The translations under genes were made by a program, and so were the position numbers. From the NCBI GenBank assembly GCA_001002405.1, contig LCOA01000001.1, positions 1 through 38,753 of the forward strand: a stretch of 38,753 nucleotides of DNA. The letters run 5' to 3'. Within the stretch, counting starts at the first letter, position 1, and every line of letters starts with the position of its first letter. This stretch comes from Candidatus Amesbacteria bacterium GW2011_GWA1_47_20. GTDB taxonomy: Bacteria > Patescibacteriota > Microgenomatia > CAZETR01 > Amesbacteraceae. This document shows, one piece after another, positions 1-38,753 of the stretch. The notes beneath the pieces were generated by a model. It was not told the origin of the DNA. It made no database searches and saw nothing but the letters and a program-made list of their open reading frames with translations.

Positions 1-121
1 CCTACTCATAGGAGAATTGCTTTCCCGCTCTCCTCTGGCCCGTAAAATCGTCCTGGGCACTTTCGCTCTGGCCTTCATTATTTTTCTCTCCCTCTTCGCC
101 CGGGGATATTGGGTAGGTTGA
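1..121 (+). CDS. C-terminal end of a membrane protein (partial, truncated by window start)
   Basis: Open frame from base 2 to TGA at 119-121: LLIGELLSRSPLARKIVLGTFALAFIIFLSLFARGYWVG*, hydrophobic segment near C-terminus. Confidence 0.6.
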   Translation, partial: LLIGELLSRSPLARKIVLGTFALAFIIFLSLFARGYWVG

Positions 122-127
122 ACTGAA
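89..127 (+). repeat. 39 nt direct repeat, copy 1 (flanks ATPase insertion)
   Basis: tccctcttcgcccggggatattgggtaggttgaactgaa; 35/39 identical to 1616-1654. Confidence 0.85.
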
Positions 128-163
128 AACAAATCGTTAATTGTTTTCATTGACAGTGAAAAC
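124..163. promoter_or_regulatory. Alternating inverted repeat TGAAAACAA / TTGTTTTCA / TGAAAAC around the -35 box
   Basis: TGAAAACAA 124-132, reverse complement TTGTTTTCA 141-149, TGAAAAC 157-163; -35 TTGACA at 150-155 sits between the last two arms. Confidence 0.5.
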
Positions 164-178
164 TATTTATAGTATAGT
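150..178 (+). promoter_or_regulatory. Sigma70-type promoter for the ATPase gene
   Basis: TTGACA (150-155), 17 bp spacer, TATAGT (173-178); ATG at 188 is about where the transcript should start. Confidence 0.7.
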
Positions 179-187
179 TACATTATT

Positions 188-1453
188 ATGACGAAAGACC
201 TTTTATCTTCAGTATTAAAAGAGCAGTTTGAAGCTTTTCAATCCCGGGACTTAGGCATTGAAAGGGAAGTTTTGGATCAACTCGGTGATATTGTCGCAAC
301 GCCTCAAATTACGGTTATCACTGGTTTACGGAGAGTAGGAAAGTCCACATTGCTCGCACAACTAGCCAGTAAATATCTCGACGGTGAGTATTATTTTGTC
401 AACTTTGAAGACGAGCGGCTTTTGCATTTTCAAGTCCAGGATTTTGATCTAATGTATGAAACATTGATTAGTCTATATGGAGAAAAAAAGACGTTTCTGT
501 TTGATGAAATCCAGAATGTGCCGGAATGGGAACGGTTTGTCCGCCGTCTTCATGACCAAGGGTATAAATTTGTTGTTACCGGTTCGAATGCTTCATTGTT
601 AAGTCAAGAACTGGGTACCCGGTTGACAGGCCGTTCTGTCAGAGTAGAGCTTTTCCCTTTCTCATTCCGGGAGTTTTTACAGTTCCACAAAGTAAAGATC
701 CCCAGCTTAAAGGTTCTAACTACAAAAGAAAGAGGCCGACTTCTTAAACTTTCAGGTGAGTATTTAGCTTCCGGCGGAATTCCGGATGCATTAAAGTATC
801 CCGAGCTCGCAATCCACAAGACGCTTTATGATGACGTGCTATATCGTGACATCGCGGCCCGTTACAAGCTCGATAACGTCAAAAGTTTAAAAGAGTTGAC
901 CTTTTATTTGGTAAGCAATATTTCTACCCTGGTTTCGTTTAATAAACTCAAAGAGCTTCTTAAGTTAGGAAGCGTCAATACTGTCAAAAGTTATATTGAC
1001 CACCTAGAAAACAGTTGGTTGTTTTTTGTGGTTAATAAATATGCGTATTCCGTTAAAGAACAACAGATCGCGGCCAAGAAGATTTACAGCATTGATACGG
1101 GATTATCCCAGTCAGTAGGATTCAGTTTTTCTGAAAATAAGGGGAAACTTATGGAAAACATAGTGTTCTTACAGCTAAAAAGAAAGAATCAAGACATTTA
1201 TTATTACAAAACGACTCAAGATTTTGAAGTAGATTTCTTTTTACCCAGGGAAAGTACGTTAATCCAAGTATCACAGTATTTTAATGCAAAAGATTCAAAA
1301 GAACGGGAATTAAGAGCCCTAGCCGCCGCTTCCGTCGAACAGAAAAAACCCACCAAATTAATCCTTGTGACCGAGGGAGAAAAACAAAATATTGAGCGGG
1401 AGGGCTTTCATATTGAAGTCGTTCCACTCTACGAGTGGTTATTAAAAGTTTAG
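188..1453 (+). CDS. AAA ATPase with C-terminal DUF4143-type domain
   Basis: Walker A ITGLRRVGKSTLL, Walker B KTFLFDEIQNV, VVTGSNASLLSQELGTRLTGRSVRVELFPFSFREFL; typical of the AAA_14/DUF4143 family. Confidence 0.9.
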   Translation: MTKDLLSSVLKEQFEAFQSRDLGIEREVLDQLGDIVATPQITVITGLRRVGKSTLLAQLASKYLDGEYYFVNFEDERLLHFQVQDFDLMYETLISLYGEKKTFLFDEIQNVPEWERFVRRLHDQGYKFVVTGSNASLLSQELGTRLTGRSVRVELFPFSFREFLQFHKVKIPSLKVLTTKERGRLLKLSGEYLASGGIPDALKYPELAIHKTLYDDVLYRDIAARYKLDNVKSLKELTFYLVSNISTLVSFNKLKELLKLGSVNTVKSYIDHLENSWLFFVVNKYAYSVKEQQIAAKKIYSIDTGLSQSVGFSFSENKGKLMENIVFLQLKRKNQDIYYYKTTQDFEVDFFLPRESTLIQVSQYFNAKDSKERELRALAAASVEQKKPTKLILVTEGEKQNIEREGFHIEVVPLYEWLLKV

Positions 1454-1503
1454 AATGTGATGAAACACAAAGAAAATATTAATTTATCCCCCTTCGCAGA
1501 AAA

Positions 1504-1608
1504 CCGCGGGCGTAAGCCCGAGGATGAATGCGAAGAAATTTCTGCTTCGGAGGGATTTCGCTCCCGACGAAGCAGCAGGGAGAAGATACCCCGGGCGTCA
1601 GCCCGGGG
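1504..1608. repeat. Cluster of three GC-rich palindromes (REP-like)
   Basis: CGGGC-GTAA-GCCCG (1507-1520); CTGCTTCG..GGGA-TTTCGC-TCCC..CGAAGCAG (1542-1575); CCCCGGGC-GTCA-GCCCGGGG (1589-1608). Confidence 0.8.
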
Positions 1609-1615
1609 AGCTTCA

Positions 1616-1654
1616 TCCCTCTTCGCCCGAGGATATTGGGTAAGTTAAAATGAA
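1616..1654 (+). repeat. 39 nt direct repeat, copy 2
   Basis: tccctcttcgcccgaggatattgggtaagttaaaatgaa; contains a copy of the upstream gene's last codons (SLFARGYWVS*) followed by the GT2 start codon. Confidence 0.85.
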
Positions 1655-2441
1655 GCCCAAATTATCAATCATAGTTCCAATTTATAAACAAGGGAAAACT
1701 ATCGAGAAAGACTTACGCCGTATCAAACAAGTGCTAAACAAACTTCGATATTCCTCCGAGTTAATAGCGGTAGTCGATGGATATGTAGACGACTCATTCA
1801 AGAACGCCTCCAGAGTACCCGGGGTCAAAGTGGTGGGATACCCAACCAATAAAGGCAAAGGCCACGCCGTACGGTTTGGCATGGCCAAAAGCAGGGGAAA
1901 CATAATCGCCTTTATCGATTCGGGAATGGATATTAATCCCAATGGACTCTCCATGATTTTGGAACATTTTGAGTGGTATAACGCAGACATCATCGTCGGT
2001 TCAAAACGTCACCCGGTCTCTAAAGTTAATTACCCCTGGCAGCGCCGGATCTTGTCCTGGGGATATCAAATGGGCGTTAGAACTTTGTTTGGCTTAAACG
2101 TTAGAGACACCCAAGTTGGTCTAAAGTGCTATCGTCGTGAAGTTCTAGAAAAAGTAATGCCCAGGCTTATAGTCAAAAACTTCGCATTTGACATTGAAAT
2201 ATTAGCAGTGGCTTACCACTTGGGATTCAAAAGGATTTTTGAAGCTCCTGTTGAGATAGAATTAGATTTTGGCAAGAACTCGATTGTTACCAGCTCAAAA
2301 CTTTTTATTTTTGCGTATAACATGGCCGTTGATACCCTAGCCATTTTTTATCGTCTACACATCTTGAGATATTATGACGACGACAGCAAACGTAAATGGA
2401 GATTTGACCCAGAGCTTAATTTCCGGGTCAACACCACCTAA
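1650..2441 (+). CDS. GT2 family glycosyltransferase (dolichyl-phosphate-glucosyltransferase-like)
   Basis: LSIIVPIYKQGKTIEKDL...NKGKGHAVRFGMAKSRGNIIAFIDSGMDI...DTQVGLKCYRREV. Confidence 0.88.
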   Translation: MKPKLSIIVPIYKQGKTIEKDLRRIKQVLNKLRYSSELIAVVDGYVDDSFKNASRVPGVKVVGYPTNKGKGHAVRFGMAKSRGNIIAFIDSGMDINPNGLSMILEHFEWYNADIIVGSKRHPVSKVNYPWQRRILSWGYQMGVRTLFGLNVRDTQVGLKCYRREVLEKVMPRLIVKNFAFDIEILAVAYHLGFKRIFEAPVEIELDFGKNSIVTSSKLFIFAYNMAVDTLAIFYRLHILRYYDDDSKRKWRFDPELNFRVNTT

Positions 2442-2665
2442 TAGCTCTCGACATATTAAAGTTTCTCCTTCAAAGTGATCACCTCCGTCCTTGTAACTGT
2501 GGGCCAAAATTTCCCATGCCAAGCCTTTCCGTTCCGACCAGTTTTTCCTCAAAAACTCTCTACAGTGATATTACTGGCAAAATACTTCACAGAGATACCA
2601 AATACTTATCCAGCTCCGGTAGCGCGCGTGTCGCCACATATATGCCCCTAAACTTTTATACATTG
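2420..2665 (-). pseudogene. Possible degraded minus-strand coding remnant of unknown family
   Basis: Two protein-like minus-strand segments in adjacent frames: KFRGIYVATRALPELDKYLVSL and YHCREFLRKNWSERKGLAWEILAHSYKDGGDHFEGETLICRELLGG, interrupted by a frame change and stops. Confidence 0.3.
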
Positions 2666-2682
2666 CCTTTTTAAACTATAAT
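2655..2682 (+). promoter_or_regulatory. Candidate promoter for the 2.7 kb-onward glycan operon
   Basis: TTTATA (2655-2660), 16 bp spacer, TATAAT (2677-2682). Confidence 0.4.
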
Positions 2683-2686
2683 TACA

Positions 2687-4225
2687 ATCATAAATCTAAA
2701 CAAAAACTTACTAGTTATAATATTAACTGTGGGGAGTGTGTTATGGAACGGGAGCGTTTTTTTACCTTACGCCAAAAGCATAAATCAAGACATCAGACTT
2801 TTTGGAGCTCACCACAACGATGGAGTTAACAATATTGCTCTCATAAAAAGCCTGCAATATTCTCTCCCTCCCATGGATCCAAATTACTCTGGCAGGGTCA
2901 TTAAGAATTATCACTATTTTATTAATCTGATCTTAGCCGCAATACAAAAGGTTACTCAAATAGATCCCTTTATCTTGTATTTTGGTATTGCCCCGACAGT
3001 CATGATTATTATTCTGTCAATTCTTGTCTACTTTTTCGTTCTGACCCAAGCCGGAAAATTGCCCGCGGTTTTAGCCATCCTATTTGTTAATTTTTTAGGA
3101 AATTACTATTATCTGGGCCCACTTTTAGGATCGGTTAATCTCCATCCTTCCATCGCTTGGATGGATGAATACTCTACTCGCCTGGTAAATTACCAGCTCC
3201 TCTCTTCTTACATTCTGCTCATGGTTTTACTCCTGTTTTTAATCCGTCGTCGGCCGGCTGTTTTAGTCGGACTAATATCCGGACTGCTCATGGGATTCAA
3301 AGTTTACGCCTGGATTCTCTGGGAACTGGGGCTCTTAGCCTTTTCTTGGCGGAACAAATATTTTTTTCGCGCGTTTCTTTGGTCAGTGCTTTTTTCTCTT
3401 CCTGTCGGTTGGCTTTTATATCAACCTGGCGGGCAGGCCACCTTTATTTTTAAGCCGTTATGGATAATCAAATCTATGTATGAAAGCCCGGATAGATTTA
3501 ATCTTGTCGCTTGGGAGCTAGCTCGGCAAACATATTTATCCATTCGTAATTATTTGGGCATTTTTAAGCTCTACTTTCAGGGAGTGGTGGCCTTTTTAAT
3601 TATTAACTTCGGCCCCCGGCTCCTGGGGTTTTTTGCTCCCAAAAATTACCTTCTTAAAATCTTGACTTTTTTGGGAATTATTTTGCCTCTACTTCTAGCC
3701 CAAAGCGGTAGCAGCTGGAACGTCATCCAATTTAGCTATTATTCCGTTTTTTTCCTAAGTCTGCTTTTAGCCATCTCTCTCTCACGCTTTCCCCGACTCG
3801 TAGTTGTCCTATTTATTTTAATTTCCCTCCCCTCGGCGCTTTATATCAACTCCCAATATCTCAACCCACCTTACACAGTAAGTTATTCCCGTGGTTTCGT
3901 TCAAGCTCTCGATACTCTAGCCCGATTGCCTCAGGGAACAGTCTTGTCCCACCCATCATATTCCACCAATGCTGTTGTTTCGGCCTTGTCTAGCAAGCCG
4001 GTGTTCATTGCAGAAAGCATGATTTTAACATCATCCAGTATTGATACTAGACCCCGCCAACAATTCCGGGACAAATTTTTCTCAGGAATGACTTTACAAC
4101 CAAAAGATTTCTTGTCTGAAAATAATATTAGCTATATTATTTCTCCACAATATATTGACATCTCTAAATATATGCTTTTACCAATCTTCCAAAATTCCGA
4201 AGTTATAATATACTCAACACAATGA
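2687..4225 (+). CDS. Polytopic membrane protein, GT-C glycosyltransferase-like (start uncertain; ORF caller start GTG 2729)
   Basis: Many TM segments plus C-terminal soluble region; the open frame extends upstream of 2729 to a stop at 2672-2674 and completes a TM helix NLLVIILTVGSVLWNGSVFLP. Confidence 0.7.
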   Translation: MINLNKNLLVIILTVGSVLWNGSVFLPYAKSINQDIRLFGAHHNDGVNNIALIKSLQYSLPPMDPNYSGRVIKNYHYFINLILAAIQKVTQIDPFILYFGIAPTVMIIILSILVYFFVLTQAGKLPAVLAILFVNFLGNYYYLGPLLGSVNLHPSIAWMDEYSTRLVNYQLLSSYILLMVLLLFLIRRRPAVLVGLISGLLMGFKVYAWILWELGLLAFSWRNKYFFRAFLWSVLFSLPVGWLLYQPGGQATFIFKPLWIIKSMYESPDRFNLVAWELARQTYLSIRNYLGIFKLYFQGVVAFLIINFGPRLLGFFAPKNYLLKILTFLGIILPLLLAQSGSSWNVIQFSYYSVFFLSLLLAISLSRFPRLVVVLFILISLPSALYINSQYLNPPYTVSYSRGFVQALDTLARLPQGTVLSHPSYSTNAVVSALSSKPVFIAESMILTSSSIDTRPRQQFRDKFFSGMTLQPKDFLSENNISYIISPQYIDISKYMLLPIFQNSEVIIYSTQ

Positions 4226-5322
4226 ATATTTTAATCCTTGATTGGCGCGACCCGAAAAATCCTCGCTCCGGGGGAGCAGAGGTCATAACATTCAAATACG
4301 CAAAACATTGGGCTAGAACTGGTCATTCAGTATGTTGGATATGCAATACTTTTCCAGGATGCTCTCGCAACGAAATGTTATCTGGAGTTAAATTTATTAG
4401 GGTGAGTCCAAACTTAGGATTCACTGTGTTTGAACTAATATTTACGTACCCGCTATTTCTATCCGCAGCGATTCTCAAAGCGTTTCGTCTAATCCATACA
4501 CAGAAGATAGATATGGTTATTGATGAAATTCACGGCCTGCCCTTTTTTACCCCATTTTATTCCAGAGCTAGAAATGTGCTTTTGGTTTGTGAAGTGGCGG
4601 GACCCATTTGGGACAAAATGTTTCCATTCCCAATTAGTTTAATTGGTAAATTCCTAGAAAAAGTTATTTATTACGTTTACCACAATACCGAAACTTGGGC
4701 CATATCACAAAATACCAAGAAAGATATATTTGATTTAAATAAAAACTCCAATATTAAAATTCTCCCCTTAGGAATTGATTTTAAAAAACGACCAAATGTT
4801 AAGAAATTTTCATTTCCCTCAGCTGTTTTCTTGGGTAGATTGGTAAAAATGAAAGGGGTTGAATCGGCGATTGCTGCTGCTGCTGATATAGCGAAGAAAT
4901 TACCTAAATTTCATCTGTATATTATTGGCTTGGCAGGAAATGAATATTTAGATTTTTTAAAAAATCTGGCATTTGACTTAAAAATAAGCAAAAATGTCAC
5001 CTTTTGCGGAAGACTGACCGAAGAGGCCAAATATAAACTGTTAGCCCAGTGCCATTTTTTACTGCACCCATCTTACAAAGAAGGCTTTGGGCTGACAGTC
5101 TTGGAAGCGGGCCTTATGGGGACGCCAACAATAGCGCGTACTGGTAGTAGTTTGGACAATTTGATTACCCACGCTCATAACGGATTAATATTTACAAATA
5201 ATCAAAATATAAGTAATCTTTTTATAAATTATTATTCTCGTCAACAGTATCAAAAACTTCAAAAAGGTGCCACGAAACTTGCAACTAGATATTTATGGAA
5301 CAAAATTTTAACAAAATTATGA
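4222..5322 (+). CDS. GT4 family glycosyltransferase
   Basis: MNILILDWRDPKNPRSGGAE...SAVFLGRLVKMKGVESAI...LHPSYKEGFGLTVLEAGLMGTPTIA. Confidence 0.92.
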   Translation: MNILILDWRDPKNPRSGGAEVITFKYAKHWARTGHSVCWICNTFPGCSRNEMLSGVKFIRVSPNLGFTVFELIFTYPLFLSAAILKAFRLIHTQKIDMVIDEIHGLPFFTPFYSRARNVLLVCEVAGPIWDKMFPFPISLIGKFLEKVIYYVYHNTETWAISQNTKKDIFDLNKNSNIKILPLGIDFKKRPNVKKFSFPSAVFLGRLVKMKGVESAIAAAADIAKKLPKFHLYIIGLAGNEYLDFLKNLAFDLKISKNVTFCGRLTEEAKYKLLAQCHFLLHPSYKEGFGLTVLEAGLMGTPTIARTGSSLDNLITHAHNGLIFTNNQNISNLFINYYSRQQYQKLQKGATKLATRYLWNKILTKL

Positions 5323-7118
5323 CTAAACCAATATATATTTTAGGAATCCATGACGGCCATTGTGCCACTGCATCTCTTTTAAAAAATGGCGAGATAATAA
5401 GTTCTGTTAGTGAGGAAAGATTTCTAGCGATCAAAAATTATATAGGTTTTCCCTATAAAGCAATTGACTATTTACTTAAATCCGAGGGTATAACAGGAAA
5501 AGATTTGGCCATGGTGGTACTTCCCTTGCGATGGGGGCTGCCGGTATTTAGTGAGAATGTGGTTTTAAACAACGACCCAATATTAAAATTAGCCAACGCT
5601 CTTTATATCCCCCTTGGATCCGTTCGCAGTCTGTGGGGCAGCTTAGAATATCAGTTTCCAATTTTAAACAATCTAGCAAGACCTTTGTACCGGATAGCAT
5701 TTAGATTAATATGCGGAAAGACAATTTCTGAAAAAAAGAAATTCATAGCTAAATATTTAAAAATTGATGTATCCAAAATTAATAATTACGAACATCATGC
5801 GTCGCATGCAGCAGCTGCTTATTACGCTAGTTCATTTAATCATGAGGACGCATTGGTCCTATCTATAGACGGCGAAGGAGATTTACTTTGTGCATCGGTT
5901 AGTACGGTGCGTAATGGAGAATGGGAAAGATTAGCAGAAACTACAGCGAATGCCTCGTTAGGTCTAGTATATCAAGAAGTTACGGGGTATTTGGGGATGA
6001 AGCGAGGAGAGCATGAATATAAAGTAATGGGTTTGGCTCCATATGCAAAAGACTATGGTGTAAGCCCGGTGTTTCGAAAAATAAAAGATTTAATTATTTT
6101 GGATCCCTACAATCCTCTGCGTTTCAAATCCAAGTTTGACGTTCATTATATTTCGAAGTTTTTGCATACCAAAATGAAAGAACAACGTTTTGATTATATT
6201 GCTGGGGCATTTCAAAAATTGACCGAAGACCGGATTTGCGAATGGGTGAAAGCGGCTATTAAACAGACAGGACTGACAACTGTTTGTATCGGAGGCGGAG
6301 TAGCGATGAATGTTAAAGCCAATTTGAAGATTAGTGAGATATCAGAACTTAGGAAATTTTTTCCTTGTCCAAGTGCAGGCGACGAATCGACTCAAATAGG
6401 GGCTTGTTATCTAGGCTATATGGATTATTGTCGCCAAAATAAAATTGTCCCAAATATCAAATCCCTGGGTTCACTCTATTTAGGTCCATCTTTCACTAAT
6501 ACTCAAATAAAAGAGTTTTTAATGAAGAACCATTATTTTTCCAAATACAAAATAAAATATGTTGGCGAAATAGAAAAAGAAATCGCACAACTTCTGGCTA
6601 GCAATAAAATAGTGGCAAATTTAGCAGGAAGAATGGAGTGGGGCGCCCGGGCTTTGGGTAACCGTAGTATATTAGCCAATCCATCCAACATAGATACAGT
6701 GAGAATAATAAATGATCAGATGAAAATGCGGGATTTCTGGATGCCATTTACTCCATCAATTCTCAAAGAACGTGGTAAGAAATATGTTATTAATTTTAAA
6801 AATATTCTTGCACCTTATATGATTATGACCTTTAATTCGACAATAACAGCTCAAAAACAAATCAATGCTGCGATACATCCTTCCGATTTTACTGTGCGGC
6901 CACAATTGGTAGATAAGGACTGGAATCCACGATATCATAAAATTATTTCTGAATTTGAAAAACTTTCGGGTATTGGAGCAGTTTTAAATACGTCGTTTAA
7001 CCTCCATGGTTTACCGATAGTCCTGGGTCCCCAAGAAGCAATACATGCTTTTGAGAATTCTGGACTTGAATATTTAGTGTTAGAAAACTATTTAATTTGC
7101 AAAAACTCTAGTCAATAA
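5319..7118 (+). CDS. NodU/TobZ (CmcH) family carbamoyltransferase
   Basis: ILGIHDGHCATASLLKNGEIISSVSEERF; HHASHAAAAYYAS; LSIDGEGD; GRMEWGARALGNRSILANP; LNTSFNLHGLPIV. Start placed at ATG 5319 (ATGA overlap) rather than ORF-track 5295. Confidence 0.95.
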   Translation: MTKPIYILGIHDGHCATASLLKNGEIISSVSEERFLAIKNYIGFPYKAIDYLLKSEGITGKDLAMVVLPLRWGLPVFSENVVLNNDPILKLANALYIPLGSVRSLWGSLEYQFPILNNLARPLYRIAFRLICGKTISEKKKFIAKYLKIDVSKINNYEHHASHAAAAYYASSFNHEDALVLSIDGEGDLLCASVSTVRNGEWERLAETTANASLGLVYQEVTGYLGMKRGEHEYKVMGLAPYAKDYGVSPVFRKIKDLIILDPYNPLRFKSKFDVHYISKFLHTKMKEQRFDYIAGAFQKLTEDRICEWVKAAIKQTGLTTVCIGGGVAMNVKANLKISEISELRKFFPCPSAGDESTQIGACYLGYMDYCRQNKIVPNIKSLGSLYLGPSFTNTQIKEFLMKNHYFSKYKIKYVGEIEKEIAQLLASNKIVANLAGRMEWGARALGNRSILANPSNIDTVRIINDQMKMRDFWMPFTPSILKERGKKYVINFKNILAPYMIMTFNSTITAQKQINAAIHPSDFTVRPQLVDKDWNPRYHKIISEFEKLSGIGAVLNTSFNLHGLPIVLGPQEAIHAFENSGLEYLVLENYLICKNSSQ

Positions 7119-8081
7119 TTTTCGGCCGTTTTTTGCTGACACAAAACCCCATATTAGAAGATTGGTTGTAATTAGGGTAAAGGGTAATTCATACATTGCA
7201 ACCCAAGTTTTATGTTTAATCGATTTAAAAATTCCCATTAAAAATGGCAATATAATAGAATTTGCGTAAATTACCCAAATAAATATTTTTAAAAGATCAG
7301 CTGGTTTACTCCAGTCTATCCAAGTCCACTGCCTAGCATCCTTCTGATCAAAATACATATTTGATAAATTTCTCACTCTCTTAAATACCAATCTTCGGAG
7401 AGTGTCAATAAACGGATGGTGCATCCCCGCATTGGGTACATAGGCAAACCGGTCGTGCCCGTTTTTGACATAAATTGCTACAGTGTCAAGTTCCATAAAT
7501 TTTTGTTTATCTTTTACGTATTTATCCAAAAGAGATTTGCGGTGGACACACATTCCCGATGTTAGCATTTTAGTAAGTGTGTATTTACATACCCACCATT
7601 GTTGTTTCTTTTCAATGACTACTTCGTTAAGGGAAGGGGTTAACCAAATAAACAATGGGTCTCTTTGAAGAAAATCCAAAGTAATATATTTGTTGAGAGG
7701 TTTATCATCTGGATAGGCATAATAACCAGTAAAAGAGCTACAAAGAGTTGAATCGGCCTCAAGGGGGTTAATAAGTTTGGTAAACCAGTTCGTTCCACAT
7801 AGATCAATGTCTGCATCCATAAATAAAAAGTATTTTCCCGTTGCTTGGTCAAATCCGATTTTTTTACCTATTCCCAAATCGTGGGTCCCATTTTTCAGAA
7901 TGACAACGGGGTACTTTTTAGCAATTGCGACTGTATTGTCAATAGAATTATCGTCTATTACAAAAACCTCAAGCTTACCTGGATATTTCTGCCTAAATAT
8001 TGAATCCAAGCAGCGTTTAATATTGGGCCCCTCATTAAAGGTGGGAATGGCTATAGAAATTGTTGGACAGCTTTTGGTCAT
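7092..8081 (-). CDS. GT2 family glycosyltransferase with C-terminal hydrophobic segment
   Basis: ISIAIPTFNEGPNIKRCLDSI...VFVIDDNSIDNTV...GKYFLFMDADIDL. Confidence 0.9.
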   Translation of the reverse strand: MTKSCPTISIAIPTFNEGPNIKRCLDSIFRQKYPGKLEVFVIDDNSIDNTVAIAKKYPVVILKNGTHDLGIGKKIGFDQATGKYFLFMDADIDLCGTNWFTKLINPLEADSTLCSSFTGYYAYPDDKPLNKYITLDFLQRDPLFIWLTPSLNEVVIEKKQQWWVCKYTLTKMLTSGMCVHRKSLLDKYVKDKQKFMELDTVAIYVKNGHDRFAYVPNAGMHHPFIDTLRRLVFKRVRNLSNMYFDQKDARQWTWIDWSKPADLLKIFIWVIYANSIILPFLMGIFKSIKHKTWVAMYELPFTLITTNLLIWGFVSAKNGRKLLTRVFAN

Positions 8082-8084
8082 AGT

Positions 8085-9230
8085 TTAGTTAAACATTTTA
8101 ATGTATAATTTTTTATAGTAAAAACATTTGCTCAAGCTTATTACGCACTCAATATATTTTTTATAGTTATCTGTAATTTCTCCAATAGCTTTTATTAAGC
8201 TTTGGGGATTGCTATAGCCAATTATTATGCCGGCTCCACTTGTTTCTAATTCTTTTGAAAAATCAAAAACATTGGTTGTAACAACAGGTAAACAAACACT
8301 TAAATAGTTTTTTATTTTCCCGGGGTCTCCATAATATGCAACACTTCTTTCTTCTGGTAAATATGGGGCTATCCCAATTGTACATTTGGATAAAATCTTA
8401 TTGGCCCGATCCTCAGGTAACCATCCATGAAAATGGCAAGGAATTGGAGATATTTTAGCGCGGGCGCGAAAATATTGTTCATCTGGACCTGAGCCCACAA
8501 TCTCGATTTTGATACTAGGAAACTTACTGATTATATCCAAAGCGTTATCAAATAATAAATCAAGTCCCTGACTCTTCTTAAGAACTCCTAAAAATCCTAA
8601 TCTAATAGGAAGGGGTTTTCTCTCAGATCTGCGACACAAGTTTGTAGCAATGGGGACCACAAGCGGTTTTTTGTCAGGAAGAATCATCCCAGCGTCTTGA
8701 CGGACTTTTACTAAACGATTATTGAGATAGACGACACAGTCCGAAAATGTCGCAGTTTTGTCTAATTGCCAATAAAGCCATCGCATTAGAACAACTATCG
8801 GGTCGGGATATTTTAAGGGGTAATAATCCCAGATCCAAAAAACAGTAGTACTCACCAATTTAAGCTTTTTTAATATCAAACCAATCCAGGCTGTAAACGC
8901 ATTTACCGAAAGGAAATAATCAATTTTTATATATTTTTTTGTAGAATAAGAAATGGCTGAGAATATTTGGAATAAGTTGAGGACAGATCTTAGAGGAAGA
9001 AGCAAGAAAACTAAACTTCTGGGCACTGGCATATGGTAAAAAGGCTTTTCTTCTACAATTTTTCCTCTGATGTATATTAACAATTTGTTTTTTGGGTTAT
9101 TTACTCCCAAATCATGAAAGCCGATAGAGAACATAAAAACATACTTAAAGTTTTCTAGGAGGAAATCCAACATTTTCCCGGAGTTTTCGTAGGGGGAGTA
9201 ATTCACATATACAATCGATTTATTTTTCAT
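8085..9230 (-). CDS. GT4 family glycosyltransferase
   Basis: RLGFLGVLKKSQGLDLLFDNA...IEIVGSGPDEQYFR...FHGWLPEDRANKILSKCTIGIAPYLP. Confidence 0.85.
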   Translation of the reverse strand: MKNKSIVYVNYSPYENSGKMLDFLLENFKYVFMFSIGFHDLGVNNPKNKLLIYIRGKIVEEKPFYHMPVPRSLVFLLLPLRSVLNLFQIFSAISYSTKKYIKIDYFLSVNAFTAWIGLILKKLKLVSTTVFWIWDYYPLKYPDPIVVLMRWLYWQLDKTATFSDCVVYLNNRLVKVRQDAGMILPDKKPLVVPIATNLCRRSERKPLPIRLGFLGVLKKSQGLDLLFDNALDIISKFPSIKIEIVGSGPDEQYFRARAKISPIPCHFHGWLPEDRANKILSKCTIGIAPYLPEERSVAYYGDPGKIKNYLSVCLPVVTTNVFDFSKELETSGAGIIIGYSNPQSLIKAIGEITDNYKKYIECVISLSKCFYYKKLYIKMFN

Positions 9231-9847
9231 TTTACTCCTTTAGCTACCATTAATACTCCTCGAGATATAGGAAAAAATCTTCCAAAGTGGCTAGTTTGCA
9301 AGACCTTAAAACCATGCTTTGCTAGAGTAGTTTTAAGAGACTGGTCTGTAAAAAAACGAATGTGAGGACCAGTGGGGTCGAATACCTTTTCAAAGCCAAT
9401 CATATCTACAATTATATTTTTTATAAATCCAAAATAAGGGGTGCTAATTATAATTTTTCCATCTGGCTTTAATATCCTATGCCATTCAGACAATAGGGTT
9501 GAAACGTCATAAACATGTTCAATAACATCTGTAGCTAAAATTGTGTCAAACTCGCTCGTTAAAAAGGGTAATCTCTTTCCACCCTCCGTCTTTACAAACT
9601 TGATATTGGGAAGATTGGTTTTTGCTCTTTTTAACCCTTCTTGTGATAGGTCGGTCCCCACATATTGATTGTTAGGAAAAGATTTAACAATTTCCTGTAG
9701 TAGCCGGCCTGCTCCGCAACCAAAATCCAAAATCTTTCCGTTTACTAGTTTTGGGAAAACCTCTTTTATCTTTGGCCACTTGTACTTAAAGTCATTTAGC
9801 TCATCTTTTTCCTTTTCTTGCCAATATTTTTCATAATAAATACTCAT
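9227..9847 (-). CDS. Class I SAM-dependent methyltransferase
   Basis: KILDFGCGAGRLLQEIV...FDTILATDVIEHVYD...ILKPDGKIIISTP. Confidence 0.92.
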   Translation of the reverse strand: MSIYYEKYWQEKEKDELNDFKYKWPKIKEVFPKLVNGKILDFGCGAGRLLQEIVKSFPNNQYVGTDLSQEGLKRAKTNLPNIKFVKTEGGKRLPFLTSEFDTILATDVIEHVYDVSTLLSEWHRILKPDGKIIISTPYFGFIKNIIVDMIGFEKVFDPTGPHIRFFTDQSLKTTLAKHGFKVLQTSHFGRFFPISRGVLMVAKGVK

Positions 9848-9858
9848 AAAGTAGATGT

Positions 9859-9887
9859 ATAATAGTTTAAATATCTATCCATTTCAA
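9859..9887 (-). promoter_or_regulatory. Promoter for the 9847-7092 minus-strand group
   Basis: On minus strand TTGAAA (9887-9882), 17 bp spacer, TATTAT (9864-9859), 11 nt to ATG at 9847. Confidence 0.6.
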
Positions 9888-9895
9888 CTGCATTT

Positions 9896-10612
9896 ATGTC
9901 AAAAAACGCACCCAAAAATATTTACTGGTTCATAATCAACCTTTCGAGAAGCAATCCCATTTTTCGAAGTATTGTGGATTTTTTTGCATTAATATATTAC
10001 AAAATATTTCGGGCAAACAGGTGTTTTGAGTTTCAAGGAACAACTTATAAATATTTTTATCACTCCTACAATAGAACTGTAGCGGGCGAAAGAATTGTGG
10101 AAATTCCAATAGCCAAAGAACTAGTAGACAAGTACCAAGGCAAGAGCATTTTGGAAGTTGGGAATGTTTTATCACACTATTTCAATGTTGATCACGACAT
10201 TGTGGACAAATACGAAATCGTACCTCGAGTGATAAATGAAGATATAGTGAGTTTTAACCCGCAAAAAAGGTATGACATAATTATTAGTATTTCGACGTTC
10301 GAACATATAGGGCACGATTATGGAGAAGAACAATCTCCGAAAAAGTTTATTGCAGCAGTTAAAAACTTGAAAAAACTATTGGCTCCTGGTGGGCAGCTTT
10401 TTATTACGGTGCCAACCTCATTTAACGAATTTCTCCATAAACTAATAATGACTCACAAAATGCCTTTCACGAACGAATACTATCTGCAGCGTATCTCATA
10501 TTTGAATGATTGGAAACAAGTTCAATTTACCGAGATTCAGTTATGCGATGGTTACGACAGCCATTACGCAAATGCAAACTGCCTCTATATAGGACAATTT
10601 TTCAAAAAATGA
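9896..10612 (+). CDS. Methyltransferase-fold protein with altered SAM motif I (DUF268-like)
   Basis: SILEVGNVLSHYFNVDHDIVDKYE...YDIIISISTFEHIGHDYGEEQSPKKF...LLAPGGQLFITVP. Confidence 0.7.
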   Translation: MSKNAPKNIYWFIINLSRSNPIFRSIVDFFALIYYKIFRANRCFEFQGTTYKYFYHSYNRTVAGERIVEIPIAKELVDKYQGKSILEVGNVLSHYFNVDHDIVDKYEIVPRVINEDIVSFNPQKRYDIIISISTFEHIGHDYGEEQSPKKFIAAVKNLKKLLAPGGQLFITVPTSFNEFLHKLIMTHKMPFTNEYYLQRISYLNDWKQVQFTEIQLCDGYDSHYANANCLYIGQFFKK

Positions 10613-12666
10613 GAGTCACCATTAGTAAGACGACGGCCTTTTGTATTGCGGTCATTTTGACCATATCAGTTGTTTCCCACTGGCAGTGGTTTTTTAAAAA
10701 CTCATATTTCGGTTGGGGTGACGCCAGGTTACTCACCAGATTTAAAGAGTCATGGATAAGTTATGCTAACTTTCCGAATATTTGGTCAATGTATGGAACG
10801 GGTCTGGGTGAAATCGACCTTATTTTCTCTCAATACCCGATTTACATGGTTTTTGGAGCGCTTACCCAATTGGGTTTTGACGCACGCCTAGTATCAAAAT
10901 TAATCTTCTTGGTTCCTGTCGCTCTCATTCCTGCATTAGGTAGTTATTTACTTATTAGAGATATAACAAGATCACACCTATCGAGCATAATTGGGTCAAT
11001 TATTTACTCGTTTAATGTTAATGCACTACTTACTCAGACCGGGAGCCTCTCAATTAGCGCTGCATACGCCCTGGCTCCCGTTTGCTTTTTAATGTTTATC
11101 AAGGCATTAGAGAAAAAAAGTATTAGACTAGGATTAGTAACTGGGTTAATTTTTTTTCTTCAATCAATTTATGAATTTAGAATTTTTTATGTTACCGCCT
11201 TTGTTCTATTTTTCTATCTAATATTCTACTTTGTTGTCAAAAAGGAGAACTATTCAAAAAATCTGATACGCACTCTCTATCATACTGCCTTGCCATTCAT
11301 ATTTCTAGCGTTCGCCACTTCGTATTGGCTCTTTCCCTATTTAATGACTGGATCAATTCAGACCAACCCTGCTTTCTCCAGACCTTTATTTGGAGACAAG
11401 TACGCATCTTTTAAACAATCGATAGCGTTTTTTTCACCTTGGTGGACTGCTGGCCATGGATACGCAAATGGAGTCGTGCAACCAATTCCTGTTTATTTTT
11501 GGACTATTCCCACATTGGCCCTTCTGGGCTTTATATTGAATACCAAGAGCCAAGAGGCGTATTTTTTCCTATTTATTAGTGTTCTGGGGATATTGCTTAC
11601 TAAACAATCAGACAGCCCATTCCCAAATTTATATCTCTGGCTGTTTCAACATTTCCCAGGTTTCAACGCTTTTAGAGAATCCAGTAAGTTTTTTTTAATT
11701 CTTTCGATCGGATATTCAGCATTAATAGCTTTTCTAGTTTCTTTTTTCAGATCGTATAAGATTATATCCTTGTTAATTGCAGCGGGGATTGGCGCGTTAT
11801 TTTTATGGAACATTAAACCTCTAATCACAGGTCAAATAGGCGGTTTATTTATCCCGAAAACTAGACCTCAAGACTTTATCGTTCTTAAGGACTTTCTTCA
11901 TGGTCAAAAGGATTTTTTCCGCACTGCTTGGATTCCAGCAGCAGGTATGTGGGGATATTATAGTGACATCCATCCTAAGATTGATCTTCACACGGTTTAC
12001 TTTGACATCCTAGGTCCAATGATGGCATCCTCACAAGGCCATGTGAGAGCTCCAAACAAAAGCTCGTTAATAGGAGATGTTAATCATCAATTTTTTGACC
12101 TTTTTGTTCAATCTAACTCCAATGAACTACTTGACTCTCTTAATATTAAATACGTTATTGTTCCCCTAGAGGACAAAGCCAATGACGACGATGTCTTTGT
12201 CAACTATGGCCTTCCAGATAGGGAGTATCTTCTTAACTTTTTGGATGGGGTCCCATATCTCTCACGCGTTAGTGCGGGAACCTCGGAAATTGTGGTCTAC
12301 GAAAATTCAAATTTTAAACCCCTGATTTTAATCGGGCCCTCCCCAGTACATTATCAGCGTTTATCGTCGTCAGAATACGTGATCCAGCTTCCCCCCACGG
12401 ATGAGGCTTCTCAATTAGTTTTCACAGACGCTTACCATCCAGCCTGGACGCTCACTGTAAATGACCAAAGCTACGTTTCAGAAAAATTCCAGCAACTATT
12501 TAATAGCTTTTCTCTTCCACCCCATGCTCAACCTGTCACTGCTCGCCTATTTTTCACTCCCCAAAAATACGTTGTCTATGGTTCTACAATTTCTCTTGCT
12601 AGCTTGTTAACTACTCTCTTAGTTCTCCTAATATTGTCAATTAGAGCCAGAGAGAGTAAAATTTAA
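10609..12666 (+). CDS. Large polytopic GT-C/YfhO-like membrane protein, paralogue 1
   Basis: Start moved from 10510 to ATG 10609 (ATGA overlap). Motifs FPGFNAFRESSKF, VQPIPVYFWTIPTLALLG, LNIKYVIVPLEDKANDDDVF shared with 22464-24560. Confidence 0.75.
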   Translation: MRVTISKTTAFCIAVILTISVVSHWQWFFKNSYFGWGDARLLTRFKESWISYANFPNIWSMYGTGLGEIDLIFSQYPIYMVFGALTQLGFDARLVSKLIFLVPVALIPALGSYLLIRDITRSHLSSIIGSIIYSFNVNALLTQTGSLSISAAYALAPVCFLMFIKALEKKSIRLGLVTGLIFFLQSIYEFRIFYVTAFVLFFYLIFYFVVKKENYSKNLIRTLYHTALPFIFLAFATSYWLFPYLMTGSIQTNPAFSRPLFGDKYASFKQSIAFFSPWWTAGHGYANGVVQPIPVYFWTIPTLALLGFILNTKSQEAYFFLFISVLGILLTKQSDSPFPNLYLWLFQHFPGFNAFRESSKFFLILSIGYSALIAFLVSFFRSYKIISLLIAAGIGALFLWNIKPLITGQIGGLFIPKTRPQDFIVLKDFLHGQKDFFRTAWIPAAGMWGYYSDIHPKIDLHTVYFDILGPMMASSQGHVRAPNKSSLIGDVNHQFFDLFVQSNSNELLDSLNIKYVIVPLEDKANDDDVFVNYGLPDREYLLNFLDGVPYLSRVSAGTSEIVVYENSNFKPLILIGPSPVHYQRLSSSEYVIQLPPTDEASQLVFTDAYHPAWTLTVNDQSYVSEKFQQLFNSFSLPPHAQPVTARLFFTPQKYVVYGSTISLASLLTTLLVLLILSIRARESKI

Positions 12667-12670
12667 TCCA

Positions 12671-13228
12671 ATGACGGCTAATCAATTTGTGAAACCTACG
12701 TCTCTCCCCGGACTTTTTGTTCTCGAGCGGCCTACATTTACCGACAACCGAGGTTTTTTTCGTGAGGTTTTCCATCTTAATGAACTGGAGGACGTTCTCG
12801 GATATTCCTTCCATCCTGTCCAATGGAATCATTCTCGCTCACTTCCTAATGTCATCCGGGCCTTACATGCCGAGAACTGGAATAAATTGGTCTACCCAGT
12901 ATCTGGTGAAATTTTCATTGCCATTGTCGACATTCGTCCTGATTCTTCTACATTTAAAAAAAGCGAGACTTTTATAATTAACGATACCAATCGTAATGCT
13001 CTATTTATTTCCAAAGGACTTGCGAACTCGATTTGTGTCATCGGTAATACACCGGTTGATTACATTTATCTAGTCGACGCTTATTACGATGGAAAAGATA
13101 CTCGGGCTGTAGCTTGGAATGACCCAGACCTAGCTATCCCTTGGCCTATCAAGAACCCCACTATCTCCGATCGTGATCGCACCAATCCCCGTCTCCGAGA
13201 TCTTTCAACTGCGTCAAAAGAGGTATAA
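12671..13228 (+). CDS. rfbC: RmlC-like dTDP-4-dehydrorhamnose 3,5-epimerase family protein
   Basis: PTFTDNRGFFREVF; NVIRALHAENWNKLVYPVSGEIFIAIVDIRP; AWNDPDLAIPWP. Confidence 0.88.
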   Translation: MTANQFVKPTSLPGLFVLERPTFTDNRGFFREVFHLNELEDVLGYSFHPVQWNHSRSLPNVIRALHAENWNKLVYPVSGEIFIAIVDIRPDSSTFKKSETFIINDTNRNALFISKGLANSICVIGNTPVDYIYLVDAYYDGKDTRAVAWNDPDLAIPWPIKNPTISDRDRTNPRLRDLSTASKEV

Positions 13229-13237
13229 TTCACGATT

Positions 13238-14134
13238 ATGGCGATTGAAAAAAGAATTCTTATTACAGGAAGCACAGGTTTGCTAGGAAAAGGGTTATTA
13301 GCAACTGCTCCCAGAAGTTTTAAAATTTTCCCCTCATATTCCAAGGATCTTCCTTTAGACAAAGAACGTCGTTATCACCGGATAGATATCACCAATATCC
13401 AGCAAGTTGCTGATAATTTTGCCAAAATCAAACCCGAGATAGTTATCCATGCCGCCTCAATTGGTAATGTTGATTACTGCGAAAAAAATCCCAAAGAGGC
13501 TGAAAAAGTAAACGTATTCGGTACCCAAAACGTCATTAGGGCATGTACAAAGCATAACTGCCAACTTATCTTTACCTCTTCTAATGCAGTTTTTAACGGT
13601 CTCAACGCCCCTTATTCCGAGACTGATCCTCCCAACCCTGTAAACTATTACGGACGAACCAAAGTAATCGGTGAGAGATCGGTCTTAAAGGCTAATCCCA
13701 AAAATGTTGTAGTGCGCATGACTTTAATGTATGGTTGGAATAACTCCAACCAACGCTCTAATGCCGTTACTTGGCTTCTAGATAGGCTTCGCCGGGCAGA
13801 GCCTACAAAGCTAGTTAACGATACTTACGTTAATCCCATCTACAATCTCCAGGCGGCGGAAAACATATGGAAAATAATTAAGCTCGGAAAAAGCGGAATT
13901 TTTCACCTAGCAGGTAGAGATCGAGTTAATCGCTATGAATTCGGTCTAATAACTGCCCGAATTTTCGGCTTTGACGACAGGCTATTAGAGCCCGTTTCAA
14001 GTGATTATTTTCCTGGTATAGCCCTTCGAATGCCAGATACAACCTTTGCTACTACAAAAATGATTGAGGGGTTGAGCAGTCGCCCCCTCTCCCTTCAAGC
14101 TGGTTTAGAGTTTATGCAACTGCAATCTCCGTGA
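13238..14134 (+). CDS. SDR-family sugar reductase/epimerase, RmlD-like
   Basis: RILITGSTGLLGKGLL; IVIHAASIGNVDYCEKNP; TSSNAVFNG; YYGRTKVIGE. Confidence 0.88.
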   Translation: MAIEKRILITGSTGLLGKGLLATAPRSFKIFPSYSKDLPLDKERRYHRIDITNIQQVADNFAKIKPEIVIHAASIGNVDYCEKNPKEAEKVNVFGTQNVIRACTKHNCQLIFTSSNAVFNGLNAPYSETDPPNPVNYYGRTKVIGERSVLKANPKNVVVRMTLMYGWNNSNQRSNAVTWLLDRLRRAEPTKLVNDTYVNPIYNLQAAENIWKIIKLGKSGIFHLAGRDRVNRYEFGLITARIFGFDDRLLEPVSSDYFPGIALRMPDTTFATTKMIEGLSSRPLSLQAGLEFMQLQSP

Positions 14135-15321
14135 AAGTCCTTTTTGCTCCCATACACTATTTCTACGGTAAAAATTACGGCAGCGAGATGATTTGTGCAG
14201 CAGACATCTTCACTCGCATCTCAAAATTTTTGCCAGGTACACAAGCTGTAGCTCTCACCAAGCTAGATGAACAACCAGACCTGCCCAGTTTGCACTATCG
14301 GTATTCTATCTCCAAGCCGTTCTTTCCCTCCATTTGGGACAATTTTAAACTCATATCCTTTTACACATTGGTTTCTCTCAGACTCATTACTCAACAGCAT
14401 TACACTATTGTCCATCACCTTTTTCCTTTTCGTATCGGTCGCACCTTCAACCCCTTATTTCTCATCCCGGGTCTGAAAATTAAGAAGATAATCGGGCCGG
14501 TTATGGTCTCCGTCGACTACGATAACAAAGATTTAAAAAAAAATTCCTTTTTTGCTACTAATGAAAATCCTGTATTTAATCTCCTGATTAATTTTTTTGA
14601 TCCTTTGTTTGCCCTTTTATCCAAAGCTACTCTATTGCGAGGGGATCATGTTATAGCTCTTAATGAAGTAGCCAAACAAGAACTTATTAAATTTGGAGTT
14701 CCATCCCCCAGAATCACCGTGATTCCCATCGGCATAGATACCCAAAAATTCAGTTTTACTCCATATAACAAGAAAAATAACCACATTTTCCACTTGTTAA
14801 CTCTAGGTTATCTTACTAAACGTAAGGGAACAGAACTATTGCTTAAGTCTCTGGTTAGAATCATTGAGAAATATCCCAAAGTTCACTTGACAATTATTGG
14901 CGATGGACCTCAAAAATCGGAGCTTGAAGACCTAGCCTGTCAATTAGATATTGACTCCCATGTTACCTTTGCCGGTTTTGTGAAATACGCTGATCTGGAA
15001 AAGTATTATCAAAGGTCACACGTTTTAGTAAGCATGAGTCGGGCAGAAAGTTGGGGTCAGGTTTATCTTGACGCAATGGCTTGTGGTTTAGCAATTATTA
15101 CCAGTAAAAACGATGGCTCAAATGAGATTATCAAAGATGGCCAGTTTGGCTACCTAGTTGAACAAGAAGATGTGGCTGGTCTAACAGGCAAGGTAAACTA
15201 TCTCATTTCACATCCCAAACTTGTCGACAGGTTTGGAAAAGCGGCTAGAAGAGAAATTAAAAGAAAGTATGATTGGGATAGAATCGTTATCTCTCAATAC
15301 CTTGGATTATATGAGCGCTAA
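14131..15321 (+). CDS. GT4 family glycosyltransferase
   Basis: LLTLGYLTKRKGTELLLKSL...LTIIGDGPQKSELEDLA...SMSRAESWGQVYLDAMACGLAII. Confidence 0.93.
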   Translation: MKVLFAPIHYFYGKNYGSEMICAADIFTRISKFLPGTQAVALTKLDEQPDLPSLHYRYSISKPFFPSIWDNFKLISFYTLVSLRLITQQHYTIVHHLFPFRIGRTFNPLFLIPGLKIKKIIGPVMVSVDYDNKDLKKNSFFATNENPVFNLLINFFDPLFALLSKATLLRGDHVIALNEVAKQELIKFGVPSPRITVIPIGIDTQKFSFTPYNKKNNHIFHLLTLGYLTKRKGTELLLKSLVRIIEKYPKVHLTIIGDGPQKSELEDLACQLDIDSHVTFAGFVKYADLEKYYQRSHVLVSMSRAESWGQVYLDAMACGLAIITSKNDGSNEIIKDGQFGYLVEQEDVAGLTGKVNYLISHPKLVDRFGKAARREIKRKYDWDRIVISQYLGLYER

Positions 15322-16168
15322 TACGATACACGAACTTTATCGAAAAACATCTGTCTTTTTAGATGCTTTGGTGCATAGGGAATATTTATATCTTATCTGG
15401 GGATTATCTCCGACTTTATTCAGAATTTTATGCCGTGTGACAGGATATAAAAACACCCAAATATACGCCATATATCAAAAGTTATATTATGAACACTTTG
15501 CCAGAATAGACGAGAAAAATTTGGTTGTGGGTCATTTTGAGGCGAATGAAAGCTATGACTATGAAAAATATTTGCTTAAACCCTTTTCTGAAAACACTAA
15601 ACACATCATAGCCCTCGATTTTGGTTGTGGACCTGGCAGAATGGTTCGCAGAATGAGTAAGTTTGTTAATCGAGTTGATGGTGTAGATATTTCTGAAAAC
15701 AACATTACAAAAGCAAAAATTTACACTAAAAATATTCGTTCCAAAACTAAGTACTTCGTCAATAATGGTTACGACTTAGCAGGTATTCCTTCGGACACAT
15801 ATGACTTAGTCTACACCACAATAGCACTTCATCATATACCTATCCACAAAACTCGTATGAATCTCATAAGAGAATTTCTTCGTGTTTTAAAGATCGGAGG
15901 ACAGATATCTTTGCAAATGGTTTTTCAGAAAAACCTTAAAAAATTACCTCCAGGGCACTCATTTTCCTGTTGGCGTGAGAATCCTTATGACGCCAATGGC
16001 ACAAACGGGACTTATGACGTAGTAATTACTCCAAAAAGTCTTAAACAAGTGAGAGAAGATTTAAGGTATGTTGGTTTTAAGAATATTTCGTTTAATCTTG
16101 CCCTTCCTCCTGTTTCCAAAGAAGTTGGTCTCTATGATAATTGGATATTTATATACGCCAGGAAGTGA
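15311..16168 (+). CDS. Class I SAM-dependent methyltransferase
   Basis: IIALDFGCGPGRMVRRMSKFVNRVDGVDIS...YDLVYTTIALHHIP...LKIGGQISLQ; start at ATG 15311. Confidence 0.9.
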   Translation: MSANTIHELYRKTSVFLDALVHREYLYLIWGLSPTLFRILCRVTGYKNTQIYAIYQKLYYEHFARIDEKNLVVGHFEANESYDYEKYLLKPFSENTKHIIALDFGCGPGRMVRRMSKFVNRVDGVDISENNITKAKIYTKNIRSKTKYFVNNGYDLAGIPSDTYDLVYTTIALHHIPIHKTRMNLIREFLRVLKIGGQISLQMVFQKNLKKLPPGHSFSCWRENPYDANGTNGTYDVVITPKSLKQVREDLRYVGFKNISFNLALPPVSKEVGLYDNWIFIYARK

Positions 16169-16175
16169 AACTACA

Positions 16176-16814
16176 TCAACGTTTCTTTAATGCTACACAC
16201 ACATAGTTTCCTCCATCAAAAACGGCAGGAAAAAGTTTAATTAATATTTTAGGGAATATTAACTTTGGAGAGAAAATGGGACTAAGTAGAAAATCGACAG
16301 AAAAGATACTTTTTACTTCAAACCCTTTTTGTATTAATAAATTTTTAAGGACAGATTTTGCAATGGGTTGCTTATGTGACGGCATAGAGAGGTATGCGAT
16401 TACACCCATTAAACAATCAACGTTTGGAGTTTTAATAATCACTACAGAACGCCCTGGTATCCTGTCTAATATTGTTTCCAAGCTCGAGATTTCCAGGTGT
16501 TCGATGAAATCTAGCATTAAATATATATCGAAGATATTTCTAGAAGTATTTATAAAATTCATCGCATCCCCTTTTATTGCTTTGCAACCATTCTTACGTG
16601 CGATTTCAATCAACTCGGAATTAGTATCTACACCCAATACTTCAAGCCCCCGCCTTCTTAAATACTCTCCAACCACTCCGTCCCCGCAGCCCATATCTAG
16701 AACTTTTCGTCCAGCACGGCAATATTTATCTAGATAGTTCAAATATTTCATTCTGCTTTGCCGCTCTTTCTGACTTTCTGCCACTACACCTATGTTTAAG
16801 TACTTGTTTTTCAT
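16176..16814 (-). CDS. Class I SAM-dependent methyltransferase
   Basis: KVLDMGCGDGVVGEYLRRRGLEVLGVDTN...FDIYLMLDFIEHLE; start set at ATG 16814 because the ORF-track TTG start lies in a TATAAT box. Confidence 0.88.
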   Translation of the reverse strand: MKNKYLNIGVVAESQKERQSRMKYLNYLDKYCRAGRKVLDMGCGDGVVGEYLRRRGLEVLGVDTNSELIEIARKNGCKAIKGDAMNFINTSRNIFDIYLMLDFIEHLEISSLETILDRIPGRSVVIIKTPNVDCLMGVIAYLSMPSHKQPIAKSVLKNLLIQKGFEVKSIFSVDFLLSPIFSPKLIFPKILIKLFPAVFDGGNYVCVALKKR

Positions 16815-16820
16815 AAGTAA

Positions 16821-16826
16821 ATTATA
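16821..16826 (-). promoter_or_regulatory. -10 element (TATAAT) for the minus-strand methyltransferase
   Basis: TATAAT on minus strand, 6 nt before ATG 16814; -35 weak. Confidence 0.5.
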
Positions 16827-16834
16827 CACAACTA

Positions 16835-16863
16835 TTGCCTATTCCCACATTGAGAGAGATAAT
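16835..16863 (+). promoter_or_regulatory. Promoter of the dehydrogenase/nucleotidyltransferase block
   Basis: TTGCCT (16835-16840), 17 bp spacer, GATAAT (16858-16863); ATG at 16872. Confidence 0.6.
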
Positions 16864-16871
16864 CATTGATT

Positions 16872-17933
16872 ATGAATGCAGTGATCCATCGTGGCCCAAA
16901 TAACTATCAATACGTAACTGATTATCCTACACCAGTTGCTAAGAAGGGAGAAATACTTTTAAAGGTCCACACTTGTGGCTTTTGTGGAACAGATTACAAA
17001 ATTTTTACTAACGGCCATCGTGTAGTCAAACCGCCCCGCATTACAGGACACGAGATAATGGGATCTATCAGCGCAATTGGGTCTGGGACAAAAACTGACC
17101 TAAAAGTGGGGGATAGGGTTGTGGTTGTAACTACCGTAGGATGTACCATATGTGAATACTGTCAAGCTGGTCGAGCAAACATGTGTTACCAAGTAACCAA
17201 GGAGGGCCATTCTATTGGGTATTACACCGATGGAGGATTTGCTGAATATTGTCTGATCCCCCTGGAAGCAGTGTTGCAAAAGGTGCTAATAAAGATTCCA
17301 TCTCACGTTACAGATATTGAGGCAGCCGTTTGTGAGCCCTTATCTTGTGTGATCAATGGTCAAGATAAGCTAAATATTAGTCCCCGGGACACGGTTGTCA
17401 TTATTGGTTGTGGCCCAATTGGAAACTTGCACGCTCTTTTAGCCCAATCTAAAGGGGTGCGTAAGATTATTATGTTAGATTTACTTGAGTCGAAAATACA
17501 TCTTTCTCGTAAAGTTTTACCAAACGCCGTGTTTATTAATTCATCAAAAACTGATCCTAAATCAAAAATCTTCAAACTTACTAAAGGGAACGGGACAAGT
17601 GTGGTTATTGTAGCTGCACCCGATACCGCTGCTCAGCAATTATCAGTGGAAGTAGCCGCCATTTTGGGAAGGGTTTCATTTTTTGCTGGATTACCCAAAG
17701 GCACAGATGGGGGATATATCCCAACCAACCTTGTACATTACAATGAGTTAGAGATCTATGGATCTTACGCTTCTAACCGGAGTCAATTTATCGAGGCGTT
17801 GAAATTAATTTCCAACAGACGCATAAACTTAAAAGGCCTAATCACCCATACGCTCCTCCTAAAAGATATTTCCAAGGCGATTAAACTATTTCAAGCCGGT
17901 AAGACGCTCAAGACGGTGATTAGAATCTCATGA
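16872..17933 (+). CDS. Zinc-dependent medium-chain dehydrogenase (polyol/threonine dehydrogenase-like)
   Basis: CGFCGTDYKIF; GHEIMGSISAIG; structural zinc loop CTICEYCQAGRANMC; VVIIGCGPIGNLHALLA. Start at ATG 16872. Confidence 0.92.
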   Translation: MNAVIHRGPNNYQYVTDYPTPVAKKGEILLKVHTCGFCGTDYKIFTNGHRVVKPPRITGHEIMGSISAIGSGTKTDLKVGDRVVVVTTVGCTICEYCQAGRANMCYQVTKEGHSIGYYTDGGFAEYCLIPLEAVLQKVLIKIPSHVTDIEAAVCEPLSCVINGQDKLNISPRDTVVIIGCGPIGNLHALLAQSKGVRKIIMLDLLESKIHLSRKVLPNAVFINSSKTDPKSKIFKLTKGNGTSVVIVAAPDTAAQQLSVEVAAILGRVSFFAGLPKGTDGGYIPTNLVHYNELEIYGSYASNRSQFIEALKLISNRRINLKGLITHTLLLKDISKAIKLFQAGKTLKTVIRIS

Positions 17934-18964
17934 TGCAAAATAATCCCTTCAAGAAAAACACTGCTTATTATCTAACGGAGCCGTTCGTCTTCAGAAAAAG
18001 AGTTGAACCCTTCCACCTTGGTTCCAAAGGACAAGCCGTCCTTAAAACGCTTAAATCCGCTATTTGTGGGTCAGACCTTCAGTACTATTTGGGACAGAAA
18101 GCCAAAGAAAAACTTAAACAGCGTTTACCTGTTATTCCACTTCATGAAGGGGTGTGTCTTAATCTGGCGACAGGAAAAAGGGTTGTTCCCGTTGCTGGGG
18201 ATCTTACCCAAGTTCCTAAGGAATTTAAAGGTCGCGAGAACATATATCCCGGACTTCCTTATATGGGTTCGACAGCTGACGGACTAGCCAGGCACTATTT
18301 AACGTATCCTAAAGAACTGTTAGTTTCTGTTCCAGACAATGTCGGTGATGATTTGGCTTGTTTAGTTGAGCCTCTGTCAATAATTTTCCACTCACTTAAT
18401 ACTGTAATCCCTCAGCACTATCATCGAATAGCCATCGTCGGAGACGGAACAATGAGTTACCTTCTTGCCATGGTGCTCCATAGTTATTATCAACTTCCTA
18501 AACCCCTTCTAACTGTGTACGGAATATGGGACAGTAAATTAGCTAAATTTTCCGAGTTTGCTAACACGATTAACACAGATACCCAAGACGTTGAAGGCCA
18601 AGCAGATATTATATTTGAGGCGGTTGGCGGACCTGAAATGCAACGGACGCTAGATGTGTGCTTAAAGCTTTGCGCTCCTGGATCGCTTATTGGAATTATC
18701 GGTATAAGTGATTCCCGTCCGTCATTAGCTGTAAGTAAACTGGTTAACTGGGGGGTCACAATTAAAGGGCTAACTCGCTCAACATATTTCGACTACAAAC
18801 AGAGCCTAACATATATGGCGGATTACAAGATGCAAAAGTATCTGCAAAAGTTCATCCACCCACGTCAGTTTACTATCAATTCTGCAACAGATCTCAAGGA
18901 AGCATTTGACTTTGCTGTTGAGACCCATGCTCCGGGTCGAATTTTAATTTCGTTTCCCGTGTGA
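17930..18964 (+). CDS. MDR dehydrogenase, TarJ-like (ribulose-5-phosphate reductase-like)
   Basis: SAICGSDLQYYLGQ...RLPVIPLHEGV; VGDGTMSYLLAMVL; DIIFEAVGGPEMQRTLDV; lacks the structural Cys loop. Pattern resembles TarJ as I recall it. Confidence 0.75.
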   Translation: MMQNNPFKKNTAYYLTEPFVFRKRVEPFHLGSKGQAVLKTLKSAICGSDLQYYLGQKAKEKLKQRLPVIPLHEGVCLNLATGKRVVPVAGDLTQVPKEFKGRENIYPGLPYMGSTADGLARHYLTYPKELLVSVPDNVGDDLACLVEPLSIIFHSLNTVIPQHYHRIAIVGDGTMSYLLAMVLHSYYQLPKPLLTVYGIWDSKLAKFSEFANTINTDTQDVEGQADIIFEAVGGPEMQRTLDVCLKLCAPGSLIGIIGISDSRPSLAVSKLVNWGVTIKGLTRSTYFDYKQSLTYMADYKMQKYLQKFIHPRQFTINSATDLKEAFDFAVETHAPGRILISFPV

Positions 18965-18965
18965 G

Positions 18966-19706
18966 ATGAAAATATTTGCGCATCGCGGAGTCTTCGACAA
19001 ATATTCGGAAAACAGCCTGGCAGCCTTGAAATCCGCCCTAAATTCGCACTTTTCTGTTGAAACCGACCTGCGTCTAACTGTTGATAATGATTTTGCGATT
19101 ATCCACGAAGACAATCTTCAGCGGCTATTTCGAAAGGATGTTCCTGTATCTTCCCAATCCCTTTCTCAGCTTTTAAAAGTTGGTCTCGCTTCGTTTCGAC
19201 AGTATTGTCAACTGTTAAAGAACTACCCCCAGGAGCTTTTTACCGCCGTCCATCTTAAAGCTGATAGTCAAACTCATACTGGATTGGAGTTAGTGTCTCA
19301 ATATTTCACTCAATATAATTTATTTAATCGGGCTTTTGTATTTGATCTGACTATCGAGGCTGCACGTTATCTTCGCAAGATAAATCCCAAAGTTCAAATT
19401 GCCTTCATCATTTCCGAGGAAAAATTCGAACCCACTGTCTATCTTTGGGACGAAGTTAGAGATTTAGATTTTGATATTGTCTGGGCCGCTGAGATTCGTA
19501 ATTTGTACAGTCAAAAATTTATTAATACGGTCAAAAGAACAGGCAGAACCTTTTATGCTGTGTCCCCCGATATTCACAGGGCTCCCGAGATATTGCACCC
19601 CAGAGCGTACGCCGGCTACGATTTTACCTGGAAAGAATTAATCGCCTGGTGTGTGGACGGAATTTGTACAGATTTTCCTTATATGCTAAAAAGGCAACTG
19701 AAATGA
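18966..19706 (+). CDS. Glycerophosphodiester phosphodiesterase (GDPD)-like protein
   Basis: KIFAHRGVFDKYSENSLAAL...SVETDLRLTVDNDFAIIHEDNLQRL. Confidence 0.85.
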   Translation: MKIFAHRGVFDKYSENSLAALKSALNSHFSVETDLRLTVDNDFAIIHEDNLQRLFRKDVPVSSQSLSQLLKVGLASFRQYCQLLKNYPQELFTAVHLKADSQTHTGLELVSQYFTQYNLFNRAFVFDLTIEAARYLRKINPKVQIAFIISEEKFEPTVYLWDEVRDLDFDIVWAAEIRNLYSQKFINTVKRTGRTFYAVSPDIHRAPEILHPRAYAGYDFTWKELIAWCVDGICTDFPYMLKRQLK

Positions 19707-20431
19707 GAACTATTATTCCTCTTGCTGGGAAAGACGCTAGATTTGAGAAGCTTGGTATCTACAAGCCGCTTATTATGCTTGGAGACAAACCTTTAATCTA
19801 TAGAGTAGTCGCAAGTAATAAATTCCCATTGGAAAAGTTATATTTTGTCGTATTGTTTGAACATGAACATAAATATAACGTCTCTAGGAAACTGAAGAAA
19901 TTCTTTGGAAATTCTACTACTGTTGCAGTCATAGATAAAGTCTGCGAGGGAGCGCCTAATAGTATTCTGGAAGCCAAAGAGATTGTGAGTACCAACGAAG
20001 GAATATTAATCGATCTAGGGGATATCATCAGGGAGCTACCTAATATGGCGATAGACATCTCGTCCCACCGCTATTCAGGAATAATCCCTATAGACAGAAA
20101 TCACGTGAGTAACGTTTGGGGGTACGTGGTTATGAGTGAAGGTGCTGTTGTCCAGCTTAAAGAAAAATCCCTAGAGAAAATAAAAGGAGGAGCCACTATG
20201 GGATTATATTATTTTTCGTCTGGTAACGAATTTATCAGGTATACGACGGAAATGATCTCCCAGAATAAAAGAGTGGAGTATACACACATGTTTTATGTAG
20301 GGCCAGTGTATAATCAATACTTGGCTGCGAAGAAAGATATCGGCGTGTCTCATTCCAAAATTATCCACACTCTTGGCAGTCCAGAGGAAATTAGTTCTTA
20401 TATTGACCACCTAGAGAAAACACCAAAATGA
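19703..20431 (+). CDS. Sugar-1-phosphate nucleotidyltransferase-like protein, copy A (divergent P-loop-like motif)
   Basis: MRTIIPLAGKDARFEKLGIYKPLIMLGDKPLIYRVV; C-terminal GSPEEISSYIDHL; start at ATG 19703 (ATGA overlap). Confidence 0.8.
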   Translation: MRTIIPLAGKDARFEKLGIYKPLIMLGDKPLIYRVVASNKFPLEKLYFVVLFEHEHKYNVSRKLKKFFGNSTTVAVIDKVCEGAPNSILEAKEIVSTNEGILIDLGDIIRELPNMAIDISSHRYSGIIPIDRNHVSNVWGYVVMSEGAVVQLKEKSLEKIKGGATMGLYYFSSGNEFIRYTTEMISQNKRVEYTHMFYVGPVYNQYLAAKKDIGVSHSKIIHTLGSPEEISSYIDHLEKTPK

Positions 20432-21162
20432 AAATCGTTATTCCCATGGCAGGCAAAGGATCGAGGTTTGCTGATGCTGGTTTTGACGTTCCCAAACCTT
20501 TGATTTCCGTGGCTGGTAAACCCATGTTCCACTGGCCAGTGGAGTCTGTAAAAAAAATGATCCCTATTCAGGATAAGGATTTTATCTTCATCCTGCGAGA
20601 AGAACATGTTAGGGATTATGCTATAGACAAAGCAGTCTCTCAGTATCTCCCAGAGAGCACGATTATTGTTGGCAACGATTTTCATGGAGCGGCTCAAACT
20701 GTTTACTTGGCCAAAAACTACATGGACCCTGAGGAAGAACTGTTGCAGACAGATTGCGACCAATATTTCATCTGTTCCCAATTTGCCGTAGCTAGAAAAC
20801 GCGCAGTCTCGGAAGGATTAGGTGGCATTATACCAGTCAAAGATTCTGATAACTCGGGTTATTCGTACGTGGAACTGGATGAGCAAAATTTTGTTAAGCG
20901 CACCGCCGAGAAAGAGCAAATCTCTCGGCACGCGGCGATAGGTGTTTATTACTTCACTAAAAGCAAATACTTTCTTAACGCAATTTCTCAAATGATGGAT
21001 CAACACTTAACGATTCGAGGAGAATATTATATGTGCCCTGTATACAACTTTGTAATTCCACAAGCCAAACCAGTTCTCATAGAGGCAGATATCTGGATGA
21101 CAATGGGGACTCCAGAAGAAAAAACAAAGTTCGAAAAATATATATCATCAAGAAAAAAGTAG
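20428..21162 (+). CDS. Sugar-1-phosphate nucleotidyltransferase-like protein, copy B
   Basis: MKIVIPMAGKGSRFADAGFDVPKPLISVAGKPM; LLQTDCDQYF; GTPEEKTKFEKY. Confidence 0.87.
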   Translation: MKIVIPMAGKGSRFADAGFDVPKPLISVAGKPMFHWPVESVKKMIPIQDKDFIFILREEHVRDYAIDKAVSQYLPESTIIVGNDFHGAAQTVYLAKNYMDPEEELLQTDCDQYFICSQFAVARKRAVSEGLGGIIPVKDSDNSGYSYVELDEQNFVKRTAEKEQISRHAAIGVYYFTKSKYFLNAISQMMDQHLTIRGEYYMCPVYNFVIPQAKPVLIEADIWMTMGTPEEKTKFEKYISSRKK

Positions 21163-21168
21163 TTAACC

Positions 21169-22467
21169 ATGCTAGACGTTTCCTCATCACCCAATATTAA
21201 ACGTGCTAAACATTGGTCAAGTGAATTAAACCAGCTCTACCGCCCCACTGCTAAATTTACCCCCGAGTCTTTTGATATCGTCTACTCAGGGGATAACTTG
21301 AATACCACAAGATTTACCCCAGTTCTTCTTAAAGAATGGTTTAATTTAGTGGCAAAAGATGGCTATCTTTTTGTTGATTACAGGCCTAATTCTTTTTGCG
21401 ACTTTCAGACCCTAGAAGAAAATATGCTTTGGCTGTGGAAGGATAAATACGAAATAATCTATCACGGACTTTTGTACAGAAACGAAGCCCGAAATCTTAC
21501 CCCCACAAAACTAGTCGGCTTTCTTGATAAACAAAAGAATTACTATAAAATAAACTTAGATCCTATTACGCTTCTGCCACCATTGGCCCCAACGATAGAA
21601 ACTCCCGTATCTGATTCTGATTCCATCCGATTCGTTTGTCGAAAGACCCAGTCAACTTGCATTCCAGGGGACGAGATATCTAAGTGGACATTCGGAATTA
21701 TCACTGATGGCAAAAGGAGAGACTGGATGGAAGAAATAATCGCATCCATTAGAGCCCAGCGCATCCCTCAATACGAAATTATCGTTTGCGGTACATACTA
21801 TGATCGAGAAGAACCTGACTTTATCTATATTCCATTTAATCAACGACGAGATAAAAAATGGATTACCAGACAAAAAAACCTGATCTGTGAGAGAGCCAAG
21901 TATGAAAACATCTGCATCTTACATAACCGCCTAGTATTGGATAAAAACTGGTATTCAGGTATGAAAAAATGGGGCAACTGTTTTGAAGTTCTAAATGTTA
22001 AGCAAATCCAACAAAACACTGGTCTTCTGGGCAACCATTGGGAGTACAATTACTTTCTGCTATACAAAAAAAAGTCACGTTTTTTCAATAAAATTATCCT
22101 CCAATTTACAGCCACTTTAGATCCCCGAGATTGGTACGAAAGCATCGTCATGTACGGTCAGTCTATTGTATGCAAAAAACACATTTATCTAGAACACAAA
22201 CAAAACGAGGCTCTATACTGGGATTGGGCAGAAGATCACTCCTTCTCGTTCGAACTGATAAACGCCGGATACATAATGCGTCACAACCCATATAGTTTAA
22301 TGTACAATTTAGACAGTAAAAACTGGTGTAACAACGTTAGGGTTGTTTATTCGCCAGTTTTAAAAATTACTCGGTTTATTGGCCCCAGAGCTAAGCTCGC
22401 ATATCGTTGGCTAATCATCACTCTCCTCCGAATACTCAAACCATATCAACTTCTTACTGATTTATGA
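21169..22467 (+). CDS. Fusion: partial methyltransferase-like N-terminus + GT2-type glycosyltransferase
   Basis: N-term FDIVYSGDNLNTTRFTPVLLKEWFNLVAKDGYLFVDYRP; C-term WTFGIITDGKRRDWMEEIIASIRAQRIPQYEIIVCG. Confidence 0.65.
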   Translation: MLDVSSSPNIKRAKHWSSELNQLYRPTAKFTPESFDIVYSGDNLNTTRFTPVLLKEWFNLVAKDGYLFVDYRPNSFCDFQTLEENMLWLWKDKYEIIYHGLLYRNEARNLTPTKLVGFLDKQKNYYKINLDPITLLPPLAPTIETPVSDSDSIRFVCRKTQSTCIPGDEISKWTFGIITDGKRRDWMEEIIASIRAQRIPQYEIIVCGTYYDREEPDFIYIPFNQRRDKKWITRQKNLICERAKYENICILHNRLVLDKNWYSGMKKWGNCFEVLNVKQIQQNTGLLGNHWEYNYFLLYKKKSRFFNKIILQFTATLDPRDWYESIVMYGQSIVCKKHIYLEHKQNEALYWDWAEDHSFSFELINAGYIMRHNPYSLMYNLDSKNWCNNVRVVYSPVLKITRFIGPRAKLAYRWLIITLLRILKPYQLLTDL

Positions 22468-24560
22468 TTGAAAAGCACCGCCATTTACTTACTATTGTTG
22501 TTCTGCTTCTCGTAACCGTCGTTGGTTACTATCCCTGGTTTATTGGTCACTCTGTCTTGACATATGGTGATTGGTGGTTTGCATATCCAGAAGGCCTTAA
22601 AGAGTATTTCAGCTTACCCCAAGCGTGGATATCAAATACTACTCTTGGGGTGGTCAATCTAAGTCTCACCTTCGCACCAAAGATTTTCTTCAATGGTCTA
22701 CTGGCCAACTTTGGCGTTTCTCCCCAACTAAATAATCAACTAACGTACCTCTGGCCCATAATTATATTCTCAACCCTCGGGTTCTTCTGGTTAGGCAGAA
22801 AGGTCATGGGCACTAATTTGGCCGGCTTCTTTTCAGCAATATTTTATAACTTCAACGTTGTCACAATTGCCATAAGAAGCGGTCATCTCACTCTCGCCTC
22901 AGCTCAGGCAGTTGCTCCGTTCTTAATTTTGCTCGTCCTTAAGACACATGAAACTAAAAAGCTGCGTTTTGCTTTACTCTCCGGGATTTTGGCATATATC
23001 GTTAGTTTCAACGAGATTCGAGTATTTTATCTTCTTGCGGGAATTCTCGGCTTAATCTCTCTCTACCACTCATTAATTCTGGAGAAATCGTTCCGAGCTT
23101 TCGTTGTCAACTCACTTCTGACATCAGTAATCCTTTTCATATCTGCTTCATTGAACATATATTGGATATTACCCTTTGTTTTCACTACTCCAGAACCATC
23201 CAGCGGTTTTGATTTTTTGGGACGACAGCTATTTGGCTCACAGAATTACAACCTGCTTAATTCATTGACCTCATGGAACATTTGGTGGACAGGTGGTCGC
23301 CAATCTTCATCAGTTCAACCTATCCCGGCCTATTTTTGGACCATCCCTGTCTTAGCCATGATCGGACTTGTTCTCAATCGACAAAAAAAGTACTCCCTTC
23401 TTTTTGGAATAATCGCTATTATTGGACTTTTTTTTAGCAAACAGTCAGCTCCTCCATTTACTCGAGTGTATGCGTGGTTGTACTATCATCTTCCAGGCTT
23501 TAACGCCTTCCGCGAAGCCAGTAAATTTTATTTTTATATTCATTTAGGTTTTTCAGTATTTATTGGAGGATTAGTTAGCTTAATCTGGTCAGTTAGTCAA
23601 CGACTCAAAAGACATCGCCTTTCTAGTCTCTTGATAATTATGTCAATATTTATCCTTTTTACTTATAATGCTCGGCCCATCGTCACTAAAGAGATAGAGG
23701 CCATTTTTGTCCCTCGGACTATCCCGCTAGAGTACCTTACACTCAAGGAGTTTATCAACTCACAGCCAGAATACTTTAAGACTCTTTCCATACCGACCCA
23801 CTCTCGCTGGCAGCTGTTTACTTCCCTCCATCCAAATTTCAGCTACATTGAGGCATTGAATTCTCAATGGGACTATTTAGTTACGCGTTTTCGTCAGGAG
23901 CGCACTCGTCATACTGAGCAGGATGTCATTTTTAGTACTTTCGATTATCGATTTAGGGGACTGCTTACACTCTCTTCCATCAAGTATGTTATCGTTCCTC
24001 TTCAAGACCTTGTTAACGACGATGACTTCTTTGCTTATTATGGCGACCGTCGGTTATATCTTGACAAACTTAATAGCTTAAGCTTTCTAAAAAAAACCAA
24101 CGTGAATGTTAATGATATCGCGGTTTACGAAAATCCGGATTTCAGACCCAAATTCTATCTATCTGACCAACTTGAGAAACTAGAAAATTTTAGAGAATCA
24201 CATGTAATTCCCGTCTCTTACCTCCGCCTGAGTAGCACACATTACCAATTAACCTTACCCAAACGGGATCAGCCAACCTATCTTAATTTTACTGAAAGAT
24301 TCCATCCCGACTGGAGATTAAAGCCGGATGACTTTAACTGGTTGCTCTCACTGATCTGGCCATCATATTTCCTGTCCGACTCGTACCATTCCGCCAACGG
24401 GGCTAGGTTAAACTCATATTATCTTCCCCCCGGAAGTTCCCAGACCCTTCATCTTTATTTTAAACCTCAAGCATATGTAAATCTCGGATTGATTATCTCT
24501 TCGGTTAGTTTTTTTACAATAGTTGTACTAATAATATATGACCTCAAAAGAAATCTCTAA
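22464..24560 (+). CDS. Large polytopic GT-C/YfhO-like membrane protein, paralogue 2
   Basis: LPGFNAFREASKF, VQPIPAYFWTIPVLAMIG, SIKYVIVPLQDLVNDDDFF. Confidence 0.75.
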   Translation: MIEKHRHLLTIVVLLLVTVVGYYPWFIGHSVLTYGDWWFAYPEGLKEYFSLPQAWISNTTLGVVNLSLTFAPKIFFNGLLANFGVSPQLNNQLTYLWPIIIFSTLGFFWLGRKVMGTNLAGFFSAIFYNFNVVTIAIRSGHLTLASAQAVAPFLILLVLKTHETKKLRFALLSGILAYIVSFNEIRVFYLLAGILGLISLYHSLILEKSFRAFVVNSLLTSVILFISASLNIYWILPFVFTTPEPSSGFDFLGRQLFGSQNYNLLNSLTSWNIWWTGGRQSSSVQPIPAYFWTIPVLAMIGLVLNRQKKYSLLFGIIAIIGLFFSKQSAPPFTRVYAWLYYHLPGFNAFREASKFYFYIHLGFSVFIGGLVSLIWSVSQRLKRHRLSSLLIIMSIFILFTYNARPIVTKEIEAIFVPRTIPLEYLTLKEFINSQPEYFKTLSIPTHSRWQLFTSLHPNFSYIEALNSQWDYLVTRFRQERTRHTEQDVIFSTFDYRFRGLLTLSSIKYVIVPLQDLVNDDDFFAYYGDRRLYLDKLNSLSFLKKTNVNVNDIAVYENPDFRPKFYLSDQLEKLENFRESHVIPVSYLRLSSTHYQLTLPKRDQPTYLNFTERFHPDWRLKPDDFNWLLSLIWPSYFLSDSYHSANGARLNSYYLPPGSSQTLHLYFKPQAYVNLGLIISSVSFFTIVVLIIYDLKRNL

Positions 24561-25359
24561 ACCTCTAGTTTCAACAATCATCTCTACTAAAAACGAGGGT
24601 TTCAACTTGACTCGTTTGATAACCTCAATAAAATCTCAAACATACCCCAATATCGAGATTGTCGTTGTCGACAATCATTCTTCTGACAAGACAGTCAATA
24701 TTGCTCGTAAGTTCGGAGCTAGGGTTTACATCCGTGGGCCCGAGCGCAGTGCACAAAGAAATTATGGCGTAATTAAATCTCAAGGTAAATACGTTTTGAT
24801 TTTGGACGCTGACATGGAATTGACCCCCAATGTAATTGCTCAATGTGTAAAACTTGGTGAAAGCGGCCTTGGTGGAATGATTATTCCCGAAAAATCAGTA
24901 GGAGAGGGCTTTTGGGCTGCAGTCAAATCAGAGGAAAGAAGCTGGTACCTGGGAGATGACTCAATTGAGGCCGAAAGATTTTTCAATAAAGCTATTCTTT
25001 TAGCCGCTGGAGGGTACGATGAGTCTATTACTGGTCCTGAGGACTGGGACTTACCTCTCAGGACTAGAAAACTTGCGCCCCACGGACGAATTAAGAGTTT
25101 TATCATTCATCACGAAGGCAGACAATACTTTTGGAAAATGGTGAAAAAGAAGTATTACTATGGTCTAAGCTTAGCCAACTACGTGAGAAAAAACGATCGT
25201 CACATTTTCTCCTCCCAGCAAATTTACTTTTTACGCCCCAGCGTTATCGGACATACTTACAGGATATTTTTTAACCCCATAGTATATATTGGAGTCTGGA
25301 TCTTATTTTTCGCTCAGACTCTAGCGGGCGTACTGGGTTACTTACGTGGAAAGACATGA
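24538..25359 (+). CDS. GT2 family glycosyltransferase
   Basis: VSTIISTKNEGFNLTRLITSIKSQTYPNIEIVVVDNHSSDKT...GKYVLILDADMELTP. Confidence 0.92.
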   Translation: MTSKEISKPLVSTIISTKNEGFNLTRLITSIKSQTYPNIEIVVVDNHSSDKTVNIARKFGARVYIRGPERSAQRNYGVIKSQGKYVLILDADMELTPNVIAQCVKLGESGLGGMIIPEKSVGEGFWAAVKSEERSWYLGDDSIEAERFFNKAILLAAGGYDESITGPEDWDLPLRTRKLAPHGRIKSFIIHHEGRQYFWKMVKKKYYYGLSLANYVRKNDRHIFSSQQIYFLRPSVIGHTYRIFFNPIVYIGVWILFFAQTLAGVLGYLRGKT

Positions 25360-26066
25360 TTCTCACATCCTTTTTCGGGTCCTTATATCAACGAGCATAC
25401 GCCTTAAACACTGCTAACATCGTCTCCGCTCTGAAATCTACTGGCCCTCACTCTCGGCTCTTGGATGTAGGTTGCTGGGATGGTGCTCAGACTCGTGTAT
25501 GGCATCAGATCGCAGGTGCGAACAAAACTTTCGGTATTGAACCAGTTGCCTCTGCAGCCAAGCAAGCAGCCAGATTGGGCATTCGCACTGCACGTATTTC
25601 AGCTGATCGAAATCGTTGGCCATATAAAAGTGATTTTTTCGACTGCATAGTCTCAAATCAAGTGATTGAGCATCTTTCTCATCTTGACCATTTTCTATCT
25701 GAAGCTTCCCGCGTTCTCAAACCAGGTGGAATTTTGATTACTAGTACTAACAACCTTAGTAGTTGGCATAACATATTCGCGCTGATATTAGGCTGGGCTC
25801 CGTTCGACCTGGCAAATAGTTCCATTCGCATCTTGGGTTTAGGCAATCCCTGGTCAATTCATTACGGGAAGTCCGATATTCGTGGGTCCAGCTGGACACA
25901 CAAATGCGTGTACACCTCTCATTGGCTTAGGGTCTGGCTAGATCTCTATGGTCTCGAAACAATCAAAATTATGGGCGCAGGGTATTATCCCCTCCCGGCC
26001 ACAATTGGAAAGTGGTTTCCTCTTCATAGCGCTTTTATCACTTTAATTTCTCAAAAAAAGCAATAA
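25356..26066 (+). CDS. Class I SAM-dependent methyltransferase
   Basis: RLLDVGCWDGAQTRVW...FDCIVSNQVIEHLSHLDHFLSEASRVLKPGGILITSTNN. Confidence 0.93.
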   Translation: MILTSFFGSLYQRAYALNTANIVSALKSTGPHSRLLDVGCWDGAQTRVWHQIAGANKTFGIEPVASAAKQAARLGIRTARISADRNRWPYKSDFFDCIVSNQVIEHLSHLDHFLSEASRVLKPGGILITSTNNLSSWHNIFALILGWAPFDLANSSIRILGLGNPWSIHYGKSDIRGSSWTHKCVYTSHWLRVWLDLYGLETIKIMGAGYYPLPATIGKWFPLHSAFITLISQKKQ

Positions 26067-26068
26067 GT

Positions 26069-26758
26069 ATGTATTATTCAGGATCTCGTCGGGGCAATCT
26101 TTATCCTCAAGTTTTCCCCCCTTTGATTGGCCGACTTAAGTACTCAACTAGTTTGCTCGATCCTAATGGTAAGTCTGTCCTGGTGATTGGCGATTCATAT
26201 GGCTGGTACGCCAAATTTGCTTTGGAGTGTGGTGCCAAATTTGTTCATAGTCTTGACATAGCCGCACCTTCCCCTATGCTATCTCGATTATTCAAATCCT
26301 ATTCCCAATATCATCACACAATAGAATCAATTTTAGACTTCAGAAGCACTAAGAAATATGACTTAGCTGTCTTTTTTGAAGTCATAGAACATTTACCTCC
26401 CCAAACAGAAAAATTCGCCTTGCAAGTTATCGCGAAATCGCTGAAATCAAACGGTAAGCTTCTCTTATCAACACCAGTTAAATCACTTCTATCTTATTTT
26501 TCAGATCCGGCGATCTTCCTTGGGCATCGCCATTATTCTCCAAAGCAACTTACTCAACTACTCAACGCCGCTGGTTTTTATCAGATTGACTACACTCGCG
26601 GTGGCTTTGTCTACAGCGCTCTTGATCTACTCTGTCTCTATTTTGTAAAATGGATTTTGCGTCAACCATATCTTTATTTTTCTCCATTTGTAGATAAAGT
26701 TAATTTCGAATATCCCCACCCTCACGGAACTACTCTTTTTGCCATATGTGCAAAGTAA
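26069..26758 (+). CDS. Class I SAM-dependent methyltransferase with divergent motif I
   Basis: SVLVIGDSYGWYAKFALECGAKFVHSLDIA...YDLAVFFEVIEHLPPQ...SNGKLLLSTP. Confidence 0.82.
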   Translation: MYYSGSRRGNLYPQVFPPLIGRLKYSTSLLDPNGKSVLVIGDSYGWYAKFALECGAKFVHSLDIAAPSPMLSRLFKSYSQYHHTIESILDFRSTKKYDLAVFFEVIEHLPPQTEKFALQVIAKSLKSNGKLLLSTPVKSLLSYFSDPAIFLGHRHYSPKQLTQLLNAAGFYQIDYTRGGFVYSALDLLCLYFVKWILRQPYLYFSPFVDKVNFEYPHPHGTTLFAICAK

Positions 26759-27828
26759 TAGCTCTTTGCTGGCATTCGGATAACTCTCTCATTAAGTCGG
26801 CAGGCGGGTATACCCGTTTTTGGGAAATTGCCAAAAGAGCAACATCTCCATTAGTGATTATTGATAAATACCCCTCTCTTTACTCGAATCTTAATAACCC
26901 CCATATTACCATTCATACCTATCTCAGCCCGCAGATCTATTCTCGGACAGTATTAAATAAGATACTGGATCGCCTACTCACCCCCTTTTTAATTATAAAG
27001 GTAGTCCTAGGTCTAAAGCTCAACCATCAAATTATTTACGTTCCTTTTAGCGAGTTACCACAGCTGACCATAGCAGCGGTCATTTTAAAATTTCTTATCT
27101 CATCTAAATTAGTTCTCTGTAATCTGAACACGAACATTTATTTTTTGGATCGCCTAGTTAATGTATATCTTCACAAGCTTGCTGACAGAGTCATAACTAT
27201 CAGTCATGAGTTAGCCCGGGCTCTAAAAAGAACCGGAATTTATGCCAGTGGTGTCAACGGCGTAGGTTTTGATCTCTTGCCTTATCGACAGTTTCCTAAA
27301 GCTAAAAAAAGATATGATGCGGTTTTTGTTGGCCGGCACACCCTCGAAAAGGGGATTCTCGATCTTCTAGAAGCTTGGAGTCAACTTTCCCACAGTCCAA
27401 CACTTATTACCGTCGGCGAAATTCCAAATTACCTGGAACCTGAAATCATTCGCAGAGTCAACCAGCTTGGACTTGGAAGGCACGTCATTATTATGGGCAA
27501 GATCAGTGAGCAAGAAAAATTAGGTCTCATGAGCCAAAGTAAAATCTGTGTTTTTCCTTCATATCAAGAAGGATGGGGTATTGTCCCCATGGAGGCTCTC
27601 AGTCTAGGCTTGCCTGTTGTTATCTATAATCTGCCTGTCTACAAAGAGAGCTTGGGGGACTCCCCAGCTCTTAAACTTGTAAATATTGGTAACAAGCCCG
27701 CCCTATCACGACAAATCGCCCACACACTAAAACACTATCGAAAATACTCTCTCCTGGCCGCAAAATGGCGCCCCAGATATAATTGGGAAACTATTGCCCG
27801 AAAAGAATGGGAACTTATATGCAATTAA
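26746..27828 (+). CDS. GT4 family glycosyltransferase
   Basis: AVFVGRHTLEKGILDLLEAW...PSYQEGWGIVPMEALSLGLPVV. Confidence 0.92.
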   Translation: MCKVIALCWHSDNSLIKSAGGYTRFWEIAKRATSPLVIIDKYPSLYSNLNNPHITIHTYLSPQIYSRTVLNKILDRLLTPFLIIKVVLGLKLNHQIIYVPFSELPQLTIAAVILKFLISSKLVLCNLNTNIYFLDRLVNVYLHKLADRVITISHELARALKRTGIYASGVNGVGFDLLPYRQFPKAKKRYDAVFVGRHTLEKGILDLLEAWSQLSHSPTLITVGEIPNYLEPEIIRRVNQLGLGRHVIIMGKISEQEKLGLMSQSKICVFPSYQEGWGIVPMEALSLGLPVVIYNLPVYKESLGDSPALKLVNIGNKPALSRQIAHTLKHYRKYSLLAAKWRPRYNWETIARKEWELICN

Positions 27829-28760
27829 AAGATATCGTTAAGCCTCGTCTTCGGTTCAGACTCAACACTAATGGTGTACCTAACTTTCTCAATAGGTTTG
27901 ACATAAATCAACAGTACCAAGTAAATATTTGGAATGAAAAAACTTACCAGGTTAATCCAAAAACTCATGTCTTTACTACCATTCAAGAGCACTTCGGTAA
28001 TCGGCTGATTCGCAACCTCAAAATTCCTCATCAGGCGGTGGTTATAGATTTAGGCTGTTTTATAGGCGAAAAACTTTGGCAATTGAAAAATAATCTTAAC
28101 TATCTGGGAGTAGGGGTAGATATTGCCATTTCATCACTTAAGATAGCAAGAAAGATTGATATCTATGGCCACCATTTTTTGGCCGCAGATATGGAGAATC
28201 TTCCTTTCAAAAACAGTTGTGTCGATCTGGTTATGGTTTTTGATGTCATTGAACACCTTAGTCATGCGGAGAAAGGATTTGCCGAAATCGCTCGAGTTCT
28301 CAAGCCGGATGGGAAACTCTTATTACATATTCCCATTAAGGATAATAAGTGGTCTATGTTTTGGTGGAAACAGAAATTATTTCCACAGGCTGCTTTCAAA
28401 GATTACGCCGATGTTGGCCATTCACCAGATCGCATGCTTACTCGCCGCCAGATAAAAATCTACCTGGAAAAATATAATTTAAGAATCGAAAAAGAAATTC
28501 CTTACAATGTCTTCCTTGTCCATTTTTGGGATAGGGAAATTGTTCGTGTCTCTGCTTGGCTTTTTTCATTATTATTCCGCTCAGGGAGGACAAAATCGAA
28601 TGTTACTCGAACTCTGCAAACTGGCTACATTGGTCGAACGCGAGAATTCTATGGTCGATACCTTGTTCCATTACTAGAATTATTTTCTTTTCCCGATTGG
28701 ATCTTTAGCTATATGGGAGTCGGAAACACCTATTTTGTTGTTGCTGCCAAAAGAACATGA
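27819..28760 (+). CDS. Class I SAM-dependent methyltransferase
   Basis: VVIDLGCFIGEKLWQL...VDLVMVFDVIEHLSHAEKGFAEIARVLKPDGKLLLHIP; start at ATG 27819. Confidence 0.9.
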   Translation: MQLKDIVKPRLRFRLNTNGVPNFLNRFDINQQYQVNIWNEKTYQVNPKTHVFTTIQEHFGNRLIRNLKIPHQAVVIDLGCFIGEKLWQLKNNLNYLGVGVDIAISSLKIARKIDIYGHHFLAADMENLPFKNSCVDLVMVFDVIEHLSHAEKGFAEIARVLKPDGKLLLHIPIKDNKWSMFWWKQKLFPQAAFKDYADVGHSPDRMLTRRQIKIYLEKYNLRIEKEIPYNVFLVHFWDREIVRVSAWLFSLLFRSGRTKSNVTRTLQTGYIGRTREFYGRYLVPLLELFSFPDWIFSYMGVGNTYFVVAAKRT

Positions 28761-29875
28761 AATTGCTGTTTTATTCTCCAGTTGACTTGTGCGCCGGACT
28801 TGGATGTGAACGCTGGCATTGCGACGTTACAAATTCTCTTAAGAATAAATTTGGCCATCAGATAAAAATCATTACTGGAAATCTTGGATACAAACGTTGG
28901 AGTGAAACTTACCTTTTATCTCAACTTCAAAGTATTCCCCATGAGAGGTTAAACTACCCAATAGTTATCTCCTCCTTAATTCCCACCCCCGGGATTTTTT
29001 TTAAGCTGCTTACCGAGTTCAGGCTGGCTGATACAGTCCATTTCATCCATGGATTTATCGGCCAGGACATTCTCATGGCCATCCTCAAAATACTTACACG
29101 AAAAAGAGTTGTTGTTGGACACCATGCTCCAATGTTTCATTTTTCTGCTATCCATAACCTTTACATGAGGTGTGTGTCTCGTTATGTGCTCAAGATATTC
29201 GACGCACATATGGCTCTCAATTGCCAAGACGCCAAGGCGCTGCTAAACTGGGGTATTAAAAATATTCATTTTATTCCCAGCGGCGTTCGGGTTGAAAGAT
29301 TTCTCTCTCTTCCTCGAAAAACTCACTCTCATTTGAATTTCCTATCTGTAGGCCGTTACGACACCCCTCAGAAAGGATTCGACCTATTGTTAGAAGCAAT
29401 TGCCAAGTTTAACCAAAAATATCCTCACAACAAAGCCGTGTTCAGATTTGCCGGAAGTGGTGGAAGCAGAAACCCGATCAATAATTATGCCCAAAAAGCT
29501 GATAATATCATTGATCTTGGTTTTGTAATGTATGAAGATATGCCAAAAATATACTCTTTTTCAGATATCTTTTTGCTTTCTTCTCGCGAAGAGCCTTTTG
29601 GCCTAATACTTGTCGAGGCATGGTCCTCGGGTATACCTGTTTTAGCCACCAAGACTGAAGGTCCCAAGGACATGCTTCTTCCCGGAAAAAATGGATGGTT
29701 TTTTGATGAGATTTCCGTGTCTGGAATACTGACGGGAATAGAAAAAATTTACCGCCTTTGGATAGCCGATAGAAGTAAAATAATCCAACTCGAGAAAAAT
29801 TGCCGTGATACAGGTAAAATATATAGCATAGACATCACCGCTTACAAAATGGATCAAAACCTATTTAACTTATGA
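28757..29875 (+). CDS. GT4 family glycosyltransferase
   Basis: FLSVGRYDTPQKGFDLLLEAIAKF...LSSREEPFGLILVEAWSSGIPVLA. Confidence 0.92.
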   Translation: MKLLFYSPVDLCAGLGCERWHCDVTNSLKNKFGHQIKIITGNLGYKRWSETYLLSQLQSIPHERLNYPIVISSLIPTPGIFFKLLTEFRLADTVHFIHGFIGQDILMAILKILTRKRVVVGHHAPMFHFSAIHNLYMRCVSRYVLKIFDAHMALNCQDAKALLNWGIKNIHFIPSGVRVERFLSLPRKTHSHLNFLSVGRYDTPQKGFDLLLEAIAKFNQKYPHNKAVFRFAGSGGSRNPINNYAQKADNIIDLGFVMYEDMPKIYSFSDIFLLSSREEPFGLILVEAWSSGIPVLATKTEGPKDMLLPGKNGWFFDEISVSGILTGIEKIYRLWIADRSKIIQLEKNCRDTGKIYSIDITAYKMDQNLFNL

Positions 29876-30705
29876 AATATTCGCCAGGCAGCAAAGAAAT
29901 TTATAGCGAAGTTATAGATGGTCTAAGCTATTACCAAACTACTGGTGAGGTATATCATACTCTTCGTTCTAAAGCTAAATTCCACAAGTTTTATCTGCAA
30001 GCAATTACTGGTCGTGCCTTCCCCAAAATTTTAGATATTGGTTGTTTCACCGGAACTGAAATTTTTATGCTTCCTAAACCAGATCCAAAAGCAAAATATC
30101 TAGGTATCGATGTCTCAAGTAAGGCAATTACTATAGCCAAATCCTTGTCACGCAAACGTGGTGAGAAAAACGTCGATTTTCAAATAGTCGATGGAAATAA
30201 ACCCCTTCCGTTTTCCGATAAGTCATTTGATATTATTTACGCATTAGAATTAATTGAACACCTAAAAACCCCCGCCCAATTTTTTGCAGAGGTACGCAGA
30301 GTTCTTAAGGACAATGGCGTGTTCATTGTTTCCACTCCCAATGCAGACACATTCCTCAATAAAATTTCTCGGTGGCTTCCCCCATCCCTGTCTCAAGCCC
30401 TAAATCAAGCCAGGCTACAGGATTTTGCCCGCCATGGCACTAGTTCACCCATTACCCCTATAGTTTGGGATAGAGATGCTCACATTTCGCTGTGGGGGTT
30501 TTCAAAGTGGAGATCAACATTGGTGCAAAGTGGGTTTAAGCTTGACTGTATAGAGGGCTCATCCTTCTACGGCGGCTCGCGATACATTAGTGAGAAACCT
30601 TTTCTCTTGGGGTTAATGATACTTCTCGACTCAGTTATAGATTTATTACCCTTTAAGCCCCATCTACAAATGTGTATGCTCCTCAAGCTAGTCAAAGCAA
30701 AATGA
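29872..30705 (+). CDS. Class I SAM-dependent methyltransferase
   Basis: KILDIGCFTGTEIFML...FDIIYALELIEHLKTPAQFFAEVRRVLKDNGVFIVSTPN. Confidence 0.92.
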   Translation: MKYSPGSKEIYSEVIDGLSYYQTTGEVYHTLRSKAKFHKFYLQAITGRAFPKILDIGCFTGTEIFMLPKPDPKAKYLGIDVSSKAITIAKSLSRKRGEKNVDFQIVDGNKPLPFSDKSFDIIYALELIEHLKTPAQFFAEVRRVLKDNGVFIVSTPNADTFLNKISRWLPPSLSQALNQARLQDFARHGTSSPITPIVWDRDAHISLWGFSKWRSTLVQSGFKLDCIEGSSFYGGSRYISEKPFLLGLMILLDSVIDLLPFKPHLQMCMLLKLVKAK

Positions 30706-31385
30706 CCACCTCAAATCAAAAAAAGTATTACGAGCACAACTGGAAAAATTTAACCGGATTGCAAATGTCCCCAGAGTTAGCCCATCTTGGCTATTCTTGG
30801 GTCTCCGCTCTCCCCCGTGGTAATTGTCTAGATATTGGATGTGGAGATGGAACAAACGCTCAGAAACTAAATACACTCGGATTCTCAACTGAATGTTGCG
30901 ATATCTCCCTTGCGGCAATTAAAAAGGCTAGAGCCAAAGGACTAAACGCAAGGGTTGTTGACTTAAACAGTCCAAAAATTCCCTTCGCGGCAAACAAATA
31001 TTCCCTTATCTGGTTGTCCGACGTCATCGAGCACGTTTTTTGGCCAGATAATCTGTTACAACTTATCTATCGCCTTCTTCGCCCAGGGGGGTACGTCTTT
31101 ATCACTACTCCTAATGTTTCTTGGTTTATAATTCGTTTACAACTACTATTCGGAAAAACCCTTTACGATATTCATCCTGAACACGTTCGTTGGTTTAACT
31201 ACTCAACTCTTACCCAAACGCTCCTTAAACATGGGTTTGAAATCGTTAATACCTCAGCCTATAATAGGCTTACTCCCTTTCCTTGGTCTCAAAAGATTAA
31301 CCTACTAAAAAAATTGGATGGCACCAGTTCTGTAAATGACTTATTTAGTTACACTCTAGCAGTGTTAGCTCAAAAACCAAGGTGA
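30702..31385 (+). CDS. Class I SAM-dependent methyltransferase
   Basis: NCLDIGCGDGTNAQKL...YSLIWLSDVIEHVFWPDNLLQLIYRLLRPGGYVFITTPN; start at ATG 30702. Confidence 0.92.
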   Translation: MTTSNQKKYYEHNWKNLTGLQMSPELAHLGYSWVSALPRGNCLDIGCGDGTNAQKLNTLGFSTECCDISLAAIKKARAKGLNARVVDLNSPKIPFAANKYSLIWLSDVIEHVFWPDNLLQLIYRLLRPGGYVFITTPNVSWFIIRLQLLFGKTLYDIHPEHVRWFNYSTLTQTLLKHGFEIVNTSAYNRLTPFPWSQKINLLKKLDGTSSVNDLFSYTLAVLAQKPR

Positions 31386-32521
31386 TCTATTCTCGACCCC
31401 GCTCACAGAAAATCAGATGGTTTCTTCTCTGGGTCGTTTTACCTATTTCACTATTATCCATAGGCCTAGCCTTATCAGTTGTCCAAACATACAGACAACA
31501 AGTTAGTTTATTAAGTCTCATCCAAAATCACTCATCTAACCTATTGCATGGCGATTTGAACATTCCGCTTTATCAGCATCAGAAAATTGGCGGTGAATTT
31601 ATCGCTTCCGAAAATTATCTAGGTATAGTTTCTGTCAGATTCAAGACGTTTTTGCGTATCAACGATGACTTCCTTCGTTTCCGCATTCGCCAGGCCTCTG
31701 ACAGTGCCTGGTTCTATCAAGCAGCGTATAAGGTAGACCAATTCCAGCCAGACGCCCTTTTCCCCTTCGGTTTCCCAGTTGTAGAGAACTCTCAAGGAAA
31801 AAAGTTTATTTTTGAGATTGAGTCAACTCAAGGCCAGGTTAATAACTCTGTAGCCGTCAGTTCGCAATTTCCCTCATTTGTATCAATCTACAAATTCCCT
31901 AGGCGGGCAGTCTTGGGTGACCTCGATCAAATTGAATTCACCTCATGGAAGCGTACGTTTCCACCGACTTACAACAAAACTAAGTTCTCGTTAATTGAAA
32001 TATACACTTTTCTTACGAAAAAGCTCCCCAATCTTTCTTCCGATACTAGGTTCAACAGCACCCTTCTTAAAAATTCAATTGTCAGTTTTTTCACAAAAAA
32101 AATTGCCAACCTAGCTGCAACTACAGATTTTACTTGGGCAACTATTTTTCATCTTCTCCCGTTTTTTCTCTATATGACCTGGCTATGGACCAGCACAAAG
32201 AATATTCGATGGCCAGTTGTCTTTTCTATTTCTCCAATCGCTCTCATTATCTTGGAGTCATTAACTATAACATCCTACCAAGACCTGATTACCCTCGAGG
32301 TGTCTTTAGTATGGATATTGACCGTCTACTATTATCGATTCTCTTCTTCTGCGTCCTATTTCATCGGTTTTGCGATGCTGATTCTATCCCCAATTTTTCT
32401 TTATTCTAACAACCAATTATTAGCGGAAAAGTATGCCGTTTGGTCATTCATTCTGTTTGCTATAGCCATTTCTCAGAACCTATTAGAATATAGACGTTCA
32501 TTGCTTAGTGCACACGACTAA
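31382..32521 (+). CDS. Membrane protein of unknown function with exported beta-rich-looking N-terminal domain
   Basis: N-terminal TM, ~220 aa soluble stretch (FLRFRIRQASDSAWFYQAAYKVDQFQPDALFPFGFPVVENSQGKKFIFEIES), then several C-terminal TM segments; GTGA start overlap. Confidence 0.6.
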   Translation: MIYSRPRSQKIRWFLLWVVLPISLLSIGLALSVVQTYRQQVSLLSLIQNHSSNLLHGDLNIPLYQHQKIGGEFIASENYLGIVSVRFKTFLRINDDFLRFRIRQASDSAWFYQAAYKVDQFQPDALFPFGFPVVENSQGKKFIFEIESTQGQVNNSVAVSSQFPSFVSIYKFPRRAVLGDLDQIEFTSWKRTFPPTYNKTKFSLIEIYTFLTKKLPNLSSDTRFNSTLLKNSIVSFFTKKIANLAATTDFTWATIFHLLPFFLYMTWLWTSTKNIRWPVVFSISPIALIILESLTITSYQDLITLEVSLVWILTVYYYRFSSSASYFIGFAMLILSPIFLYSNNQLLAEKYAVWSFILFAIAISQNLLEYRRSLLSAHD

Positions 32522-33202
32522 GTATCTTATTGGCAAGATATCAAAGGGGATACCTCGGATTTTTTTTATCAGCCAACCTTCACACAAATCTTCTTTAAAC
32601 CGTTTTAAATTATATGCTCTTAAGTGCCATTCTTCTGTCATATCATTAGGAATATTAGGAAAGAAATGGCTAAACAAGTAAAACTTAATTAAAATTCTTT
32701 TTAACAAATTGATTAACGGTTCATTTGGAAAAGTTATCACCAATAATCCTTTTGGCTTTAATACTCGGCGTAGCTCTCGTAGCATTTTCTTAGGATCTAT
32801 TACGTGCTCGATTACCTCCGAGCACTCAACTTTGTCGAAAAACGCATCGGGAATGGGTATTTTTTCTAAATCACCATTTATAAAAGAGAAATTTGTTTTC
32901 CGACCAAGAGCTAGTCTGGCTCTACGGATTGCTTCATTAGAAATGTCCATTAGTGTAATCTCGCCGTTATTAAAATATTTCTCGATATACCCTTCGCCGC
33001 ACCCAGCAGCCAATATTTTATCCGAGTCTTTTAAGGGGGAAAGATGATGTAAAATCTGACTGACGCGAACTCTTTCAACAAAACGGATAATCGGATTGGG
33101 ATGACTATAAACACGTTCGTTGTTATACTTTATAAACATATTCTCATTCCAACTCTTAAATTTCTCTTTGCCGATATTGGGATAAATTGGAAATTTTGGC
33201 AT
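32498..33202 (-). CDS. Class I SAM-dependent methyltransferase
   Basis: KILAAGCGEGYIEKYF...FDKVECSEVIEHVIDPKKMLRELRRVLKPKGLLVITFPNEP. Confidence 0.92.
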   Translation of the reverse strand: MPKFPIYPNIGKEKFKSWNENMFIKYNNERVYSHPNPIIRFVERVRVSQILHHLSPLKDSDKILAAGCGEGYIEKYFNNGEITLMDISNEAIRRARLALGRKTNFSFINGDLEKIPIPDAFFDKVECSEVIEHVIDPKKMLRELRRVLKPKGLLVITFPNEPLINLLKRILIKFYLFSHFFPNIPNDMTEEWHLRAYNLKRFKEDLCEGWLIKKIRGIPFDILPIRYLVVCTKQ

Positions 33203-33225
33203 AATAGGAACAATTGTACATCCAT

Positions 33226-34506
33226 ATGCTGTTTTTAGTAATTGCCAGTGCAGTTCAAGTATTTATACTTTCTAATGTCCAATTTACGCCTTGGCCTGAA
33301 ATGCTTCTCTGGCCGTGGTTAATTAACCAGGGTTGGGTGCCTTTCACTGACCTTATTCTTGCCCATACCCCCTTACTTTATTTGTCATTATCTTTATGGT
33401 ATCGCCTAGTAGGTCCAGGACTTATTGCCCTTAAAATATTTACGTGGATTTATATTTTGATTACAGCAACCGCCCTGTGGATAATCACCATCAAGCAATC
33501 TGGAAAGAAATCCGCAGCCATTTCCCTTCTCTTATACTTCATGATGCAGACAATCTATCAAGGGAATGGAGTGTGGTTCGATCTAGCACTAGCCCCCATG
33601 TCTCTTTTAATCTACTACTTTTTAACATCTCAGCGGGTAGGAATGGCAGGTATTTTGTTTAGCGTATCTTTTTTCATCAAACAGACTAGTTTTTGGTTGA
33701 TTTTTCCAATTATTTGGCAACTCTTAACCACGCGATCTGTCCAGCGATTTCTAACCGCAGCCGTAGTTACATCAGTGATAATTCTTTCTATGTTTGCATT
33801 AATTGGGATTCTTGATGATTTTTATCTCTGGACCATTCGCGTTGGGGTTTTTAGCTTATCTCGTTCTCAATGGCAGTCCCAATGGCCAACACTATCCCAA
33901 GCTATAGTGTTTCTTTTCTTGCCTTTTGTTGTCTCCGTTTTTGACTATAAACTTGCCCCATGGATTATTTTCGCCAGTTTGGGAGTATTTCCTCGTTGGG
34001 AACTCTTTCATTTTCAACCTGCCCTTCCGTTCTTGGTTTTGGGATTGGTTCAAATTTCAATTAAAAATCGAAAGTTCTTTTCAGTTCTCCTCGTTCTGAT
34101 AAGTCTCCTATATTTTAGAGTTTTAATCCGCGACTGGGGGAAACCTGACAGATTTTTCGATCCCGATACTCTCCAGGCCGTACAGTTTATCCAAGCTCAG
34201 ACAAAACCTTCTGACAACTTGTATGTTTTTAATTATTGGGACCATATTTATTTTTTATCAAATCGGTTACCAGCCACTCGACCATACGTGCCTAGCTTTC
34301 CGGTTTTCTTAAACATTTCTGGTATTCAGCTAGAAATGGTTAAAGATCTTGAAGCTAACCGCCCCCCATTTGTCGTTTACCACCCGCTTGAGAAATCTGG
34401 CTATGGTTCGTACAATCCCCGGCCTCTCTGGGATTATTTGAACAAAGACTACCAGGTCTATCAAAAAATCTCCGATCAATTATGGATACTCAAAAGAAAC
34501 GAATAA
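33226..34506 (+). CDS. Polytopic GT-C-like membrane glycosyltransferase
   Basis: Many TM segments; early loop FTPWPEMLLWPWLINQGWVPFTDLILAHTPLLYL; start at ATG 33226 instead of ORF-track TTG 33214. Confidence 0.7.
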   Translation: MLFLVIASAVQVFILSNVQFTPWPEMLLWPWLINQGWVPFTDLILAHTPLLYLSLSLWYRLVGPGLIALKIFTWIYILITATALWIITIKQSGKKSAAISLLLYFMMQTIYQGNGVWFDLALAPMSLLIYYFLTSQRVGMAGILFSVSFFIKQTSFWLIFPIIWQLLTTRSVQRFLTAAVVTSVIILSMFALIGILDDFYLWTIRVGVFSLSRSQWQSQWPTLSQAIVFLFLPFVVSVFDYKLAPWIIFASLGVFPRWELFHFQPALPFLVLGLVQISIKNRKFFSVLLVLISLLYFRVLIRDWGKPDRFFDPDTLQAVQFIQAQTKPSDNLYVFNYWDHIYFLSNRLPATRPYVPSFPVFLNISGIQLEMVKDLEANRPPFVVYHPLEKSGYGSYNPRPLWDYLNKDYQVYQKISDQLWILKRNE

Positions 34507-34538
34507 AGTTGTAGAATAAACTAGAAAGCCTCTAAGCT

Positions 34539-35804
34539 ATGAGACGTTTCATTAACCAGGCACTTCAAACTTCTACCTTCCGCCAGTCAGTTGTTACTGT
34601 TTTTTCCACTTTCGCCACCGCTGGCCTGGGCGCTGTTTTTTATTTATTTTTAGCTCGGTTAGTCGGCGCTCATGAATACGGTCTATTTTCTGTGGTTATT
34701 TCATTTCTCACAATAGTTGCTACAATTGCCGACCTTGGGATGAATCAAGGTTTGATCAGGTTCGTAGCTGAAAACAGTCAGAGTAATCAGTATCAACCAT
34801 ACGCCAAAATCGCACTCCTATCCAAATTACTTATTAGTTCAATAATATTGGTAGGATTTGTGTTTTTGGCCCAACCCATTACAGGTTATTTACTGCACCA
34901 GCAGGAAGTTTACCCGCTTTTACCTCTGGCTGGTTTAGGAGCCGTGTTTATTTTACTTTTTAGTTTCTCTACTTCAGTCTTGCAGGGTTTGCAAAAGTTT
35001 GTCCTTTGGGGAGGGTTGCAAGTAGCCGCAAATTTTTTCCGTTTAGTTCTATTTGGAACCCTATTCTTGATATTAAAAATTAACGCCTATTGGGGTTTAA
35101 TCTTATTTGGTTCGGCCCCCTTCTTGGGTTTTGTTGTATCTTGGTTCTGGTTACCTTTGTCCATCTTTCAATCAAAATTTACTCCACGTCAATTTTGTAA
35201 CTTTTGGAATTTCAATAAATGGACGGCCGCTTTTGTCACAACGTCGGTTTTAGCTAGTCGCCTAGATATCCTACTCAGCGCCCGTTTTCTTAGTCTTTCC
35301 GAAACAGGCGTTTATTCTTTAGCCACCACTATGGTAGCTTTCCTACCCCAGCTTTCCGGTGCTATCGGGGCTGTCACCGCTCCCAAATTTGCCTCCTTTT
35401 CCGATTCCTCTCATTCCCAGAAATATTTGGCCAAAGCCGCGCTTTTTTCCTTCGGTACAAGTTTGGCTGTAGCTTTAGCTATGATTCCGGCGGCATTGGT
35501 TGTCGTGTGGTTTATCGGCCGGGATTTCTCGGCTTCCTTTACTCCCTTTCTCATTCTTTTAGCGTCACTGGCAATTTTTACATCTCTCAACCCCGTTCGG
35601 GACAGCATTATGTATTTTTATAAACGTCCTCAATTTTTCTTCTGGGCCAATCTTGCCCAAGCGGCAATAATTGTAGCCGTTGGACTGTTACTTATTCCCC
35701 GTTTCGGGGTCGTCGGTACAGCGTTGGCAGTGTTAATAAGCCACATTTTTTTTGCTGTAGCCAGTTTTATGGAATATGAGAATTGTCGCGCACACCATAG
35801 TTAG
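34539..35804 (+). CDS. Oligosaccharide flippase (Wzx/polysaccharide transporter-type)
   Basis: GLGAVFYLFLARLVGAHEYGLFSVVISFLTIVATIADLGMNQGLIRFVAE; about 12 TM segments. Confidence 0.9.
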   Translation: MRRFINQALQTSTFRQSVVTVFSTFATAGLGAVFYLFLARLVGAHEYGLFSVVISFLTIVATIADLGMNQGLIRFVAENSQSNQYQPYAKIALLSKLLISSIILVGFVFLAQPITGYLLHQQEVYPLLPLAGLGAVFILLFSFSTSVLQGLQKFVLWGGLQVAANFFRLVLFGTLFLILKINAYWGLILFGSAPFLGFVVSWFWLPLSIFQSKFTPRQFCNFWNFNKWTAAFVTTSVLASRLDILLSARFLSLSETGVYSLATTMVAFLPQLSGAIGAVTAPKFASFSDSSHSQKYLAKAALFSFGTSLAVALAMIPAALVVVWFIGRDFSASFTPFLILLASLAIFTSLNPVRDSIMYFYKRPQFFFWANLAQAAIIVAVGLLLIPRFGVVGTALAVLISHIFFAVASFMEYENCRAHHS

Positions 35805-36618
35805 AAACGAAAGTCGTTGGGTTTGGTATGCCATTAAATCCGTTCTCGATTATGTGGATGAAGTGATGGTCTGGGATACGGGTTCTACAGACAACACCGC
35901 TCGGATCATTAAGTCCATCGGTAATCCAAAAATTTCATTCCGACAGATCGACATAACTTCTGACGAAACAGCTCTTTCACACGCCCGGCAACAGATGTTA
36001 AATCAGACAAATTCCGACTGGCTAATGATTTTGGATGGTGATGAGGTTTGGTTAGAGGAGTCGATCAAAAAGATTCAAGGCTTCATCAATAATGAAGGGC
36101 AAAATTTCGACTCTATTGTAGTTCCAACTTTAAATTGTGTTGGCGATATCTACCACATTATGCCTCCAAGTGCCGGCCAGTACCATATCGCAGGTCATGT
36201 TGGTCATTATAATTTGCGCTTTATCAATCTGAAAAGGATTTCCGGAGTCCACGTTGCCAATCCGCCGGGACAGCTGCAAAGTTATTTCGACAAACACGGG
36301 ACCAGAATTCAAGATCGGGATCCTAATCATATAGCCTTTATTGATGCTCCCTATCTTCATATGACTCACTTACGGCGTTCGGGTTCCCGAGAAAAAGAGA
36401 TGGAGGTTTTTTGGCGTCAACCAAAATTGAAAACAGAATTAGGCATCCGACTGGCTAGCTCTTTTTCGTTTCCCAAGTGTTTTTATTTTCCCCGTCCTGA
36501 AATTGTTTCTTCTCCATGGGAGAGAAGAAATCTCCTCTATACTCTCAATGCTGCCTGGCAAACCCCACTAAAATATATTAAGCGCCGAATATTTAAACAG
36601 GCACCATACAGTCCATAG
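35776..36618 (+). CDS. GT2 family glycosyltransferase
   Basis: VRNESRWVWYAIKSVLDYVDEVMVWDTGSTDNTARII...DWLMILDGDEVWLEES. Confidence 0.88.
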   Translation: MRIVAHTIVRNESRWVWYAIKSVLDYVDEVMVWDTGSTDNTARIIKSIGNPKISFRQIDITSDETALSHARQQMLNQTNSDWLMILDGDEVWLEESIKKIQGFINNEGQNFDSIVVPTLNCVGDIYHIMPPSAGQYHIAGHVGHYNLRFINLKRISGVHVANPPGQLQSYFDKHGTRIQDRDPNHIAFIDAPYLHMTHLRRSGSREKEMEVFWRQPKLKTELGIRLASSFSFPKCFYFPRPEIVSSPWERRNLLYTLNAAWQTPLKYIKRRIFKQAPYSP

Positions 36619-37263
36619 GCCGTCTTTCCAGTTAATTTTTTTTCCCTCGGAGTAACTTCTCCCAGAATAACTTATTCCCACTTCGTAAATCCGCACGCCC
36701 ATTTTGGCGGTCTTGATTGTAAACTCCGGCTCGAAACCAAACCGCTTTTCTTGCAGACCCAGTTTCTTAGCCACGTCGCGCGTAAAAGCTTTGTAGCACG
36801 TTTCCATATCTGTCAGATTCAAGTTCGTAATAGTGTTGGCTAATAGAGTGATGAATTTATTTCCTACAAAATGCCAAAAATACAACACCCGGTGCGGCTG
36901 ATTGCCCACAAACCTGGACCCAAACACTACATCAGCTTTTCCCGCCATAATCGGGCCTAGAACTTGTGGGTACTCATTCGGATCGTACTCCAAATCTGCA
37001 TCCTGAATGATAAACGTGTCGCCCTTGGCGATCTTTAGCGCGTCTCTAATCGCCGTTCCTTTTCCCTCATTTTTAGCTTTGTTAATTATTTTTATTTTTT
37101 TGTTTTGCGCTTTGCACTTGGCAATTTGAGTTTTTGTACCATCCGTCGATCCATCATTTACGACAATAATCTCTCTAACCAATTTATTAACCAATACTCG
37201 TTTGAGTACCCGGCTAATAGTTTTATCTTCGTTATACGCTGGTATAATGACAGTTAATCTCAT
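36568..37263 (-). CDS. GT2 family, polyprenol-phosphate mannosyltransferase (DPM1)-like
   Basis: LTVIIPAYNEDKTISRVLKRV...IIVVNDGSTDGT...NEGKGTAIRDALKIAKGDTFIIQDADLEYDP. Confidence 0.92.
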   Translation of the reverse strand: MRLTVIIPAYNEDKTISRVLKRVLVNKLVREIIVVNDGSTDGTKTQIAKCKAQNKKIKIINKAKNEGKGTAIRDALKIAKGDTFIIQDADLEYDPNEYPQVLGPIMAGKADVVFGSRFVGNQPHRVLYFWHFVGNKFITLLANTITNLNLTDMETCYKAFTRDVAKKLGLQEKRFGFEPEFTIKTAKMGVRIYEVGISYSGRSYSEGKKINWKDGLWTVWCLFKYSALNIF

Positions 37264-37281
37264 TATCGCTGGAATTTTAGC

Positions 37282-38142
37282 ATGCGAGTCGTCTTTTTGT
37301 GTAAAAATTACGGATTGGTTAATAGGGGAGTGGAGACTTATGTTTCCGAGTTGTCATCCCGACTTAAACATTTGGGCATCGACGTTAATATCTATCCTCA
37401 TAGCGGTTATTTATCTAAAGCGGATATCGTTATATCTACCAACGGCAGATGGGACGCTATCAAGGCTAAAGTATGGTGCTTGGTGCACAATTCTAAATTA
37501 ATTATATCCGGTCAATCGGGACTAGGTTGGGACGACAAATTGAACTTGTGGCTCTTCCCGGACATCTTCGTAGGTTTATCAGATTATCAATGCCAATGGG
37601 CCAAAAGTATTAACCCGTTTGTAAAAGTGACTAAGATTCCCAACGGAGTAGACTTGCAAAAGTTCAACCCCAGAGCAAAGCCTCTCAAATTGAATTTATC
37701 CAAGCCGATTATCTTAAATGTGGGTGTGGTCACCAAAGATAAACGCCAATACCTGCTCAAACAAGCAATCCGGGGGTACTCATTATTATTGGTCGGAAAG
37801 GGCGGGGATATGGAATTTAGCCATCAAACTATGCCCTTTGTCTACACAGCTTGTGATTTGTTTTCTTACCCCACCTCTCCTTGGGAATCTTTTGGCATTG
37901 CCATGCTCGAGGCCATGGCTAGTGGTTTGCCGGTAGTAGCCACCGACGATCCTATCAGGAGAGAAATAGTTGGTAATGCAGGTCTATTTGTTGACCCCAC
38001 GGACTCTGCTGCTTACGCCCGGGTTTTAGAAAAGGCATTGAATACCAACTGGGGGGATAAACCCCGCCACCAGGCCGCCAAGTTTTCTTGGGACAAAATT
38101 GTCGCTCTTTATGATCTCTGTTTCCATAATTGCCTTAAATAA
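37282..38142 (+). CDS. GT4 family glycosyltransferase (short)
   Basis: MRVVFLCKNYGLVNRGVETYVSELSSRL...PNGVDLQKFNP...PWESFGIAMLEAMASGLPVVATD. Confidence 0.9.
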   Translation: MRVVFLCKNYGLVNRGVETYVSELSSRLKHLGIDVNIYPHSGYLSKADIVISTNGRWDAIKAKVWCLVHNSKLIISGQSGLGWDDKLNLWLFPDIFVGLSDYQCQWAKSINPFVKVTKIPNGVDLQKFNPRAKPLKLNLSKPIILNVGVVTKDKRQYLLKQAIRGYSLLLVGKGGDMEFSHQTMPFVYTACDLFSYPTSPWESFGIAMLEAMASGLPVVATDDPIRREIVGNAGLFVDPTDSAAYARVLEKALNTNWGDKPRHQAAKFSWDKIVALYDLCFHNCLK

Positions 38143-38752
38143 AGAAGCTATCCTGCCTCAATGCCTGGACAGCGCCCGGCAAGTGTCTGACGACGTGGTT
38201 ATTGTCACTAATGCCGACCATAAGTTTATAAATTTCGCCGACCAAAAAAACTTCGCCGCATCGAAGTGCAAAAACGATTGGGTTCTATCTTTGGACGCCG
38301 ATGAAGAACTGTCTTCGGAACTTATTTCCGAACTAAAATCTCTGGATCTTAAATTTTCTGCATACAAAATTCCCAGATTAAACATCATCTTTGGCAAGCC
38401 CATCTTGCATACCAACTGGGAGCCTTCTGCTGATACCCACGTCTGGTTATACAACAAGACTCTCGGCCAATGGGCCAACCCAGTTCATGAGGAGGTTATA
38501 ACCACTGGTTTCGTGGGCACACTCCGGGGTCATAAAATTCACCATAGCTATCAGACTGTAGAAGAATTCCTGGATAAACTGAACGATTATACTTCCCACG
38601 AGACCAAAAGGTCTAATCCATTTTTTGATTTTCTCCGTCGCTACGTCTGGCACTTAGGATTTTTGGATGGTTGGCATGGATTGTTCTTAAGTTACCTCAT
38701 GTTTACTTACCACCTAGTCGTATGGGTAAAGAAAAATTCCTCCTCATCTTAG
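38111..38752 (+). CDS. GT2 family glycosyltransferase (WaaE/KdtX-like)
   Basis: MISVSIIALNKEAILPQCLDSARQVSDDVVIV...NDWVLSLDADEELS; start at ATG 38111. Confidence 0.88.
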   Translation: MISVSIIALNKEAILPQCLDSARQVSDDVVIVTNADHKFINFADQKNFAASKCKNDWVLSLDADEELSSELISELKSLDLKFSAYKIPRLNIIFGKPILHTNWEPSADTHVWLYNKTLGQWANPVHEEVITTGFVGTLRGHKIHHSYQTVEEFLDKLNDYTSHETKRSNPFFDFLRRYVWHLGFLDGWHGLFLSYLMFTYHLVVWVKKNSSSS

Positions 38753-38753
38753 T

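Follow-up and report, generated by a model that had tools for sequence, protein, structure and literature searches.

The closest functional precedents for the locus described here are TarI-TarJ, the CDP-6-D-glucitol and CDP-mannitol pairs and the pneumococcal gtp1-gtp2-gtp3 set, and none of them has its enzyme combination. TarI and TarJ synthesise CDP-ribitol for ribitol wall teichoic acid, and the substrate of TarJ is a free ketose phosphate. In the pairs of C. jejuni HS:5 and of pneumococcus (mnp1/mnp2), a nucleotidyltransferase of the IspD family and a reductase of the SDR type give an activated hexitol for the capsule, the reduction taking place after the activation (PMC10918830). The gtp1-gtp2-gtp3 set, for the activation of 2-glycerol phosphate, has a dehydrogenase and a nucleotidyltransferase beside rml genes in a capsule locus, and its third gene is annotated as a phosphotransferase (PMC3493582).

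The window, by which we mean the whole 38.7 kb stretch of Candidatus Amesbacteria DNA that was analysed, belongs to a genome of 0.69 Mb (G000) and is a surface-glycan locus, with glycosyltransferases, methyltransferases, RmlC- and RmlD-like genes, a carbamoyltransferase and a flippase-like gene. Many unrelated glycosyltransferases (GTs) and methyltransferases lie around the five genes studied here, which are listed below together with the gene that follows them.

MDR1, 16872..17933, + strand: zinc medium-chain dehydrogenase (threonine/polyol dehydrogenase type) that has both the catalytic and the structural zinc cysteines; ATG start (TTG at 16866 possible)
MDR2, 17930..18964, + strand: TarJ-like medium-chain dehydrogenase without the structural zinc loop; proposed pentulose-phosphate reductase
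GDPD, 18966..19706, + strand: GDPD-fold phosphodiesterase, HR / E-x-D / H active site intact, subfamily motif [ST]P[ED]
NTase-A, 19703..20431, + strand: divergent nucleotidyltransferase of the BcbE/4EVW type, signature GKDARF, with K21, D107 and E154-K155 kept
NTase-B, 20428..21162, + strand: nucleotidyltransferase of the BcbE/4EVW type, canonical signature GKGSRF..PKP
21169 protein, 21169..22467, + strand: GT-A fold (GT2-like) with a methyltransferase-like N-terminal stretch, linked to the GDPD family in five other genomes and to tandem NTases in four

Regarding the gene packing, the junctions between the five genes are those stated in the first-pass annotation, namely three ATGA overlaps (-4) and one gap of 1 nt. 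The single promoter that it placed in front of them found no backing, as promoter-like matches occur at chance level (15 found vs 15.6 expected from shuffled sequence), and position 16835, where it began the set, is not a gene boundary. Furthermore, the run of genes goes on past 21162: the 21169 gene follows after 6 nt and is itself overlapped by the next gene through an ATGA.

We propose, with about even confidence, that the five genes are a sugar-coat precursor cassette giving an activated pentitol phosphate for a surface glycan. As in TarI-TarJ, a TarJ-side MDR without the structural zinc loop adjoins a nucleotidyltransferase in a surface-polymer locus. However, the NTases of the window are of the RmlA/BcbE type and not of the IspD type, MDR2 lies outside the TarJ clade, a TarF/TarL polymerase is lacking, and the window has an extra MDR, a second NTase and a GDPD. 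The hexitol pairs are alike in joining a nucleotidyltransferase to a reductase, whereas the enzymes here are RmlA-fold NTases and MDRs. The gtp set shares the dehydrogenase and the nucleotidyltransferase beside rml genes, but it has a phosphotransferase and not a GDPD, a distinction drawn from its description.

That the five genes form a unit had been claimed from the window alone, and the check for recurrence bears it out. We found a complete second set, with all five orthologues together, in Candidatus Roizmanbacteria (G083), which belongs to another family of the same class, with 37-50% identity per protein (50% for the GDPD). The coordinates of the two dehydrogenases there are:

MDR1 orthologue in Ca. 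Roizmanbacteria, L003:10780-11844, - strand: 47% identity
MDR2 orthologue in Ca. Roizmanbacteria, L003:9740-10783, - strand: 45% identity

The gene order in that genome is MDR1-MDR2-NTase-A-GDPD-NTase-B followed by a GT, so NTase-A and the GDPD are swapped with respect to the window. This change speaks against a block that was passively inherited together without selection. We conclude that the large glycan locus encloses a conserved unit of five genes. Glycan loci are mosaics, and the unrelated GTs and methyltransferases around the set would suit an explanation in which these are chance neighbours, five glycan genes of one operon with no common pathway. Nevertheless, we consider this highly improbable, because it is contradicted by the recurrence of all five genes in another family at that identity and in a changed order, and the adjacency of GDPD and NTase recurs across phyla (see below).

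The five-gene set is rare, being present in 2 of the 374 sampled genomes of the class. Among 380 genomes sampled across the phylum only that of the window has it; the other MDR2 matches were weak, and those checked were unrelated MDRs. Candidate relatives of MDR2 in G230, G716 and other genomes were rejected as ordinary threonine/alcohol-type MDRs in unrelated contexts. When genome contigs were searched with the MDR2 alignment, the Ca. Roizmanbacteria copy (JACQCK010000012.1) was the sole match.

Both dehydrogenases belong to ADH_N/ADH_zinc_N, MDR2 weakly and near the cut-off. The nearest PDB entries to MDR1 are threonine dehydrogenases and RspB, and the best solved relative of MDR2 is S. aureus TarJ (6xh9, E 1e-21; profile E 4e-31). 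The structural-zinc cysteines are present in MDR1, whereas the four-cysteine loop is absent from MDR2, which keeps C46, H72, E73 and E147 and therefore has the TarJ-type combination of catalytic Cys/His/Glu without structural zinc cysteines. Residues common to MDR2 and the TarJ side include Y52, L62, R283-S284 and D288. In a maximum-likelihood tree of 21 MDRs, MDR2 is the sister of a clade formed by TarJ and a PTS-linked dehydrogenase of L. salivarius (support 100/98), while 13 other MDRs lie elsewhere; it was checked against ordinary alcohol dehydrogenases and grouped with the TarJ side instead. The six-member clade of TarJ and the L. salivarius enzyme leaves MDR2 outside (100/99). The L. salivarius gene lies in a PTS operon with rpe, and a phosphoketolase gene is nearby. 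Thus, of the earlier assignment of MDR2 to the TarJ type, the position on the TarJ side of the tree and the missing structural zinc stand, but not membership of the TarJ clade itself, and the identity to TarJ is about 21-25%. MDR2 probably works like TarJ, though by tree placement it is not TarJ, and since only 21-25% of its residues are identical its substrate may differ.

The description of both nucleotidyltransferases as sugar-type was borne out, as both have the RmlA fold and match PDB 4EVW along their entire length (profile E 1.7e-34). This structure, from Vibrio cholerae, represents the BcbE family of the Pasteurella capsule locus, from which NTase-A differs in being a divergent branch. 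NTase-B matches NTP_transferase (PF00483, E 3e-13). NTase-A has no Pfam match but is found by the NCBIfam model Arch_glmU (E 3e-11), and its predicted model (pLDDT 92) superposes on 4EVW with a TM of 0.80. NTase-B has the GxGxRF signature, which in NTase-A reads GKDARF in the window and GKNPQF in Ca. Roizmanbacteria. We considered whether NTase-A is plainly a dead paralogue and did not adopt this, given the intact fold of the model and that K21, D107 and E154-K155 are kept in 16/16 NTases. To our knowledge no nucleotidyltransferase of the BcbE family has a proven substrate; our literature search gave no proven activity for BcbE, whose annotation goes no further than 'predicted capsule protein'.

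An IspD-like gene is missing, as had been noted from the window: PF01128 finds nothing above cut-off in the source genome or in Ca. Roizmanbacteria, the sole match in the former being NTase-B itself. The TarF/TarL-type polymerase family (PF04464) and LicD are likewise absent from both genomes, so the set is not a teichoic-acid tarIJ(L) module. This lack of a known alditol-phosphate transferase in either genome counts against the pentitol phosphate reading.

According to that reading, MDR2 would form a pentitol phosphate by reducing ribulose- or xylulose-5-phosphate, both of them pentulose 5-phosphates, and MDR1 would change the same polyol skeleton in its oxidation state or configuration. NTase-B, with its canonical site, would activate the pentitol phosphate with an NTP, CTP being the likeliest by analogy with other alditol phosphates, and NTase-A would either activate a second donor or serve NTase-B as a divergent partner. 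The GDPD-fold enzyme would cleave, or in reverse form, a phosphodiester of the activated alcohol, and the 21169 GT with the neighbouring GTs would build the unit into a surface polymer. The substrates, the nucleotide, the GDPD reaction and the NDP-alditol product are what we infer here.

The RmlA fold, which is that of sugar-1-phosphate enzymes, is also what would be expected if the product were an unusual NDP-sugar and not an alditol. The NTases would then activate a sugar phosphate, common or rare, first and the MDR pair would oxidise and reduce the NDP-linked sugar, in the order of CDP-6-fructose to CDP-glucitol, or else the MDRs would epimerise a free sugar phosphate. Activation does precede reduction in C. 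jejuni HS:5 (PMC10918830), and the same NTases occur without MDRs, together with HAD (beta-phosphoglucomutase/phosphatase type) and cupin genes or with a class II aldolase and a kinase. However, HS:5 uses an SDR as reductase and a nucleotidyltransferase of the IspD family, and MDR2 groups with TarJ, which uses a free ketose phosphate, and not with NDP-sugar enzymes. We regard the NDP-sugar as possible, though appreciably less probable than the pentitol phosphate.

The GDPD matches PF03009 (E 7.6e-16). Its catalytic and metal residues H6, E32, D34 and H47 are present in 21/21 aligned GDPD-fold proteins, and K98, D127, W173 and P201 are likewise kept in all 21. GDPD enzymes classically release glycerol-3-phosphate, and this favours a glycerol version of the pathway, in which the GDPD frees glycerol-3-phosphate or another phospho-alcohol, the MDRs convert dihydroxyacetone (phosphate) into glycerol (phosphate) and back, and an NTase gives NDP-glycerol. 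The same may be said of the GDPD genes that adjoin an NTase even in loci without any MDR, and of gtp1-3 of pneumococcal type 23F, a dehydrogenase-nucleotidyltransferase-phosphotransferase set annotated for 2-glycerol phosphate (PMC3493582). Nevertheless, ribitol-phosphate enzymes are among the nearest relatives of MDR2, and the GDPD belongs to a subfamily with its own motif, far from the characterised GDPDs (best PDB match E 1.5e-8), so we judge the glycerol version quite unlikely. As for its reaction, the GDPD may hydrolyse a glycerophosphodiester and so supply the phospho-alcohol, may clean up phosphodiesters, or may act in synthesis or transfer. The last role has a loose precedent, because agrocinopine synthase shares one domain family with the glycerophosphodiesterase of E. 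coli (PMC3228805).

When the phylum was searched with the GDPD and NTase-A profiles, the GDPD directly adjoined a BcbE-type NTase in 6 of the approximately 10 genomes with such NTases. The chance estimate for this adjacency is about 1e-18, a post hoc figure that assumes uniform gene placement and, as glycan genes tend to lie together, makes the adjacency look more significant than it is. Tandem or fused pairs of NTases occur in several genomes of the phylum, and one of them (G179) has a fused double NTase flanked by two MDRs. The halves of this protein form clades with the separate pair of another genome (G297) and with fused genes of an E. coli plasmid and a Hirschia plasmid, which indicates that the pair is old and common to more than one phylum. 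Next to the double NTase of the E. coli plasmid lies a 'GT2', which we tested as a possible third NTase; it proved to be an ordinary GT2.

Proteobacterial plasmids also have related sets that include HAD and cupin genes, and plasmid loci of Pseudomonas aeruginosa, Acetobacter, Azospirillum, Rhizobium and Scandinavium have NTase(s), a HAD and a GDPD-fold gene close together. A tblastn search of plasmids with the GDPD at 1e-5 gave no match; the GDPD-fold genes beside the plasmid NTases were found by profile, being too diverged for a pairwise search. The two NTases and the GDPD, which the first-pass annotation took for an unusual combination, recur as the fixed core of a wider system, where HAD and cupin usually stand in the place of the MDR pair. 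We found no enzyme that would form a pentitol in the other versions of the system, and the shared NTases may therefore have substrates other than alditol phosphates. Our literature search found no paper on the five-gene set and no description of the HAD-NTase-NTase-cupin-GDPD(-21169) system. A broader proposal, which we hold to be rather unlikely, is that this is an undescribed modular system of Patescibacteria and Proteobacteria, with a GDPD-fold phosphodiester synthase/transferase and paired BcbE-type NTases, in which exchangeable supply genes (MDR pair, HAD/cupin, aldolase/kinase) set which alcohol is activated.

The 21169 protein matches no Pfam family above cut-off. Its predicted model is a GT-A fold with a mean pLDDT of 53 (mostly 80-90 in the core, 170-275), and at this low confidence the solved structures that it matches best are those of RmlT, TarP and TarS, glycosyltransferases of ribitol-phosphate teichoic acids. 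The likeness fits a ribitol context, but it could also be generic GT2 similarity. Homologues occur in five other genomes of the class (E < 1e-60), and all five loci have a GDPD of the window's family nearby, so the two families lie close together in six genomes, window included. Four of these loci (L086, L087, L088 and L089) share with the window the whole group of GDPD, two tandem BcbE-type NTases and 21169 GT; the fifth, L090, begins close to the end of a contig. The 21169 GT is either part of the cassette or served by it.

One genome of the window's own family (G010) is syntenic on both sides, with homologues of 10510, 13238 and 14131 upstream and of 21169, 22464, 24538 and further genes downstream. 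At this site it has GDPD-NTase-NTase-cupin-HAD where the window has MDR1-MDR2-GDPD-NTase-NTase. Loci of the HAD-NTase-NTase-cupin-GDPD(-21169) kind thus share with the window the GDPD and one or two NTases, in many cases along with a 21169-like GT, and differ in having HAD and cupin in the place of MDR1 and MDR2. No cupin homologues were found in the source genome or in Ca. Roizmanbacteria, and their HADs are only generic ones (27-35%) elsewhere in the genome. The window therefore holds a variant cassette, with the MDR pair in place of HAD and cupin. The simplest reading is of a machine made up of the GDPD, the NTase pair and the 21169 GT, to which MDR1/MDR2 or HAD/cupin are fitted as an exchangeable supply part.

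If the pentitol phosphate reading is true, these genes would be a route to activated sugar alcohols without TarI-type cytidylyltransferases or teichoic-acid polymerases. They would place it in Patescibacteria with small genomes, bacteria in which the surface coat has been little studied. The cassette also offers a handle for testing function in a recurrent and uncharacterised set, that is, the BcbE nucleotidyltransferases, the GDPDs of glycan loci and the 21169 GT family. Furthermore, with two interchangeable versions at one syntenic site, it can be asked which gene decides the product.

The plasmid loci L063 (E. coli, NZ_CP145712.1, 6022-13221) and L065 (Hirschia baltica pHbal01) carry a fused double nucleotidyltransferase (NTase) alongside GtrA, a GDPD-fold (glycerophosphodiesterase-like) gene, HAD, a class II aldolase and a kinase of the phosphoribulokinase/uridine-kinase type. 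These plasmid sets represent a third supply variant of the GDPD/NTase system to which the window cassette belongs. Two other plasmids have a degenerate third NTase, placed after a fused NTase pair:

L010 (Azospirillum), 6759-7481
L012 (Rhizobium), 6729-7421

Its motif (AGPD, DL-D-IL) is similar to that of NTase-A of the window cassette, although the third NTase and NTase-A did not group in the tree.

The two-MDR, two-NTase layout of L054 (G179:C9:1-11000; genes at 1652-6018) is an independent arrangement. Here a fused double BcbE-type NTase of 525 aa, with a degenerate signature (ARKNTEF/VKH) in its first half and the canonical one in its second, is faced by a SIS-domain gene and a medium-chain dehydrogenase (MDR), and another MDR follows it.

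WavE-like genes recur close to NTase/GDPD cassettes:

L042, 6120-7175
L058, 3565-4491 (putative, called by eye from the sequence alone)
L010, 7478-8599
L064, 9957-10970

Most of these loci lack a visible full-length homologue of the GT-A-fold gene 21169, and the WavE-like genes may be an alternative transferase.

The window itself contains:

5295-7118, NodU-type carbamoyltransferase
10510-12666 and 22464-24560, two paralogous proteins of ~700 aa
18966-19706, GDPD-fold protein

The carbamoyltransferase lies within the glycan locus and suggests carbamoylated sugars. The ~700-aa paralogues have almost no Pfam match and are 29-45% identical to homologues in L086; such paralogues border the cassette on either side in both the window and G010.

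The 18966-19706 product exemplifies a subfamily in which 21 GDPD-fold proteins from glycan loci share an [ST]P[ED] motif, in many cases with LHG after it, as well as an invariant Trp that precedes Asp or Glu. The subfamily could seed a new HMM family.
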